DNA from: Pseudovibrio exalbescens
Lineage (GTDB): Bacteria > Pseudomonadota > Alphaproteobacteria > Rhizobiales > Stappiaceae
Direction of reading: 5' to 3'
Assembly (NCBI RefSeq): GCF_028737195.1
Contig: NZ_JAQZAJ010000001.1
Location: 620,001 to 684,000 of the forward strand
DNA: 64,000 nt
Both the position numbers and the translations under genes were made by a program. This document shows positions 1-64,000 of the stretch, piece after piece (position 1 is the stretch's first letter; each line of letters starts with the position of its first letter). The notes under the pieces are model-generated. The model saw nothing but the letters and a program-made list of their open reading frames with translations. It searched no databases and was not told the DNA's origin.

Positions 1-1
1 A

Positions 2-2614
2 AAGAAGGCACTGGTTCCAGACAACTACATCCAGCGCGTGGTTCAGTTTGCGCGTCAAGGTTACAAGACCATCGAGTTTCCGACCTACAACACGGATTGG
101 GACTCTGAAGCCTACCTGACCGTAGCGGGCCAGAACTCCAACAACTCCGTTCGCGTGACAGACGGCTTCCTCGACGCAGTCACCAACGACGGCGACTGGG
201 ATCTCGTCGCCCGCGTCAAGGGCGACGTTGTGAAGACCGTCAAGGCAGCGGACATCTGGGAACAGATCGGCTATGCCGCATGGGCTTCAGCTGATCCGGG
301 CCTTCAGTACCACACCACCATCAACGACTGGCACACCTGCCCCGCTGGTGGGGAAATTCGCGCGTCCAACCCATGTTCTGAATACATGTTCCTGGACGAT
401 ACCGCGTGTAACCTTGCATCCCTGAACCTGCTTCAGTTCCGCATGGAAGACGGCTCCTTTGACCACGAGCGTTTTGAACACGGCGTGCGTCTTTGGACCA
501 TCGTTCTGGAAATTTCCGTTCTGATGGCCCAGTTCCCTTCCAAGCAGATCGCGCAGCTTTCTTACGAGTACCGCACCCTTGGTCTGGGCTATGCCAACAT
601 TGGCGGCTTGCTCATGACCTCCGGCATTCCTTACGACAGTGAGGAAGGACGTGCGCTGTGTGGTGCAATCACCGCAATCATGACCGGCGTTTCCTACGCC
701 ACCTCCGCCGAAATGGCTGGCGAGCTTGGGGCGTTCCCGCGCTATGACGAAAACGCAGAGAACATGCTCCGCGTGATCCGCAACCACCGCCGCGCCGCCC
801 ATGGCGAAACCGCGGGCTACGAGGGCCTGAACACCCTTCCCGTTGCGCTTGACCACAAGTCATGCCCTGAACCGATCCTGATCGACCGCGCCAAGAAAGC
901 ATGGGACAACGCCTTGTCTCTTGGTGAGAAAAACGGCTACCGCAACGCACAGACCAGTGTGATTGCGCCAACCGGCACCATTGGTCTGGTGATGGACTGC
1001 GACACAACCGGCATTGAGCCAGACTTTGCGCTGGTCAAGTTCAAGAAGCTTGCCGGTGGTGGTTACTTCAAGATCATCAACCGCGCGGTTCCGGAAGCGT
1101 TGAGTGCACTGGGATACTCGGCCTCTGAAATTGCCGAGATTGAAGCATACGCTGTTGGTCACGGGTCCATCAATCAGGCACCGGCCATCAACCCAACAAC
1201 ATTGAAGGCCAAGGGCTTTGATGATGAGGCACTTGAAAAGCTCGCAGGGTCTCTGGGTTCTGCGTTCGATATCAAGTTTGTCTTCAACCGGTTCACGTTT
1301 GGCGATGCTTTCCTGACGGAAAAGCTCGGCGTTCCAGCGGACAAGCTCGACGACTTCGAGTTCGACCTGCTGGCCCACCTTGGTTTCTCCAAGGCAGACA
1401 TTGAAGCCGCCAACACCCATGTGTGCGGTGCCATGACCCTTGAAGGTGCGCCGCACCTGAAGGAAGAGCACTATCCGGTGTTTGACTGCGCGAACCCATG
1501 TGGTCGTATCGGCAAGCGCTACCTGTCCGTTGAAAGCCACATCCGCATGATGGCAGCGGCCCAGCCGTTCATCTCCGGCGCGATCTCCAAGACCATCAAC
1601 ATGGCAAATGCAGCCACCGTTGATGATTGTAAAGACGCCTACATGCTCTCATGGAAGCTTGGTCTGAAGGCAAACGCCCTTTACCGCGACGGCTCCAAAC
1701 TGTCTCAGCCGCTGAACTCTCAGCTGCTTGAAGATGATGAGGAAGAAGCCGAAGATGTTGTTGAGGCCATTGCTGCTCAGCCGCAAGCTGCCCGCGCTGA
1801 AGTGATTGCAGAACGCATCGTGGAGCGCATTGTCGAACGGTCCGTGCGCACCCGCGAACGCCTGCCGAACCGCCGCAAGGGCTACACCCAAAAGGCATCG
1901 GTTGGCGGCCACAAGGTCTATCTGACCACTGGCGAGTACGAGGATGGCCGCATCGGTGAAATCTTCATCGACATGCACAAGGAAGGCGCGGCTTTCCGCT
2001 CGTTGATGAACAACTTCGCCATCGCCATCTCACTTGGCCTGCAGTACGGCGTGCCGCTTGAAGAATACGTTGACGCCTTCACCTTCACCCGTTTTGAACC
2101 TGCGGGCATGGTAATGGGCAACGACGCCATCAAGAATGCAACCTCCATTCTTGACTATATCTTCCGTGAACTGGCCGTGTCCTATCTGGGTCGCAACGAT
2201 CTGGCCCATGTACCGCCAGAGGCGATCGGCTCGGCAACCGCTCTGTCTGAAGGGGACGCGGAAACTGAAAGCCAGCCGGCTGTGGTCTCTCACGGTCTTG
2301 TCCGCGGCCAGACCGAACGCTTCCGTCTGGTACCGGGTGGAGAGCCTGCCGGGCTTGCCGATGGCGAGATCGCAATCAAGAGCCAGGCCATTGCCACAGC
2401 GTTCAGCCGTGATGGCAGCGCATCGGCAGCGGTTGTGCAGGAAGTCGGCTTGGCAGAAGCGCAACCTCAGCCATCCGTCGCCTCTCAGGTCGCGCAGGCC
2501 CGCATGAAAGGCTATGAGGGCGAGAGCTGCTCGGAGTGCGGTAACTTCACCATGGTGCGCAATGGCACCTGCCTGAAGTGCGACACCTGTGGCTCCACCA
2601 GTGGCTGCAGCTAA
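2..2614 (+). CDS. nrdJ: Adenosylcobalamin-dependent (class II) ribonucleotide reductase, 5'-truncated by window edge
   Basis: Reduces ribonucleotides to deoxyribonucleotides using a cobalamin-generated thiyl radical, so it needs neither a small subunit nor oxygen. The reading frame is open from base 2, so the gene starts outside the window; about 870 C-terminal residues are present of the roughly 1,200 usual in alphaproteobacteria. Visible landmarks are the active-site NPCSE motif (bases 368-382; the Asn, Cys and Glu of the radical site), a glycine-rich APTGTIGL stretch near base 966, a TSCPD-type domain at about bases 1890-2210 and a Cys-rich tail (CSECG, then CLKCDTCG) at the extreme C-terminus that probably supplies the dithiol for re-reduction. 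A low-complexity Glu/Ala linker separates catalytic and TSCPD parts. No intein is present in the visible part. The gene ends 80 bases before a strong terminator. The first GTG in the window (base 38) is not a real start. Confidence 0.95.
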
Positions 2615-2693
2615 CGCTTCAGCCCCTTGGTGTCCCGAGCTGCATAGGACGCCCAAATTAGGCCAATAAGCGGCTCAAACCGGCTTAGATAAC

Positions 2694-2736
2694 AAAAGAA
2701 CCCGCCCATCGGAAACGATCGGGCGGGTTCTTTTTA
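2694..2736 (+). terminator. Intrinsic terminator of nrdJ
   Basis: A 14-bp perfect stem, AAAAGAACCCGCCC (2694-2707) with GGGCGGGTTCTTTT (2721-2734), carries an inner ATCG/CGAT extension closed by a GAAA tetraloop and runs into a T-tract. Confidence 0.9.
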
Positions 2737-2965
2737 GCGTGTAAACCCATCAGTGGCTTGCGCAAACAAGACGACTAATGGGTCTATGAGCCCTAGTCGG
2801 ATCTGTTTGATCTGGCTCCTCATTGAGCTGTGTCGCGCTTCGCTTCAATCGATGAGGAGCATGATCCTACAGGACTGAAGAGGCTCACGACACCTTAGCG
2901 GTATGTGCATGATGCAAGGCTTTACCTACTCTAGATAAATCTTTGTAAATAAATAACTTTCTACT
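2737..2965. other. Intergenic region with imperfect inverted repeats, no gene seen
   Basis: Lies between the nrdJ terminator and the end of the convergent EamA gene. It holds GCTCCTCAT (2815-2823) opposite ATGAGGAGC (2852-2860), and ACTAATGGG opposite CCCTAGT at about 2774-2797. No ORF with a ribosome binding site and no T-tract follow these stems. They could be a degraded repeat or a small RNA; nothing in the sequence decides it. Confidence 0.25.
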
Positions 2966-3859
2966 TTAAGACGTGAAGATCAAACCACAGCCGATGACCA
3001 CCAGAGCGGCGCCGATCCACGCGCCCATGGCTGGCTTTTCTCTGGTTCGCCACCACAGCATGGGCAGCAGCAACGCCGGGCTTGTGGCGGACAGTGTTGA
3101 AACGATACCCACCTCACCACCTTCCAGTGCAAACAGCAGCAGGGTCATGCCCAGGCCCATTCCTAAGAATCCAGAGAGCGCTGTGCGCCTGACAATCTGT
3201 CCTGTTAATGGGTTGGCCAGTTTGAACCGAGGATTTGGCAGTTGCATGAGCATCGTCAAACATGTGGCCGCCATGAGGCAGCGAAGCAATGCGACCACAA
3301 CGGGATCAGCGCCGCCCTGCATCACGGGGCGGATGACAAGTGACCCAAGAGACTGGGAGAGCGCAGCCACAAGGCCAAGGGCAACGCCAACAACCACGGG
3401 CCCTTTGATGCTTTCCCATTGGTGCAGCTGATCTTTGCGCTTGCCGAATACGATGGCCAGAACAACGCCCACAACAACAGTCAAAATGCCGATGCTTGCC
3501 AAGGCAGAAAGATCTTCTCCCAAAAAGATCCAACCCAGCACGGCGGAGATCGGTGCGTTCATTGCGAACAGGATCGAGGTCCTGCGCGGCCCCATGCGGT
3601 TCAACGTCAAAAACAGGGCGGTATCGCCAAGGAAGATGCCGACGAAACCGGAGATCAGGATGATATCCAGTGTACCAAAGTCAAAGTCCAACAAGGCACC
3701 GGACACCAGCGCATACGCCAGTGTCATGGCCACGACGAACCACATACGTACGCAATTGAAACCGATTGCGCCAAGATGTGCGGAGGGGCGTGAGGAGATT
3801 AGTCCGCCGACTGCCCAGCAAAGCGCTGCACCAAGCGCGGCCATTTCGAACATAAACAT
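2966..3859 (-). CDS. EamA/DMT-family permease
   Basis: Inner-membrane transporter of the drug/metabolite superfamily, substrate unknown. At about 297 aa it has the family's usual length and is strongly hydrophobic, with a pattern compatible with ten helices in two EamA repeats: the first ends near the NAPISAVLGWIFLGE segment, the second covers the C-terminal half (for example VGIVSTLSATSPALLLPMLWW cut short). The glycine-rich GFVGIFLGD segment and the Glu after IFLG are common in EamA proteins. I chose the ATG at 3859; a TTG at 3871 would add four residues and neither has a clear ribosome binding site. The gene is convergent with nrdJ and divergent from fhs, without a functional partner nearby. 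DMT members export amino acids, nucleosides or drugs, and specificity cannot be read from sequence. Confidence 0.8.
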   Translation of the reverse strand: MFMFEMAALGAALCWAVGGLISSRPSAHLGAIGFNCVRMWFVVAMTLAYALVSGALLDFDFGTLDIILISGFVGIFLGDTALFLTLNRMGPRRTSILFAMNAPISAVLGWIFLGEDLSALASIGILTVVVGVVLAIVFGKRKDQLHQWESIKGPVVVGVALGLVAALSQSLGSLVIRPVMQGGADPVVVALLRCLMAATCLTMLMQLPNPRFKLANPLTGQIVRRTALSGFLGMGLGMTLLLFALEGGEVGIVSTLSATSPALLLPMLWWRTREKPAMGAWIGAALVVIGCGLIFTS

Positions 3860-4083
3860 GGGAAAACTCAAAAAGCGTTGGGACCAAGATTGTTAGTACG
3901 CACAAGGGCGCAAGGAAAGACTGCATTCCGGTTCCCCACCCAAATCTTGCATATGTTGCAGGTGTCGCCCGAAACGGCTCCATTTGCGGACCAAGTTCGA
4001 CGGCCGATGGGCTCACGCATGGCGTTTGTCCCATTGCATGGAATTTCGGTGTTTGCTAAACCGCGCTGAACCCTGCCATAGCC

Positions 4084-4119
4084 CTCGCGGTAACGCGCGA
4101 GAGATCAGACTGGATCCGC
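4084..4119 (+). promoter_or_regulatory. Structured leader immediately before fhs, candidate tetrahydrofolate (THF-II-like) riboswitch
   Basis: The 36 bases before the fhs ATG can fold in two exclusive ways. Fold one is a hairpin, CTCGCG (4084-4089) with CGCGAG (4096-4101) around a GTAACG loop. Fold two pairs GCG (4087-4089) with CGC (4117-4119) and GATC (4103-4106) with GATC (4113-4116), burying the bases next to the start codon. A compact element ending at the start codon of a folate gene is how the alphaproteobacterial THF-II (folE) motif is placed in general, but I could not compare it with the covariance model. It may be a simple translational hairpin instead. Confidence 0.35.
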
Positions 4120-5787
4120 ATGAACGATATTGCCATCGCCCGTGCCGCTTCCCTTAAACCGATCAGTCAGGTCGGTGAGGAACTCGGCATTCCGGAAGAC
4201 GCCATCGAGCCCTTTGGTCGATACAAAGCGAAAATCAGCAATACCTATTTGGAGGGCTTGGCCGATCGCCCCCAGAGCAAGCTCATTCTGGTTACGGCGA
4301 TCTCGCCCACAGCCGCAGGTGAAGGCAAAACAACGACCACCGTCGGGCTTGGAGACGCCCTCTCCCGCATCGGCAAAAAAACGGCGATCTGCTTGCGCGA
4401 ACCCTCCCTTGGACCCTGTTTCGGGCTGAAGGGAGGCGCGGCTGGCGGAGGCCATGCGCAGGTGGTGCCCATGGAGGACATCAACCTCCATTTTACAGGC
4501 GATTTCCACGCCATCACCAGCGCCCACAACCTGCTTTCCGCCATGATCGACAACCACATCTACTGGGGCAATGCGTTGGAGATTGATCAGCGCCGCATTG
4601 TCTGGCGCCGGGTTGAGGACATGAACGACCGGGCTTTGCGTGAAATCACCACAGGCCTTGGCGGTATCAAGAACGGCCATCCCGCGACCAGCGGTTTTGA
4701 CATCACCGTGGCCTCTGAGGTCATGGCGATCCTCTGTCTTGCTGAGAACCTGAGCGACCTTGAAGAGCGCCTTGGCGATATCGTTGTGGCTCACCGCCGT
4801 GACAAGTCTCCTGTCACCGCACGGGACCTCAATGCGCATGGGGCCATGACAGTGCTTTTGAAGGAAGCGTTGCAGCCCAACCTGGTTCAGACCTTGGAAA
4901 ACACGCCTGCGCTCATCCACGGCGGCCCTTTTGCCAACATTGCCCACGGGTGCAACTCGGTCATTGCCACCAAAGCCGCCATGAAGCTGGCAGACTTTGT
5001 GGTGACAGAAGCCGGTTTTGGTGCCGATCTTGGCGCGGAGAAGTTTTTCAACATCAAGTGCCGCAGTGCAGGCCTCAAGCCTCAGGCGACGGTTGTGGTT
5101 GCAACGGTGCGGGCGCTGAAAATGCATGGCGGCGTGGCCAAAGACCACTTGGATGCGCTCAATCAAGACGCACTGCGCGCGGGCTGTGAGAACCTAAAGC
5201 GCCATATCCGCAACATGCAGCAGTTCGGCGTACCGGTTGTGGTGGCCATCAATCAATTCACTTCGGATCAACCGCAGGAGTTTGATCTCATCCGTGAGGC
5301 GGCCCGCAATTGCGGTGCCGACACAGTTCTGTGCTCTCACTGGGCGGAGGGCTCCAAAGGCACCGAAAAACTTGCAGAAGCGGTGGTTGCGCTCATGGAG
5401 ACAACGCCAGCACAGTTTGAGCCGCTCTACACTGTTGAAAGCTCCATCGAAGACAAGCTGAACGCAGTTGCAACCCGGATCTACGGCGCAGAAGGTATTT
5501 CGCTCGGCAAAAACGCCAAACGTCAAATCAAAGAGACCGTGGCTCTCGGAAAAAGCACTCTTCCGGTGTGCATCGCCAAGACGCCCTATTCGTTCTCAAC
5601 GGACCCGAAGAAGGTTGGTGCGCCATCCGACCACACACTTGACATCCGCGAGCTGCGTCTTTCAGCCGGGGCCCGGTTCATTGTAGCCCTTACCGGTGAC
5701 ATCATGACCATGCCGGGCCTGCCTAAACGTCCCGCAGCAGAACGCATCCGCCTCGATGAAAACGGCCAGATCGAGGGCCTTTTCTAG
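4120..5787 (+). CDS. fhs: Formate--tetrahydrofolate ligase
   Basis: Cytoplasmic enzyme that makes 10-formyl-tetrahydrofolate from formate, tetrahydrofolate and ATP, feeding one-carbon units to purine synthesis (purN, in this window, uses the product). The 555-aa length is normal. Seen directly: the ATP-binding P-loop [10 protein letters not shown] (residues about 65-74), the family signature [11 protein letters not shown] (102-112) and the second signature [12 protein letters not shown] in the middle of the protein. The ATG at 4120 follows directly on a structured leader and has no strong Shine-Dalgarno sequence, which fits translational control by that leader. It stands alone on the plus strand; the next gene converges on it with only 30 bases between them and no terminator is visible there. 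Confidence 0.96.
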
Positions 5788-5817
5788 ACCGGAAATTGTC
5801 ATGGCGTGAGGACGGGG

Positions 5818-6894
5818 CTAGTCCACATCCTCACGGCTATGACCGCGGCGAAAACGGTCGAAATGGAGCACGGCCTTGAAATCGTGGCGGTCCGGGTCCC
5901 GATAGTGACCAAACTTGAAATACTGCGTCGGCCCTGCGAACTCATTATTTCCGATGAAACCGGTAACTCGGGCAATAAACCGGTCGTTGGCCCATATCTC
6001 GATGATTCCTTGCCCTTCCCGGCTCCCTTTGATGCGATAGCGCATATCCACCCAGCCTTCAGTGGGGTCTGGCAGGAAGGGGTTATCGGAGAGTTCTATA
6101 TGAATGCCGGGATCATTCTTGAACTGAGCCTTGTCGTTCAAAAACGGAAACTTCGTTACATCCTGCGTCGCAATCGCTTCCTTGTACTTTTCAACCGCAA
6201 CCTCATAGCTCGCAACTTCGCTCGACGCGATTGCCTTGTTCGCCTGCCTCAAGGCGTAGTTGGGATCGAGCAAAAGCAACTGCTTGAACTCATTGCGAAA
6301 TAGCGCGAAGTCCTGTTCGAAGCTACCAGCGGACTTGGCCACAAGCTCCCGGGTTTCATTGTGCTGAACAGTGATGTGAAAGACGCCATTGTCAAAACGC
6401 TGCGCCAGGAACGGGCTGCCACCGCTGTCTTCCTTCCATTGCCCAATCACCCATCTTGTGCTGCCCGTGTTCCAAAACCGCCCTTCAATGCGAAAGCTGA
6501 AGGAATACCAGACCTCTTCACCAAAGTTACAGCGTTTGTCATTGGCCACCCATAGCTCATGCTTCAGGTTCCCCTCTCCGTCTACCTGGTCTTCACCACT
6601 AATGGAGATGGCAAGCGACGAACCGCCCTGTCGCACGGTGATGTTGTCCAAGTTAAAGGCGTGAGGTGGCTTTACCCGTCCAGGGTCCCAAACTTCTTGA
6701 TCGGGGAAATGAGCGAAGTCATCGGCAAGTATGGCGCACTCGCGCACCATAAGCGGCTTTTCATTTTCCTTGCCTTCCCCGGAACCGGGGGTTTTGCGCG
6801 CTTCAGCGCTTTGCCCCAGGATGCCGGCAAGGAGAAACGCCGCGAGCAGTCCGTGAAGGACCCGTGACTTATCGAGCGCCATGTGCGGCCCCAT
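5818..6894 (-). CDS. Secreted heparin-lyase-I-like polysaccharide lyase family protein (putative)
   Basis: A 358-aa exported protein. A typical signal peptide follows the second Met (VLHGLLAAFLLAGILG, cleavage near QSAEA-R at about residue 33), with no lipobox. The body resembles the PF14099-type lyase fold: an EVWYSFSFRI strand, then WVIGQWK and SPFLAQRFDNGVFHITVQ, a concanavalin-like beta-sandwich pattern found in heparin lyase I relatives. A charged helical insertion of about 70 residues (roughly 205-275) interrupts the sandwich and may be why family recognition is weak. Substrate and activity are unknown; it may process the cell's own exopolysaccharide or an external uronic-acid polymer. 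There is no carbohydrate transporter or sulfatase next to it, so context does not help. Two starts, 6894 and 6882, are both poor in ribosome-binding sequence. Confidence 0.5.
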   Translation of the reverse strand: MGPHMALDKSRVLHGLLAAFLLAGILGQSAEARKTPGSGEGKENEKPLMVRECAILADDFAHFPDQEVWDPGRVKPPHAFNLDNITVRQGGSSLAISISGEDQVDGEGNLKHELWVANDKRCNFGEEVWYSFSFRIEGRFWNTGSTRWVIGQWKEDSGGSPFLAQRFDNGVFHITVQHNETRELVAKSAGSFEQDFALFRNEFKQLLLLDPNYALRQANKAIASSEVASYEVAVEKYKEAIATQDVTKFPFLNDKAQFKNDPGIHIELSDNPFLPDPTEGWVDMRYRIKGSREGQGIIEIWANDRFIARVTGFIGNNEFAGPTQYFKFGHYRDPDRHDFKAVLHFDRFRRGHSREDVD

Positions 6895-7004
6895 TTATTG
6901 TTATAGGTCACTCTGCGAGAACGCGGAGAAGCCAAAGCGAAAGGCAAGGCTCACCCAACGTTCTGAAGGTACTATGCTGCTGATTTTGGAAGAAACAATG
7001 AAGG

Positions 7005-7571
7005 TCAGGGCAAAAAGCCATCAAGAAGCGCATTCTCGGCTTCTTCAAGGCTTAAGTCCCTGATGCGGCGGATGGTGTCATAGCCAAAGCCGGCGCGCGC
7101 AAACTTGGCTATCTCCCTCGCCTCATCGACCTGTGTATCCGGCCGGGCAAAAGGACCCAAGCGCCGACGCCTTGCCAGTCGCAGACATGCCAGATCTTCA
7201 TCGTGATCGGATTGTTCAAGCGCATCCTTGGCAATCTCGTCAGCCACGCCCTTGGCCTTGAGCTCCATTTGTACGCGCCTTGAGGACTTACCCCGCGCAA
7301 GCCCTGCATTGGCTTTGACGCGAGCGAACTCAGCATCGTTGACGAAACCGTGGCCGACAAACCATAACACTGTCTCAGAGATGTCGGAGAGCCACTCTTC
7401 CGGTTCCTGCTCCAACGCTTCGGCCTTCCGACGCGCTTTGCGAACCAAAACCAGCCGAAGCTGTTCTTCGGATGCAGCGTGTTTGGAAAGATAGTAGGCG
7501 GCTGCGTTTTTCAGATACTTTTTACGTCGTTCCGGCGACAAAAATGGCCCCTGTTCAAGTCTCACCAGCAA
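7005..7571 (-). CDS. recX: Regulatory protein RecX
   Basis: Small cytoplasmic modulator that binds RecA filaments and limits recombination and SOS induction. At 188 aa, basic and almost all helical, it shows the tandem three-helix layout: YYLSKHAASEEQLRLVLVRK near the N-terminus, then FVNDAEFARVKANAGLARGKSSRRVQMELKAKGV (read in short pieces: FVNDAEFA, SSRRVQMELKAKGV), and GFGYDTIRRI near the C-terminus. The start used is TTG at 7571, which has an AGGTGA sequence 10 bases upstream; a GTG two codons later is possible. It lies 41 bases downstream of fpr on the same strand and may be read with it. recA is not in the window. Confidence 0.88.
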   Translation of the reverse strand: MLVRLEQGPFLSPERRKKYLKNAAAYYLSKHAASEEQLRLVLVRKARRKAEALEQEPEEWLSDISETVLWFVGHGFVNDAEFARVKANAGLARGKSSRRVQMELKAKGVADEIAKDALEQSDHDEDLACLRLARRRRLGPFARPDTQVDEAREIAKFARAGFGYDTIRRIRDLSLEEAENALLDGFLP

Positions 7572-7612
7572 TCAGAACTGGTCACCTGAATAGAGGCCTT
7601 TCTAAAATACTT

Positions 7613-8437
7613 CTAGCCTACGAAAGCACGTTCCACGACAAACTCTGCCGGCTTGTTGTTGGCACCTTCGGTAAGACCGTTCTTTTCAAGAAGCACTTTG
7701 GTATCACGGATCATTTCCATGGAACCACAGATCATGCCGCGATCCACCGCAGGATCCAGTTTGGGCACACCGAGATCATCAAAGAGTTTGCCGCTTTCGA
7801 TCAAATCGGTGATGCGTCCGGTGCGCGGATAATCTTCACGGGTCACGGAGTTATAAAGGCGCAGCTTTCCTTGGGCCAGCTCGCCGATAAGTGGGTCTTC
7901 GCCAATGGCGGCAACAAGGTCTTCACCATACTTGAGCTCATCCACATTGCGACATGTGTGCGTCAGGATGACTTCCTCGAACTTCTCATAGGTTTCGGGG
8001 TCGCGAATGAGGCTCGCAAAAGGCGCAATGCCGGTGCCTGTCGAGAACATGTAAAGACGCTTTCCTGGCACCAGCGCGTCATTGACGAGGGTACCAGTTG
8101 GCTTTTTTTTCATGAGAATGGTATCGCCGACCTCGATCTTTTGGAGATGCTGGGTCAACGGACCGTCTGGCACCTTGATCGAAAAGAACTCCAGTTCTTC
8201 ATCCCATGACGGACTGGCGATTGAATAGGCGCGGTACAACGGCTTGCCATCGATCATGAGCCCGATCATGACAAACTCCCCAGAACGGAAACGGAAGCTT
8301 GAAGGACGCGTGATGCGGAACTGAAACAAGCGATCGGTATAGTGTTTCACGGCAGTGACTTTTTCAGCGTGCACGTTTTCCGGAATCGCCGCAGCCAACT
8401 CCTCACCTCTCATGATGACATTCATCTGTGTACCCAT
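7613..8437 (-). CDS. fpr: Ferredoxin--NADP+ reductase, bacterial subclass
   Basis: Flavoenzyme passing electrons between NADPH and ferredoxin or flavodoxin, usually linked to oxidative-stress defence and iron-sulfur cluster supply. Seen in the 274-aa protein: the FAD-binding RAYS motif (residues 69-72), the nucleotide-binding STGTGIAPFASLIRDP stretch, CGSMEMI near the C-terminus, and a C-terminal VERAFVG extension typical of the bacterial FPR type of alphaproteobacteria. ATGs at 8437, 8425 and 8413 are all possible; the conserved part starts around residue 20, so the true N-terminus is uncertain by some eight residues. recX follows on the same strand. Confidence 0.93.
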   Translation of the reverse strand: MGTQMNVIMRGEELAAAIPENVHAEKVTAVKHYTDRLFQFRITRPSSFRFRSGEFVMIGLMIDGKPLYRAYSIASPSWDEELEFFSIKVPDGPLTQHLQKIEVGDTILMKKKPTGTLVNDALVPGKRLYMFSTGTGIAPFASLIRDPETYEKFEEVILTHTCRNVDELKYGEDLVAAIGEDPLIGELAQGKLRLYNSVTREDYPRTGRITDLIESGKLFDDLGVPKLDPAVDRGMICGSMEMIRDTKVLLEKNGLTEGANNKPAEFVVERAFVG

Positions 8438-8855
8438 ATTCTGAACGTGGTCGTCTCTGTGTTCTTGGTTATAGCTTCAGAACAAGCACCGTTCGACGTC
8501 AGCGCTGACCAAAATGAGGCAGCCTGTAGAATAATCATCTATGTCAGAGCGGTTGACTAGAACACCTCTACTTTAAAGCGCCTATAGCAAACCACGATTG
8601 GTATTACCACACATTCTTTCGCACCAAGGTCTTCCCCGCACAAAGAACCACAGGGCTTGGTTTGGATGCGAGGTAACCCAGTACCCGACCCTATCAATCG
8701 GCAAAAGATAGATTACCAGTTGTAGTTATGGAATAATTTATGATTATGCTCAGAGTGATGGCTCAATTGCGATGCCAAGCGTCGTCGTGCCAAACAGCGC
8801 GCATTAAGGCAGCGCTACTCTTAAGGCTACCAAAACAATTCGGAAGGAGGATTAG
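8438..8855. other. 418-bp intergenic region, no gene seen
   Basis: Separates fpr from the EAL gene, both on the minus strand, so it should hold the fpr promoter and the end of the EAL transcript. I see no ORF with ribosome binding site, no tRNA and no clear intrinsic terminator. Confidence 0.5.
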
Positions 8856-10496
8856 TTAGGAGCCGGCAGCAGCAGGCTGAGCTTCTTCTTGACGGGCTTC
8901 ATAGTTCCTGTCGAGCTCCGCCACGATATTCCGAGTACCGGTTTCATGCTCCTCAGCAAACTTGAGGAACGCATCGCCCGGAAGTGGTGCTGCAAAGATA
9001 TAGCCTTGAGCGGCTGTCACACCCAGCTTTCGCAGATGAAGGATCTGCTCATAGGTTTCAACGCCTTCAGCGATGATGCCCATGCCGAGGTTTTCTGCAA
9101 GCTCAACAATTGCGTCGGCGATCCGTGCGGTACTGGTCTCCTGTCCCAGCGGGTCAACGAACATCTTGTCGATCTTAACGATATCCATGCCGAGCTTTTG
9201 CAAATACGCGAGGCCGCCGTGCCCTGTTCCTACGTCATCAAGCGCAATGCGCACGCCCATGGCCTGCAGTTCGGCAATGATCTTCTTTGCGGCATTGATG
9301 TCATGCAGTGGCTGACGTTCTGTCACTTCCAGAACCACCTGCTCCAACTTGATTGGGCTGCCCTGAAACAGTTCTCCAACGTCCTCGACAATGGTTCGAT
9401 CTTTGAAGTGTCCAGCGAACAGGTTTATGGAAATCTTCAGATCCGGCGTTGCTTCATAAAGATCCCCTACCTCATCGATGATCTGAACCATCAAGCGGCG
9501 CGTCATTTCAAAGATGTGGCCGGATGTCTCGGCATAGGTCATGAACTGGCCAGGAGAGACCATTTCGCCATTCTCACGGCGCCAGCGCATGAGCACCTCA
9601 CACCCCTGCAAAACACCGGTCTCAATGTCGATTACTGGCTGATAGTAGGGAATGAACTCGTTGTTCTTGATGGCAGCGACGAACTCATCTTCACTCTCGT
9701 TGTCAGGCTGCCATGAGTACCAAACAGCAATGACAAGGAACAGCACGGCCACTGTTGCACACACGATCGCAGTGATTATCTGCAAACGGCCGACCAGTGA
9801 TAAAGCCGCGTAGCCGTTAATGTCTACTCGCGCCACCAACGGATACCACGTTGAGAGCGAAGTTTGAGAAATGATCGTCGTATCGCTCTCGCCCTCCGGC
9901 AGATTGAGACTGCCGACCGTGGCCCAGATTGTCTCTGGTCCGAGCCTTACTTCTGTCCGCACCGCGCCACGCAGATATTCAGGCCCTGGCTCAATGTTGA
10001 GCGCCAAGGGAGACACTTCAGAAAAAAGGCGCCATCCGTTGGGCGTGCGCAGAGAGATTATGGCTTTCTTGATGCTGTCATAGCCTTGATCGGTCATCCC
10101 GATGCCAATCAGCGGGGCTCCATCATCCAGCATTGTAAGGATAGGTTTACCGCGCAATGACCGACTTGGCACCAGACACATCGGCTTACCGCTTGCATCT
10201 GCGATGCCGATGGATTCCATGTACGCCGACTTGCTAACGACTTCCCGCAGTGCATCCAAGTGATCGCGGCGGCACGTCACCACGCCTGCAGTTTCCAAGG
10301 ACTGCAGTTCCAAGACAACTTCGTTGATTGTCAGTTCTGAGCGGGTGATGAAACGCTCGCCAATGGAGCGCGCTTCCTGCTTTGCCTGCTGAAGGGCAAA
10401 GTTTTCGAGCACATAGTTGGCCACGATCAAGGGGCCAAGCGAGAAGATCAACGCCAGGCACAGCGACCGAATGAAGCTGGTATAACGTCGTGACAA
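8856..10496 (-). CDS. Membrane-bound CSS-EAL cyclic-di-GMP phosphodiesterase
   Basis: Predicted to cut c-di-GMP to pGpG at the inner membrane. The 546-aa protein has an N-terminal helix (about residues 8-30), a periplasmic sensor of the CSS type (about 35-235), a second helix (about 235-258) and a cytoplasmic EAL domain (about 270-525). The signature reads EVLMR rather than EALxR, but all metal and catalytic positions look present: Glu of EVL, Asn of SINLF, Glu of EVTE, the Asp pair of LDDVGTG, Lys of VKIDKMF and Glu of AEGVET, so it should be active. In known CSS-EAL proteins the periplasmic cysteines respond to disulfide formation. Here the two cysteines (VTCRRD and KPMCLV) remain, but the CSS tripeptide reads CLV. 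The TTG start has AGGAT six bases upstream. Confidence 0.85.
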   Translation of the reverse strand: MSRRYTSFIRSLCLALIFSLGPLIVANYVLENFALQQAKQEARSIGERFITRSELTINEVVLELQSLETAGVVTCRRDHLDALREVVSKSAYMESIGIADASGKPMCLVPSRSLRGKPILTMLDDGAPLIGIGMTDQGYDSIKKAIISLRTPNGWRLFSEVSPLALNIEPGPEYLRGAVRTEVRLGPETIWATVGSLNLPEGESDTTIISQTSLSTWYPLVARVDINGYAALSLVGRLQIITAIVCATVAVLFLVIAVWYSWQPDNESEDEFVAAIKNNEFIPYYQPVIDIETGVLQGCEVLMRWRRENGEMVSPGQFMTYAETSGHIFEMTRRLMVQIIDEVGDLYEATPDLKISINLFAGHFKDRTIVEDVGELFQGSPIKLEQVVLEVTERQPLHDINAAKKIIAELQAMGVRIALDDVGTGHGGLAYLQKLGMDIVKIDKMFVDPLGQETSTARIADAIVELAENLGMGIIAEGVETYEQILHLRKLGVTAAQGYIFAAPLPGDAFLKFAEEHETGTRNIVAELDRNYEARQEEAQPAAAGS

Positions 10497-10659
10497 TGGG
10501 TGATCCTAGATCTATGTGCGCAGCAATACCTCAGCTTCCTGTTTAACTATGAAAGAGTAAAGAAACTGCGAACTTCTTTAATCATTGTTTTGATCTTCCC
10601 GAATGTCCCCAGCGCATGGATGCGCTAGTATATCTCTCATCAGCTGCAGGGAGGTTTTC

Positions 10660-11580
10660 ATGGAAGCCCTTTTTATCGGTCAAGCCTACATCGACATCAC
10701 GTTTCTAACCAAAGCTCTGCCGACCGGAGATGAAAAGACGCTGGCAGAAGACTATGCCGTCAGCTTTGGCGGGAATGCAGTAACAGCAGCGTTTGCATGC
10801 GCAAAGCTGGGCCTAGCGCCAGACCTCATGTGCACCGTTGCGGAGGATTGGCTGGCTCATATGTTCCGCGATATGGCGTCAAAGTACCGAATTCATCTTC
10901 ACAGCCGGAAGGTGAATGAGAGCTCCCTGTCTTTCATCATGCCTCAAGGAGGCCACCGGGCGATTGTGCGCTGCCGAGACAACGACTTTCTGCATCCCTA
11001 CCCGGAACTCTCCCTTGAGGGCTGCCGGGCACTGCATGTGGATGGCCACATGCCTGACGCAGCACTTCACTACGCCCAAGCCTGCCGGAAGAAGGGCATC
11101 CTGACTTCAATGGACGGCGGAGCCTTTCGCGAGGATACCGACGAAATTCTGGAGTTCATAGACGTAGCTATTGTTTCAGAGTTGTTCTGCGAGCAGATTG
11201 GCAAGTCATATGACGCGACGCTTGACTACTTGCGGTCCAAACGAGTGAAAGTAGGCGGCGTCACGCTCGGGGAGTATGGCATGTTGTGGTTTGAAGGAGA
11301 CGGCGAGACAAGGCACCTGCCTGCCCTTTCCATACCGCCCTCCAAGACCATAGACACCAATGGCGCAGGCGACACCTTCCACGGGGCTTACATCTACTCC
11401 TATCTGACAAACCCGACAGAACAGTGGGAGACCCATTTCCGCTTCGCACGCACCGCCTCGGCCTACTCCATTCAATATCTTGGAAATGAAGCTTCGCTAC
11501 CCACCTTGCGCGACGTTGAAGACACCGAGGCATCTTTCACGATTTCGCTATTGGAACCGAAGCGAGACGGCTCTCCTTGA
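10660..11580 (+). CDS. PfkB-family carbohydrate kinase
   Basis: ATP-dependent kinase of the ribokinase/PfkB family; the sugar or nucleoside substrate cannot be told. The 306-aa protein has the N-terminal GGNAVTAAFACAKLG region (PfkB signature 1; the Gly-Gly-Asn contacts the sugar) and the C-terminal DTNGAGDTFHGAY signature 2, whose GAGD supplies the anion hole and catalytic Asp. I start at ATG 10660 because GGGAGG lies six bases upstream; an in-frame ATG at 10603 has none and would add a non-homologous segment. The next gene starts 93 bases downstream on the same strand with its own good ribosome binding site, so the three genes up to 14898 may form one transcript. No sugar transporter or isomerase is adjacent. 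Confidence 0.85.
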   Translation: MEALFIGQAYIDITFLTKALPTGDEKTLAEDYAVSFGGNAVTAAFACAKLGLAPDLMCTVAEDWLAHMFRDMASKYRIHLHSRKVNESSLSFIMPQGGHRAIVRCRDNDFLHPYPELSLEGCRALHVDGHMPDAALHYAQACRKKGILTSMDGGAFREDTDEILEFIDVAIVSELFCEQIGKSYDATLDYLRSKRVKVGGVTLGEYGMLWFEGDGETRHLPALSIPPSKTIDTNGAGDTFHGAYIYSYLTNPTEQWETHFRFARTASAYSIQYLGNEASLPTLRDVEDTEASFTISLLEPKRDGSP

Positions 11581-11673
11581 GGGCCGATGACCTTGTTTCG
11601 TCAAAATTTGATTGCAAGCAGGCGCCAAACCAGTTTCAGTAGCAGCCTCAAACGGCGCTTGGGAGGGCTAATC

Positions 11674-12846
11674 GTGAAAGTAGCATCCAGTTTAAGGAGC
11701 GCAGTCCTCACACTGTCGGCTGTGATCGTACTCTACTGCGGACCTGCTTCAGCAGAGCAGAACGCAGTCGCTGAAGCGTTCTTCCAAGTACTCAAGCAAC
11801 GGGGTGCCACGGCCCTTGCCTATGAGACAATCACCGTCACAGATGGCAACATTCGCATCGGCAATCTGCGCGCGACGCTTAACAACAGCGCCGAATATGC
11901 GTTGGTGTTTGAGGGTGTTGCCCTTGCCAAACCCAAGCTCCATGCTAACGGTGACCTATCGGTGGAAGCGCTTGCCATTGACGCGCTGTCCTTCGGCAGC
12001 CCGGAACTGAGCTTCTCGGCCAACCGGGTGCTCATGACAGAAATGTTCTTTCCGAGCGCGCCCAAGTTCTCAGTGGACCAACACACCGACCTTGTTCTGT
12101 CCTACAGCACGGCTGCGGTACAGGGCATTGTGATCGAAGACTACACCACAGGGGCGATCGTCCCCATTCGCGAAATTACAGTGGCGCTGGATCGGGACCA
12201 AGGAAGTCTGCCGTCCCACGCACGTCTTGAGCTTTCAGGCCTGCGCCCAGACCTGAATGCGCTCAGCACCGGTCAGCAGAGTGCTCTGGCGCGTCTCGGA
12301 ATCAGCGAACTGTCTCTTTCAGCGGTTGCCGATGGCCTTTGGGAGTCCGAAAGCGGCACTCTAACTGTAAACGATGTTTCGATTTCGGCAGAAGACTATG
12401 CGACCTTGAGCCTTTCCGCTTCCTTTGGCGGCGTTACCGAGGAACTCATTCTCGAGTTCACGACCCTTGCCGCCCAGGAAAGCGTGATTGCGCTGGACCT
12501 GCTGCAAACCATTCAGATCAGCTCGCTCAGCCTTCGTCTCGAAAACAACGGTCAGCTCGCCGACATACTGGATATGGAGGCCAACGCCCGCGATCAGGAC
12601 CGTGAAGCACTGGCAAAGGAGCTCGGCAAAACGCTTGAACGGGTCTTGCTGCCCTTCAAAGCGCCCGAGTTCAATGCACAACTCATAAGTGGTACAGAAG
12701 CGTTCCTGCGAAAACCTGAGAGTTTTCAACTTAAACTTGACCCGACGGCTCCCGTTCCCGTTGCTCAGGTGATGGGAACCCTTATGCTGTCACCTTCCAG
12801 TCTTCCCTATCTGCTAGGGGCTACAATCACAGCGAACACCCAATGA
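11674..12846 (+). CDS. Secreted protein of unknown function, paralogue A of a tandem pair
   Basis: I do not recognise this family. Starting at GTG 11674, which has GGAGGG six bases upstream, gives a 390-aa protein with a good signal peptide (SSLRSAVLTLSAVIVLYC, cleavage near GPASA-E) and no lipobox, so it should be periplasmic or outer-membrane associated. The longer in-frame ATG at 11587 adds a basic stretch without a ribosome binding site. The mature part is rich in alternating beta strands and Leu/Ala with few charged clusters and no catalytic motif. Its last ~150 residues match the end of the next gene: a Trp-Glu...Leu-Thr-Val-Asn-Asp segment, a Gly-Gly-Val turn, and a final LxPxxxVPVxQ...LPxxLGATI motif. 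Both were probably produced by duplication and act together. Confidence 0.75.
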   Translation: MKVASSLRSAVLTLSAVIVLYCGPASAEQNAVAEAFFQVLKQRGATALAYETITVTDGNIRIGNLRATLNNSAEYALVFEGVALAKPKLHANGDLSVEALAIDALSFGSPELSFSANRVLMTEMFFPSAPKFSVDQHTDLVLSYSTAAVQGIVIEDYTTGAIVPIREITVALDRDQGSLPSHARLELSGLRPDLNALSTGQQSALARLGISELSLSAVADGLWESESGTLTVNDVSISAEDYATLSLSASFGGVTEELILEFTTLAAQESVIALDLLQTIQISSLSLRLENNGQLADILDMEANARDQDREALAKELGKTLERVLLPFKAPEFNAQLISGTEAFLRKPESFQLKLDPTAPVPVAQVMGTLMLSPSSLPYLLGATITANTQ

Positions 12847-12885
12847 TCGCTGACGCACAACCCACTAACCGAGTTTCAAATTTGC

Positions 12886-14898
12886 ATGCTTAAGTCATCC
12901 TCATTTTACAGCAGCGCGACGTGCGCCTCCGTGCTTGCGCTGAGCCTCGCTGCCACGCCTGCATTGGCCTCCGATGCCCGTTCCATCGTCGATGGCGTAA
13001 TGGCCTCCTACAAGGCAGCAGGTGCCTCTGTCGCAAGCTACGAAGGCTTTTCAGAAGAAGGCGATACGGTCACGCTTTCCAACGTGAAGATGGAAGTGCC
13101 GATTTCCTTCACGTTCAAGGACTCCACATTTGAAATTCATGCCGCCTTCGACACCGCGACCGTTGATCTCGTTGGGGCTGAAGAAAACGCCGATTCCTAT
13201 ATTTTTGAGGAGATTGTTATTCCGGAACTCGGAATGCACATGACCTTCAACTACCCTGATGACGCCGAGGATGCGGATCTTCCAACAAGCAGCACCAGCA
13301 AGCTCTTGGAGTACCGGAGCTTTAATGTCAGCATTCCCAAAGAGGGTAGCTACCCGATCCTGACATCACCGTCGCTTTTTGAAAACTATGCGAAATTGCA
13401 GGCTTTCTTCTTGGCGAGTTCGGCAGATAGGGAGACGATTGCGAGCGTCGAAACACAGATGGAACTTCCTGGTGGGGGAAGTCAGACAGCGCGCTTGACA
13501 GGAATGGACTTGCTGGATCGAAGAGGTGGCAAGCTCGCCCGTTACGATGTGGCTTCCTATGAGACCACCGAGATTTTCCCAGAGAGCGCAGAGACCGACC
13601 GGCCAAAGAAAATAGCCATTACCATGGGGCAAACGTCTGCACGAGATCTCAGTTCTTTGCCAATTCTCAGTTTCCTGGGTCTTTCGGAGCAAACTGAGGG
13701 TCTGCAGGAAATAATCGGATCAATGTCCATCCAGGACATTAGAACCGAGGTGGAAACCAAGGATGAAACAGCCAACTTTAACGCAGATCTGGTGTCCATC
13801 TCCAAGCTCAAGTATGCACCAGGTAATTTCAGCCGGTTGCTTCAAGTAATCGAAGACAACAACGAAACCGATGGCGATTTTGAGGAGACTGCAGCTCGCA
13901 ATGTCTTCAAACATATTGGCTCTTTCGCGTTTGACAGCTTCCTGCTTCAGGACATCTCTTTCGGCAGCGAAGCTGCCACAGCCAACTTTGGTGAGATTGC
14001 CCTGCGCGACTTCAGCGGTAAGGGATTTGGCAGTATCCAGCTTACGGGCTTGGAAATCTCTTCTGTTCGCGATGAGCGCAACATGGCACTCGGCCACTTC
14101 GCCATCAGGGACGTAATATATCCTGATCTCGTCGAGGTGATGCTCTCAGCCAAGGATGTGTCTGAAACACCAATTCAGGCTGCTCTGGATAAAGCTCCGC
14201 AGATTGGCGCAATTGAACTTGGCGACATCAAGCTGGTGCAAGATGGCAAGGACGCGCTGTCGCTGAAAGGCATGGCGCTCTACCTGACGGATTACATCAA
14301 CAAGATCCCAACAAAGGTCTCATTCAAAACCGAAGCCCTCAATGTAATGCCGAATGAGTTTGACGGCGACGCTCTGGTTCCACTGGTTGGTGAACGTATC
14401 AAGCTTGACCAAAACACCGACATTGCTTGGAATGAGGACACTCAAGAGCTGGTTCTCAACGACAACATTGAGCTTGCAGAGGGCTTCAACGTTCAATTGA
14501 ACATTGAGCTTGGCGGCGTTGACCGTATGATCTTCGAAACGCCGGACGAGGCTGAAGCTGCACTGGTCAACATTACTCTGAACCGCGGCTCTATCCGCAT
14601 TACAGATGCCAAGCTGGTAACCAAGTTCATCAAACAGTCTACGGAACAATCCGGCATGCCGGAAGACGTCCTTGTCGATATGCTTGTTTCCGAGATGGTC
14701 AAGAATTTGGGTCCGGTTGCCAACACCGAGTTTGGCAAGGAACTTCAGGACAAGCTCGCCCTGTTCCTTCTGAACCCGGAGAATCTTGAGATCGAGCTGG
14801 CACCAGAACAGGCTGTTCCGGTAATGCAGATTGCGGCGAACGCCATGCTTGCCCCGCAGGCCCTACCAAAGGTTCTGGGAGCAACCATCAAGAACTAA
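12886..14898 (+). CDS. Large secreted protein of unknown function, paralogue B of a tandem pair
   Basis: I do not recognise this family. The 670-aa product has a classic signal peptide (ATCASVLALSLAATPALA, cleavage before SDARS near residue 28), no lipobox and no C-terminal anchor. The mature protein is acidic and predicted beta-rich, with repeated short strands of the kind FGEIALRDFSGKGFGSIQL and INLxDI-like turns that suggest an elongated repeat fold. The C-terminal ~150 residues align with the previous gene (NEDTQELVLND, LGGVDRM, PENLEIELAP, VPVMQIAANAML, LPKVLGATI). It follows paralogue A by 39 bases on the same strand and ends 28 bases before a bidirectional terminator, so both lie at the end of one transcript. 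An envelope role is plausible but unproven. Confidence 0.75.
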   Translation: MLKSSSFYSSATCASVLALSLAATPALASDARSIVDGVMASYKAAGASVASYEGFSEEGDTVTLSNVKMEVPISFTFKDSTFEIHAAFDTATVDLVGAEENADSYIFEEIVIPELGMHMTFNYPDDAEDADLPTSSTSKLLEYRSFNVSIPKEGSYPILTSPSLFENYAKLQAFFLASSADRETIASVETQMELPGGGSQTARLTGMDLLDRRGGKLARYDVASYETTEIFPESAETDRPKKIAITMGQTSARDLSSLPILSFLGLSEQTEGLQEIIGSMSIQDIRTEVETKDETANFNADLVSISKLKYAPGNFSRLLQVIEDNNETDGDFEETAARNVFKHIGSFAFDSFLLQDISFGSEAATANFGEIALRDFSGKGFGSIQLTGLEISSVRDERNMALGHFAIRDVIYPDLVEVMLSAKDVSETPIQAALDKAPQIGAIELGDIKLVQDGKDALSLKGMALYLTDYINKIPTKVSFKTEALNVMPNEFDGDALVPLVGERIKLDQNTDIAWNEDTQELVLNDNIELAEGFNVQLNIELGGVDRMIFETPDEAEAALVNITLNRGSIRITDAKLVTKFIKQSTEQSGMPEDVLVDMLVSEMVKNLGPVANTEFGKELQDKLALFLLNPENLEIELAPEQAVPVMQIAANAMLAPQALPKVLGATIKN

Positions 14899-14925
14899 GG
14901 CGCTACCGCCAATCACCACAAAACC

Positions 14926-14964
14926 AAAAAACCCGCGCCTCCATCCGGAAGCGCGGGTTTTTCT
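14926..14964. terminator. Bidirectional intrinsic terminator between paralogue B and the MsbA-like gene
   Basis: AAAAACCCGCGC (about 14927-14938) pairs with GCGCGGGTTTTT (14951-14962) and is flanked by A- and T-tracts, so it can stop both converging transcripts. Confidence 0.88.
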
Positions 14965-14985
14965 TTATCTTCAGGAACTTGACGG

Positions 14986-16767
14986 TCAGGACTGCGTTTC
15001 AGAACGGAACTGCAATTCGCACAGACGCCGGTAGACCCCATCCATCTTGTAGAGCGCATCGTGGTTGCCGCTCTCGATAACCTTGCCAGCCTCCAGAACG
15101 TGAATGGTGTCAGCATCCCGCACGGTAGCAAGTCGGTGCGCAATCACCAGCGTGGTACGGCCTTTCATGAGCCGCGCCAATGCGATCTGGATCTTGTTCT
15201 CAGATTCGGCATCAAGCGCAGATGTGGCTTCATCCAGCAGCAGGATTGGTGCATTGGACAACATCGCGCGAGCAATGGCTACGCGTTGGCGCTGCCCACC
15301 CGAAAGCAGAAGCCCGCCCTCACCTACTGGACTGTCATAGCCCTTCTCCATGGCCATGATGAACTCGTGGGCATTGGCGTTTTTTGCTGCTTCCATGATG
15401 TCTTCGAGGGAAGCGCCCGGGCGACCGATCTCAATGTTCTCACGGACACTACGGTCAAACAGGAAAGTATCCTGCGTGACAATAGCGATGTTCTTGCGTA
15501 GTGACTTCACGGTGTACTGTGTCACGTCCTGACCATCGATCAGCACGGCCCCGCCCTGCGGCTCATAAAACCGCTCTATCATGGCAAACACGGTTGACTT
15601 GCCTGCGCCAGACGCCCCAACCAGCGCAGTTACCTCGCCCGCTTTTGCGGTCAACGTCATGCCATCCAATGCTGGCGCTTCATCATAATGAAACTGCAAA
15701 TTGTCGAGCTTCACCTCGCCTTTGGTGACATTTAGATCCGGAAGGTTCTTGTCATTTGGATGCGCTTCTTCCATGTCCAGCACTTCGTAAAGCAACCTGA
15801 CGCCAACCAGCTGCGTGTTCAGATTCACCTGCAGGCGTGCCAACCGTTTCATCGGATCGTAGGCAAGAAGAAGAGCGGTAATGAACGAGAAAAACGCTCC
15901 GGGATCCTGCCCGAGGTGGATCACACTGTAGCCGCCGTAGAGGATGATCAGCGCAATGGCAAAGCCGCCCAGCGTTTCCATCAGCGGAGAAGTTCGTGCC
16001 GTCAAAATGGCGATTTTGTTGGCCTGACGCTCCACATCAGCCACGGCGCTATCCATGGAACGCTGCATGTCACCTTCATAATTGAAGGACTTAACCACCC
16101 GGATCCCCAAGGCGGTCTCTTTGACCAAAGAAAGGATCTTGGACTGGGACACAAACTGGGATTTCGCAATCTTGCGCACGCGGCGCACAAGGTGCGCTAC
16201 CGCAATAATTGCCGGCGGCATGATGGTGAGAGAAATCAGACTGAGAAGTGGATTTTGGTAGACCATCACCGCAACCAGTCCAATCACAGACATCACATCA
16301 CGACCTGCTGCAAGGATAACCAGATCCATGACCTGCCGTGCGGCAGACGTATTGTGCGAGAACCGGTTGGCGATCTCACCAAAGGAGGTGTGATCAAAGA
16401 ACCGCATGCCAAGACTGTTGACCTTCTCATACATCCGGCGCTGGAGCTTGGCGATGATAGAATTGCCAATGCGGCTCAAAATGACCTGCTGGCCGTAGGT
16501 GGCCGCACCACGAATGGTGAAGATCGCGATCACAATTCCAGAGATGATGTAGACCATCTGGGCATCGCGGTTGATGAACACTTCGTTGATCACGTTTTTC
16601 ATGATCGCAGCGCTGCCTGCACCGGCGGCTGCAGAAACGGCCATGAACAGGAATGCCAGCGCATACCTGCCACGATAGTCCCGGAAGTTTTCCCTCATCA
16701 GCCGACGGATCAGCGCGGGCGCCCCATCCGGATCAGCAAACAGTTTATCACCAATGGCTTTGAACAC
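14986..16767 (-). CDS. MsbA-like ABC exporter, fused permease and ATPase
   Basis: Half-size exporter of the lipid A / multidrug type that would dimerise in the inner membrane. The 593-aa protein has six predicted helices in the first ~330 residues, with the coupling region GEIANRFSHNTSAARQ and GIRVVKSFNYEGDMQ, followed by an ATPase with Walker A GASGAGKST (about residues 382-391), the LSGGQRQR signature (about 486-493), Walker B ILLLDEA and the switch His in VIAHRLA. The start is GTG at 16767 with GAGGA six bases upstream. The protein resembles the lipid A flippase MsbA most, and the window is rich in LPS-export genes, but sequence alone does not exclude drug or peptide export. It converges with the secreted pair at a shared terminator. 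Confidence 0.88.
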   Translation of the reverse strand: MFKAIGDKLFADPDGAPALIRRLMRENFRDYRGRYALAFLFMAVSAAAGAGSAAIMKNVINEVFINRDAQMVYIISGIVIAIFTIRGAATYGQQVILSRIGNSIIAKLQRRMYEKVNSLGMRFFDHTSFGEIANRFSHNTSAARQVMDLVILAAGRDVMSVIGLVAVMVYQNPLLSLISLTIMPPAIIAVAHLVRRVRKIAKSQFVSQSKILSLVKETALGIRVVKSFNYEGDMQRSMDSAVADVERQANKIAILTARTSPLMETLGGFAIALIILYGGYSVIHLGQDPGAFFSFITALLLAYDPMKRLARLQVNLNTQLVGVRLLYEVLDMEEAHPNDKNLPDLNVTKGEVKLDNLQFHYDEAPALDGMTLTAKAGEVTALVGASGAGKSTVFAMIERFYEPQGGAVLIDGQDVTQYTVKSLRKNIAIVTQDTFLFDRSVRENIEIGRPGASLEDIMEAAKNANAHEFIMAMEKGYDSPVGEGGLLLSGGQRQRVAIARAMLSNAPILLLDEATSALDAESENKIQIALARLMKGRTTLVIAHRLATVRDADTIHVLEAGKVIESGNHDALYKMDGVYRRLCELQFRSETQS

Positions 16768-16814
16768 CTGAAGTCCTCAAGTATGAAACGCGGGAGTCAC
16801 CTCGCGCTATATCG

Positions 16815-16847
16815 CAAAAAGGGCGACCTATAAACAAGGCCGCCCTC
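16815..16847 (-). terminator. Intrinsic terminator of aspS
   Basis: On the minus strand AGGGCGGCC pairs with GGTCGCCCT (one G-T wobble) and is followed by TTTT; plus-strand arms are 16820-16828 and 16838-16846. Confidence 0.8.
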
Positions 16848-16894
16848 CAAATTGGTATGAGATTACAACATCGCGTTGCAACCTGCCCTACGAC

Positions 16895-18679
16895 TTACGC
16901 TTCTGGCAGGTTCAGGCGAATGTGCAGGTCACGCAGCTGCGCGGGGAACACATCGCTCGGTGCACCCATCAGCAGATCCTGTGCCTGCTGGTTCATCGGG
17001 AACAGGGTCACTTCACGCAGGTTCTTTGCGCCGATCAGAAGCATCACGATGCGGTCTACACCAGCAGCCATGCCACCGTGTGGAGGCGCGCCATACTGGA
17101 ATGCGCGGAACATGCCGCCGAATTTTTCTTCCAACAGGCTTTCATCGTAACCAGCGATTTCGAAGGCCTTCTTCATGACCTCGACCTGGTGGTTACGGAT
17201 CGCACCAGAACCAATCTCGAAGCCGTTACACACCACGTCATACTGATATGCGTTCAGCTCAAGCGGATCCTTGGAGTTCAGGCCTTCAAGGCCGCCTTCC
17301 GGCATGGAGAACGGGTTGTGAGAGAAGTCGACCTTCTTGTTCTCCTCATCCCATTCGTACATCGGGAAGTCCACGATCCAGCACAGTGCGAACTGGTCTT
17401 CGTCAACAAGTTCCAGTTCTTCTGCCGCACGGGTACGTGCCTTGCCTGCGAAATCTGCAAATTTCTTTGGATCGCCAGCGGCAAAGAAGACAGCATCACC
17501 TTCGCCCAGACCGAGCTGAGTGCGGATGGCTTCTGTACGCTCAGGACCAATGTTCTTGGCAATTGGGCCAGCGCCTTCCAACGTATCGCCTTCCTTACGG
17601 AAGAAGATGTAGCCCAGACCTGGCTGGCCTTCGCTCTGCGCCCAAGAGTTCATGCGATCGCAGAACGCACGGGAGCCGCCCTTCGGTGCCGGGATCGCCC
17701 AAACTTCTACCTTCGGGTCGTTCTCGATCATGCGTGCGAAGACCTTGAAGCCAGAGCCTGCAAAGTGTTCGGTCACTTCCTGCATTTCGATTGGGTTACG
17801 CAGATCCGGCTTGTCAGAGCCATACTTGCGGATCGCTTCGGCATAAGGAATGCGCGGGAATTCACCGGTGACGCGCTTGCCTTCGGCAAACTCTTCGAAC
17901 ACACCGCGGATGATCGGTTCCATGGTGGTCAGAACGTCTTCTTGAGTAACAAAGCTCATTTCCACGTCGAGCTGATAGAACTCGCCCGGCAGGCGGTCAG
18001 CGCGTGGATCTTCGTCACGGAAACAAGGTGCGATCTGGAAGTAACGGTCAAAGCCGGACATCATCAGCAGCTGCTTGAACTGCTGCGGTGCCTGTGGCAG
18101 CGCGTAGAACTTCCCTGGGTGAATACGAGACGGAACCAGGAAGTCGCGTGCACCTTCTGGAGAAGACGCGGTCAGGATTGGTGTCTGGAACTCGTTGAAC
18201 GCCGCATCGTTCATGCGACGGCGCATGGAATTGATGATCTTGGTGCGCTTCAAAAGATTTGCGTGCAAAGTTTCGCGGCGCAGATCAAGGAAGCGGTACT
18301 TCAGGCGAATGTCTTCTGGATACTCAGGCTCACCAAAAACAGGAAGCGGTAGCTCCTGAGAAGCGCCCAGAACTTCCATTTCACGGATGAACACCTCAAT
18401 GTGTCCAGTTTCCAAACCTTCGTTTGCGGTCTCTTCAGACCGGCGCTTCACTTCGCCGTCGATACGGATGCACCATTCAGCGCGCACGGTTTCAGCCAGC
18501 TTGAAGGCGGCGGAATCAGGATCAACAACGCACTGCGTCATGCCATAGTTGTCGCGCAGGTCGATAAACAGCAAACCGCCGTGATCGCGAACACGATGAA
18601 CCCAACCGGAAAGGCGTGCCGTTTCACCTACGTGGGTTTCCCGCAGCTCTCCGCAGGTATGGCTTCGATAGCGATGCAT
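16895..18679 (-). CDS. aspS: Aspartate--tRNA(Asp/Asn) ligase
   Basis: Class IIb synthetase charging tRNA with aspartate. The 594-aa length shows the bacterial form with the inserted GAD domain. Seen in order: N-terminal anticodon-binding OB fold ([20 protein letters not shown]), motif 2 with [10 protein letters not shown], the GAD insertion in the middle, and motif 3 [11 protein letters not shown] near the C-terminus. The ATG at 18679 has GAGGA four bases upstream; the upstream in-frame codons are not homologous to the family. Most alphaproteobacteria lack an asparaginyl-tRNA synthetase and use a non-discriminating AspRS with GatCAB, so this enzyme probably also charges tRNA-Asn; that is family knowledge, not visible here. 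It is divergent from rnd. Confidence 0.96.
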
Positions 18680-18934
18680 AGCGTCCTCAGTGATAGTCTT
18701 AAAACTCGAATTTGAACTGATGAGTCCTGTCCCCTTGGACAGGTCGTCGGGTGGAAAAGCCATGTCATAACGGCAAAGTCAAGGGACGCAAGCAAAACAC
18801 ACGGCTTTAACGCTATTATTTCCCAGAATACGAAGTTTCGCCGTTCGGGAACTGCCGTATCGGGAAAGTTCCTGTCAATAATCTGCCTTTATCCGCCTCA
18901 AGAGCTGCCAGATTTAATTTTTGGTCGGGACAAA

Positions 18935-20215
18935 ATGGCGACATTACGCTATAGCTCGCAAACCATGAAGATGATCACGACCACCGACGAGCTGGCTAAG
19001 GCCTGCGAACTGCTTGCACAATCCGATTTTGTTACCATTGATACCGAGTTTTTACGGGAAACCACGTTTTGGCCGAAACTCTGTGTCATTCAGATGGCGA
19101 GCCCCGATGACGCCGTGATCATTGACGCGCTTGCCGAAGGGCTCGATCTTGAACCGTTCTTCGACCTGATGCGCAACGAGGCGGTTACCAAGGTGTTTCA
19201 TGCCGCCCGTCAGGACATCGAAATCATCTACCATCTGGGCGGATTTGTACCCTCTCCGGTGTTCGACAGCCAGGTCGCAGCGATGGTGTGCGGTTTTGGC
19301 GATTCGGTTTCCTATGACCAACTGGTTCAGAAGATTACCGGAACCGCCATTGACAAGTCTTCCCGCTTTACGGACTGGTCACGCCGACCGCTCACCGAAA
19401 AGCAGCTTGCCTATGCGCTGGCAGATGTCACGCACCTTCGCAACGTGTATCGCTACCTTATCAAGCGCCTTGAAGAGCAAGGGCGCGCCCATTGGGTTGG
19501 CGATGAGATGCAAACGCTGACCTCGGAAGAAACCTACCGTTCTGACCCGGACAAGGCTTGGCAGCGGCTGAAGCTGCGGGTTCGCAAGCCAAGAGACCTT
19601 GCCATTTTGAAAGAACTGGCAGCTTGGCGTGAGTCTGAAGCCCAAGGCCGCGACACACCGCGTAGCCGGGTGCTGAAAGACGATGCGATCTATGAAATTT
19701 CCATGCAGCACCCCAAGAGTGCAGAAGCGCTGAGCCAGCTGCGCACGATCCCAAAGGGATTTGAGCGCTCCAAGCACGCGGACGGCATTTTGAAGGCGGT
19801 TGCGCGTGGCCTTGCTGTGCCGGAAGAAGAGCTTCCTGAACTTCCAAAAGGCCGCCCTGCGCCAGATGGTTCTGGAGCCGCTGTTGATCTTCTCAAGGTT
19901 CTTCTAAAGATGACGAGCGAGAACTCAGGCGTCGCGCCGAAAGTGATTGCTACTGTCGAGGATCTTGAAAAGATCGCCGCAGACGATGAGGCAGATGTTG
20001 CAGCTTTGAAGGGCTGGCGCCGGGAACTCTTTGGGGAACCGGCCCTGCGTCTCAAGCGCGGTGAAGTGGCAATTGCTTTCAACGGACGCCAGGTGGTGCT
20101 GTGCGAACAGGGTGAGCCTGTAGAGCGGGTTGTCCAGACACGAGGCAATGGCAGCCGTCGCCGGAACAGAAACTCCCGGCCCAAAGCACCAGCCACAGCA
20201 GAGACAGGCGAATAA
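18935..20215 (+). CDS. rnd: Ribonuclease D
   Basis: 3'-5' exoribonuclease that trims tRNA precursors and other stable RNAs. The 426-aa protein shows the DEDDy catalytic set: Asp and Glu in IDTEFLRE (residues 36 and 38), Asp in HAARQDIEI, and the Tyr/Asp pair in YALADVTHL. An HRDC domain follows (KELAAWRESEAQGRDTPRSR is the first helix pair) and a second, more divergent C-terminal part precedes a basic Arg-rich tail (GSRRRNRNSR). ATG 18935 is used; internal ATGs at 18965 and 18971 cannot be excluded. The TAA stop codon lies inside the 5' arm of the terminator that the gene shares with ppx. Adjacency to ppx-ppk is conserved in related genomes. Confidence 0.93.
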   Translation: MATLRYSSQTMKMITTTDELAKACELLAQSDFVTIDTEFLRETTFWPKLCVIQMASPDDAVIIDALAEGLDLEPFFDLMRNEAVTKVFHAARQDIEIIYHLGGFVPSPVFDSQVAAMVCGFGDSVSYDQLVQKITGTAIDKSSRFTDWSRRPLTEKQLAYALADVTHLRNVYRYLIKRLEEQGRAHWVGDEMQTLTSEETYRSDPDKAWQRLKLRVRKPRDLAILKELAAWRESEAQGRDTPRSRVLKDDAIYEISMQHPKSAEALSQLRTIPKGFERSKHADGILKAVARGLAVPEEELPELPKGRPAPDGSGAAVDLLKVLLKMTSENSGVAPKVIATVEDLEKIAADDEADVAALKGWRRELFGEPALRLKRGEVAIAFNGRQVVLCEQGEPVERVVQTRGNGSRRRNRNSRPKAPATAETGE

Positions 20216-20250
20216 CAAAAAGGCCCTCGATCTGGAGGGCCTTTTTGTTT
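20214..20250. terminator. Bidirectional intrinsic terminator between rnd and ppx
   Basis: A perfect 15-bp stem, AACAAAAAGGCCCTC (20214-20228) with GAGGGCCTTTTTGTT (20235-20249) and a 6-base loop. Its 5' arm contains the last two bases of the rnd stop codon. Confidence 0.92.
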
Positions 20251-20267
20251 GCATTGTTTTCCAGCCC

Positions 20268-21827
20268 TCAGGCCGCTGCGACTATTTCAGAGTCGAGATC
20301 CAACAGACGCGACAGCTGATTGAGCCGCTTGCGCAGACGTTCCCCATCAAAGGCTTCGTATCCCTCAGGAAGCGTCAAAACGAGCTTGTCTTCTTCCAGG
20401 CTCAACCCAAGCTGCGGCAGTACGCCTTCAATGGAGGCGCTTAGAAGCGACGCCACTCGCAAGGATGCACCCAAAATACGGGCCATCTTGAGAAGCCGTT
20501 CGCTGCACAGCTTGTAAAGCTCAGGAGAGACGGCATCATCCACCAGCCCCTCATGGCGATAGAACACAGAGAGCGCAAGGTATGCCCGGCCCGGATGATC
20601 GATGCCCACAAAGCCTGCATTTGAGATTACATTGAGAGACTGTTCACCGCGATAGTCTGGATGGGCGCGCCATCCAATATCCGAAAGGTGACAGGCTGCT
20701 GTACGCAGGCGGCGCTCATAGTCGGTTTCGCTGACGCCGCACAGGTTAAACAAGCGGTTGGTCCACGCCACGAGTTCCGTGCCGTAGTTGGGCGAGCGCG
20801 CCCGCAAGAGACCAAGCTCCTTGGAGGCTTCGATCAGCGGATCCTTGGCCCGTTCGTCATCCGCCAGCATTTCGTAAAGCAGACCTTCTCGCACGCCCAA
20901 AGCGGAAAACACCACCCGCTCCGCCTTGCTTTGCAGCAACACCTCACGCATCACCGTGGCACCGTAAGGCAACAGGGCGCGGCGGGCTTTGGAGATGAAC
21001 TGAATGCCGCGCATGGCGACTTCTTCGTCGCGCATCACGCGTTCACAGAACGCAATAGCTGCATCCGCCGGAATGGAGTAGTCGTGCATGACATGAAGTG
21101 GATAGCCTTCACGGAACAGATGCAGGCGGCCCAGAGAGCGCCAGGTGCCGCCGATTGCGAAGAACGTGCGCCCTTGCGCTTCTGTCAGCCAATCGGCTTT
21201 TCCCAGTTCCGTAGTGGCGATTTTTGCAGCCTTGGAAAGGCTACGCTTGGCGGTTTCCTGCAAGCGAATGCCGCCAAGGGGAAACGTCATGCCATGGCCA
21301 ATGGTACCTTCATCAAGGTTCACCAGCTCGAGGCTACCCCCGCCCAGGTCGCCCACCATGCCATCCGCTCGCCAAAAACCGGAGACGACGCCCTTTGCAG
21401 AGTAATGGGCTTCGTCTCGCCCTGAGAAAATCTGCACCGTCGTGCCGCAAATCTCTTCAACCCGCCGGATAAAGTCCGGGCCATTGGAGGCCTCGCGGGC
21501 GGCGGCGGTGGCCAGAATTCTAAGTTCTGTTACCCCGATGTGCTCACAAACGGCGCGGTATCGGGTAATCGCTTTTAGTGCGGCTTCAACACGGTCGTCG
21601 GCCAGACGTCCCGTCTGACCAAGACCACGGCCGAGGCCTGCCAACATTTTTTCATTGAAAAGAGCGGTCGGACTGCGCGACAGGCGCTCATAAACAACAA
21701 GTCGAATAGAGTTGGAACCAATATCAATGATCGCAACGGGGCCAGCTCCGATAAAGCGGCCCCGAATACACTCACCCTCTAAACCTTCAGGCACTTCTCG
21801 GGCGCTCCACAAACAGTTTTGGTCCAT
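20268..21827 (-). CDS. ppx: Exopolyphosphatase (Ppx/GppA family)
   Basis: Releases phosphate from the ends of polyphosphate; some family members act on pppGpp instead. The 519-aa protein carries the actin-like phosphate-1 motif [13 protein letters not shown] (about residues 33-45) and phosphate-2 motif [11 protein letters not shown], then a helical C-terminal region with an HD-like [16 protein letters not shown]. The ATG at 21827 overlaps the last 41 bases of ppk in another frame, and GAAGGGGG sits directly in front of it; a GTG at 21791 would remove the overlap. The overlap suggests translational coupling of the two opposing activities, polymer synthesis and breakdown. Last gene of the perM-hdaA-ppk-ppx set, before a bidirectional terminator. 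Confidence 0.92.
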
Positions 21828-24003
21828 CCCCCTTCAGCGATGAACCTCTCCCAGACAATGACGGATTCGTCATGAAATACATGTGTGCATTGAACGGATC
21901 TTCATCAGGAGCCGCTATGATACGCTCATGGCTGCCATCTGGAAGCAGGCGCCAGCTCTGCTGATTGTCTTCTAGATTGGCGACCATAATCTGATCCAAA
22001 ATCTGTTCGTGCACAGTTGCGTTGACCACCGGCGCGAGCGTTTCCACGCGGCGATCCAAGTTTCTCGGCATAAGATCCGCGGAGCCGATATACACATGTG
22101 CTTCGCGAGATGGAAGCCCATGACCATTGCCAAAACAGAAAATTCGGCTGTGTTCCAAGAAACGTCCTACGATGGATTTCACGCGAATATTATCGGAAAG
22201 TCCAGGAATTTCAGGGCGCAAGCAGCAAATACCGCGCACGACAAGATCAACTTGTACACCGGCCTGACTTGCCCTGTACAGGCAGTCAATAATACCGGGA
22301 TCCACAAGCGAGTTCATCTTCATCCATACTTGAGCAGGACGACCGGCGCGCGCGTGCTCAATCTCGGCCTCAGTCAGATCGATGATCCGCTGGCGCAGTG
22401 TCATTGGAGAAATCTCGATCTTCTCCAGCGCGCCCGGCTCGGCGTAACCGGTGATGAAGTTGAAGATCTTCGCCGTGTCACGTGCAATCTGAGGATCACA
22501 GGTGAAGTAGGACAGATCGGTATAGATCCGCGCCGTGATTGGGTGATAGTTGCCTGTGCCAATGTGGCAGTAGGTCTTTAGGCCGCCATGCTCGCGGCGC
22601 ACCACCATGGACAGCTTGGCGTGTGTCTTGAGTTCGAGGAACCCGAACACCACCTGAACGCCTGCCCGTTCCAGATCGCGGGCCCAACGGATGTTGGCTT
22701 CCTCGTCAAAACGCGCCTTCAGCTCGACCAGAGCGGTTACGGACTTGCCCGCCTCAGCCGCTTCAATCAGCGCCTTTACGATCGGAGAGTTGTTGGACGT
22801 GCGGTACAGCGTCTGCTTGATGGCCACAACATCCGGGTCCTGTGCCGCTTGCCGCAGGTACTGGACCACAACGTCGAAGCTCTCATAAGGGTGGTGGACG
22901 AGGATGTCCTTCTGCTGAATCGCTGCAAAACAGTCGCCACCATGCTCTCGAATGCGCTCAGGGAAGCGCGCAGAATACTTGGTGAACTTGAGATCATCAC
23001 GGTTAATGTCAATAAGCTGTGACAACTCGTTGAGAGCCAACAAGCCATTGACCTTAAAGACTTCGTCGCCTTTTACATTCAGCTCGTCGGCAACAAACCG
23101 CATCAGGTTCGAAGGCGTCCCCTCTTCGATTTCCAGACGGATTACGGACCCCAGACGCCGGCGCTTCAAAGCGCTCTCAAAAAGACGAACCAGATCTTCC
23201 GCTTCTTCCTCGATTTCCAGATCGGAATCGCGGATTACGCGGAACGCCCCCTGCCCGCGCACTTCGTAACCCGGGAAAAGCTGGGCGATGAAGAGGCTAA
23301 TGATGGTTTCAACAGTAATGAAACGGATCACCTTTGTGCCCTCACCATCGGGCTCTGGCAACATCACGAAGCGGCCAATCTGGCTTGGCATGCGCAGCAG
23401 CGCGGTCATGCCCGGCCCGCCCTTGCTTGGCTTCAGATCAAGGATCAGGGAGAAGCCAAGGTTTGGAATGAACGGGAACGGGTGCGCCGGGTCCAGTGCC
23501 AGCGGTGTGAGAACCGGGAAAATGTGCAGGAGAAAATAGTCTTCCAACCAAGTGCGCTCGGCGGAACTCAGGTCATCCCCATCGACGATGAAGATGCCTT
23601 CTTCAGCAAGCTCGGTGCGAAGCTGCCGGAAGCGAGACTGCTGGTCACTTTGCAACCGCTCAACCGCCTCAGAGATCTTGTCGAGCTGCTCACGGGGGGT
23701 CAAGCCGTCATCGGAGCGCTTGGACACGCCAGCAATTTGCTGACCGCGCAGGCCCGCAACGCGGACCATGAAAAACTCATCGAGGTTGTTGGCAGAGATT
23801 GAAAGGAAACGCAGGCGCTCCAATAGCGGGTGGCTGGGGTTCATGGATTCTTCGAGAACCCGGCGATTGAACTGTAGCCATGACAGTTCGCGGTTCACAA
23901 AGCGCTCCGGAGAGCGCATCAGAGCCGCGCCGTCTTCCAGATTTGCCAAATCTTCTTCGCGCGTCGCCACCGGCTGCGCGCTCAACTCGGTCATATCATT
24001 CAT
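21787..24003 (-). CDS. ppk: Polyphosphate kinase 1
   Basis: Reversibly builds polyphosphate from the terminal phosphate of ATP; membrane-associated tetramer in studied species. The 738-aa protein has the four family domains: N-terminal [19 protein letters not shown], the head domain, and two phospholipase-D-like domains. The autophosphorylated His is in [11 protein letters not shown] (His461), with the second conserved His in the following catalytic half (THE-like region near IFCFGNGHG). The ATG at 24003 has GGAGGT eight bases upstream. It lies 86 bases downstream of hdaA and overlaps ppx. Polyphosphate links to the stringent response and to cell-cycle control in alphaproteobacteria, so the neighbour hdaA may be more than chance. 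Confidence 0.96.
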
Positions 24004-24089
24004 TCTCTGGCACCTCCGGTAAAATCAATAGATGTTTCTCAATCGACCCAAATAGTTACAGCCGTTTGTCAGTTGCCCGAAAAAGTTGT

Positions 24090-24770
24090 TTACTCATCTA
24101 AACTTTCGAGCATGCGCGACGCCATAACGCGGGTAATTTTCTTGCCACTTGCCAGTGCCTGCCGGTCAAGCCGATCGACCATCTGTGCAGCCGCATTGAG
24201 TGAACGCTCGATGCGCACCACAAGGAAATCCACTACGGTTGAATCAATAGAAATCTGTCGGTCCGCGAACAGCTTCGTCAGAACCATCTTGAGCAGCATA
24301 TCGTCCGGCTCTTCGATCTCCACGGGCGTTGTGGCCCGGAAACGGGAGGCCAGATCCGGCAACTGCAGCGGCATGGACTGTGGCCACACGCGGGATGTGA
24401 TCAGCATGGAGCTGCCGTGCAGGCGCACTGCATTGAACAGATGGAAGAGGCTTCGCTCGTCAAAGCCCTGATGGATGTCTTCAACGGCGACGGGCCCGCT
24501 TTCCGAGAGGCTGTTCACGTCACATCGTTGCAGATCGGACGCTTTGACGACCGTTGCACCGCTCATTTCCTGCCACACGTTTACGAGGTGTGTCTTGCCA
24601 GAACCTATTGGTCCTGCAAGCAAAACGATGGGTGATGGCCACTCCGGCCAATTGTTGATCAGGTTGAAAGCCACCTGATTGGACGAACTCACCAGATAAT
24701 CATCAATCCCCAATGCCTCCTCATGGGGCAAGACTAACGGCAATTGCTGTGGCGTGATCGCTCCACTCAT
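24090..24770 (-). CDS. hdaA: DnaA regulatory inactivator HdaA
   Basis: DnaA-related ATPase that, with the sliding clamp, turns DnaA-ATP into DnaA-ADP and prevents re-initiation of replication. The 226-aa protein is a short AAA+ module: residues 8-14 QQLPLVL form the clamp-binding motif typical of Hda, then Walker A GPIGSGKT (53-60), a Walker-B-like VAVEDIHQ and sensor region LITSRVWP, and an Arg-rich C-terminal lid. There is no DNA-binding domain IV, which separates it from DnaA. The start ATG 24770 overlaps the perM stop as ATGA, so translation is coupled to the upstream permease. Longer in-frame sequence upstream lies inside perM and is not coding. Confidence 0.92.
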   Translation of the reverse strand: MSGAITPQQLPLVLPHEEALGIDDYLVSSSNQVAFNLINNWPEWPSPIVLLAGPIGSGKTHLVNVWQEMSGATVVKASDLQRCDVNSLSESGPVAVEDIHQGFDERSLFHLFNAVRLHGSSMLITSRVWPQSMPLQLPDLASRFRATTPVEIEEPDDMLLKMVLTKLFADRQISIDSTVVDFLVVRIERSLNAAAQMVDRLDRQALASGKKITRVMASRMLESLDE

Positions 24771-25858
24771 TCCACTTCTTCCACTTTGCTCTGTTTGGGG
24801 TGCACACCCGCATAGAACGGACTGGACAGATACTGCCGCAGGCCAAACCGGGCCAGAACACCCACTGCGGCCGCGGCGGGGATGGCAATGAGCATTCCGA
24901 CAAAACCAAACAGGCTGCCGAACGCAAACAGCGCAAACATGAGCCATACCGGATGCAGGCCCACGGAGTGGCCTACCAGCTTGGGCTGAAGGATGTTGCC
25001 TTCAAGAAACTGGCCCGTTGCAAAAACCAGAAGCACGGCGCCGATCATGAGAGGATCCGGCCAGAACTGGAAAATGGCTACACCGATGGACATGAGGAAG
25101 CCCGCAAGCGCACCGATATAAGGAATAAAGCTCACCACACCCGCCGTTAGCCCGATGAGGAGTCCGAACTTCAGACCCACCAACAGAAGACCAACCGCAT
25201 AAAAAGTTCCCAATATGAGGCACACCAGTACCTGACCGCGAACAAACCCTGCAACGGCCGTGTTCATTTGTCCGCATAATTCACGGATTGTGTTCTGGTG
25301 ATCCCGTGGAAGCCAACTGTCGATGCGCGCGATCATATTGTCCCAGTCCAGCAGCAGATAGAAAGCCACGACCGGGGTAACGACGAGCAGAGAAACGATG
25401 GAAAGCAGCGCCTGACCACCACTCCAGATGGACTGGAGTACGGTTGCCGCCCAGCTTGCCGCCTGCCCCATGATGGTGCCGAGCTGCGACTGGACCTGCC
25501 CTTGTGAAAGGAGCCCCATTTCCTGAAGGCGCGGGCCGATGCGTTCGGAGATCAAGACCTCCAGCCCGTTGACGATGCGCGGAATCTCGGCAAGGAAACC
25601 GGCGATCTGAGTGCCGATGAGCGGGCCAATGATCAACAGTGCGGAGAAGAACAGAAAGACGAACAAGATCAAGATGATCAAGGTGGCCCACAAGCGGCCA
25701 ACGCCGTGTCTTTCAAAAAAATCTGCAACTGGATCAAGCAGATATGCCAGCGCCATTCCGGCCACGAACGGCAGCAGAATGTCGCTGAATACAAACAGGA
25801 AAAGGACAAGGCCGATAAAGGTTGCGAACCAGAACCCAACTTGCTGGCGTAAACTCAT
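24767..25858 (-). CDS. AI-2E/PerM-family permease
   Basis: Polytopic inner-membrane protein of the AI-2E (PF01594) family; members include autoinducer-2 exporters and Na+/H+ antiporters, and most are unassigned. The 363-aa product has about eight helices: two at the N-terminus (FWFATFIGLVLFLFVFSDIL; VGRLWATLIILILFVFLFF), an amphipathic soluble stretch at about 110-150, and the family-typical pore half with GLLIGLTAGVVSFIPYIG, FATGQFLEGNILQPKLVG and IAIPAAAAVG. The ATG at 25858 follows GGAGGT nine bases upstream; the in-frame ATG at 25945 is rejected because the extra segment is not hydrophobic or homologous. First gene of the perM-hdaA-ppk-ppx set and divergent from purM, an arrangement conserved in related genomes. 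Confidence 0.88.
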   Translation of the reverse strand: MSLRQQVGFWFATFIGLVLFLFVFSDILLPFVAGMALAYLLDPVADFFERHGVGRLWATLIILILFVFLFFSALLIIGPLIGTQIAGFLAEIPRIVNGLEVLISERIGPRLQEMGLLSQGQVQSQLGTIMGQAASWAATVLQSIWSGGQALLSIVSLLVVTPVVAFYLLLDWDNMIARIDSWLPRDHQNTIRELCGQMNTAVAGFVRGQVLVCLILGTFYAVGLLLVGLKFGLLIGLTAGVVSFIPYIGALAGFLMSIGVAIFQFWPDPLMIGAVLLVFATGQFLEGNILQPKLVGHSVGLHPVWLMFALFAFGSLFGFVGMLIAIPAAAAVGVLARFGLRQYLSSPFYAGVHPKQSKVEEVE

Positions 25859-26162
25859 TGCTCCGCGACCTCCATCCTGTGGCGCTCCCCGCCATAATAC
25901 CGGCAAGCTTACGCCCGTGTTAAGTACCAAGAATTGGCCGGTCAAGTGCTTCCACCAATATGATCGCGTTTATCCCTAAACAGACCTAAACCCAGACTTG
26001 TGGGAACCCGCCACATCCGGGGTGCAGCTGAGGCACAGAATGCGCGTTTTTCACCGCCTAAAACGCGCGATACGCCTTGCAATTGGGGTGCTTTTTGGGT
26101 TCTATGCGCGCAAACTCAAAGGGCGCTCGGCCTAACCCTCTTCTTACGATTGGAGCACAGTC

Positions 26163-27230
26163 ATGAGCCAGAATGACGGTTCGTCTCTCACCTACGCGCA
26201 GGCAGGTGTGGACATTGATGCGGGCAACGCGCTTGTAAAGCGGATCAGTCCTCTGGTTAAGGCTACGCGCCGTTCTGGAGCAGACAGCGATATTGGTGGG
26301 TTTGGCGGCCTTTTTGACCTCAAAGGCGCAGGCTTCAAGGACCCTATTCTGGTTGCCGCCAACGACGGCGTTGGCACCAAGTTGAAGATCGCCATCGACA
26401 CCGACACCCATGACACGGTGGGCATCGACCTTGTGGCCATGTGCGTGAACGATCTGGTAGTGCAAGGCGCTGAGCCTTTGTTCTTCCTCGACTATTTCGC
26501 CTGCGGCTCTCTGGATGTTGATCGGGCAACGGCGGTTGTGGCCGGTATTGCCGAGGGCTGCAAGCAAGCAGGCTGCGCGCTGATTGGCGGCGAAACTGCA
26601 GAAATGCCGGGCATGTATGCCAAGGACGATTACGATCTGGCAGGCTTTTCCGTTGGCGCTGCAGAACGCGGCACATTGCTGCCTCGTGCCGACATTGGCG
26701 AAGGAGATGTTCTTCTGGGCCTTGCGTCTTCCGGCGTTCACTCCAACGGCTTCTCGCTGGTGCGCAAGGTCGTTGAGCGTTCCGGTCTTTCCTGGGAGGA
26801 TGCGGCGCCGTTCGACGAGAGCAAGAGCCTTGGCAAGGCGCTGATGACGCCAACCAAGATCTATGTGAAGCCCCTTCTGGAGGCGATCCGCAACACCACG
26901 GGCGTCAAGGCGTTGGCCCACATCACAGGCGGCGGCCTGCCTGAGAACCTACCTCGCGTCCTGCCTGACAACCTGACGGCACGGATCAATCTGGATGCCA
27001 TTGAGGCACCTGCGGTGTTCAAATGGCTGGCACAGACCGCGCAGGTGGAAGAGTTTGAAATGCTGCGCACATTCAACTGCGGCGTCGGCATGGTGGTGGT
27101 TGCTTCTGCGCAGGAAGCAGACAGCATCAAAACCCTGCTTGAGCTTCAGGGCGAGAAGGTTTTCGTGATTGGCCAGCTGGATCAACGCGGGTCCGAACCT
27201 GTTGAATTTACTGGCTTTCTGGGACTATAA
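26163..27230 (+). CDS. purM: Phosphoribosylformylglycinamidine cyclo-ligase
   Basis: Fifth step of purine synthesis: ATP-driven closure of FGAM to aminoimidazole ribotide. The 355-aa protein has the family length and motifs [20 protein letters not shown] (ATP loop), [13 protein letters not shown] and [19 protein letters not shown] 26163 has GGAG seven bases upstream. purN starts two bases after its stop codon, so the two are one operon; fhs and purF elsewhere in the window belong to the same pathway. I see no purine riboswitch in the 300 bases upstream, where the divergent perM promoter must also lie. Confidence 0.97.
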
Positions 27231-27232
27231 GC

Positions 27233-27895
27233 ATGTCTGAAGCAACAAAAAAACGCGTCGCTGTGCTGATTTCTGGACGGGGAAGCAACATGGCTTCCCT
27301 GATTGAGGCTGCCAAGGAGCCGGGGTATCCGGCGGAGATCGTTGTGGTGGGCTCCAACCGCCCCGACGCTGCTGGCCTTGAGGCTGCCAAAGAGGCCGGT
27401 CTTCAGACTTTTGCCATAGATCACAAGGAGTTCGGCAAGGATCGGGCCGCGTTTGACAGCGCGCTTTCCGCTGAACTCAAGAAGCACGATGTGGAACTGG
27501 TGGTTCTGGCTGGCTTCATGCGGCTGTTGACGCCGGGCTTTACCGAAGAATGGGAAGGCCGCCTGATCAACATCCACCCGGCCCTGCTGCCGAGCTTTCC
27601 GGGCCTGAACACCCACGCTCGGGCGCTTGAGACCGGTGTGAAGCTCCATGGCGCGACGGTGCACTTCGTTACAAGCGAAATGGACGTTGGACCAATCATC
27701 ATGCAGGGCGCGGTGCCTGTGCTGGATGATGACAGCGAGCAGACCCTGGCTGCCCGTGTTCTGGAAGTGGAACACCAGATCTATCCGGAAGCGCTGGCGC
27801 TGGTTGCGGCAAAACGCACCGAGATCAACGGCATGCGGGTGACCATCGTCGGCAGTGACGATCTGGATGATGATCTGATCGCACCCACGGTCTGA
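27233..27895 (+). CDS. purN: Phosphoribosylglycinamide formyltransferase (folate-dependent)
   Basis: Transfers the formyl group of 10-formyl-tetrahydrofolate to GAR, the third purine step. The 220-aa protein has the N-terminal VLISGRGSNMASLIEA phosphate loop, the catalytic NIHPALLPSFPG (Asn and His) and the GATVHFVTSEMDVGPII signature whose Asp completes the active site. It begins two bases after purM. The C-terminal ~15 residues after RTEINGMRVTIVG are an acidic extension. No terminator is obvious downstream. Confidence 0.96.
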   Translation: MSEATKKRVAVLISGRGSNMASLIEAAKEPGYPAEIVVVGSNRPDAAGLEAAKEAGLQTFAIDHKEFGKDRAAFDSALSAELKKHDVELVVLAGFMRLLTPGFTEEWEGRLINIHPALLPSFPGLNTHARALETGVKLHGATVHFVTSEMDVGPIIMQGAVPVLDDDSEQTLAARVLEVEHQIYPEALALVAAKRTEINGMRVTIVGSDDLDDDLIAPTV

Positions 27896-28174
27896 TCGGA
27901 CCTTTGAGATCTGGCGGAGGGCGACGCCGTTATCCCCCTCTGCTCCCCCTTTCAGCCATGGAAATCGCGCGCCTTCATTTGAGCCGCGCAAGAACGACTT
28001 ATCCCCGTGGCCACGTTTGAACGCGCTTTGCGTTGATGCTGCGTTGGTTTGAATGAATCGCGCATTTCTTGCGATGACTGCTGCCGCCCAGCGCGCCGAA
28101 CCGGGTGCGCTCTCGGACAACAGCGCCCTTTCCTCGTTCCAGCCCTTCGCCGCCCTGTTATCGATTATTTTTTC

Positions 28175-28843
28175 TCATCCATTGCAATCCAAGTCATACA
28201 GGAATTGCTGGTTGATGGCATTGCACACGCCTTGGAGGTCTGGGTAGAGGCTGGCCGCGCCGATGCCCAGATAGCTCAAGGATGCCATGATGCCGCGCAC
28301 GCAGTCCTTCGGGATCTTGAACTCGGTGATCTTGGCATAAACATCCGGTGCGTGATCTAGGGAGAGGAACTTGCCGAAATGCTCTGAATACTGGTGGACC
28401 GTGAAGTAGCCATTTTGCGCGATGACACGGGGATTATTCAGATGCGGACGATAGACGCGGGTCTTCTCCTGATCCCATGGCCCTTTTTGCAGATCGGGCT
28501 GCATGTCAAGCTCGCGGGTGTCAAGCATGTAGATGTAGGTGTATTGCCGGTTATGGGAGAGCACCCCGTTGCAGGCAAACCAGAGCGCTGCCAGCGGATT
28601 TGAGGTCCAGTCCAGCAGACGGGTCTTGAGGCCATAGTGCTGCGCTTTGACAAGCACCTCCCAATCGCTTTCCTTTGCCGAGATGTGTGCTGCACCGATC
28701 TGTCTGAGCTTGACGATCATGCGCTTTTCGATGTCGGTGCTGTTCCAGTCCGGCATATGGCGGGCAATGGACGGCAACAAACTGCCCGGCCGCGATTGCC
28801 CGCGATAGATGACAGCACCATCGTGCGGGTGGTCCACATCCAC
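28175..28843 (-). CDS. FRG-domain protein, N-terminus uncertain or disrupted
   Basis: The 222-aa reading frame holds an almost complete FRG domain, named for its Phe/Arg-Gly motif: VIYRGQS at the start, HYGLKTRLLDWTSNPLAALWF in the middle (read as HYGLKTRLLDW then PLAALWFAC), and a C-terminal SLSYLGIGAASLYPDLQG helix-strand unit. Function is unknown; FRG proteins often sit in defence or toxin-like contexts, but the neighbours here are metabolic. The only start is GTG 28843, which leaves just a few residues before YRGQ. The same frame continues upstream as plausible FRG N-terminus (TLEVPSKTVCTLLEFLQQ) until a TGA at 28937-28939, beyond which it runs on to an ATG at 28972. The gene may therefore be nonsense-disrupted. 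Confidence 0.65.
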   Translation of the reverse strand: MDVDHPHDGAVIYRGQSRPGSLLPSIARHMPDWNSTDIEKRMIVKLRQIGAAHISAKESDWEVLVKAQHYGLKTRLLDWTSNPLAALWFACNGVLSHNRQYTYIYMLDTRELDMQPDLQKGPWDQEKTRVYRPHLNNPRVIAQNGYFTVHQYSEHFGKFLSLDHAPDVYAKITEFKIPKDCVRGIMASLSYLGIGAASLYPDLQGVCNAINQQFLYDLDCNG

Positions 28844-29104
28844 CTGCTGCAGGAATTCAAGAAGCGTGCAGACAGTCTTGCTGGGAACTTCCAGAGTTTC
28901 GTCAAAATCGCGCAGCGGCTTACCCTTCCCAGCTGTTCAGGAGACTGGATCATAGGTTGCATAAAACGCCATGCGCAATTGGGAAGGATACAGCGCGACA
29001 ATGAGGCCACTTGCCCTGCCATCGCGCCTTTGAGTGGCAACCAGGCCCCGGAGAGGAAGACTGCGCCCTCTCCGGCTGAGCTAACGGTGCCATCAAAACC
29101 TGCT

Positions 29105-31198
29105 TCAGAGTTTTTCGATGGCGATGCGGGTATCGTGGAAGGCCATGCCACCAAACGGCGCGACCTGATCGGCTCCGGTCAAGGTGTTGATGCCGTTCCC
29201 ATTGATGAAGCTCTTGTTGGGCCACAAGCCTTCGGAGACAACGGTGCCTTTTCGCACCCGCTCGCCGATTTCCGCGTGGAGGTGAACTTCGCCCCGAGCG
29301 TTCTTGAGCGCAATCACGTCGCCATCGGCAACGCCCAGCGCGGCGGCATCATCTGCATGCAACATAGCTACGGGTTGCCCTTCTTTCTTCAACGAAGACT
29401 CGGTTTCGTTGAAGCTTGAGTTGAGGAAGGAACGCGCCGGAGCTGTAACAAGGCGGTACGGCTCGCTGTCCGTGGCCTTTTCCGGGGTTTCCCAATAGTC
29501 CGGCAGGCTTGGAAGCTGTTGCCATGGGCCCATTGGCCCTACATTGGGCGCAGGAACGTTGACCCAATCCGGCTTGAAGCGGAATTTTCCGTCCGGATAG
29601 CCAAAGCCATTCAGGTAGTGGCTTTCTGCAAATCCGGGCTGGCAATCAATCCAGCGCTCCCTTTCGAGGCGCTCCAGCCCACCATATCCAGATGCATGCA
29701 GCATCCAATCTACGTGCTCACGTGCTGTCCAGGAATGGGCGTCCAGCGGGGCCCCCTCCAACCGATGGATCAGCTCATTGAGGAGATAAAGGTTCTCCCG
29801 CGCTTCACCCGGCGCTTCGATGATTTTTGGCCCAAACAGAATGCTCTGCTGCCCCCCTGCCTTGTAGATGTCGTCATGCTCCAGAAACTGGGTAGCCGGT
29901 AGCACGATATCGGCCATCTCGGCGGTCTCTGTCATGAATTGCTCATGCACAACGGTGAAGAGGTCTTCACGGGCGAACCCCTTCTTCACCAGCTCCTGCT
30001 CCGGCGCTACCGACATGGGGTTGGTGTTTTGAATGATCATGGCGGTGACGGGCGGACCACCCAGCAGCGCCTCTTCATCTCCATTCAGGATCCGGCCCAC
30101 CTGCCCCATATCGAGCTGGCGGATAGTGGGGTCTTTCAACTCATGACCTTCGATCTTCGAGTTGTTCAGCTTGAAGATGCCGCCATTGTTGTGGAACGCG
30201 CCGCCGCCTTCGTATTGGTAGTGTCCCCCCACAACGGCGATACAGGACGCGGCATGCATGGAGACAACGCCGTTTCGGGATCGGGTAAAGCCGTAGCCAA
30301 GGCGGAAGAAGGTGCGCTGCGTGGTGCCAATGAGGTTGGCGAAGTCCTCGATCTCTTTAACGCTCAGGCCGGTGATCTTTGCCGCCCATTCGGGGCCACG
30401 GGACTGAAGGTGCGCTTCCAGCTCTTCCGGCACATCTGCGAATTTCGCCATGTAGTCCCGGTCGGCATGGCCATCACGGAACAGGACATGCATGACCGCG
30501 CAGGCCAGCGCTGCATCCGTGCCCGGTTTGATGATCAGGCCCATATCGGCCTGTTTCATGGTTTCCGTGCGGTAGACATCGACCACGGCGATCTTGGCAC
30601 CACGGGTCTTGCGCGCCTTGATGGCATGGGTCATGACGTTGACCTGCGTTGCCACCGCGTTGGTGCCCCAGATGACAACAAAGTCGGAGACCGCCATCTC
30701 GCGCGGGTCCGGCCCGGTCAGGCTTCCGGTTCCGGCGATGTATCCGGTCCACGCCATGTTGGTGCAAAACGTACCGTACATGCCCGAATAGCCCTTGGCA
30801 TGACGCAACCGGTTGATGCTGTCGCGCTGAACCAACCCCATGGTGCCTGCATAATAGTAGGGCCAAACCGTTTGCGGGCCATGCTTTTCTTCAGCTGCAC
30901 GGAATTTCGCGGTGATCTCATCAAGCGCCTCATCCCATGAGATACGCTCGAACTGGCCACTGCCTTTGGGCCCCGTGCGCCGAAGCGGATAAAGCAGCCG
31001 ATCCGGATGGTGAATACGCTCCGAATAGCGCGCCACCTTGGCGCAGATGACACCGGCCGTATAGGTGTTGTCCTTGGCACCGAACAGGCGCTTGACGCGG
31101 CCTTCCGGGCTGAGCTCAACCTCTACAGCACAGGTAGATGGGCAATCATGCGGACACGCAGAAAACTTGCGTGGTGGCTTAACGGCTTTGTTCATCAA
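29105..31198 (-). CDS. Molybdopterin-dependent oxidoreductase with one [4Fe-4S] cluster
   Basis: Cytoplasmic enzyme of the DMSO reductase / formate dehydrogenase superfamily; substrate unknown. The 697-aa protein starts with a cluster motif C-x3-C-x3-C-x28-C (Cys15, 19, 23, 52: ACPHDCPSTCAV and VICAK), continues with the molybdopterin domain (GTFCTNMAWTGYIAGTG; VIWGTNAVATQ; IIQNTNPMSVAPEQ; FMTETAEMADIVLPATQFLEHDD) and ends with the dinucleotide-binding domain (RLVTAPARSFLNSSF; ADGDVIALKN; GTVVSEGLWP). No Tat signal is present. There is no electron-transfer subunit, chaperone or cofactor gene beside it, so it is an orphan catalytic subunit, common for this family in marine alphaproteobacteria. 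ATG 31198 is followed by a second ATG codon. Confidence 0.9.
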   Translation of the reverse strand: MMNKAVKPPRKFSACPHDCPSTCAVEVELSPEGRVKRLFGAKDNTYTAGVICAKVARYSERIHHPDRLLYPLRRTGPKGSGQFERISWDEALDEITAKFRAAEEKHGPQTVWPYYYAGTMGLVQRDSINRLRHAKGYSGMYGTFCTNMAWTGYIAGTGSLTGPDPREMAVSDFVVIWGTNAVATQVNVMTHAIKARKTRGAKIAVVDVYRTETMKQADMGLIIKPGTDAALACAVMHVLFRDGHADRDYMAKFADVPEELEAHLQSRGPEWAAKITGLSVKEIEDFANLIGTTQRTFFRLGYGFTRSRNGVVSMHAASCIAVVGGHYQYEGGGAFHNNGGIFKLNNSKIEGHELKDPTIRQLDMGQVGRILNGDEEALLGGPPVTAMIIQNTNPMSVAPEQELVKKGFAREDLFTVVHEQFMTETAEMADIVLPATQFLEHDDIYKAGGQQSILFGPKIIEAPGEARENLYLLNELIHRLEGAPLDAHSWTAREHVDWMLHASGYGGLERLERERWIDCQPGFAESHYLNGFGYPDGKFRFKPDWVNVPAPNVGPMGPWQQLPSLPDYWETPEKATDSEPYRLVTAPARSFLNSSFNETESSLKKEGQPVAMLHADDAAALGVADGDVIALKNARGEVHLHAEIGERVRKGTVVSEGLWPNKSFINGNGINTLTGADQVAPFGGMAFHDTRIAIEKL

Positions 31199-31376
31199 AC
31201 GCTACTTGTATCTATTTTTCCCGATATGTTGGCGACTTTAGTCAAGGAGCAGCGCTCGCACAACACCATAGGCTGCTGCAATTTGAAGAAGTTCCAAAGC
31301 AACACGCCGATGACGCCGGTTTGATCGGCCTCCCCGGCCAGGGGCCGTTCACGACCTGCATCTGGCTCGTCAGAAA

Positions 31377-31397
31377 ACCGGCGCATAGAGCGCCGGT
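31377..31397. repeat. Perfect 8-bp inverted repeat in divergent promoter region
   Basis: ACCGGCGC (31377-31384) and GCGCCGGT (31390-31397) flank ATAGA. No T-tract follows. It sits between the molybdopterin enzyme and the LysE gene, where an operator or a transcript hairpin is possible. Confidence 0.35.
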
Positions 31398-31494
31398 CAT
31401 CCTCTATGTTACAGGGCCACACGATTTGTGATTTGCCAAGCCGGCTTTCAAACGTTCAATACACGTGTGTTTTGGTTACTGGCCAGAGGATCAT

Positions 31495-32142
31495 ATGGAC
31501 TTCATTCCCAATCCAGCAACGCTCGCGGCCTTTTCTCTGGCGGGCATTCTTTTGGCTCTGACACCTGGGCCGGACATGATGCTGTTTCTCAGCAAGACGC
31601 TGACACAGAACAAGCGCGCGGGCATTGCCGCCATCTTGGGCGCGTCGTCAGGTGTTGTGGTTCACTCACTGGCCGCAGCCCTAGGACTGTCAGCGCTGAT
31701 GGCCGCTTCGGCTACTGCGTTTACGGTGCTGAAGTACATTGGCGCTGCGTATCTGGTCTATCTGGCAGTGGCGGCAGTGCGCAGTGGAACCGGTCTTTCG
31801 CTGGACCGCTCTGCACGGCCACCTGAGCCTTTGATGAAGACCTACCTTCAGGGGCTCACCATCAACCTGCTGAACCCGAAGATCATCCTGTTCTTCGTGA
31901 CGTTCCTGCCCCAGTTCATTTCCGTTGGAGACCCCAACGCGACAGGAAAGCTCCTGTTTCTGGGCCTCTATTTCCTGTGTCTTGGGTTGCCCTGTTGTCT
32001 TTTGATGGTTCTTTGTGCCGACCGCATTGCCAAGCGTCTGAAATCTTCCCCCAAGGCCATGCGGGTGTTTGACTGGGCCTTTGCCGGGCTTATGGGCGGC
32101 TTTGCCCTGAAGCTGCTCACGGCGCGGGCTATTGCGAGCTGA
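31495..32142 (+). CDS. LysE/RhtB-family exporter
   Basis: Inner-membrane amino-acid or metabolite exporter. The 215-aa protein has six predicted helices and the family N-terminus LALTPGPDMM, followed by GASSGVVVHSLAAALGLSAL and the TINLLNPKIILFFVTFLPQF loop-helix that is typical of RhtB proteins. ATG 31495 is chosen because AGAGGA lies just upstream; a GTG at 31465 would add ten hydrophilic residues. The substrate (homoserine, threonine, lysine or another) cannot be deduced and no LysR/LrpA-type regulator is next to it. Confidence 0.88.
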   Translation: MDFIPNPATLAAFSLAGILLALTPGPDMMLFLSKTLTQNKRAGIAAILGASSGVVVHSLAAALGLSALMAASATAFTVLKYIGAAYLVYLAVAAVRSGTGLSLDRSARPPEPLMKTYLQGLTINLLNPKIILFFVTFLPQFISVGDPNATGKLLFLGLYFLCLGLPCCLLMVLCADRIAKRLKSSPKAMRVFDWAFAGLMGGFALKLLTARAIAS

Positions 32143-32171
32143 CGGCCTGCGGGCTTGTCATCCACCTTACC

Positions 32172-32206
32172 CAAAGAAAAAGGAGCTGACAGTGCTGCCA
32201 GCTCCT
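32172..32206 (-). terminator. Intrinsic terminator of ndk
   Basis: AGGAGCTG (32181-32188) pairs with CAGCTCCT (32199-32206). On the minus strand TTTTTCTTT follows the stem; on the plus side a weaker T-rich run follows, so it may also serve lysE. Confidence 0.82.
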
Positions 32207-32238
32207 CGCATTTTCGTTTCCGCCAGAGCGGAGGCTGA

Positions 32239-32661
32239 TTAGCCTACGATTTCGGTCTCGGAGAACCAGTATGCGATTTCTTCAGCTGCTGTTTCTGGAG
32301 CGTCAGAACCGTGTACGGAGTTTTCACCCAGAGACAGGGCAAATTCCTTGCGGATGGTGCCTTCGGCTGCTTCTGCCGGATTGGTTGCGCCCATGACTTC
32401 GCGGTTCTTCGCGATTGCGTTTTCGCCTTCCAGAACCTGAACGATGGTTGGGCCGGAGGACATGAACTCGGTCAGTTCGCCAAAGAACGGACGCTCTTTA
32501 TGTACAGCGTAGAAGCCTTCTGCCTGCTTCAGGGACATCCATACGCGCTTGGACGCAACAACGCGCAGACCAGCTTCTTCAAGCTTGGCGGTGATTGCAC
32601 CGGTCAGATTGCGCTTGGTTGCATCTGGCTTGATCATGGAAAAAGTACGTTCGATGGCCAT
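32239..32661 (-). CDS. ndk: Nucleoside-diphosphate kinase
   Basis: Balances nucleoside triphosphates by phosphoryl transfer through a phospho-His intermediate. The 140-aa length is standard; the active-site His is His117 in [10 protein letters not shown], and the N-terminal [16 protein letters not shown] and RPFFGEL segments are family hallmarks. ATG 32661 has AGGA five bases upstream. It is transcribed alone and ends at its own terminator. The 355 bases upstream contain inverted repeats described separately. Confidence 0.97.
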
Positions 32662-33016
32662 TTTATCCTGCCTGTAGGTTTAGCTGATAACTGAGGACAG
32701 CTCTTGTGCAGCTATGCTCCCCGCAAAGAGCCTTTGCTGGAAATATTTTTCCAGTACTCGGGGCGGATATAGCGACAACCTACGTGTTTTTGCAAGTGCC
32801 GAGGCACGTAGAATCCCGAGATATGATTGCGCTGCAACGAAAAACCCTAGGAAACGCTCGGGCAGCAACAACTTAAGTATTCCCGCCAAGATCCGTAGCG
32901 TCCTTTAAATTTTTATAATGCGAATACCACAGGGCCTCAGATTTGATTCCGGTCAATTCGCGAGAGCCGTTTTCCGGTGATGATAAGTTAACCCGCACAC
33001 TGAAAGGATTTGCAGA
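32662..33016. other. 355-bp divergent intergenic region with nested inverted repeats
   Basis: Should hold the promoters of ndk (minus) and dinB (plus). It contains CTGGAAA/TTTCCAG (32737-32743 and 32748-32754) and a nested structure at 32757-32820: outer CTCGGG/CCCGAG and inner CTACGTG (32780-32786) / CACGTAG (32805-32811). No ORF with a ribosome binding site is seen. A structured RNA is possible but no T-tract marks an end. Confidence 0.35.
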
Positions 33017-33550
33017 ATGAAAGCTGCCTTTGTCATGTTCGCCGCTTATAACCAGTGGGCGAACAACCTTCTCCTGGAAGAATGTGCCCAGCTTGATGAA
33101 GCGGACTATCACCGTGATCTGGGAGTTTACTTCAACTCGATCCACGGCACGCTTGACCACCAGCTTGTTGCAGACCGTTTGTGGCTTTATCGCTTTACCG
33201 GCGAAGGGGAAGCCTATGACAGTCTGGACGACACGCTGACCGGTGGCTTTGCGGACCTGCGCGAAAAGCGCAAGCTCATGGATGAGCGCATCATCTCGGT
33301 CATCGACCGGATGCAGGAGCGCGACTTCATGCGCACGCTGATCTATCGCACCGTGCGCAAGCCTCTTGTGATGCAGCAGCCCCTGGGGGCGGCGCTGTTC
33401 CACTTCTTCAACCATCAGACCCACCACCGCGGCCAGGTTCACGGCATGCTGACCCAGCTGGGCCGCACGCCCGAGGCGGTGGACATGATCTACTTCCAGC
33501 GCGAAACCGGCCTTGGCATGGCGCGCGAGGAGGACATGGTGCGCCCTTGA
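33017..33550 (+). CDS. DinB-family four-helix metalloprotein
   Basis: Member of the DinB/YfiT superfamily, which includes thiol-dependent S-transferases; the natural reaction is unknown. The 177-aa all-helical protein has the metal-binding triad layout: His48 in SIHGTLDHQLVADRLW, and the HxxxH pair His133/His137 in NHQTHHRGQVHGML, which is the most diagnostic stretch. ATG 33017 has AAAGGA eight bases upstream. The C-terminal ~20 residues are polar. Its transcript ends at an intrinsic terminator just before the repeat array. Confidence 0.85.
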   Translation: MKAAFVMFAAYNQWANNLLLEECAQLDEADYHRDLGVYFNSIHGTLDHQLVADRLWLYRFTGEGEAYDSLDDTLTGGFADLREKRKLMDERIISVIDRMQERDFMRTLIYRTVRKPLVMQQPLGAALFHFFNHQTHHRGQVHGMLTQLGRTPEAVDMIYFQRETGLGMAREEDMVRP

Positions 33551-33588
33551 GCGGCCCGCCATTCTTTAAAAACCTGACCTGACCTTCC

Positions 33589-33618
33589 AAAACCCTGCCC
33601 GCCTTGGCAGGGTTTTTC
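33589..33618 (+). terminator. Intrinsic terminator of dinB
   Basis: AAAACCCTGCC (33589-33599) pairs with GGCAGGGTTTT (33606-33616), followed by T residues. Confidence 0.88.
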
Positions 33619-33648
33619 TTGTTTTAAAAGGAACAGTGCCGGCCAAAG

Positions 33649-35136
33649 TGCGGGATGACGATTGGCGTGTGTGGTGCGCAAAGAACACAACACTGTCATC
33701 CCGGACAAGCGCAGCGCAGATCCGGGATCCAGCGCAAAGAGCGGGAGTACTTGCGAACTCAGAATCCAGGCACCGGTCGTCTGTACTTGGGGGGCCGCCC
33801 GGCTGGATCCCGCATCAAGTGCGGGATGACGGCGGGTGTGTGTGGTGCGCCAAGAACACAACACTGTCATCCCGGACAAGGCGAACGCATGTGAGACGCA
33901 GATCCGGGATCCAGCGCAAGGAGCGTAAGCACCTGCGAACTCAGAACCCAGGCACCGGTCGCCTGTACTTGGGGTGATCGCCCGGCTGGATCCCGCATCA
34001 AGTGCGGGATGACGGTGAGTGTGTGTGGTGCGCCAAGAAAACAACACTGTCATCCCGGACAAGCGCAGCGCGGATCCGGGATCCAGCGCAAGGAGCGTGA
34101 GCATTTGCGAACTCAGAACCTCAAGCACCGATCGCCTTCACTTGGGGTGAGCGCCCGGCTGGATCCCGCATCAAGTGCGGGAAGACGGTGGGGGTGAGCG
34201 GTGCGCCAAGAAAACAACACTGTCATCCCGGACAAGCGCAGCGCAGATCCGGGATCCAGCGAAGAAAGCGTGAGCACTTGCGAGCCCAGAACCCATGCAC
34301 CGGTCGCCTGTACTTGGGGTGAGCGCCCGGCTGGATCCCGCATCAAGTGCGGGATGACGGCGGGGTGTGTGGTGCGCCAAGAAAACAACACTGTCATCCC
34401 GGACAAGCGCAGCGCGGATCCGGGATCCAGCGCAAGGCGCGTGAGCACTTGCGAGCGCAGAACCCAAGCACCGGTCGCCTGTACTTGGGGTGAGCGTCCT
34501 TCTGGATCCCGCATCAAGTGCGGGATGACGGTGGGGTGTGTGGTGAGGTTCACAAAGCGTGGGGTGTCATGGGCCCGGGGTGTCATGGGTGCGCGGGGTT
34601 CGTTGGCGTTGCTGCGAGGAGAGTGAAAGCCTCTCCTGCCCTCGACCTACTCCAGCGTCATCCCGGACAAGCGCAGCGCAGATCCGGGATCCAGCGCAAG
34701 GAGCGTGAGCACTTGCGAACTCAGAACCCAAGTACGGGTCGCCTGTACTTGGGGTGAGCGCCCGGCTGGATCCCGCATCAAGTGCGGGATGACGGTGGGT
34801 GTGTGTGGTGCGCCAAGAACACAACACTGTCATCCCGGACAAGCGCAGCGCGGATCCGGGATCCAGCGCAAGGAGCGTGAGCACTTGCGAACTCAGAACC
34901 CAAGTACCGGTCGCCTGTACTTGGGGTGAGCGTCCTTCTGGATCCCGCATCAAGTGCGGGATGACTGTGGGGTGTGTGGTGCGCCAAGAACACAACACTG
35001 TCATCCCGGACAAGCACAGCGCGGATCCGGGATCCAGTGCAAAGAGCGTGAGCACTTGCGAGCGCAGAACCCAGTCACCGATCGCCTTCACTTGGGGTGA
35101 GCGCCCTGCTGGATCCCGCATCAAGTGCGGGATGAC
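33649..35136. repeat. Array of eight direct copies of a ~137-bp palindromic intergenic element, plus a half copy
   Basis: Full units lie at 33695-33830, 33866-34013, 34049-34186, 34222-34358, 34393-34529, 34657-34793, 34829-34965 and 35000-35136; a right-end fragment sits at 33649-33659. Each unit begins GTCATCCCGGACAAGCGCAG and ends TCAAGTGCGGGATGAC. The left end is a hairpin with ATCCCGGA/TCCGGGAT arms, the right end a hairpin with ATCCCGCA/TGCGGGAT arms, and the two ends are themselves inverted repeats (GTCATCCCG against CGGGATGAC). The core carries a third stem, perfect in the seventh unit (CCCAAGTAC with GTACTTGGG). Spacers of about 35 bp are also conserved, giving a ~172-bp period. Unit 2 has a ~12-bp insertion. 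Similar ATCCCG palindromes are widespread in alphaproteobacteria. Long ORFs through the array are artefacts. Confidence 0.92.
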
Positions 35137-35184
35137 GGCGGGAGTGCGTGGTGGGAGTGCGTGGTGAGCGCGGTGGTGAGTGCG

Positions 35185-35236
35185 GTGGGCGTGTGTGGTG
35201 GGCGTGTGTGGTGGGCGTGTGTGGTGGGCGTGTGTG
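35185..35236. repeat. Minisatellite, four tandem copies of a 13-bp unit
   Basis: GTGGGCGTGTGTG occurs four times without interruption (35185-35197, 35198-35210, 35211-35223, 35224-35236) and is flanked by degenerate GTGGTGAG-like variants from about 35137 to 35265. It lies between the palindrome array and the ABC-F start codon. Confidence 0.93.
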
Positions 35237-35356
35237 GTGAGTGCAGTGGGGTGAGAGGTGTAGCGGGCAACAGGGTGGTTCTTGTGGCGGTGAAAATCTG
35301 AGCTGCGTGGATTTATACCCTTGTGTTTGCAAAAGAACGGCGGCAAACAGACCGGC

Positions 35357-37243
35357 ATGTTACAGATTTCGAACCTTACATACCGCATTGCCGGCCGGCT
35401 GTTGATTGACAACGCCAGTGTGACCATTCCTTCGGGCGCAAAGACAGGCCTTGTGGGCCGCAACGGCGTGGGCAAGTCGACCTTGTTCAAGCTTTTGTGC
35501 GGTGAGATTTCCTCTGAAAGCGGTGATGTGCAGATGCCGCGCAAGGCGCGCATTGGCCAGGTGGCGCAGGAAGCGCCGGGCACGCAGGACACGCTTTTGG
35601 AAGTGGTGCTGGCTGCTGATACGGAACGCACCGCGCTTCTGTCGGAAGCGGAAACAGCGACAGACCCGCATCGCATCGCGGAAATTCACACCCGCCTTGC
35701 CGACATTGATAGCCATAGTGCGGAAGCACGCGCCTCGGCCATTTTGCACGGCTTGGGCTTCAGCTTTGAAGAGCAGCAACAGCCCTGCGCCAACTTTTCT
35801 GGCGGGTGGCGGATGCGTGTGGCGCTGGCAGCGCTGCTGTTTTCTCAGCCTGATCTCTTGCTGCTGGACGAGCCGACCAACTATCTCGACCTTGAAGGGA
35901 CGCTGTGGCTTGAAACCTACATTGCCCGCTATCCCTACCAAGTGGTGCTGATCAGCCACGACCGCGACCTGCTCAACAAGGCCGTGGACAGCATCGTCCA
36001 TATGGATCAAGGCAAGCTGACCTTCTATCGCGGCGGCTATGACAGCTTTGACCGCCAGCGCCGCGAGACCATCATCTTGCAGAAAAAAGCGCAGGAGAAG
36101 CAGGAGAAGGAACGCAAGCACATTCAAAGCTTCGTGGACCGGTTCCGCTACAAGGCTTCCAAAGCCCGTCAGGCACAGTCGCGGCTGAAGATGCTGGAAA
36201 AGATGCAGCCCATCTCCGTGCTGGATGAAAGCTCGGGCCTGCCGATCCGCATTCCAAAGCCAGATACGCAGCTCTCGCCGCCAATCATCAAGCTGGAAAG
36301 CGCCTCGGTTGGGTATGACGACAAGACCGTGCTGTCACGCCTGAACCTGAATATCGACCATGATGATCGGATCGCGCTGTTAGGGGCCAACGGCAACGGC
36401 AAGTCCACCTTCGCCAAGCTGATTGCCGGACGTCTGGCGCTGCAAGGCGGTGACATGGTGCAAAGCGCCAAGCTGAGCACAGCCTTCTTTGCCCAGCACC
36501 AGCTCGACGACTTGATGCCCAACGAAAACCCCATTGAACATGTGCGCCGCCTGATGCCGGAAGCGCCGGAATCCAAGATCCGCGCCCGTGTTGATGGGTT
36601 TGGCCTGCCAACCGACCGGATGCTGACCCCTGCCAAAGACCTTTCCGGGGGTGAAAAAGCCCGCCTGCTCTTGGGCCTGGCCACCTTTTACGGTCCGAAC
36701 CTTGTAATCCTCGATGAGCCGACCAACCACCTTGACATCGATAGCCGCGAGGCGCTGGTGCACGCCATCAATGATTATGAGGGTGCGGTGATCCTGATCA
36801 GCCACGACAGGCACCTGGTTGAGGCCTGCGCGGACCGCTTGTGGCTGGTGGCTGATGGCACCGTGCGCAACTTCGACGGTGATATGGCCGACTATCGGCG
36901 CTACATTCTGCAAGGCGACGCCGCGCCCGCCAAAGATGACAGCAAGGCGGAAGAGAAAAAAGGCTCTGCCAGCGACCGCCGCCGGGAGGCTGCAGAAAAG
37001 CGTGCTCAGCTTGCACCGCTGAAGAAGAAGATCACGGCTGCGGAAAAGGACATGGAGAAGCTGCAGCAACGGATCGAGAAGCTGGACGGCCTGCTCGCGG
37101 ACCCGGAGATCTACACCAAGGCTCCAGACAAGGCGACGGACTACGCCAAGAAGCGTGCCGATACGGTCAAGCTGCTGGCAGAGACAGAAGAAAACTGGCT
37201 CATGCTGTCAGACGAGTATGAACAAGCAAGCGCTGAAGGGTAA
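35357..37243 (+). CDS. ABC-F family ATPase (YheS/Uup type)
   Basis: Soluble duplicated ATPase of the ABC-F group, which acts on the ribosome in translation or antibiotic protection. The 628-aa protein has two ATP-binding domains joined by the P-site tRNA interaction motif linker (about residues 235-300, KKAQEKQEKERKHIQSFVDR and RYKASKARQAQSRLKMLE). Walker A motifs are GRNGVGKST and GANGNGKST; signatures are NFSGGWRMR and LSGGEKARL; Walker B LLLDEPTNYLD and VILDEPTNHLD. A charged coiled-coil C-terminal tail ends the protein. I chose ATG 35357 (MLQISNLTYRIAGR), the family's usual N-terminus; the codons before it run into the repeat region. Closest in architecture to YheS. The VOC gene follows 68 bases later. 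Confidence 0.92.
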   Translation: MLQISNLTYRIAGRLLIDNASVTIPSGAKTGLVGRNGVGKSTLFKLLCGEISSESGDVQMPRKARIGQVAQEAPGTQDTLLEVVLAADTERTALLSEAETATDPHRIAEIHTRLADIDSHSAEARASAILHGLGFSFEEQQQPCANFSGGWRMRVALAALLFSQPDLLLLDEPTNYLDLEGTLWLETYIARYPYQVVLISHDRDLLNKAVDSIVHMDQGKLTFYRGGYDSFDRQRRETIILQKKAQEKQEKERKHIQSFVDRFRYKASKARQAQSRLKMLEKMQPISVLDESSGLPIRIPKPDTQLSPPIIKLESASVGYDDKTVLSRLNLNIDHDDRIALLGANGNGKSTFAKLIAGRLALQGGDMVQSAKLSTAFFAQHQLDDLMPNENPIEHVRRLMPEAPESKIRARVDGFGLPTDRMLTPAKDLSGGEKARLLLGLATFYGPNLVILDEPTNHLDIDSREALVHAINDYEGAVILISHDRHLVEACADRLWLVADGTVRNFDGDMADYRRYILQGDAAPAKDDSKAEEKKGSASDRRREAAEKRAQLAPLKKKITAAEKDMEKLQQRIEKLDGLLADPEIYTKAPDKATDYAKKRADTVKLLAETEENWLMLSDEYEQASAEG

Positions 37244-37311
37244 CACACCCTTCTCCGCTTGGGCTGGAACGGGCGTGCCTTGGTGCACATGAATGGGAAT
37301 GGGCAACGCAG

Positions 37312-37728
37312 ATGAAGCAAAACATCATGCACATTGCATTGGTGGTCGACGACTACGACGAGGCCCTCGATTTCTATGTGAACAAGCTCCAGTTCGAACT
37401 CATTGAAGACACGTACCAACCGGAACAGGACAAGCGCTGGGTTGTGGTGGCCCCGCCGGGCTCTCACGGCGCGACCTTGCTTCTGGCAAAGGCGTCCAAG
37501 CCAGAACAGCGCCCGTTTGTCGGCAATCAAGCCGGTGGGCGGGTCTTTCTGTTTCTGAGTACGGATGACTTTTGGCGCGATTACGAGCGGATGAAATCCC
37601 TCGGAATCAAGTTCATTCGCGATCCAAAGACGCAGGACTATGGCACTGTTGCCGTCTTTGAGGACCTCTATGGCAACCTATGGGACCTTCTGCAGTTCAG
37701 CCCGGAACACCCGATGGCAACCAGATAG
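37312..37728 (+). CDS. VOC/glyoxalase-superfamily protein
   Basis: Small metal-dependent protein of the vicinal oxygen chelate fold, 138 aa, one beta-alpha-beta3 pair. His7 (MHIALVV) and Glu117 (VAVFEDLYGNLWDLLQF) are at the usual metal positions. Members include glyoxalases, dioxygenases and fosfomycin-type resistance enzymes, and the substrate cannot be inferred. It follows the ABC-F gene on the same strand, possibly in one transcript, but no functional link is visible. ATG 37312 has only a weak ribosome binding site (GGGCAACGCAG). Confidence 0.82.
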   Translation: MKQNIMHIALVVDDYDEALDFYVNKLQFELIEDTYQPEQDKRWVVVAPPGSHGATLLLAKASKPEQRPFVGNQAGGRVFLFLSTDDFWRDYERMKSLGIKFIRDPKTQDYGTVAVFEDLYGNLWDLLQFSPEHPMATR

Positions 37729-37939
37729 GGTCAATGCCTTTTTCGCCATGACGGGCAAATGCGGATCTGATGCTGGAAGCGGCGGCGCGCCGCCCTACCT
37801 TAAACGGGCTTTTACGAATATTTTTCAATTACTTATATAGTTTAAATCATCGTTTGATTCAGCTGCTTCACAGAGTGAGTCAACAGGCTCAGAAACAGAA
37901 TCCAGTCGGTGCCCTTGGGGCAAGGGCTAAGCCTCGCGC

Positions 37940-38656
37940 CTAGCTGGAAGACGCGGGCTTTTCATAGATCAGGAAAGAATGAGGGATCTGGCGTCCATCC
38001 GGACGCGTTTCCGTGTAGTCCTGCCGGATATGCAACTTTAAGTCTACCTCAGAAAACGCTGATAACTCTGAGTCAAGCAACGGCCACGGCGGTCCGCTAC
38101 GTTCCGCTTCAGTGGTGGTGCGTTGCAAGACCAGCAAGGTTCCGCCCGGCTTGACCAAAGAGGCAATGGCCTTGATCACGTCGGAGCGCTGCTCCGGAGC
38201 AATGGCCTGTATGGTGTAGCATTCATAGACCACATCAAAGGCTAGAATGAGATCCTCTGGAAGGGCGAAAAGATCCTCGACCCGATAGGCCACCGGGCTG
38301 TTCGGGAACCGCTTTTTAGCCCATTCGATGGCTTTTGGGGATACGTCAAACGCGGTTGTTTCATACCCTGCGCCGGCCAGAGCTTCTGCGTTGTCACCAA
38401 GTCCACACCCCACATCCAAAGCGGTCTTCCCACGCCCGGGATGGGAGTCGAGCCACTTCAAAATGGGTGCCTTGGGGCGCAGCTCCGCCCAAGGCACCTG
38501 CCCGGCATCTCCCGCTGCCGTTTCATAAACGGCATCAAACCAATTCTTGCGGGCCTCCCAATCGCCATCTCCGGTGCCCCCGGGAATAGCATCATGCCGC
38601 GTCCGCAAAGCCTCACGCTCCGCTCGAAGGTGCTCAGGTGTTTTTGCCCGGCTCAT
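37940..38656 (-). CDS. Class I SAM-dependent methyltransferase
   Basis: Cytoplasmic methyltransferase with unknown acceptor. The 238-aa protein has a ~70-residue charged N-terminal lead, then motif I ALDVGCGLGDNA, motif II AFDVSP, an FDVVYECYTIQA post-motif and GGTLLVLQRTT (motif V/VI region). The composition resembles thiopurine-type or small-molecule methyltransferases (GKTALDVGCGLGDNAEALA with the Tyr-Glu-Cys-Tyr loop), but this is weak. Its ATG overlaps the stop of holC as ATGA (38653-38656), so both are co-translated. The region after it, up to the convergent VOC gene, has no clear terminator. Confidence 0.85.
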   Translation of the reverse strand: MSRAKTPEHLRAEREALRTRHDAIPGGTGDGDWEARKNWFDAVYETAAGDAGQVPWAELRPKAPILKWLDSHPGRGKTALDVGCGLGDNAEALAGAGYETTAFDVSPKAIEWAKKRFPNSPVAYRVEDLFALPEDLILAFDVVYECYTIQAIAPEQRSDVIKAIASLVKPGGTLLVLQRTTTEAERSGPPWPLLDSELSAFSEVDLKLHIRQDYTETRPDGRQIPHSFLIYEKPASSS

Positions 38657-39102
38657 CCCTTGCGCTCCCAGCCCCCATTTTGTGTTTGTGCCCAGTAGGT
38701 CAGCTCATGATCGGTCTTTTTTACCTCGACCCAAAGCTTTCGGGCCTCCTGAAGGGCTTCCGGATCATTGCCATCGAACATGTATACCACACGGGTATAG
38801 CCGGAAGGATCGGGCATTGGCGCGCGGTCTACCACGAACCGGACAATGGCATCGTTCGGATTGTCGTTCTCTGTGGTCAGGTAGATTGGCTGCGCTTCCT
38901 CAAAACCATCTTTCTTGGTGCCATGGGGCAGAAAAGCGTCGTCCGAATAGGTCCACAGATGGGCATCAATGGCTTCGCAGCGCTCTTGTGAGCCGAACTG
39001 AATGGTTACTGCCCAGTCGCGCTCAATACACTTTTGCAGCATTTGCGGCAGCGCCTTTTCAAGCGGGAACAGCGAGAGTTGATAGAATAGCACTTCGCTC
39101 AT
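38653..39102 (-). CDS. holC: DNA polymerase III subunit chi
   Basis: Clamp-loader accessory subunit that tethers the replisome to single-stranded-DNA-binding protein. The 149-aa length is normal and the pattern EVLFYQLSLFPLEKALPQML, VTIQFGSQERCEAIDAHLWTY, FLPHG, PIYLTTE and RVVYMFDG matches the chi fold. It overlaps the methyltransferase by four bases and lies downstream of, and on the same strand as, pepA; holC near pepA is a common arrangement in proteobacteria. A micro-ORF on the other strand and a terminator separate them here. Confidence 0.9.
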   Translation of the reverse strand: MSEVLFYQLSLFPLEKALPQMLQKCIERDWAVTIQFGSQERCEAIDAHLWTYSDDAFLPHGTKKDGFEEAQPIYLTTENDNPNDAIVRFVVDRAPMPDPSGYTRVVYMFDGNDPEALQEARKLWVEVKKTDHELTYWAQTQNGGWERKG

Positions 39103-39401
39103 GGGACCATCCGGAGTTACGAGTCATGTCTTGCGAGAACAATGTGGTCCTACCATCCTGACGGGCAACAGCACCACATTTCCGCCACGGACCGGGGAGT
39201 TATCCAGAAACGACTGGGGCGCACCGTCGAAGTCTCGTTGATAATAGTGTGATCCACTGCTTTGAGACTGGACTTTCCGTCATGCTCGCTTCAATTAACA
39301 GTGCTTAAAGAAAACCACTGAATTATCAATGCATGATTCATCCGGAGAGCTGACTACAATGGCTCTGGATATAGTCCCTTTTTGAGTGCAAGAGGCGCCT
39401 A
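39103..39401. other. Intergenic region upstream of a micro-ORF, no gene seen
   Basis: The 299 bases between the divergent holC and micro-ORF starts hold the holC and micro-ORF promoters. TTAA half-sites occur at 39295-39298 and 39305-39308, spaced six bases apart, one short of the CtrA consensus, so no CtrA site is claimed. Confidence 0.35.
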
Positions 39402-39521
39402 ATGCTGTCGCGTATCGTCCTGTTTTTTGTTTTGGTGTGTGGCCTGGTTGGAGTAACGGCGGCCGTTGGCGCCATGCTCCCAGAAAACCAGAGCATCTGT
39501 CAGGATTATCAGACCTGTTAA
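39402..39521 (+). CDS. Predicted 39-aa secreted or membrane micro-protein
   Basis: Not recognised and shorter than usual gene-finding limits. The ORF begins at ATG 39402 with AGAGG seven bases upstream and ends at TAA 39519. The product has one hydrophobic stretch, RIVLFFVLVCGLVGVTAAVG, preceded by MLS, and a polar tail MLPENQSICQDYQTC with two Cys, so it is either a single-pass small protein or a processed secreted peptide. There is no lipobox. A strong bidirectional terminator begins 62 bases after the stop, so a short discrete transcript is likely. Position between divergent holC and convergent pepA gives no function. Support comes from the ribosome binding site, hydrophobic design and terminator; homologues were not checked. 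Confidence 0.55.
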   Translation: MLSRIVLFFVLVCGLVGVTAAVGAMLPENQSICQDYQTC

Positions 39522-39583
39522 GCTCTGAAATCAAAGAGATTTTCAGGCAACGTGGCTGCAAGGCAGCCCTGAGCAATTCACGA

Positions 39584-39617
39584 AAAAGGCTGGTCGGTTT
39601 CCCGACCAGCCTTTTCT
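39584..39617. terminator. Bidirectional intrinsic terminator between micro-ORF and pepA
   Basis: AAAAGGCTGGTCGG (39584-39597) pairs perfectly with CCGACCAGCCTTTT (39602-39615) around TTTC. A- and T-runs flank both sides; pepA ends two bases later. Confidence 0.92.
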
Positions 39618-39618
39618 T

Positions 39619-41121
39619 TTAGCTGTTCTCGTAGTGGTCTTTGACCAGCTTGTCGAGAAGACGCACGCCGAAGCCGGAGGCCCAGCCCTGGCTGATGGCG
39701 TTCTTGTTGGAGCCCATGGCGGTGCCCGCAACGTCCAAATGCGCCCATGTGGTTTCATTGGTGAAACGCTGCAGGAACTGGGCTGCCGTTGTTGCACCAG
39801 CAAAACGGCTGCCACCGGTGTTGCGCATGTCGGCGTTCGGCGTATCGATCATCTTGTCGTACTCCTTGCCGAGCGGCAGGCGCCAGACCTTCTCATCGGT
39901 AAACTCACCCGCCTGGTGAATGCGCTCTGCCAACTCATCATCGTTGGAGAACAGGCCTGCGCGGTGGGTGCCCAGTGCAACGAGGCAGGCCCCGGTCAGG
40001 GTTGCCAGATCGATGATGAAGCTCGGCTTGAAGCGGTCTTGCGTGTACCAGATCGCATCTGCCAGAACGAGGCGGCCTTCAGCGTCTGTGTTCAGGATCT
40101 CAATGGTCTGACCAGACATGGAGGTGACGATGTCGCCCGGACGCTGTGCGTTGCCGTCTGGCATGTTTTCCACCAGGCCCAGAACACCGATTACGTTGAC
40201 CGGTGCCTTGCGCGCGGCAAGCGCATGCATGAGGCCGATTACAGCGGCTGCGCCGCCCATGTCGCCCTTCATCTCTTCCATGCCAGCACCTGGCTTGAGT
40301 GAGATGCCGCCGGTGTCGAAGACAACGCCCTTACCGACGAAAGCGATTGGAGTGTCGCCGTCCTTGCCGCCGTTCCACTTCATGATGGCAAGGCGAGATG
40401 GGCGGCGGGAACCCTGCCCCACACCGAGAAGCGCGTGCATGCCGAGCTTTTCCATCTGCTCAACATCCAGAACTTCGGTTTCGACACCAAGAGCGCCAAG
40501 ATCGACAGCCTTTTGCGCGAACTCAACCGGGCCAAGCGCGTTTGGCGGCAGGTCCACCAGCTCGCGCGCCAGCAGGACACCGCCCGCAACAGCTTCAGCT
40601 TCTTTCCATGCTGCGGCAGCTTCGGCCTCAAAACCACACTGAATGGTGAGTGACAGCGCCCAGTCAGCGTTGTTTTCCTCTTCCTTCTTGGTGGTCTTGT
40701 AAGCATCAAACACATAGCCGCGCAGGAAACCGCCCTGCGCAAACGCTGCAAGCGTCTCTGCGGAGGCGTCTGGCGCATCAAAACGCAGCTCAGCCTTTTC
40801 GATCTTGAGGGATTTCAGCTTCCCCACCAGTTCGCCGCCAAGGTTGCGCCAATCGGATTCTTCCAACTCAGCTGCATCACCAAGACCGACCACGATGACG
40901 CGGTCCACTGCACTGTCTTCTGGTGCGATGACATCAAGGAAAGACGACTTCTTGCCTTCAAACTCGGAGATTTTTGCAGCACGCTCGATGAATGCTGCGT
41001 CCCCACCCACCATATCAACGGCTTGATCAGAGAGCTTGTTCTCTTTTTCCGCAAAAATGACAGCGACGGCTTCGGAGGGTTTGCCCAAACCACTGATTCT
41101 AATGGACGGTAGAGTTGCCAT
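39619..41121 (-). CDS. pepA: Leucyl aminopeptidase (PepA type, M17)
   Basis: Hexameric cytoplasmic metallo-aminopeptidase; some homologues also bind DNA. The 500-aa protein has the N-terminal macro-like domain and the C-terminal catalytic domain, with the M17 signature NTDAEGRLVLADA and metal-site segments VGKGVVFDTGGISLKPG and MKGDMGGAAAV. ATG 41121 has AAGGA about four bases upstream; the in-frame ATG at 41175 lacks homology and would overlap the lptF promoter region. It is divergent from lptF and shares its terminator with the micro-ORF. Confidence 0.95.
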   Translation of the reverse strand: MATLPSIRISGLGKPSEAVAVIFAEKENKLSDQAVDMVGGDAAFIERAAKISEFEGKKSSFLDVIAPEDSAVDRVIVVGLGDAAELEESDWRNLGGELVGKLKSLKIEKAELRFDAPDASAETLAAFAQGGFLRGYVFDAYKTTKKEEENNADWALSLTIQCGFEAEAAAAWKEAEAVAGGVLLARELVDLPPNALGPVEFAQKAVDLGALGVETEVLDVEQMEKLGMHALLGVGQGSRRPSRLAIMKWNGGKDGDTPIAFVGKGVVFDTGGISLKPGAGMEEMKGDMGGAAAVIGLMHALAARKAPVNVIGVLGLVENMPDGNAQRPGDIVTSMSGQTIEILNTDAEGRLVLADAIWYTQDRFKPSFIIDLATLTGACLVALGTHRAGLFSNDDELAERIHQAGEFTDEKVWRLPLGKEYDKMIDTPNADMRNTGGSRFAGATTAAQFLQRFTNETTWAHLDVAGTAMGSNKNAISQGWASGFGVRLLDKLVKDHYENS

Positions 41122-41359
41122 TGGATCCTTCTTTCTTCCGTGATTGTTGGATTGGTCTTTTAGGAAAGGTAGCACTCATGTGGAGGAGCGCTGTGAATTA
41201 TGAAGAGACAATGGCCGCTAATGCGTTTGCTTTCAAGATCAGTCCAATAAATCTGAGAGTTTATGCATCAATTGATGGTTCGGAGCTATCTTGCCAAACG
41301 ATCCGTGCTAAGAGAAACGACAACCAGAATGAGAAGCAGAGCCCTACGCGCCCGGTGCA

Positions 41360-42547
41360 ATGAAAACGATTGAACGCTACATCCTGAGAAGAACGCTGGG
41401 TTCTTTTCTTGTTACATTGATCGCGATGACAGGCGTGGTTTGGTCCACTCAGGCTCTGCGTCAGCTCGATCTTGTAACCTCCAAGGGACAGACACTACTC
41501 CAGTTCTTCTACATCACCATGCTGGGCCTGCCGTTTCTTGTGGTGATCGTTGCGCCGTTTGCCATGATCATTGCCATGATCATCGTGCTGAACGGCATGG
41601 CGCGGGACAGCGAGCTGATTGTGATCAATGCCTCTGGCGCGTCGCGCAGCCTCGTCTTGCGCCCGATCATGCTGTTCTCGCTGCTGATCGCCCTGCTGCT
41701 GGGGTTCTTCTCGACCTACCTTGCACCGACGAGCCGCGCCTTGATGCGCGATGAGATTACCAAGGTGCGCGTTGACCTGGTGGCAAACATCGTCAAACCC
41801 GGCCGTTTCATCGAAATTGAAGACGGGCTGACATTCCATATTCGCAACCGCTCCGGTGATGGCATTCTGGAAGGCCTGCTGTTGAGTGATGAGCGCGAAC
41901 AGGAAACAGGCTTTACCTACACCGCAGAGCGCGGCCGGATCATTGAAGCGGCAGACAAGACCATTCTGGTGATGCTCGACGGGACCATTCAGCGCCGCCC
42001 GCAAGGCAGCAGCGACATCTCGATCGTGAGTTTTGAATCCTACGGCTTTGACCTGTCCAGCATGATCCCGGAGGCGCGCGAGCCCACCTACAAGGCCAGC
42101 GACCGCCCTACTCTGGAACTTTTGAACGCCGACCCTGACGATACCTACGCCCAGCGGCATTGGAACCGCCTGATCGTGGAGTTTCATGACCGGGTGAGCC
42201 AGCCGCTCTATCCGCTGGCATTCGGTCTGATCCTCTATGCGTTTCTCGGCTCAGCAAAAACCACCCGTCAAAACCAAAGCATGTCGCTGCTTGGCGCTTT
42301 TGTGAGCTGCTTTGCCGTGCGCACACTTGGCTTTGGCGGCACAATGATTGTGAACTCTCAAGTGTCTCTTTTCCCTATACTCTATGCGATCCCGGTGATT
42401 GCGGGACTGCTCGCGGTCTGGTCAATTGTGTTTGGGCGCACACCTGCATGGCTGAGCGAGCTTTCCTTCAAGCTGGAGACCTTAATGGAGCGCATGAGAA
42501 CCAAGCGCTTGGGGCGCCGGAAAGCAGAGAGTGGGGAGAGCGCCTGA
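41360..42547 (+). CDS. lptF: LPS export ABC transporter permease LptF
   Basis: One of two inner-membrane subunits (with LptG) that, powered by LptB, pull lipopolysaccharide from the membrane onto the LptC-A bridge. The 395-aa protein has six helices, three before and three after a periplasmic beta-jellyroll domain (about residues 125-270, including ILEGLLLSDER and GTIQRRPQ). N-terminal MKTIERYILRRTLGSF is typical. lptG begins one base after its stop codon, so both are one transcript with lptD. Confidence 0.94.
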   Translation: MKTIERYILRRTLGSFLVTLIAMTGVVWSTQALRQLDLVTSKGQTLLQFFYITMLGLPFLVVIVAPFAMIIAMIIVLNGMARDSELIVINASGASRSLVLRPIMLFSLLIALLLGFFSTYLAPTSRALMRDEITKVRVDLVANIVKPGRFIEIEDGLTFHIRNRSGDGILEGLLLSDEREQETGFTYTAERGRIIEAADKTILVMLDGTIQRRPQGSSDISIVSFESYGFDLSSMIPEAREPTYKASDRPTLELLNADPDDTYAQRHWNRLIVEFHDRVSQPLYPLAFGLILYAFLGSAKTTRQNQSMSLLGAFVSCFAVRTLGFGGTMIVNSQVSLFPILYAIPVIAGLLAVWSIVFGRTPAWLSELSFKLETLMERMRTKRLGRRKAESGESA

Positions 42548-42548
42548 G

Positions 42549-43643
42549 ATGATGGCTGGCAAGACCCTCTCCGTTTACATTTCCCTGCGTTTTTTCAAGT
42601 CGATTATCGGGCTGTTCCTGTTTTCAGCAGTGCTGATCTTTCTGTTCGACGTGCTGGAACTGGTGCGCCGCGGGAGCGATGACGACGCCTTCTCGTTGAT
42701 GCGTGTAACCGCGATTTCGGCGCTGCGCGTCCCTCTTATTTTGGAGCAAGTGCTGCCCTTTGCGGTGCTGTTCGGCTCCATCTGGGCATTCTTGAGCCTG
42801 TCGCGCAGTCTTGAGCTTGTGGTGGCGCGCGCCGCGGGCATTTCCGTGTGGCAGTTCACCATGCCAGCGATCCTGACCGGCATCTTTCTCGGGGTATTTG
42901 CGATCTGCGTTTACAACCCGGCTGCAGTGAAACTGCAGGAAATGTCCGATGAGCTTGCGGCTGGCCTTTTTGGCGTGGAGCAGACCTATCTGATTCAAAC
43001 CACTGGGGAAGTCTGGCTGCGGCAGGACGGGGCGGACGGCGAATCCGTTGTTCACGCCCGCCACATCATGGATCGCGGCGGCCGGTTGAACGGGGTAACC
43101 ATCTTCGCCTTCGACCGCGATGGTGAGTTCGCAGAGAGAATCGAAGCCAGTACGGCGATTCTGGCCAATAACATGTGGCGGCTCAGCGATGTGACTGTGT
43201 TTAGAGTGGATAGTGATCCACAAATTTATGGCAGTTACACGTTAAGCACTTACCTTACGCCAACTGAGGTGCGGGAAAGCATTGCATCCCCTGAGTCAAT
43301 CAGCTTCTGGAATCTGCCGAGGTTCATAGAACTCTCACAAAGAGCGGGACTTCCCGCCTATCGGTATGCACTTCAGTATCAGAGTCTGCTCGCCAAGCCG
43401 GTTCTTTTGGTGGCAATGATATTAATCGCTGCGGCGGTGTCGTTAAGAGTTTCGCGTTTTGGTGGAATTGGCCGTCTTATTGTGGGTGGCATTGTTGCAG
43501 GCTTCGTGCTTTACGTTGTATCTGAACTCTCTAGAGATTTAGGGGGCGCGGGTATCGTCCCTACAGAAGTAGCTGCGTGGGCACCTGGCGTATTTGGGGT
43601 ACTTATGGGTTTTACGATCCTGTTGAATCAGGAGGATGGCTAA
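42549..43643 (+). CDS. lptG: LPS export ABC transporter permease LptG
   Basis: Partner of LptF, same six-helix plus periplasmic jellyroll design in 364 aa (TMs near the start SLRFFKSIIGLFLFSAVLIF, and three at the end such as PVLLVAMILIAAAVSLRVS and IVGGIVAGFVLYVVS). I use ATG 42549, preceded by GGGGAG within the end of lptF; the GTG at 42531 lies inside lptF. The stop codon TAA shares its last base with the ATG of lptD, so production of the permease and the outer-membrane translocon is coupled. Confidence 0.94.
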   Translation: MMAGKTLSVYISLRFFKSIIGLFLFSAVLIFLFDVLELVRRGSDDDAFSLMRVTAISALRVPLILEQVLPFAVLFGSIWAFLSLSRSLELVVARAAGISVWQFTMPAILTGIFLGVFAICVYNPAAVKLQEMSDELAAGLFGVEQTYLIQTTGEVWLRQDGADGESVVHARHIMDRGGRLNGVTIFAFDRDGEFAERIEASTAILANNMWRLSDVTVFRVDSDPQIYGSYTLSTYLTPTEVRESIASPESISFWNLPRFIELSQRAGLPAYRYALQYQSLLAKPVLLVAMILIAAAVSLRVSRFGGIGRLIVGGIVAGFVLYVVSELSRDLGGAGIVPTEVAAWAPGVFGVLMGFTILLNQEDG

Positions 43644-46030
43644 TGGTGGCATTGCCATCCCTCCTAGGACAACGTCGTTCTGAAAAAGCGCGTGGGCGCA
43701 AGTTTGCCAGCTATCTGGCAGGTGTTTCTGCACTTGCTTTGGTGTGCGCAAATGCGACCGCATGGATGACGACGAATGCACACGCACAGGTTGATTTTGA
43801 GGGCGCAGTTTCTCAAAGCATCGACACCACGCAACCGATGCTGCTTGAAGCAAGCAATCTTCAATACGATTTCGACAATGACGTGATTACGGCCTCTGGC
43901 TCTGTAGACATCTATTTTGATGAATACACGCTGGAAGCGGACCGCGTTGTCTATAACCGCAAGACCGGCCGCTTCTCTGCCATTGGCAATGTGCGCATGA
44001 CGGAGCCGGACGGTAATCTCATTCTGACCGATGAGCTGGAACTGAGCGATGATTTCCGCGAAGGTTTCATCCATTCCCTGCGTATCGATACACCGCAGTT
44101 CACCCGTTTGATCGCACAGAGTGCCGAGCGCACGAATGCCAACGAGATCACACTGAACGACGGCGTTTACACGGTCTACACGAGCCCGGCCAAGCCTTCC
44201 CTTTGGCGCATCAAGTCAGCAAAGATCATCCATAACCGGCAGGAACAAACCATCTACTTTGAGGAAGCTTCCTTGGAGTTCTTGGGCAAGTCCATTGCCA
44301 CCGTGCCCTTTCTGGAACTGCCTGACCCTTCAGTGAAACGGCGCTCTGGCTTCCTTTTCCCGGAAGTGGTGTTCAAGAGCCGCCTTGGGTATGGCGCGTC
44401 CATCCCTTACTACTGGGCGCTTGATCCGCATTATGATCTGACCACGACCCTCACCCCGCTTTCCAAGCAAGGTGCGCTTTTGCAGCTGGATTGGCGTCAG
44501 GAGACGCTGAACGGCGACTACTCCATCTCGACCGGTGGCATCTATCAGACCGATCCTGACGAGTTTGTCGGCTCCAGTGGTGACGAAGATTTCCGCTTCA
44601 TCATCAACACGGAAGGTGCGTACGACCTGGCGGATCGCTGGTCTGCCGGGTGGGATCTGACCTACGCCACCGACCGGGCGTTCCGCGAAGACTATTCGTT
44701 TGCGAAGTTTGGTTCTGCCTCGGAGGTCTCCAAGATTTATCTGAATGGCGTGACAGAGCGAAATCGCTTTGAAGCCAACGCTTACGCCTTCCAGGTTTCT
44801 CAGGAAGACAACCCGACCCCGAACGATCCAGCAAACCCGACGGCGCCGTTCTCCCCTGTTGATGATGACCTTCAGGAAAAGCAGCCCGTTGTGCATCCGG
44901 TGATCGATCACTCCGTGATCTTTGCGGATCCGATCCTGGGCGGTGAGCTTTCCTACACGGGCAACGTCACCAGCTTGACCCGCAACACCACCGATGCGTT
45001 CTCAGTGAACAACAACAATCGGTTCCGCGGTGTTGAAGGTACATTCACACGCGCCAGCGCCAACATGACCTGGCGGCGCACGCTGATTGACCCGTTGGGA
45101 CAGGTGTTTACCCCGTTTGCCTATGTGAAGACCAATCTCTACTTGATGGAATCTGCGGACAAGAACGTGACATCGCTCACGGACGACACCGTTGCGTTCC
45201 GCGGGATGCCTGCGATTGGCCTTGAATACAAGTATCCGTTCATTGCGACCTTCAAGGGCGGCAATCAGGTGATTACGCCAATTGCTCAGATCATCGTGCG
45301 CCCCGATGAACAAAAGATTGGTGAACTGCCAAACGAAGACGCGCAATCCATCGTGTTTGACGCCTCTACCCTGTTCGAATGGGACAAGTTCTCCGGCTTT
45401 GACCGTGACGAAGGCGGCACGCGCGCCAACCTTGGCCTGCAGTACCGTCTGCAGTTCGACCAAGGCTCCTTCGTGAGCGCCACGTTCGGTAAGTCCATTC
45501 AACTTGCCGGAGACAACTCCTATGAGATTCCGGATATTTTGGACGCAACGGGCGACTCCGGTCTTGAGACTGACCAGTCTGACTGGGTAACTGCGCTCTA
45601 CTTTGATACCAATACGGGCTTCCGCATTGGCAGCAACGCACGCTTTGATGAAGATGACTTCTCTATTCAGCGTGCGGAAGTGACCGCCAGTGGTCGCTAC
45701 GGCCCACTGTCTGCTGCTGTTGCCTATGCGTTCCTTGGTGAACGTCCTGATGCGGGTATCAATGAAGACCGCGAGGAACTTGTTGGCTCCACCAACCTGA
45801 CCCTGCAGGAAAACTGGCGTCTGTTTGGTTCGGTGCGCTATGACTTGGTCAACAGTCAGGTGGTTCAGGACGCCGTCGGTATCGGTTATGACGATGAAGG
45901 CTTCTCGGTTTCCTTCTCCTATGGGGAAGACAGAAGCCGAAACAACGGTGAACCCGTTGAAAAGACCTTCTTCTTCCGGGTCGGATTGCGAACGATTGGC
46001 GATACGAGCCTATCCACTTCAAGTGAGTAG
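43643..46030 (+). CDS. lptD: LPS-assembly outer-membrane protein LptD
   Basis: Outer-membrane beta-barrel that inserts LPS in the outer leaflet with its plug lipoprotein LptE. The 795-aa product has a long signal peptide (basic RRSEKARGRK, then the hydrophobic ASYLAGVSALALVCANATAW, cleavage near NAHAQ), a periplasmic OstA/LptA-like jellyroll (about residues 65-210, TASGSVDIYFDEYTLEADRV) and a barrel domain to the C-terminus, ending in FFFRVGLRTIGD. ATG 43643 has AGGAGG eight bases upstream and overlaps the lptG stop; the in-frame GTG/ATG region further upstream lies within lptG. Notably no Cys occurs in the mature protein. A terminator follows, so surA may have its own promoter. Confidence 0.94.
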   Translation: MVALPSLLGQRRSEKARGRKFASYLAGVSALALVCANATAWMTTNAHAQVDFEGAVSQSIDTTQPMLLEASNLQYDFDNDVITASGSVDIYFDEYTLEADRVVYNRKTGRFSAIGNVRMTEPDGNLILTDELELSDDFREGFIHSLRIDTPQFTRLIAQSAERTNANEITLNDGVYTVYTSPAKPSLWRIKSAKIIHNRQEQTIYFEEASLEFLGKSIATVPFLELPDPSVKRRSGFLFPEVVFKSRLGYGASIPYYWALDPHYDLTTTLTPLSKQGALLQLDWRQETLNGDYSISTGGIYQTDPDEFVGSSGDEDFRFIINTEGAYDLADRWSAGWDLTYATDRAFREDYSFAKFGSASEVSKIYLNGVTERNRFEANAYAFQVSQEDNPTPNDPANPTAPFSPVDDDLQEKQPVVHPVIDHSVIFADPILGGELSYTGNVTSLTRNTTDAFSVNNNNRFRGVEGTFTRASANMTWRRTLIDPLGQVFTPFAYVKTNLYLMESADKNVTSLTDDTVAFRGMPAIGLEYKYPFIATFKGGNQVITPIAQIIVRPDEQKIGELPNEDAQSIVFDASTLFEWDKFSGFDRDEGGTRANLGLQYRLQFDQGSFVSATFGKSIQLAGDNSYEIPDILDATGDSGLETDQSDWVTALYFDTNTGFRIGSNARFDEDDFSIQRAEVTASGRYGPLSAAVAYAFLGERPDAGINEDREELVGSTNLTLQENWRLFGSVRYDLVNSQVVQDAVGIGYDDEGFSVSFSYGEDRSRNNGEPVEKTFFFRVGLRTIGDTSLSTSSE

Positions 46031-46052
46031 TGTTATAAGTTTCAAAGAGTTT

Positions 46053-46086
46053 GAGCGTGGCCATCTGAATGCCGCGCTCGCTTTTT
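46053..46086 (+). terminator. Intrinsic terminator of the lptF-lptG-lptD operon
   Basis: GAGCGTGGC (46053-46061) pairs with GCCGCGCTC (46071-46079), one G-T wobble, followed by GCTTTTT. It sits before surA and may be only partly efficient. Confidence 0.75.
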
Positions 46087-46192
46087 AATGGTAACGCTCA
46101 ACTGCCGCTGTCACCCGTTTACTCAACGTAGTCTGGTGAGGGCTTAATGCGACAAGGAAACGGGGCCGGTGCGATCCGGGTATCGAGCAGAT

Positions 46193-47125
46193 ATGAAAAC
46201 TTCGCGACTTCCTGCAATTGTTCTTGCAACTTTTTTTCTCGCGCTTGTTGGCGCTTTTTCTGCTCCGGCGGAAGCGGCAACCCGCATTGAACTGGTGGTG
46301 AATGGCAAACCAATCACCAGCTACGATCTTACTCAACGGTCGCGCCTGATCGTCTTGACCACCCGCTCGTCTCAGAGCGTTGCCAAGCGCCGCGCCCGCA
46401 ACGAGCTGATCGAAGAAGCCCTGAAAATGCAAGAAGCCGAACGGGTTGGCGTGTCGGTGAGCGATGCGGATGTAAACAGCGCGTTTGGTGATATCGCCCG
46501 CCGTGTGCGTTTGTCACCAAGCCAGTTCACGCAGGCCCTTGGCCAGAACGGCATCAATTCCAAGACCCTCAAGGACCGTTTGCGGTCAGAGTTGGCTTGG
46601 CGCGATGTTGTCATGCGGCGGTTCCGCGCCACCGTGCGGATCAACCAGTCTGACGTGATCGCAGCGCTGCGTGACCGCTCTCAAGACACGGAAAACACGA
46701 CTGTAGAATATGACCTGCAGCGGGTGATCTTCGTGGTGCCTGAAAGTGCAAGCGCCAGCAAGCGGCGCGCCCGGCAGAGCGAAATGAACAAGCTACGCAG
46801 CCGTTTTACCTCTTGCAGCGAAGGCCTTCGCATTGCCGGTGGTTTGAAAGAGGTTGTTGTGCGCCCAATTGGAAAGCGCCTTGAAAACGACCTGTCGCCT
46901 GCGATGAAGAAAGAACTCGACAACATTTCCGTGGGCCGTTTGACAAAAGCTCAGGAAATTGAACAGGGTTACGAAATGATCGCCCTTTGCGACAAGCGCA
47001 CGCTGCAGAGCGATGCGGCTGCCCGCAGTGAGGTTGAAGGCGAGCTTCGCAATGAAGAAGGTCAGCGTCTGGCACGCCGTTACCTGCATGAACTGCGCAC
47101 CCGCGCCGTGATTGAAGACCGCTAA
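46193..47125 (+). CDS. surA: SurA-like periplasmic chaperone
   Basis: Escorts unfolded outer-membrane proteins such as LptD. The 310-aa product starts with a signal peptide (LPAIVLATFFLALVGAF, cleavage near SAPAEA-A) and has a SurA N-terminal domain (IELVVNGKPITSYDLTQR, then NELIEEALKMQEAERVGVSVSDADVN and SPSQFTQALGQNGINS in order). After residue ~165 there is one parvulin-like module (VEYDLQRVIFVVP...EMIALCDKR) in which the usual GGDLGW-type catalytic loop is not recognisable, so isomerase activity is doubtful. ATG 46193 is chosen by the signal peptide. The order lptD-surA-pdxA-rsmA is the conserved one. Confidence 0.85.
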   Translation: MKTSRLPAIVLATFFLALVGAFSAPAEAATRIELVVNGKPITSYDLTQRSRLIVLTTRSSQSVAKRRARNELIEEALKMQEAERVGVSVSDADVNSAFGDIARRVRLSPSQFTQALGQNGINSKTLKDRLRSELAWRDVVMRRFRATVRINQSDVIAALRDRSQDTENTTVEYDLQRVIFVVPESASASKRRARQSEMNKLRSRFTSCSEGLRIAGGLKEVVVRPIGKRLENDLSPAMKKELDNISVGRLTKAQEIEQGYEMIALCDKRTLQSDAAARSEVEGELRNEEGQRLARRYLHELRTRAVIEDR

Positions 47126-47145
47126 GAGGATAAAGGACTACTGAG

Positions 47146-48162
47146 ATGCTGGCACCAGCCCGGGCCTTGGCCGTTACCATGGGAGAACCTTCAGGTATCG
47201 GACCAGAGATTACACTCATGGCTTGGGCTGAACGCTTGAAGCGAGATCTGCCAGTATTTTATGTAATCGCTGACCCGGAACTCCTTGAAACGCGCGCCAA
47301 ACAGATTGGCCTCAAGGTCAAGATCAAGGTGTGCACACCGGAAGACGCTCACATTGTGTTTCACGATGCGCTGCCGGTGGTTCCGCTCTCGAAGTCTGTA
47401 AATGCGGTTGCGGGGGTTCCTTCTTCCGCAAACGCGCAGATGGTGCTGGAATCCATTCGCACCGCTGTGGAGCACGTGCGCGATGGCCTGGCCTGCGCAG
47501 TCGCAACCAACCCGATTGCCAAGGAAGTGCTTTATCAAGCCGGGTTTGAACACCCGGGGCACACGGAGTACCTGGGCGCGCTTTCAGAAATGTTTGGCAA
47601 AGGGGCGCAGCAGCCGATCATGCTGCTGGCAGGCCCTGACCTGATGACCGTGCCCGTTACGCTGCACATTCCCCTTATCAAGATCTGGGATGTTCTTTCG
47701 CCTCAGCTCATCATCGATACCGCCCGCATTGTGGACCGTGACCTGAAGCGCCGGTTCCGTCTTGAGCGGCCGCGCATTGCGGTGGCTGGACTGAACCCAC
47801 ACGCTGGCGAAAACGGCACCATGGGGACTGAGGATCTGGAGATTATCGTTCCTGCCCTTGATAAATTGCGGGATGAAGGCGTTGACGTGCGCGGCCCTCT
47901 TCCAGCCGACACCTTGTTCCATGAAAGCGCCAGAGAAACCTACGACGTGGTGCTGGCCATGTATCACGATCAGGCGCTGATCCCAGTGAAGACATTGGCC
48001 TTCGACGACACGGTAAATGTAACGCTCGGCCTGCCTTTCGTGCGCACCTCACCGGACCATGGCACAGCCTTTGGTTTGGCCGGACATGGCACGGCCCGCC
48101 CGGACAGCCTGTCTGCGGCCATGCGCCTTGCCGTGGCTCTTAGTGAACCGGAATTGGTCTAA
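47146..48162 (+). CDS. pdxA: 4-Hydroxythreonine-4-phosphate dehydrogenase
   Basis: NAD-dependent step of the DXP-dependent vitamin B6 route. The 338-aa protein has VTMGEPSGIGPEI at the start, VATNPIAKEVL, the metal-binding His in PGHTEYL, LNPHAGENG and MYHDQALIPVK (second and third metal His), and LPFVRTSPDHGTAF. It starts 20 bases after surA and directly abuts rsmA (TAA then ATG), giving one transcript. The pyridoxal phosphate it helps make is the cofactor of alr, further along the window. Confidence 0.96.
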   Translation: MLAPARALAVTMGEPSGIGPEITLMAWAERLKRDLPVFYVIADPELLETRAKQIGLKVKIKVCTPEDAHIVFHDALPVVPLSKSVNAVAGVPSSANAQMVLESIRTAVEHVRDGLACAVATNPIAKEVLYQAGFEHPGHTEYLGALSEMFGKGAQQPIMLLAGPDLMTVPVTLHIPLIKIWDVLSPQLIIDTARIVDRDLKRRFRLERPRIAVAGLNPHAGENGTMGTEDLEIIVPALDKLRDEGVDVRGPLPADTLFHESARETYDVVLAMYHDQALIPVKTLAFDDTVNVTLGLPFVRTSPDHGTAFGLAGHGTARPDSLSAAMRLAVALSEPELV

Positions 48163-48996
48163 ATGGCTCAAATTGATAACCTACCTCCGCTTCGCGATGT
48201 CATTCGCGAACACGGTCTTGATGCGCGCAAAGCGCTCGGCCAGAACTTCCTTCTCGATCTGAACCTCACCTCTCGCATTGCCCGCAGCGCTGGCAAACTG
48301 GAGGACGTGACCGTTCTGGAAGTAGGCCCCGGCCCCGGTGGTCTGACACGGGGCTTGCTGGCGGCAGGCGCGAAAAAAGTGATTGCCGTTGAAAAGGACA
48401 CCCGCTGCATCCCGGCCCTTCAGGAAATCAGCGATTACTATGATGGCCGTCTGGAAGTGATCGAGGGGGACGCATTGAAGATCGACCCCCGGGAGATCAC
48501 CGAGGGGCCTATCAAGATCGTGGCCAACCTGCCCTACAACGTGGGCACACAGCTGCTGCTGAACTGGCTCACGGTCGACCAATGGCCGCCTTACTGGGAA
48601 TCTCTGACCTTGATGTTCCAGAAGGAAGTCGGCCAACGTATTGTGGCAGACCCCAGCTCCAAGGCTTATGGCCGTTTGGGCGTTCTGGCCAACTGGCGGT
48701 GCTATACGGATATTCTGTTCGATTTGAGCCCGCAGGCCTTTACCCCGCCGCCAAAGGTGACGTCCGCCGTTGTGCAGCTGCACCCGCGGGAGAAGCCGCT
48801 GGAGTGCCCCTTGAAGGCTTTGGAGACGATAACGAACGCCGCATTTGGTCAGCGCCGCAAGATGCTGCGCGCCAGTCTCAAGTCCCTGCGCCCAGACGCG
48901 GAAGCACGCATTGAGGCAGCTGGCATCAAACCGACTGCGCGCGCTGAAGAGATCGATGTGGCAGGCTTCATCGCTCTGGCCCACGCTTTCAGCTAG
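48163..48996 (+). CDS. rsmA: 16S rRNA (A1518/A1519) dimethyltransferase
   Basis: Dimethylates two adjacent adenosines in helix 45 of 16S rRNA late in small-subunit assembly (KsgA). The 277-aa protein has [22 protein letters not shown] motif [17 protein letters not shown], the catalytic NLPYN (about residues 122-126), and a small C-terminal helical domain ([12 protein letters not shown]). It begins on the base after the pdxA stop codon and ends before a bidirectional terminator. Confidence 0.96.
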
Positions 48997-49021
48997 GGTT
49001 CAACCCTTGGGTTAAGAATGC

Positions 49022-49052
49022 AAAAAGCGCCCCTTTCAAAGAGGCGCTTTTT
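49022..49052. terminator. Bidirectional intrinsic terminator between rsmA and gmk
   Basis: AAAAAGCGCC (49022-49031) pairs with GGCGCTTTTT (49043-49052) with an inner CTTT/AAAG extension; further T residues follow on the plus strand. Confidence 0.9.
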
Positions 49053-49082
49053 TATTTTCTTTCAATGACTTGGACTGCAACC

Positions 49083-49778
49083 TTAAGAGCCGGATTCAAT
49101 GCGGCTGCGCAGGTCTTCCACCATACCGTCAATATGCGGTGCAATGCCCACGGCCCGTTCGCGGCGTAGACGTTCTGCCCGCAGGATGGCCCGAACACTC
49201 TCATAGGCTTTTTGAAGATCGTCATTGATGATGATGTAGTCGTACTTGGACCACGCGCTCATCTCGCCAACAGCGGTCTTCATGCGCTTCAAGATGACTT
49301 CTTCGCTGTCCTCACCGCGCTTGGAAAGACGCGCTTCCATTTCTGCAATGGACGGCGGCAGGATAAAGATGGAAATAACATCCGAGCGCATCTTGTCGTA
49401 GAGCTGGAAGGTGCCTTTGACGTCTATATCGAAAAGCACATCCTGCCCTTTTTCAAGACAGTTTTCGACCAGACCGCGCGGGGTGCCATAATAGTTGCCG
49501 TGGACCTCGGCCCACTCCAGAAGCTGATCGGCTTCGATCATCTCCTTGAACTTGTCCTGGGACACGAAGTGATAGTCCACGCCGTCCACCTCCGTCGAGC
49601 GCTGTGGGCGCGTGGTTACGGAAACGGACAGAGTGAGATCCTTCTCCTCACCCAGCAGCATGCGGGCGATGGTGGACTTGCCTGCCCCTGAAGGTGAGGA
49701 CAACACCAGCATGAGGCCACGGCGGGTGTCTTCAGCCTGCTGAGAAGATACTGTTGTGCCAGAGGCGCGCTCGGACAT
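49083..49778 (-). CDS. gmk: Guanylate kinase
   Basis: Phosphorylates GMP to GDP with ATP. The 231-aa protein has Walker A PSGAGKST (residues 29-36), the GMP-binding SVSVTTRPQRSTEVDGVDY and VHGNYYGTP segments, the IDVKGTFQL motif and the Arg-rich lid EARLSKRGEDS. The first 20 residues (SERASGTTVSSQQAEDTRR) are a polar extension common in alphaproteobacteria. It lies 50 bases downstream of yicC on the same strand and is last before the shared terminator. Confidence 0.96.
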   Translation of the reverse strand: MSERASGTTVSSQQAEDTRRGLMLVLSSPSGAGKSTIARMLLGEEKDLTLSVSVTTRPQRSTEVDGVDYHFVSQDKFKEMIEADQLLEWAEVHGNYYGTPRGLVENCLEKGQDVLFDIDVKGTFQLYDKMRSDVISIFILPPSIAEMEARLSKRGEDSEEVILKRMKTAVGEMSAWSKYDYIIINDDLQKAYESVRAILRAERLRRERAVGIAPHIDGMVEDLRSRIESGS

Positions 49779-49828
49779 TCGGATACTCCGTCTATTCTTA
49801 TCTATTGGCGGTGTGTAACCGCTGGTTT

Positions 49829-50719
49829 CTATTCTACGTTCTGGATCTGCTCACGCATCTGGTCAATCACGGTCTTGAGTTGAAGACCGATGGCTGTGAG
49901 TTCCACGCTGTTTGACTTGGAACACAAGGTGTTGGCCTCGCGGTTGAACTCCTGAGCCAGAAAATCCATACGCCGTCCAACGGCCCCGCCCGTGCTAATG
50001 AGGTCCCTCAAGGCGTTGACGTGGGCGTAGAGGCGATCCAGCTCCTCGCGGATGTCTGCTTTGGTTGCAAGAAGCACAGCTTCCTGATGGAGCCGCTGGG
50101 GCTCCAGCGTGTTGTTTGCTTCCATGAGCTGGGCGACCTGTGCGGCGATGCGCTCCTTGATGGCATCGGCCTGTCGAGATGGCAGGCCCTCAGCTTCCTC
50201 GGTAAGGCGCAAAATTTCGGCGGCCTGACCGCTGAGCAATTCGTTGAGGCTTTCGCCTTCGCGCTCGCGCATCACGACGAGATTGTCGAGTGCGATCTTG
50301 AAGCTGTCTTCCAGCGCCTTGAGGATGGCGGCCTTCTGGTCTTCGGTCTCTTCTGCTTCCTGAAGCTCCAACACACCCTTGTGGGCGAGGATGCCATCGA
50401 GATTGGGTGCGGCGGCATCTGGCAGGCGGCGTTGAAGAACCGCAAGGGCCTGAAGCACCTGCTCCAACGCCTGTTCGTTTACTGCAAGCGTTGTTGTGTT
50501 CTGTTCGCGCTGAACCTGAAGATTGATGGAGACGTTGCCGCGCTTGAGACGTTTGGAGGCGAGCCCGCGAACCGTCGCTTCGAGCGCATCATAGCCCTGC
50601 GGGATGCGCAGGCGCATATCCAGCCCCTTGCCATTTACAGAGCGCAGTTCCCACGTCCAGCGGATGTTGTCGAGCGTCCCCTCTTCGCGGGAAAAGCCAG
50701 TCATGCTTGCCAGGGTCAT
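49829..50719 (-). CDS. YicC-family endoribonuclease
   Basis: Member of the YicC/YloC family, now known to be an endoribonuclease clan in E. coli and Bacillus. The 296-aa protein has the N-terminal signature SMTGFSREEG and ELRSVNGKGLDMRLRIP, a long helical middle (LTEEAEGLPSRQADAIKERI), and the C-terminal DUF1732 part with STGGAVGRRMDFLAQEFNREANTL. ATG 50719 is used; upstream in-frame codons lack homology. It precedes gmk by 50 bases, an arrangement seen widely, and is separated from the upstream mltG by a strong terminator. Confidence 0.9.
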   Translation of the reverse strand: MTLASMTGFSREEGTLDNIRWTWELRSVNGKGLDMRLRIPQGYDALEATVRGLASKRLKRGNVSINLQVQREQNTTTLAVNEQALEQVLQALAVLQRRLPDAAAPNLDGILAHKGVLELQEAEETEDQKAAILKALEDSFKIALDNLVVMREREGESLNELLSGQAAEILRLTEEAEGLPSRQADAIKERIAAQVAQLMEANNTLEPQRLHQEAVLLATKADIREELDRLYAHVNALRDLISTGGAVGRRMDFLAQEFNREANTLCSKSNSVELTAIGLQLKTVIDQMREQIQNVE

Positions 50720-50767
50720 GGCATGTACTTCCTTAATCTTTGGCAGACACAGCGGGTGTCCGGCCAC

Positions 50768-50814
50768 CTTAGAACAAAGAAGGCCGCACGCCTATGGAAC
50801 TGACGTGCGGCCTT
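50768..50814 (-). terminator. Intrinsic terminator of mltG
   Basis: Plus-strand arms AAGGCCGCACG (50780-50790) and CGTGCGGCCTT (50804-50814) form a perfect 11-bp stem; on the minus strand it runs into TTCTTTGTTCT. Confidence 0.88.
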
Positions 50815-50848
50815 TCGATCTATATACACCTGTGCGCAGGCACCGGGA

Positions 50849-52024
50849 TCACTCGCCTTCAGACTGTTGCTGCTCTGCCTGACGCGCGCGAATTTCGCGC
50901 TCGATCTTGCGCCACTCTGCAACGTTGCGCTGATGCTGCTTGTAGGTCTCAGCAAAGGCATGGCCGCCAGTGCCATCCGCAACGAAGTACAGATCGTTGG
51001 TGCGGGATGGATTGGAGGTCGCCTCCAGTGCTGCCTTGCCCGGATTGCCGATTGGCCCCGGAGGCAGTGCGTTGATCTGGTAGGTGTTGTAAGGGTTCTG
51101 CTGCCGCAGCTGGGACCGGGTAATCGCAGAACGGTCCTTGGTCCAGGCTTCACCGCCGAAAAGGCCATAAAGGATGGTCGGATCGGACTGAAGCGGCATC
51201 CCCTTGCGCAGGCGGTTGACGAACACACCGGCCACACGAGAACGCTCATCGGCCTTGCTGGTTTCCTTCTCGACGATGGAGGCCAGCGTTACCAGTTCCT
51301 CGGGGGACTCGATTGGCAAGTCTTGCGCGCGCCGTTCCCATGCCTGTGTAATCGCCCGCTGCATGCCCTCTTTCATCTCGTCGATGATCTTCTGACGGGT
51401 GGTGCCGCGGGTGAAGGAATAGGTCTCAGGCAAAAGACTGCCTTCCGCCGGTATTTCGGTGATGTCACCAACCAGGATCGGATCCGCGTTCAAACGGTTG
51501 ATGATCTGCCAACTGGTCCACCCCTCCGGGAAGGTCACGGTATGGAAGACCGCATTGCCCTCAACCAGATCTTCCATGACGGTATGCATGCTGACGCCCG
51601 GGGCGAAAGCATACTCACCGGCCTTCATACGGTTCTGATTCTTGTAGAACCGGGTGCCAGCTTCAAACACAAGCGTGTCTTCGATTACACCTGCTTCATG
51701 AAGGCGATCTGCAATGGAGCCAAGGCTGGCTCCCTTTGGAATGATGACGGAGGTGGTTTCGCTCAGCGGTCCGGCGCCTTCAAACTCGCCCTTGCCCCAG
51801 TACACCAATGCACCGGCGCCAAGAATGCCGAGAACGGCCAGCGTGAGCAGAAAATTAATGACCATCACCAGTGGGTTACGCGCATGGCGGGAGCGCGTTG
51901 GTGGTGGCGGGGCCTTATCCGGCTGAATGGCCTGACGAGGGCTGCGTGGGTTCACACGCTGCTGCGAGCCGCCGTTGGCGTCTTCGGTCTCAGGATGTTC
52001 AGATGATCCGGGCGTATTTGCCAT
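50849..52024 (-). CDS. mltG: Endolytic murein transglycosylase
   Basis: Inner-membrane enzyme that cuts nascent glycan strands and so sets their length. The 391-aa protein has a proline-rich cytoplasmic lead (about residues 1-48), one transmembrane helix (NPLVMVINFLLTLAVLGILG), a LysM-like region (VIIPKGASLGSIADRL) and the YceG catalytic domain with LLPETYSFTRG, SIVEKETSKADER (catalytic Glu in VEKE), GVFVNRLRKGMPLQSDPT and NPYNTY. It follows fabF by 79 bases on the same strand and ends at its own terminator. Confidence 0.94.
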   Translation of the reverse strand: MANTPGSSEHPETEDANGGSQQRVNPRSPRQAIQPDKAPPPPTRSRHARNPLVMVINFLLTLAVLGILGAGALVYWGKGEFEGAGPLSETTSVIIPKGASLGSIADRLHEAGVIEDTLVFEAGTRFYKNQNRMKAGEYAFAPGVSMHTVMEDLVEGNAVFHTVTFPEGWTSWQIINRLNADPILVGDITEIPAEGSLLPETYSFTRGTTRQKIIDEMKEGMQRAITQAWERRAQDLPIESPEELVTLASIVEKETSKADERSRVAGVFVNRLRKGMPLQSDPTILYGLFGGEAWTKDRSAITRSQLRQQNPYNTYQINALPPGPIGNPGKAALEATSNPSRTNDLYFVADGTGGHAFAETYKQHQRNVAEWRKIEREIRARQAEQQQSEGE

Positions 52025-52103
52025 TCGTGTTCCTCAAAGCAAGGAAGCCAGAAACCGCAGTCTGCGGCCTCTGGCCCCAAATAATCAACCCAGAAAAATG
52101 GAA

Positions 52104-53369
52104 TTATGCCTCAACCTTCTTGAAGACCAGTGACGCATTGGTGCCACCGAACCCGAAGGAGTTGGAAAGAGCCACGTTGATCTCCATCTTCTTGGCCTTG
52201 TTCGGCACAAGATCGATATCCGTTTCAACGGACGGGTTGTCCAAGTTGATGGTTGGCGGTGCAATGCCATCGCGGATCGCCAGAACGGAGAAGATCGCTT
52301 CGACCGCACCAGCAGCACCCAACAGGTGACCAACGCTGGACTTGGTTGAAGACATGGTCAGGCCCTTGGCATGTTCACCCGCAAGGCGGCTAACTGCGCC
52401 AAGCTCGATCTCATCACCTAGTGGTGTGGAGGTGCCGTGAGCATTGATGTAGTCCACATCTTCCATGGTCATGCCAGCGCGCTTCAAAGCTGCTTCCATG
52501 CAGCGGTAGCCGCCGTCACCATCAGAGGAAGGTGCGGTAATGTGGTAAGCGTCGCCGGACAGGCCGTAACCGACGATTTCAGCGTAGATCTTGGCGCCGC
52601 GTGCTTTTGCGTGCTCGTAATCTTCAATCACGACAACACCGGCCCCCTCACCCATGACGAAGCCATCACGGTCCTTGTCGTAGGGACGGGAAGCCTTTTC
52701 AGGCTGATCGTTGAAGCCGGTAGACAGAGCACGACAGGCGTTGAAGCCTGAGATGCCAAGGCGGCAGATTGGGGACTCAGTCCCGCCTGCGACCATCACA
52801 TCTGCATCACCCAGCGCAACAAGACGGGCTGCATCGCCAATGGCGTGCGCACCGGTGGAACAGGCTGTGACCACAGAGTGGTTCGGGCCTTTCAGCTTGT
52901 GCTGGATGGAAACGTAACCGCTGGCCAAGTTGATCAACCGGCCCGGAATAAAGAATGGGCTAACGCGACGCGGGCCTTTTTCCTTCAGGAGGATGGCTGT
53001 GTCGGCAATACCCTGGAAGCCACCAATACCGGAGCCGATCAACACGCCAGAGCGGTTCTGATCTTCTTCGGTTTCAGGCTTCCAATTTGCATCTGTCAGG
53101 GCCTGATCTGCAGCGGCAATGGCATATACGATGAACTCGTCTACCTTGCGCTGTTCCTTAGGCGCCATCCAGTCGTCAGGGTTATAGGTCCCGTCGCTTC
53201 CATCTCCACGTGGGATCTGGCAGGCAATTTTGGTCTGCAAGTCATCAGTTTCGAAGTTTTCGACCTGACGAGCACCGCTCTGGCCTTCCAGAATTCGCTG
53301 CCAAGAAACTTCAGCACCGCAACCAAGCGGGCTGACCATACCAATACCTGTTATAACGACTCGCCGCAT
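52104..53369 (-). CDS. fabF: 3-Oxoacyl-[acyl-carrier-protein] synthase II
   Basis: Condensing enzyme that lengthens acyl chains with malonyl-ACP. The 421-aa protein shows the Cys-His-His triad: Cys170 in VTACSTGAHA, His in NAHGTSTPLGD and His in SSVGHLLGAAG; the C-terminal FGFGGTNASLVF loop is conserved. RRVVITGIGMVSPLG is the standard start. Located 107 bases after acpP in the minus-strand run fabD-fabG-acpP-fabF-mltG. Confidence 0.97.
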   Translation of the reverse strand: MRRVVITGIGMVSPLGCGAEVSWQRILEGQSGARQVENFETDDLQTKIACQIPRGDGSDGTYNPDDWMAPKEQRKVDEFIVYAIAAADQALTDANWKPETEEDQNRSGVLIGSGIGGFQGIADTAILLKEKGPRRVSPFFIPGRLINLASGYVSIQHKLKGPNHSVVTACSTGAHAIGDAARLVALGDADVMVAGGTESPICRLGISGFNACRALSTGFNDQPEKASRPYDKDRDGFVMGEGAGVVVIEDYEHAKARGAKIYAEIVGYGLSGDAYHITAPSSDGDGGYRCMEAALKRAGMTMEDVDYINAHGTSTPLGDEIELGAVSRLAGEHAKGLTMSSTKSSVGHLLGAAGAVEAIFSVLAIRDGIAPPTINLDNPSVETDIDLVPNKAKKMEINVALSNSFGFGGTNASLVFKKVEA

Positions 53370-53476
53370 AATCCTGCACTTTTTTGGAAAGCTGTTTCAG
53401 GCGGACGCGCCTGAATCATAAAAGGACGCGGCAGGTGAGACACCTACCGCTGTTCCATAATTTCAGGGCTTAGCTA

Positions 53477-53713
53477 TTAGCTAGCCTTGGATTCGATGAA
53501 CTTAACTGCGTCACCAACGGTCTGGATGGTTTCTGCAGCGTCATCTGGAATTTCAACGCCGAAAGCTTCTTCGAAAGCCATTACCAGCTCAACAGTGTCA
53601 AGGCTGTCCGCGCCCAGGTCGTCGATGAAGCTTGCAGCTTCAGTGACCTTGTCGGCTTCTACGCCAAGATGCTCAACAACGATCTTCTTTACCTGTTCAG
53701 CAACGTTGCTCAT
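53477..53713 (-). CDS. acpP: Acyl carrier protein
   Basis: Carries fatty-acyl intermediates on phosphopantetheine. The 78-aa acidic protein has the attachment Ser37 in [21 protein letters not shown] 53713 has GAGGA six bases upstream. The 281-bp gap from the upstream fabG is long compared with the rest of the cluster and probably holds a separate acpP promoter, as the protein is needed in large amounts. Confidence 0.98.
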
Positions 53714-53994
53714 TTTAAGTCCTCAATTGTTTTCAAGGTGATGCCTGATAGCCCGACAAACGGACCATACATGGTTTTTTCGTAGGGATCGTGTGGCACA
53801 CTCTTGGCCCTTTGAAAAGCCTCTACCTGAACAACGGTGGGCCCTTCCCAAGGAAACCGCAGCTGACACTACGCCTCACTCTTCAGAGGTTGAATCTGAT
53901 CGGCGGCGTCCTAGCATACTTTATAAAGTATTACCAGCCGCCAAACCCTTTCATTTCCCCGTTTTACAGCGGTTCAACTACCTAGTTGAAACCA

Positions 53995-54732
53995 TTAGAT
54001 CATTGCCATGCCACCGTTCACGTGCACGGTCTGTCCCGTTACGTATGCGGCCTCATTACTTGCCAAGTAAACAGCTGCTGCTGCGATCTCTTCAGCACCG
54101 CCCAAACGACCTGCTGGAACGGAGGCGAGGATCGAATCGCGCTGCTTGTCGTTCAACTCATCCGTCATCGCGGATTTGATGAAACCCGGTGCGATGGTGT
54201 TCACCGTTATATTGCGACTGGCGACCTCACGTGCAAGGGACTTGGACATGCCAATCATGCCCGCCTTTGCCGCGGAGTAGTTCACCTGACCCGGATTGCC
54301 GGTTACACCAACCACGGAGGTGATGCCGATAATGCGGCCGGAACGGCGCTTCATCATGCCCTTAATCGCGGCACGGCAGATGTGGAATGTGGAGGTAAGG
54401 TTAACTTCCAGCACCTGATCCCACTCGTCATCCTTCATGCGCATGAAGATGTTGTCGCGGGTGATGCCTGCATTGTTTACCAGGATATCGAGACCGCCCA
54501 TCTTTTCTTCTGCAGCTGGAACCAGCTCGGCCACGCTGCCTCGATCGGACAGGTTGGCAGCCTGCATGTGAACGCGGTCTCCCAGCTCTGCGGCCAGCGC
54601 TTCGAGGCGCTCTACACGGGTTCCGGACAGGGTGACTGTTGCGCCTTGCTTGTGAAGGGCGCGGGCGATTTCAGCACCAATGCCACCTGTTGCGCCGGTG
54701 ACCAGTGCGGACTTTCCAGTCAAATCAAACAT
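53995..54732 (-). CDS. fabG: 3-Oxoacyl-[acyl-carrier-protein] reductase
   Basis: NADPH-dependent reduction of 3-oxoacyl-ACP. The 245-aa short-chain dehydrogenase has TGATGGIG (about residues 12-19), the NNAGITRD motif and the Ser-Tyr-Lys triad in GITSVVG and YSAAKAG. ATG 54732 has GAGGAG nine bases upstream; the longer in-frame start at 54765 has none. Lies 41 bases after fabD. Confidence 0.96.
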   Translation of the reverse strand: MFDLTGKSALVTGATGGIGAEIARALHKQGATVTLSGTRVERLEALAAELGDRVHMQAANLSDRGSVAELVPAAEEKMGGLDILVNNAGITRDNIFMRMKDDEWDQVLEVNLTSTFHICRAAIKGMMKRRSGRIIGITSVVGVTGNPGQVNYSAAKAGMIGMSKSLAREVASRNITVNTIAPGFIKSAMTDELNDKQRDSILASVPAGRLGGAEEIAAAAVYLASNEAAYVTGQTVHVNGGMAMI

Positions 54733-54773
54733 TGCCGTATTCTCCTCGGCTGAATCTACTTTCAAGAGCGGGC

Positions 54774-55721
54774 TTAGTTGGCGGAAAGACGCGCCACCAG
54801 AGCATCAATGTCTTCTGCGGTGTTGACTGCAACACCTTCTGCAGACTTCACGATGCGCTTCACCATACCCGTCAGCACCTTGCCAGTGCCAATTTCCACG
54901 AATGTCTCAATGCCGTTTTCTGCCATCCAGGTGACAGACTCACGCCAACGAACGGTGCCGGTGACCTGCTCAACAAGACGCGCGCGAATGTCAGCAGGGT
55001 CAGAGATCGGCTGGGCCAGAACGTTGGCCACGACAGGCACGACAGGTGCCTTGATTTCTACATTTGCCAGCGCTTCCGCCATGGCGTCCGCAGCAGGCTG
55101 CATCAAGGCGCAATGGAACGGCGCGGATACCGGCAGAAGTACGGCGCGCTTTGCGCCTTTGCCCTTGGCAATTTCACAGGCGCGCTCTACGGCTGCCTTG
55201 TGGCCGGACACAACAACCTGCCCATTGGCATTGTCGTTTGCAGCCTGACAAACTTCGCCCTGAGCGGCCTCAGCCGCGACTTCCATGGCCTGTTCAAAGT
55301 CCAGACCGAGCAGCGCTGCCATGGCACCCTCACCCACCGGCACAGCCTTTTGCATGGCATCACCGCGGATGCGCAGGAGACGCGCTGCATCAGAAATGCT
55401 GAGGGAACCAGCCGCCGCCAAAGCGGAGTATTCACCCAGTGAGTGCCCTGCAACGAACTTGGCGGCCTGTGCCAGATCCACGCCCTTTGATTCCAGAACG
55501 CGCATGGTGGCAAGGCTTACGGCCATCAATGCTGGCTGCGTGTTTGCCGTCAGGGTCAGCTCGTCAGCTGGACCTTCCCACATAATAGAAGAGAGCTTCT
55601 GCCCAAGGGCGGCATCCACTTCATCGAACACGGCCTTTGCCTCCGGGAATGCGTTGGCCAATTCCTGGCCCATTCCGACAGCTTGACTGCCCTGTCCGGG
55701 AAATGTGAATGCGATGCTCAT
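54774..55721 (-). CDS. fabD: Malonyl-CoA-[acyl-carrier-protein] transacylase
   Basis: Loads malonate onto ACP. The 315-aa protein has IAFTFPGQGSQAVGMG at the N-terminus, the nucleophile elbow GHSLGEYSALAAAG (active Ser), and the His/Gln region PVSAPFHCALMQPA. ATG 55721 is chosen over 55736 because the family starts here. First gene of the minus-strand fatty-acid cluster; divergent from rpsF. Confidence 0.96.
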   Translation of the reverse strand: MSIAFTFPGQGSQAVGMGQELANAFPEAKAVFDEVDAALGQKLSSIMWEGPADELTLTANTQPALMAVSLATMRVLESKGVDLAQAAKFVAGHSLGEYSALAAAGSLSISDAARLLRIRGDAMQKAVPVGEGAMAALLGLDFEQAMEVAAEAAQGEVCQAANDNANGQVVVSGHKAAVERACEIAKGKGAKRAVLLPVSAPFHCALMQPAADAMAEALANVEIKAPVVPVVANVLAQPISDPADIRARLVEQVTGTVRWRESVTWMAENGIETFVEIGTGKVLTGMVKRIVKSAEGVAVNTAEDIDALVARLSAN

Positions 55722-56058
55722 TGGAACCTGCTCCATTTACTCTTATGAGATGTGTTCTTATGCGTGAATTGGCCGGCAATTAAACTGCAGATTGCGACGG
55801 CTTTATGGTCAAATTCACAGCAAAATCCGGTCATTTCGGCTGACATGAGCCGCGAACGGCCGTTTCTGTCAAGTCTTGGTGCGGAAAAAAGGCTTTTTTG
55901 AACAGATCCGCTTGTCATCCGCGCGTAAACACTTTAAAGAGCACCTCGTTTCCGGAAGCTGGCCGGGGGCTGAAAGGAAGGCAGCAAAGCGATTTGCTGT
56001 AGGAATCGAAAGAACTCCGTCTTCCCCGTGTTCCCGCTCTTGAAGAATTCTTCGCTAT
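55722..56058. other. Divergent intergenic region between fabD and rpsF, no gene seen
   Basis: Together with the rpsF leader it spans 408 bases. It should contain the fabD and rpsF promoters. I see no ORF with a ribosome binding site; the ORFs of 65-66 codons on the minus strand lack support. Confidence 0.45.
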
Positions 56059-56122
56059 GCCTTTCTGAAAGGCCCTCGAGGAGGCTTTGCGCCGCGACCG
56101 GATGAAACCAAACCAGAAAGGC
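56059..56122 (+). promoter_or_regulatory. rpsF leader hairpin sequestering the ribosome binding site, candidate S6:S18 autoregulatory site
   Basis: GCCTTTCTG (56059-56067) pairs perfectly with CAGAAAGGC (56114-56122), and the second arm contains the AAAGG Shine-Dalgarno sequence of rpsF (ATG 56130). The enclosed 46 bases form another stem-loop around CTCGAG and include two CCG triplets. Bacterial rpsF leaders are known to be bound by the S6:S18 complex at a stem with a CCG bulge. Placement and SD sequestration fit, the exact match to that motif is not verified. Confidence 0.5.
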
Positions 56123-56129
56123 TATACGC

Positions 56130-56537
56130 ATGGCGCTCTATGAGCACGTGTTCCTGGCTCGTCAGGACATTTCTACCCAGCAGGTTGAAGCCCTCGTTGA
56201 GCAGTTCAAGGCTGTGATCGAAGGTAACGAAGGCAAGGTCGGCAAGATCGAGAATTGGGGTCTGCGCACCCTGACCTATCGCATCAACAAGAACCGTAAG
56301 GCTCACTACATCCTTATGAACCTGGATGCTCCACACAAGGCAGTTGCCGAAATGGAACGTCAGATGGGCCTGAACGAAGACATTCTTCGTTTCATGACCA
56401 TCAAGGTTGAAGAACTTGACGAAGAACAGTCTGCAATGATGCAGAAGCGCGATCGTGACGACCGTCGTCGCGGTGAGCGCGGCGCAGCAGGTGGCCGTGA
56501 CCGCGGCCCTCGTCGTAACGAAGCAGCAGCGGAGTAA
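56130..56537 (+). CDS. rpsF: 30S ribosomal protein S6
   Basis: Small-subunit protein that binds 16S rRNA as a pair with S18. The 135-aa protein has the conserved [15 protein letters not shown] start, [22 protein letters not shown] and [16 protein letters not shown], then an Arg/Gly-rich tail ([20 protein letters not shown]) typical of alphaproteobacteria. rpsR starts six bases after its stop, giving coordinated output of the pair. Confidence 0.97.
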
Positions 56538-56543
56538 CAGATC

Positions 56544-56783
56544 ATGTCAGCACAAACTGCACGCCGTCCATTCTTCCGTCGCCGCAAGTCCTGCCCGTTC
56601 TCTGGCGCAAACGCTCCAAAGATCGACTACAAGGACATTCGTTTGCTGCAGCGCTACATTTCTGAGCGCGGCAAGATTGTTCCTTCCCGTATCACCGCAG
56701 TATCTGCAAAGAAGCAGCGTGAACTGGCCAAGGCCATCAAGCGCGCACGCTTCCTCGGCCTGCTGCCATTCGTGATCAAGTAA
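56544..56783 (+). CDS. rpsR: 30S ribosomal protein S18
   Basis: Partner of S6 in the platform of the small subunit. The 79-aa basic protein has [39 protein letters not shown] and [15 protein letters not shown] lies nine bases before ATG 56544. A modest hairpin follows and rplI comes 146 bases later without an intervening gene. Confidence 0.98.
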
Positions 56784-56792
56784 GTTTCGGTC

Positions 56793-56816
56793 AGGGAGCC
56801 TCAGGGCTCCCTTTCC
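56793..56816 (+). terminator. Weak intrinsic terminator or attenuator between rpsR and rplI
   Basis: AGGGAGCC (56793-56800) pairs with GGCTCCCT (56805-56812) around TCAG; the following TTCCT is a poor T-tract, so read-through into rplI is expected. Confidence 0.55.
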
Positions 56817-56929
56817 TATCTGCCGGTGCATCCAGCACCAAAAACCCGATTGAGATTGGCGGGCAGTCATTAAAGTCCAATCTCTAACTGCATGACACAT
56901 GCAGGACAGACGGATCTGGAGATTCCAAA

Positions 56930-57535
56930 ATGGACGTTATCCTTCTTGAGCGTGTGGCCAAACTGGGCCAGATGGGCGACACTGTTCGTGTACGCGACGG
57001 TTACGCACGTAACTTCCTTCTGCCACAGGGCAAGGCACTGCGCGCTAACAAGGCAAACCTCGAGCGCTTCGAACGCGAACGCGCACAGCTTGAAGCTCGT
57101 AACCTTGAGCGCAAGCAGGAAGCAGAAGCAGTCGGCGAAAAGCTCGCAGGCAAGTCTTTCGTTGCTATCCGCTCTGCCGGTGAAACCGGTCAGCTGTACG
57201 GTTCTGTGGCAGCTCGCGACATTGCAACGATTCTTGACGACGGTGGCTTCACCGTTTCTCGCTCTCAGGTTTCCCTGAAGGCACCGATCAAGACCATCGG
57301 CATCCATGACGTTATCATCGTACTTCACCCTGAAGTTGAGGTTGGCGTTTCCATTAATGTTGCACGCTCTGAAGATGAAGCTGTTCGACAGGAAGCCGGC
57401 GAAGATTTGACTACTCGTGATGACGAGGCTTTCGAGTTCGAAGAAGAAGAAGCTGAAGGCGAAGAAGGCGAATCTGAAGAAGCTGAAACTGAAGAAGTAG
57501 AAGCTGAATCTGAAGCAACAGAAGAAGAAAAATAA
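56930..57535 (+). CDS. rplI: 50S ribosomal protein L9
   Basis: Large-subunit protein near the L1 stalk. The N-terminal ~150 residues match the family: [19 protein letters not shown], the [13 protein letters not shown] signature, a long connecting helix and a C-terminal domain ending near [11 protein letters not shown] ~50-residue extension composed almost entirely of Glu, Ala and Ser ([16 protein letters not shown] and more) brings the length to 201 aa against about 150 in E. coli. GGAG lies eight bases before ATG 56930. A strong terminator follows, so dnaB is transcribed separately. Confidence 0.97.
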
Positions 57536-57561
57536 GCTTATTTGAGCTATATCTTTCCAAG

Positions 57562-57597
57562 AAGGGCGCGCTTCAATATGAGGCGCGCCCTTTTTTC
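57562..57597 (+). terminator. Intrinsic terminator of rplI
   Basis: AAGGGCGCGC (57562-57571) pairs with GCGCGCCCTT (57583-57592) and continues as TTTTCTT. Confidence 0.92.
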
Positions 57598-57874
57598 TTA
57601 ATTTTCACTAAAATTTTCAAGTTGACACAGAACCGTTCTATAACTCTTCTAAATAACCTCTATATTTCAAAGCGTTCATAGTAACTTTCTTGAATTACTT
57701 ACATATAATTCAAAGTAGTGACGCAGCGTAATATTGGCTTCACTGTCAATCAGCAACCAGCAATTTTCCCCGTTGATCTGGTGAAAAAAAAGAACTGTTT
57801 TTAGATCCGCTGAGCACCCTTTCCCAATACCCGGCAAAAGGGTAGTCAGAGTGCCAAGAGGCACGAGGGGCGTA
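57598..57874. other. AT-rich intergenic region upstream of dnaB
   Basis: Clearly richer in A and T than the surroundings, so probably the dnaB promoter region. A TTGACA at 57622 and TATAAC at 57639 are only 11 bases apart, too close for a normal promoter pair. No ORF or terminator is seen. Confidence 0.4.
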
Positions 57875-59362
57875 ATGAACGGTAAAGTTCAAAAACTAGA
57901 AACGGCAAGTGAGACGGCGCGCGTAGTACCGCACAACTCAGAGGCAGAGCGTCAGCTTCTGGGTGCAATCCTTGTCAATAACGAGACATATTATCGAGTC
58001 TCAGAATTCCTGGAGCCACAGCACTTCTTTCTGGCTCCGCACAGGGATATCTACGAAAAGTGTGGCGCACTTATCCGGGCAGGCAAGATTGCCTCCCCTA
58101 TTACACTGAAGACTTTCTTCCCGGCTGACGAGAAGATCGCCGACATGCCTGCAGCGCAGTACCTTTTGCGACTCGCAGCGGACGCGGCTTCCGTGATCAG
58201 CGCAGAAGACTACGGTCAGACCATCTATGATCTGGCGGTTCGGCGGAATCTGATCCGAATCGGCGAAGACATGGTCAATCTGGCGTATGACGCGCCGATC
58301 GAAAAGGGCCCGAACGCCCAGATCGACGACGCGGAACGTCGCCTGTTCGAACTGGCGGAAACCGGCCGTTCTGATGGTGGTTTTCAGGACTTCGGGACCG
58401 CGCTGACAGAAACCATCGAGATGGCGGCTGCGGCCTTCAACCGTGAAGGCTCTCTGTCTGGTATCTCCACGGGCTTGCGCGACCTGGACAAGCTTATGGG
58501 CGGTTTGCAGTCCTCAGACTTGATTGTTCTGGCGGGACGTCCTGCGATGGGTAAGACCTCGCTGGCTACCAACATCGCCTATAACATTGCCCAGTCCTAC
58601 GCGGCAGAAGAGCAGCCAGATGGCTCCAGAAAGACCGTAAATGGCGGTGTTGTGGGCTTTTTCTCGCTGGAAATGAGCGCCGAACAGCTGGCGACTCGTA
58701 TCATCTCGGAGCAGACCGAGATCTCCTCCTCCAAGATTCGCCGCGGCGACATCAACGAGGCAGACTTTGAGAAGCTGGTGGCGGCGACTCAGCACATGCA
58801 GCATGTCCCGCTCCATGTAGACCAGACAGGTGGTATCTCGATCGCATCGCTGGTGTCCAAGGCGCGTCGCTTGAAGCGCCAAAAAGGCCTCGACATGATC
58901 GTGGTCGACTATATCCAGCTGATCACCGGTTCCTCCAAGAACTCTGGCAACCGCGTGCAGGAAATCACCGAGATCACCACGGGCCTCAAGGCTCTGGCGA
59001 AGGAGCTTCAGGTGCCGATCATCGCCCTGTCCCAGCTCTCCCGTCAGGTAGAATCGCGTGACGACAAACGCCCGCAGATGTCTGACCTTCGCGAATCCGG
59101 GTCGATTGAGCAGGATGCGGACGTGATTCTTTTCGTGTACCGCGAAGAATACTACATGGGTAAGAAGGAGCCGCCGGAAGGCACCCCGGAATACGAGGCA
59201 TGGAGTGCCGAGATGGAACGGGTGCGCGGCAAGGCAGAAGTAATCATCGCCAAACAGCGTCACGGTCCGACAGGTATTGTGGATCTGCAGTTCCAGGGCG
59301 AGTACACCCGCTTCTCCGATCTGGCCGATGGCGAACACATGCCAGAACGCATGATGGAGTAA
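57875..59362 (+). CDS. dnaB: Replicative DNA helicase
   Basis: Hexameric 5'-3' helicase of the replication fork. The 495-aa protein has the N-terminal primase-contact domain (NSEAERQLLGAILVNNETY) and the RecA-like motor with Walker A GRPAMGKT (residues 221-228), FFSLEMSAEQLATRI, Walker B MIVVDYIQL, LKALAKELQVPIIALSQL and DLRESGSIEQDADVI. No intein interrupts the motifs. ATG 57875 has GAGGGG five bases upstream; the GTG at 57851 lacks one. Ends 25 bases before its terminator. Confidence 0.97.
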   Translation: MNGKVQKLETASETARVVPHNSEAERQLLGAILVNNETYYRVSEFLEPQHFFLAPHRDIYEKCGALIRAGKIASPITLKTFFPADEKIADMPAAQYLLRLAADAASVISAEDYGQTIYDLAVRRNLIRIGEDMVNLAYDAPIEKGPNAQIDDAERRLFELAETGRSDGGFQDFGTALTETIEMAAAAFNREGSLSGISTGLRDLDKLMGGLQSSDLIVLAGRPAMGKTSLATNIAYNIAQSYAAEEQPDGSRKTVNGGVVGFFSLEMSAEQLATRIISEQTEISSSKIRRGDINEADFEKLVAATQHMQHVPLHVDQTGGISIASLVSKARRLKRQKGLDMIVVDYIQLITGSSKNSGNRVQEITEITTGLKALAKELQVPIIALSQLSRQVESRDDKRPQMSDLRESGSIEQDADVILFVYREEYYMGKKEPPEGTPEYEAWSAEMERVRGKAEVIIAKQRHGPTGIVDLQFQGEYTRFSDLADGEHMPERMME

Positions 59363-59386
59363 GCCCAAGCGGTGCAAAACATTCAC

Positions 59387-59421
59387 AGCCCGGTTACTGG
59401 CAACGGTAACCGGGCTTTTTG
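59387..59421 (+). terminator. Intrinsic terminator of dnaB
   Basis: AGCCCGGTTAC (59387-59397) pairs with GTAACCGGGCT (59406-59416), followed by TTTTGTTT. Confidence 0.9.
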
Positions 59422-59474
59422 TTTGCTCAATTGGCTCTTAAGGTGGGTTAGCATCAAGAAAGACTGAGGTTTCC

Positions 59475-60629
59475 GTGCCCTACCAAAGCGATTCACAGGA
59501 GGTGTCCTGTGCAGGACGGCTGATCATTGACCTGACGGCCCTGCAAAAGAACTGGCGCCAGCTCAATGAGCGCACCGGCAATGGGTGTGAATGCGCGGCT
59601 GTCGTGAAGGCAAACGCTTATGGCCTCGGCGCGGAGGAAGCTGTCAAAGCACTCTATGCCTCGGGGGCTCGGACTTTCTTTGTGGCAACGCCCGAAGAGG
59701 GCCGCCTTGTCCGGGCCGCAGCGCCTCAGGGCACAATCTACGTGCTGGGCGGAGCCTACTCCGACCGGGGCCACTTTTATGCAGAATCGTCTCTGCGACC
59801 AGTCTTGGGACACCCCGACGAAATTGCCGAGTGGGCGCAGTTTTGCGAAAGTCAGGGAACGCCCCTGCCCGCCGCTGTTCACGTTGATACGGGCATGAAT
59901 CGGTTGGGCCTTACACACGCTGAAGCCCGTGATCTTTCCCGCGATGAAGAGACCTTGAGCAAGTTCAAGCTTTGTCTTGTTGTAAGTCACCTTTCTTGCG
60001 GCGATGACGCGACTCATCCGAAGAATCAGGCCCAACTGGAAGCGTTTCGCAGCGCGGCAGATCTGTTTCCCGGAATTCCGAGATCCTTGAGCAATTCCTC
60101 GGGTATCTTTTTGGGCGAAGACTATCACTTTGAACTGGCCCGGCCGGGAATCGCTCTTTATGGCGGCAATCCGATTCCAACCCGACATAATCCGATGGCA
60201 TGCGTGGCCCGTGTTGAAGCGGAGGTGATTCACCTGCGTCATGTTCCCCCGGGCGAAACCGTGGGCTACGGCGCAGCCCGCACGACAAAGCGACCGACGC
60301 GCATTGCGACCGTCAACGTGGGCTATGCGGACGGCATGCACAGACTGATCGGCTCAACGGACGGGCAAGATGGCTCCTATGCGAGTGTGAACGGCGCCCG
60401 TGTTCCGCTGTTTGGCCGAGTCTCCATGGACATGATCGCGCTGGATGTAACCGACCTGCCCGCCAATATGGTGCAACGAGGCACCTGGGTTGAACTGATG
60501 GGGCCAACAATTTCCGTTGATGAGGTGGCTGAGAGCGCTCACACGATCTCCTATGAACTGTTAACGGGTCTTGGTGCGCGCTATAAGCGCACCTACATAG
60601 GCTCCGTTCAGGACGAGGAAGACACGTAA
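59475..60629 (+). CDS. alr: Alanine racemase
   Basis: Pyridoxal-phosphate enzyme making D-alanine for peptidoglycan. The 384-aa fold-type III protein has the PLP Lys45 in AAVVKANAYGLGA, the VDTGMNRLGL strand of the TIM barrel, the catalytic Tyr in ETVGYGAA, and the C-terminal VSMDMIALDVT. The start is GTG 59475 with GAGG five bases upstream; a second GTG at 59502 is possible and would remove a poorly conserved lead. Read in the same direction as radA, which starts four bases after its stop codon. Confidence 0.95.
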   Translation: MPYQSDSQEVSCAGRLIIDLTALQKNWRQLNERTGNGCECAAVVKANAYGLGAEEAVKALYASGARTFFVATPEEGRLVRAAAPQGTIYVLGGAYSDRGHFYAESSLRPVLGHPDEIAEWAQFCESQGTPLPAAVHVDTGMNRLGLTHAEARDLSRDEETLSKFKLCLVVSHLSCGDDATHPKNQAQLEAFRSAADLFPGIPRSLSNSSGIFLGEDYHFELARPGIALYGGNPIPTRHNPMACVARVEAEVIHLRHVPPGETVGYGAARTTKRPTRIATVNVGYADGMHRLIGSTDGQDGSYASVNGARVPLFGRVSMDMIALDVTDLPANMVQRGTWVELMGPTISVDEVAESAHTISYELLTGLGARYKRTYIGSVQDEEDT

Positions 60630-60633
60630 ACAC

Positions 60634-62028
60634 ATGGCTAAACGCTCCAGCGCCTTTGTCTGCCAATCATGCGGCGCAGTGACCACCAAATGGGTGGGCC
60701 GCTGCGAATCCTGTGGTGAGTGGAACACCATTCAGGAAGAGCGCAGCGATTCAGGCATCGGAGGTGGCCCCGGACGCAGCACGCGGTCGAGTGGCCGGGT
60801 TCTGGAGTTGGTAGGGCTGTCCGGCAAGATCAAAGAGGCACCGCGCATCATTACCGGTGTTGCGGAGCTGGACCGGGTTACTGGCGGCGGCTTTGTGAAA
60901 GGGTCCGCGCTGCTTGTGGGCGGCGATCCGGGGATCGGCAAGTCCACGCTGCTGATTCAGGCCAGCGCTGTGCTGGCGAACCAGGGCCACAGCGTTGTCT
61001 ACATCTCCGGCGAGGAAGCCGTTGATCAGGTGCGTCTGCGTTCGGAACGCCTTGGTCTTTCCAAGTCGCCTGTAAAGCTCGCCGCAGAAACCAGTGTCGA
61101 AGACATTCTGGCAACGCTGCAATCCATCGAGCGCCCGGCACTGGTCATCATCGACAGTATTCAGACGCTTTGGACCGACAAGGTGGATTCGCCGCCCGGC
61201 ACGGTCACTCAGGTTCGCGCCTGCGCACAGGCCATGGTGCGCTATGCCAAGAAGACCGGCACCTGTGTGGTTATCGTGGGCCACGTGACGAAGGATGGTC
61301 AGATCGCCGGCCCGCGCGTGGTGGAACACATGGTCGACGCGGTGCTGTACTTTGAGGGCGATGGCGCTCACCAATATCGCATCCTGCGCTCAGTAAAGAA
61401 CCGCTTTGGCGCGACCGATGAAATCGGCGTCTTTGAGATGCAGCACGCTGGCCTGACGGAAGTGGCCAACCCGTCCGCCTTGTTTCTTGGTGAACGGAAT
61501 GCCACCAGTCCGGGAGCGGCGGTTTTTGCCGGTCTGGAGGGCACACGGCCCCTGCTGGTGGAGATACAGGCGCTCGTGGCACCCTCACCGCTGGGCACGC
61601 CGCGCCGTGCGGTCATCGGTTGGGACTCAGCGCGCCTTTCCATGATCCTCGCCGTGCTTGAGGCACGGTGCGGGGTGCGGTTCTCACAACACGATGTTTA
61701 CCTGAACGTAGCGGGAGGTTTGCGCATCAACGAGCCGGGGGCAGACTTGGCTGTGGCTGCTGCGCTGATCTCTTCCTTGAGTGGGGTTGCCCTTCCGCTC
61801 GAATGCGTCTATTTCGGCGAAGTAAGTTTGTCGGGTGCCATTCGTCCGGTGGCGCAAGCTGGCTCGCGCCTCAAGGAAGCCCAAAAGTTGGGCTTTGGTG
61901 CGGCGGTGGTACCAAATGCCAACCTTAAGGATGGCTCTCAAGGCTTGGGACAGGTCCGAGGCCTAGAGGAACTGGGGGAATTGGTTGCAGCTGTTGCCTC
62001 TAAGGCACCAGCGGCAGAAAGCACATGA
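60634..62028 (+). CDS. radA: DNA repair protein RadA
   Basis: RecA-like ATPase that migrates branches during recombination and repair. The 464-aa protein has a four-Cys zinc finger (CQSCGAVTTKW, CESCGEW), Walker A GDPGIGKS (residues 97-104), the KNRFG motif (VKNRFGATDEIGVF) that marks RadA, and a C-terminal Lon-protease-like domain (GGLRINEPGADLAVAAALIS). Starts four bases after alr; alr-radA-cvpA-purF is the conserved order. Confidence 0.96.
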   Translation: MAKRSSAFVCQSCGAVTTKWVGRCESCGEWNTIQEERSDSGIGGGPGRSTRSSGRVLELVGLSGKIKEAPRIITGVAELDRVTGGGFVKGSALLVGGDPGIGKSTLLIQASAVLANQGHSVVYISGEEAVDQVRLRSERLGLSKSPVKLAAETSVEDILATLQSIERPALVIIDSIQTLWTDKVDSPPGTVTQVRACAQAMVRYAKKTGTCVVIVGHVTKDGQIAGPRVVEHMVDAVLYFEGDGAHQYRILRSVKNRFGATDEIGVFEMQHAGLTEVANPSALFLGERNATSPGAAVFAGLEGTRPLLVEIQALVAPSPLGTPRRAVIGWDSARLSMILAVLEARCGVRFSQHDVYLNVAGGLRINEPGADLAVAAALISSLSGVALPLECVYFGEVSLSGAIRPVAQAGSRLKEAQKLGFGAAVVPNANLKDGSQGLGQVRGLEELGELVAAVASKAPAAEST

Positions 62029-62116
62029 TGTGCACCTGTTTGCGTTCTAATTTTGGTTCTTGAAGGGCCCCAGTGAGTATCGGGGCCTTCTACAAACGAA
62101 GGGGCTGTGTCGATCC

Positions 62117-62740
62117 ATGCCGATCACACTACTCGATGGCATTTTGCTCGTCATCATGTTCTTGTCGGCCATTCTGGCGATGATCCGCGGATTTGTTCGG
62201 GAAGTGCTTTCAATCGCGTCCTGGATCGCGGCTGCAGTTACCGCCTACTACTTTTACAAGCCCGTCACACCTTTTCTGGCCGATTACATTTCAAATGGCA
62301 CCGTCGCGACCGTCGTCGCCATCGGTGTCGTTTTTCTGCTGACGCTGTTTATTGTTAGCTATATAACAATGCGGATCTCAGATTTCGTTCTGGACAGCCG
62401 GATCGGGGCACTGGATCGCACACTTGGTTTCGTGTTCGGCGCAGCACGCGGCTTTTTGATCGTCGTTGTCGCAATGTTGTTCTTCAACTGGTTCGTTCCA
62501 GAGCAGCAACAGCCACAATGGGTCATGAACGCCAAGTCCCGCCACCTGCTCGTGACCACCGGTGCAAGCCTTGTCGCCGTTTTGCCTGAAGACCCGGAAC
62601 AAGCCATAATGGATCAGATCCGCAAGTCTGCACCTGAAGCAGGCACCAATTCGGCAGCTGAAGCGGAAGAGCCGACCTATTCTTCCTCCGAGCGTCGCAG
62701 CTTGGATCAGCTGAGTGAAACAGGCACCTCGCGCAATTGA
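62117..62740 (+). CDS. cvpA: CvpA-family membrane protein
   Basis: Inner-membrane protein first linked to colicin V production and now to envelope stress; mechanism unknown. The 207-aa protein has about four helices (TLLDGILLVIMFLSAILAMI, VLSIASWIAAAVTAYYF, VATVVAIGVVFLLTLFIVSY, GAARGFLIVVVAMLFFNWF) and a polar cytoplasmic tail of ~60 residues. ATG 62117 starts the conserved part; the earlier ATG at 62060 would add a non-homologous lead. It precedes purF, as in E. coli. Confidence 0.92.
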   Translation: MPITLLDGILLVIMFLSAILAMIRGFVREVLSIASWIAAAVTAYYFYKPVTPFLADYISNGTVATVVAIGVVFLLTLFIVSYITMRISDFVLDSRIGALDRTLGFVFGAARGFLIVVVAMLFFNWFVPEQQQPQWVMNAKSRHLLVTTGASLVAVLPEDPEQAIMDQIRKSAPEAGTNSAAEAEEPTYSSSERRSLDQLSETGTSRN

Positions 62741-62801
62741 TCTCCCGATCTTTCGGGATGTCGCTGGGACTGGTCATAAAAAAGAACAAGGAGCCAACGC
62801 C

Positions 62802-64000
62802 ATGAACGGCGCGGATAATTCTGTCGCTTTGACTCAGGAAGACCTTGATGGCGACACGCTTCATGAAGAATGCGGTGTTTTCGGTATTCTGGGCCATGAG
62901 GATGCTGCCGCACTGACCGCACTGGGCCTCCACGCCCTGCAGCACCGCGGACAGGAAGCAGCAGGCATCGTGACCTATGACGGCGAGCAGTTCCGCTCCG
63001 AGCGTCACCTTGGACTTGTAGGCGATTCCTTCTCCAAGCCGGAAATCATGGAGCACCTGAAGGGCTCTTACTCCGTTGGACACGTGCGCTATTCCACGAC
63101 AGGTGCGCCGGTGCTGCGCAACGTCCAGCCGCTGTTTGCGGAGCTGGACGGCGGCGGGATCGCGGTTTGTCACAACGGCAACTTCACAAATGCAATGACG
63201 CTTCGCCGCCAGCTCATCAAAGATGGCGCGATCTGTCAGTCGACCTCCGACTCCGAAGTGGTGTTGCAGCTGGTGGCACGCAGCCGTCAAACCAAGATCG
63301 TGGACCGCTTCATTGAAGCCATCACCCAGATGGAAGGCGCTTTCTCTCTGGTCGCGCTGACCCGCAAGAAGCTGATTGGTGCCCGTGATCCGTTTGGTAT
63401 TCGTCCGCTGGTGCTGGGTGACCTCAATGGGGCGCCAATCTTTGCATCTGAGACCTGTGCGCTCGACATCATCGGTGCCAAGTTCATCCGCGAAGTTGAG
63501 AACGGCGAAGTGATCGTCTGTACGCCAGGCGGCATGGAAAGCTACTTCCCGTTTGGCAAGCGCCCTGCTCGCCCGTGCATCTTCGAATACATCTATTTCT
63601 CCCGCCCCGATTCCATTCTGGGTGGCCACAGCGTCTATGATGTGCGCAAGCAGTTCGGCCGTCAGTTGGCACTTGAGAGCCAGATCGAGGCGGACGTAAT
63701 TGTGCCGGTGCCGGATTCCGGCGTTCCGGCCGCTCTGGGCTATTCTCAGGAATCAGGCATTCCGTTTGAGCTTGGCATCATCCGCAACCACTATGTTGGG
63801 CGGACCTTCATCGAGCCAACGCAACAGATCCGGACGCTCGGCGTCAAGCTGAAGCACTCGGCAAACCAGGCCCAGATCAAAGGCAAGCGCGTTGTCTTGG
63901 TGGATGACAGTCTTGTTCGCGGCACGACTTCTTTGAAGATCGTGCAAATGATCCGCGACGCGGGTGCGAGTGAAGTTCACTTCTGTCTGGCATCTCCGCC
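62802..64000 (+). CDS. purF: Amidophosphoribosyltransferase, 3' end beyond window
   Basis: First committed step of purine synthesis, PRPP plus glutamine to phosphoribosylamine. About 400 residues are visible of the family's ~500; the frame is open at the window end. Cys24 in HEECGVFGI is the catalytic N-terminal Cys after removal of a 23-residue propeptide. The class II glutaminase domain continues with LHALQHRGQEAAGI, VGHVRYSTTG, CHNGNFTN and ARDPFGIRPL, then the PRPP-binding VVLVDDSLVRGTT (364-376) in the phosphoribosyltransferase domain. AAGGAG lies eight bases before ATG 62802. The cvpA-purF pair is conserved. Confidence 0.97.
   Translation, partial: MNGADNSVALTQEDLDGDTLHEECGVFGILGHEDAAALTALGLHALQHRGQEAAGIVTYDGEQFRSERHLGLVGDSFSKPEIMEHLKGSYSVGHVRYSTTGAPVLRNVQPLFAELDGGGIAVCHNGNFTNAMTLRRQLIKDGAICQSTSDSEVVLQLVARSRQTKIVDRFIEAITQMEGAFSLVALTRKKLIGARDPFGIRPLVLGDLNGAPIFASETCALDIIGAKFIREVENGEVIVCTPGGMESYFPFGKRPARPCIFEYIYFSRPDSILGGHSVYDVRKQFGRQLALESQIEADVIVPVPDSGVPAALGYSQESGIPFELGIIRNHYVGRTFIEPTQQIRTLGVKLKHSANQAQIKGKRVVLVDDSLVRGTTSLKIVQMIRDAGASEVHFCLASP

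Follow-up and report, generated by a model that had tools for sequence, protein, structure and literature searches.

The array described here is probably a stack of CGTC-type REP heterodimers which resembles a minisatellite, that was seeded between two genes, amplified locally by recombination or slippage, tolerated at a gene's 3' end, and that offers a substrate for recombination. It lies in a stretch of 64,000 nucleotides, called here the window, of the host genome G000, a draft of 4.39 Mb in 26 contigs, and sits within a contig of 1.1 Mb. A sequence-only reading of the same stretch had offered three roles for the array, as RNA, as a nucleoid or topology site, or as a passive product of recombination. 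The last of these fits best, given the locus-wise similarity of the units, the combinations of variants within the array, a contrast of one versus four dimers at a shared interval, and an inversion bounded by arrays.

Architecture of the array

The array consists of eight dimers, each joining a palindrome on the + strand (REP-B) to one on the - strand (REP-A), and of a half copy (33646-35137; Table 1). The stem finder returned 16 palindromes at 33694-35137, in strict alternation of +B and -A, and no such palindromes in the rest of the 64-kb window. All 16 stems are 8 bp long and all 16 palindromes have a CCA tail; the stems start with ATCCCG (one with TTCCCG), so that AT occupies the first two positions in 15 of 16, and the tags are TGTC in eight cases, CGTC in seven and AGTC in one. 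The loop is of 5 nt in every REP-A and of 15 nt in seven of the eight REP-B, the remaining one having 26 nt. A core of about 70 bp joins the two REPs of a dimer, and the units differ from one another by 3.6-13%. With at most one mismatch, the 10-mer GTCATCCCGG matches the window 19 times, compared to 4.85 expected and to a maximum of 10 in 100 shuffles.

These results bear out the eight same-orientation units and the half copy at the left edge that the sequence-only reading had described. The regularity that it ascribed to them holds with one exception each. Lengths are nearly identical (138-140 bp) in seven of the eight units, the dimers measuring 138, 150, 140 and then five times 139 bp; unit 2 is longer because of its 26-nt REP-B loop. 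The period of about 172 bp agrees with the 171 bp reported by TRF and with start-to-start distances of 171-183 bp, save for one interval of 264 bp. Likewise, the conserved spacer of about 35 bp is found in six of the seven gaps between tags (32-33 bp), and the gap after dimer 5 is of 125 bp.

Table 1. Features of the array and of its neighbours (positions in the window)
Feature	Position	Strand	Basis
DinB-family gene, upstream neighbour	33017..33550	+	Pfam DinB, E 6e-27
Terminator-like hairpin 3' of DinB gene	33589..33616	+	Terminator scan
Half copy at the left edge, with the distal REP-A part and spacer	33646..33693	+	92% to unit positions 124-172 (match 33646-33694)
Dimer 1: REP-B 33694-33731, REP-A 33804-33831	33694..33831	+	Stem finder, dimer alignment
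Dimer 2, with 26-nt REP-B loop	33865..34014	+	Stem finder, dimer alignment
Dimer 3	34048..34187	+	Stem finder, dimer alignment
Dimer 4	34221..34359	+	Stem finder, dimer alignment
Dimer 5	34392..34530	+	Stem finder, dimer alignment
Long spacer, 125 bp, related to C22 and C20 array spacers	34531..34655	+	
Dimer 6	34656..34794	+	Stem finder, dimer alignment
Dimer 7	34828..34966	+	Stem finder, dimer alignment
Dimer 8	34999..35137	+	Stem finder, dimer alignment
G/T-rich right edge, 13-bp tandem repeat	35138..35239	+	TRF 35140-35239; spacer comparison
ABC-F ATPase gene, downstream neighbour	35357..37243	+	NCBIfam ribosomal-protection-like ABC-F, 385 vs cut-off 380 bits

The scan that returned the hairpin 3' of the DinB gene found 3 terminator-like sites compared to 2.1 in shuffles, which makes such sites about equally frequent in both. 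The right edge of the array is closed by a G/T-rich minisatellite with a 13-bp repeat, which resembles the spacers of other arrays.

Related arrays and their variation between genomes

The motif GTCATCCCG occurs 165 times in G000, as against 8 times for its reversed control; the unit itself is matched 72 times when hits with E up to 0.001 are counted. Exact REP-A is present in 47 copies, of which 44 have another copy within 1 kb; uniform placement would give 1.0 such copies, and the maximum of 1000 simulations was 8. The view that such palindromes are mostly single or paired is thus wrong for G000. Nor does the window array stand out there as something unusual, since similar arrays are found at many gene ends, each of the further arrays having its own unit, period and mixture of REPs. 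The window dimer (REP-B/core/REP-A) recurs at C22:280k, C20:641k, C1:990k and C20:181.8k, which makes five loci in G000, and at one locus (C1:217k) of the nearest relative in our search, G011, taken as Pseudovibrio exalbescens DSM 16456; the relatives that rank next also belong to Pseudovibrio. Among 61 genomes, exact REP-A was found in nine (47 copies in G000, 32 in G011 and no more than 5 in any of the remaining seven), a pattern that undercounts genomes with diverged REPs, and BLAST detected something related to the unit in 39. An origin from phages or plasmids was rejected, as the unit has no match at E 1e-5 among 50,697 phage and 72,556 plasmid records. A scan of viral contigs with the DinB protein gave no confirmed relative, a result of little weight.

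The relationships between units were determined by alignment and tree building with 23 dimers from six loci. Mean identity is 0.91 inside the window array and 0.88-0.95 inside the other multi-copy arrays, compared to 0.73-0.85 between G000 loci and 0.73-0.77 between the window units and those of other loci. The tree sorts most units by locus. Those of C22 are not united in a single clean branch, and the single dimer at C20:181.8k groups with the units of G011 C1:217k (0.88-0.92). That units mostly resemble those of their own array most argues for local growth of the arrays, and this locus-wise similarity also supports the earlier suggestion that unit and spacer were amplified together. It should be noted that conservation is much stronger in the stems than in the core, with a mean minor fraction of 0.003 for the REP-A stem, 0.014 for the REP-B stem and 0.248 for the core, which speaks against local growth in that it could mean selection or templated correction. 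All four combinations occur in 20 of the 45 informative site pairs of the window array, a pattern that is expected if segments were exchanged between units and that repeated mutation can give as well. Among 18 spacer pairs compared with shuffles, ten had scores reached by 0 of 200 shuffles, two gave borderline results, with 4 and 8 of 200, and six were not above shuffles (46-93 of 200 as high), the last including window spacer sp5 versus the C1:990k and G011 spacers. Both the long spacer and the right edge of the window array are similar to spacers of the C22 and C20 arrays (score reached by 0 of 200 shuffles), so that the spacer derives at least in part from repeats.

The interval that holds the window array looks different in relatives. 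At the DinB loci of other genomes, the stem finder detected no REP, be it in 26 loci of 3.2-3.5 kb or in longer stretches around ten of these, among which is G011; looser 9-mer matches in the relatives' DinB loci are isolated only. In G011, the 1.6-kb interval between the DinB and ABC-F genes is filled by an unrelated stretch that looks coding; in G012, G001 and G017, no more than about 125 bp separate the two genes.

We further compared 23 G000 loci with 11 loci of G011 and 9 of other genomes, some of them overlapping, and found homologous flanks in seven G000/G011 pairs among them. At such shared addresses, both types and numbers of REPs differ: the finder counted, in G000 and G011 respectively, 2 and 8 REPs in the exchanger/HyuB interval, 9 and 12 at C11:165k, 4 and 10 at C2:51k, and 5 and 2 at C1:993k. 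The C1:870k pair was left out of this comparison because of a run of N at that locus. The exchanger/HyuB interval contains one dimer in G000 and four in G011, a clean contrast since its flanks are 92-95% identical and free of N. No REP was found in six outgroup exchanger/HyuB loci, two of which reach HyuB, which dates the repeat there to the lineage of G000 and G011; these outgroup data give no direction, and are compatible with four dimers from one or one from four.

In addition, arrays flank a rearrangement. The regions G000 C20:28-46k and G011 C1:64-84k are collinear save for one inverted block, of 6.8 kb in G000 and of 5.2 kb in G011 (region L266 4223-11864 against L267 7380-13980). In G011, REP arrays stand in inverted orientation at both ends of the block and have 279 bp in common at 92.8%; in G000, an array is found at the right junction and none was seen at the left. 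The neighbouring gene is reached by five of the ten outgroup loci, and each of these shows the G000 order, which places the inversion in the G011 line; the other five end before that gene. One to three REPs are present in the interval in three of the five informative outgroups (G005, G010 and G012). Recombination between the inverted arrays would be the simplest reading of this inversion. A search for literature on inversions or duplications linked to REPs returned nothing relevant among the matches listed.

Kinship with described repeat systems

As described by Di Nocera et al. 2013 (PMC3733652), CGTC REPs carry an unpaired CGTC tag, often TGTC or CCTC, a CCA tail, a stem of 8-9 bp with AT first and a loop of 4-5 nt, with other lengths in a few species, and have no associated transposase gene. 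The window palindromes share with these alphaproteobacterial elements the tag, the 8-bp stem with AT, the CCA tail and the 5-nt loop of REP-A, as well as the inverted pairing, a bias towards intervals between convergent or same-direction genes, and the lack of a transposase. They differ in the REP-B loop (15-26 nt versus 4-5 nt) and in forming long ordered arrays, clusters and tail-to-tail dimers of CGTC elements being rare according to that paper. By their tag, stem and tail, by their host group and by having no transposase, we assign the window palindromes to the CGTC REPs, of which the REP-B loop is a deviating feature.

The order of the array has parallels in other classes. In Pseudomonas fluorescens SBW25, tandem REPIN clusters and arrays of GI and GIII REPs, of the GTAG class, have been described (PMC3116915). 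Like the window array, these show ordered, nearly identical inverted REP pairs with flanks and an extra REP at one end. Their two-type alternating arrays reach 12 REPs, compared to 16 and a half copy here; some clusters lie beside RAYT genes, whereas the window palindromes are of the CGTC class and no RAYT was found. The window array thus has two inverted REPs as its unit, as a REPIN does, in a genome with no RAYT detected. It likewise resembles the BIMEs and BIME-2 of enterobacteria, which combine a REP, an inverted REP and a linker, often in tandem (PMC8266576): inverted REPs of two types alternate in tandem (8 B+ / 8 A-). Unlike BIME-2, which has a GTAG tag and TnpA-REP, none of the 16 window palindromes has a GTAG tag.

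Neisserial NIMEs (PMC3898611) are intergenic arrays of 200-2700 bp made of small palindromes and repeats of 30-160 bp, and have been proposed as recombination sites; the window array is like them in being an intergenic array of small palindromes. Their dRS3 palindromes have been classed as CGTC-1 (PMC3733652). The dRS3 pattern is ATTCCC(N8)GGGAAT, which the ATCCCG stems of the window do not match. A phage integrase has been proposed for NIMEs (PMC3898611); an IS110/Piv-like recombinase, an idea taken from the neisserial case, was searched for and rejected, no IS110-type gene being found in either G000 or G011. The genus relative G010 has 38 IS110-type transposase matches. A CRISPR array was ruled out, since six of the seven spacers are near-identical 32-33-mers and not unique.

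REPINs are known to form ordered tandem clusters that include their flanks (PMC3116915), and BIMEs and NIMEs to form arrays of a tandem or mosaic kind. As far as our limited literature search goes, what is new is that long arrays of CGTC heterodimers at the ends of many genes are combined with copy numbers that differ at shared addresses and with an array-bounded inversion, with no recognised transposase. Judged by title, the matches listed included no paper on such arrays in Pseudovibrio, and a search with the repeat letters gave a single paper, unrelated to judge by its title.

Origin of the array and competing explanations

Under the explanation that we favour, a dimer of two inverted REPs would have arrived in the DinB/ABC-F interval, which is free of such repeats in the relatives examined. 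Dimer and spacer would then have been amplified in place, by RecA-type unequal exchange, by replication slippage at the hairpins, or by both, and exchange from unit to unit would have mixed the variants. The array may persist at the 3' end of a gene because extra DNA is tolerated there, presumably with no specific regulatory function. Copy-number differences and rearrangement end points, seen in sister arrays and not in the window array, would be consequences, the rearrangement being a side effect. Recombination is read here from sequence comparison and was not observed directly. Several findings run against parts of this explanation: the 3'-end bias could mean function instead of tolerance, one dimer type at five loci calls for a transfer step that local duplication alone does not provide, the copy number comes from a draft assembly, and no array was seen at the left inversion junction of G000.

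The bias in position, together with the near-invariant stems, makes a functional 3'-end element the main rival. Its hairpins would be selected as RNA, for 3'-end protection or DinB/ABC-F attenuation, or as gyrase or topology sites that relax supercoils, like those of E. coli BIME-2. BIME-2 REPs bind gyrase and IHF. A role in topology would agree with the bias of the arrays towards 3' ends of genes. Genes were placed with a simple codon-score gene caller, save at C1:870k, which was placed by hand because of a doubtful REP call overlapping a gene. Among 17 REP groups, which were found via the unit search and are no census, some being neighbours and not independent, nine lie between convergent genes, eight between genes in the same direction and none between divergent genes; these 17 include the window array and one single dimer (C20:181.8k), and omit the contig-end copies on C4, C20, C22 and C26. 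The background comprised 109 intervals, each 100 bp or longer, from 12 relative loci and the window; of these, 19 are convergent, 57 same-direction and 33 divergent (Fisher test, P 0.006 for the lack of divergent and P 0.003 for the excess of convergent intervals). All eight same-direction arrays are closer to the 3' end of the upstream gene, one by just 11 bp. A preference for such intervals is known from the REPs of described species as well (PMC3733652), and the stems hardly vary.

The whole dimer of unit 7 is predicted to fold much better than shuffles, into a single long hairpin (-71.7 kcal/mol, z -6.05). The three hairpins that had been proposed for each unit are not general: a strong central one is predicted in three of the eight isolated cores only (units 5, 6 and 7), and its sequence shows no conservation at other loci. 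For a small helix in the core, 93% of cells are paired, and its standard-pair changes are one-sided only. Both-sided change was limited to one REP-B pair, in two C1:990k units, which is too few to count for selected pairing, as 89 of 500 shuffles reach as many and the slid control has 2. No promoter-like site was found at 33400-35500, and an Rfam scan of 33300-35500 yielded no family that reaches its gathering score (best E 4e-4, 26 bits vs a gathering score of 153). Nothing positive thus came to light for the RNA role previously suggested, and an RNA element was rejected on the promoter, central-hairpin and core-helix results. Considering further that relatives lack the array in the DinB/ABC-F interval, that shared addresses differ between genomes in the types and numbers of their REPs and that the genes beside the arrays are unrelated to one another, we regard a functional element as unlikely.

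Repeated insertion of a mobile REP dimer by an unrecognised or broad-range transposase, the latter having been proposed for CGTC REPs (PMC3733652), would account for the scattered copies, for the same dimer at five G000 loci and one G011 locus, and for the terminal inverted structure. This recurrence lends partial support to the earlier comparison of the unit to a mobile element. The REP-type (Y1) transposase expected with it was not found: profile matches revealed no RAYT in G000 and no Y1 in G011, and the sole Y1 match in G000 is an IS200 TnpA (132 bits to IS200 and 37 bits to RAYT, cut-off 80) with no such palindrome detected by the stem finder in 3.35 kb around its gene. Across the 61 genomes, presence of Y1 and presence of the unit are unrelated (9/39 vs 7/22, P 0.55), and a RAYT as mover was rejected on these grounds. 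None of the 20 proteins scanned beside or between arrays matched a transposase, two of them having no Pfam match. As the units also mostly group by locus and share their spacer, an array built by transposition seems very unlikely. An artefact of assembly would fit a draft of 26 contigs and the REP-A match found within 400 bp of the start of five G011 contigs (C2, C10, C18, C19 and C31); it is hardly credible for a window array whose units can be told apart and which lies inside its contig with unique genes on both sides. Draft genomes of Pseudovibrio can break or be mis-sized at such arrays.

Returning to local amplification by recombination or slippage, the multiplication of CGTC REPs with no transposase, and whether they are still forming, were left open by Di Nocera et al. 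(PMC3733652). We tentatively suggest that these REPs are perhaps not dying in the lineage of Pseudovibrio and P. exalbescens, and would live on as minisatellites in active turnover, with no dedicated transposase, whose inverted-REP heterodimers seed at 3' ends of genes, grow and shrink by recombination at shared addresses and provide the inverted homology through which chromosome segments are flipped. If so, the number of copies in an array would evolve fast and would drive changes in gene order, and spread between loci would proceed by conversion or by an unrecognised enzyme. The one versus four dimers between sister species and the array-bounded inversion now make the question of CGTC REP multiplication testable.

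Other repeats were seen in G000. A further REP type, with a GGGCTTGACCC stem-loop, recurs every few hundred bases at contig ends, on C4, at the end of C20, at the start of C22 and on C26 (L138-L141), as if the assembly had been broken there by long arrays. On C21, a 249-bp tandem duplication (L034 1144-1641) has a terminator-like stretch and one REP-A in each copy. On the same contig, a further DinB-family gene is neighbour to a second REP array (L034 4869-6272), a likeness to the window array that may be coincidental.
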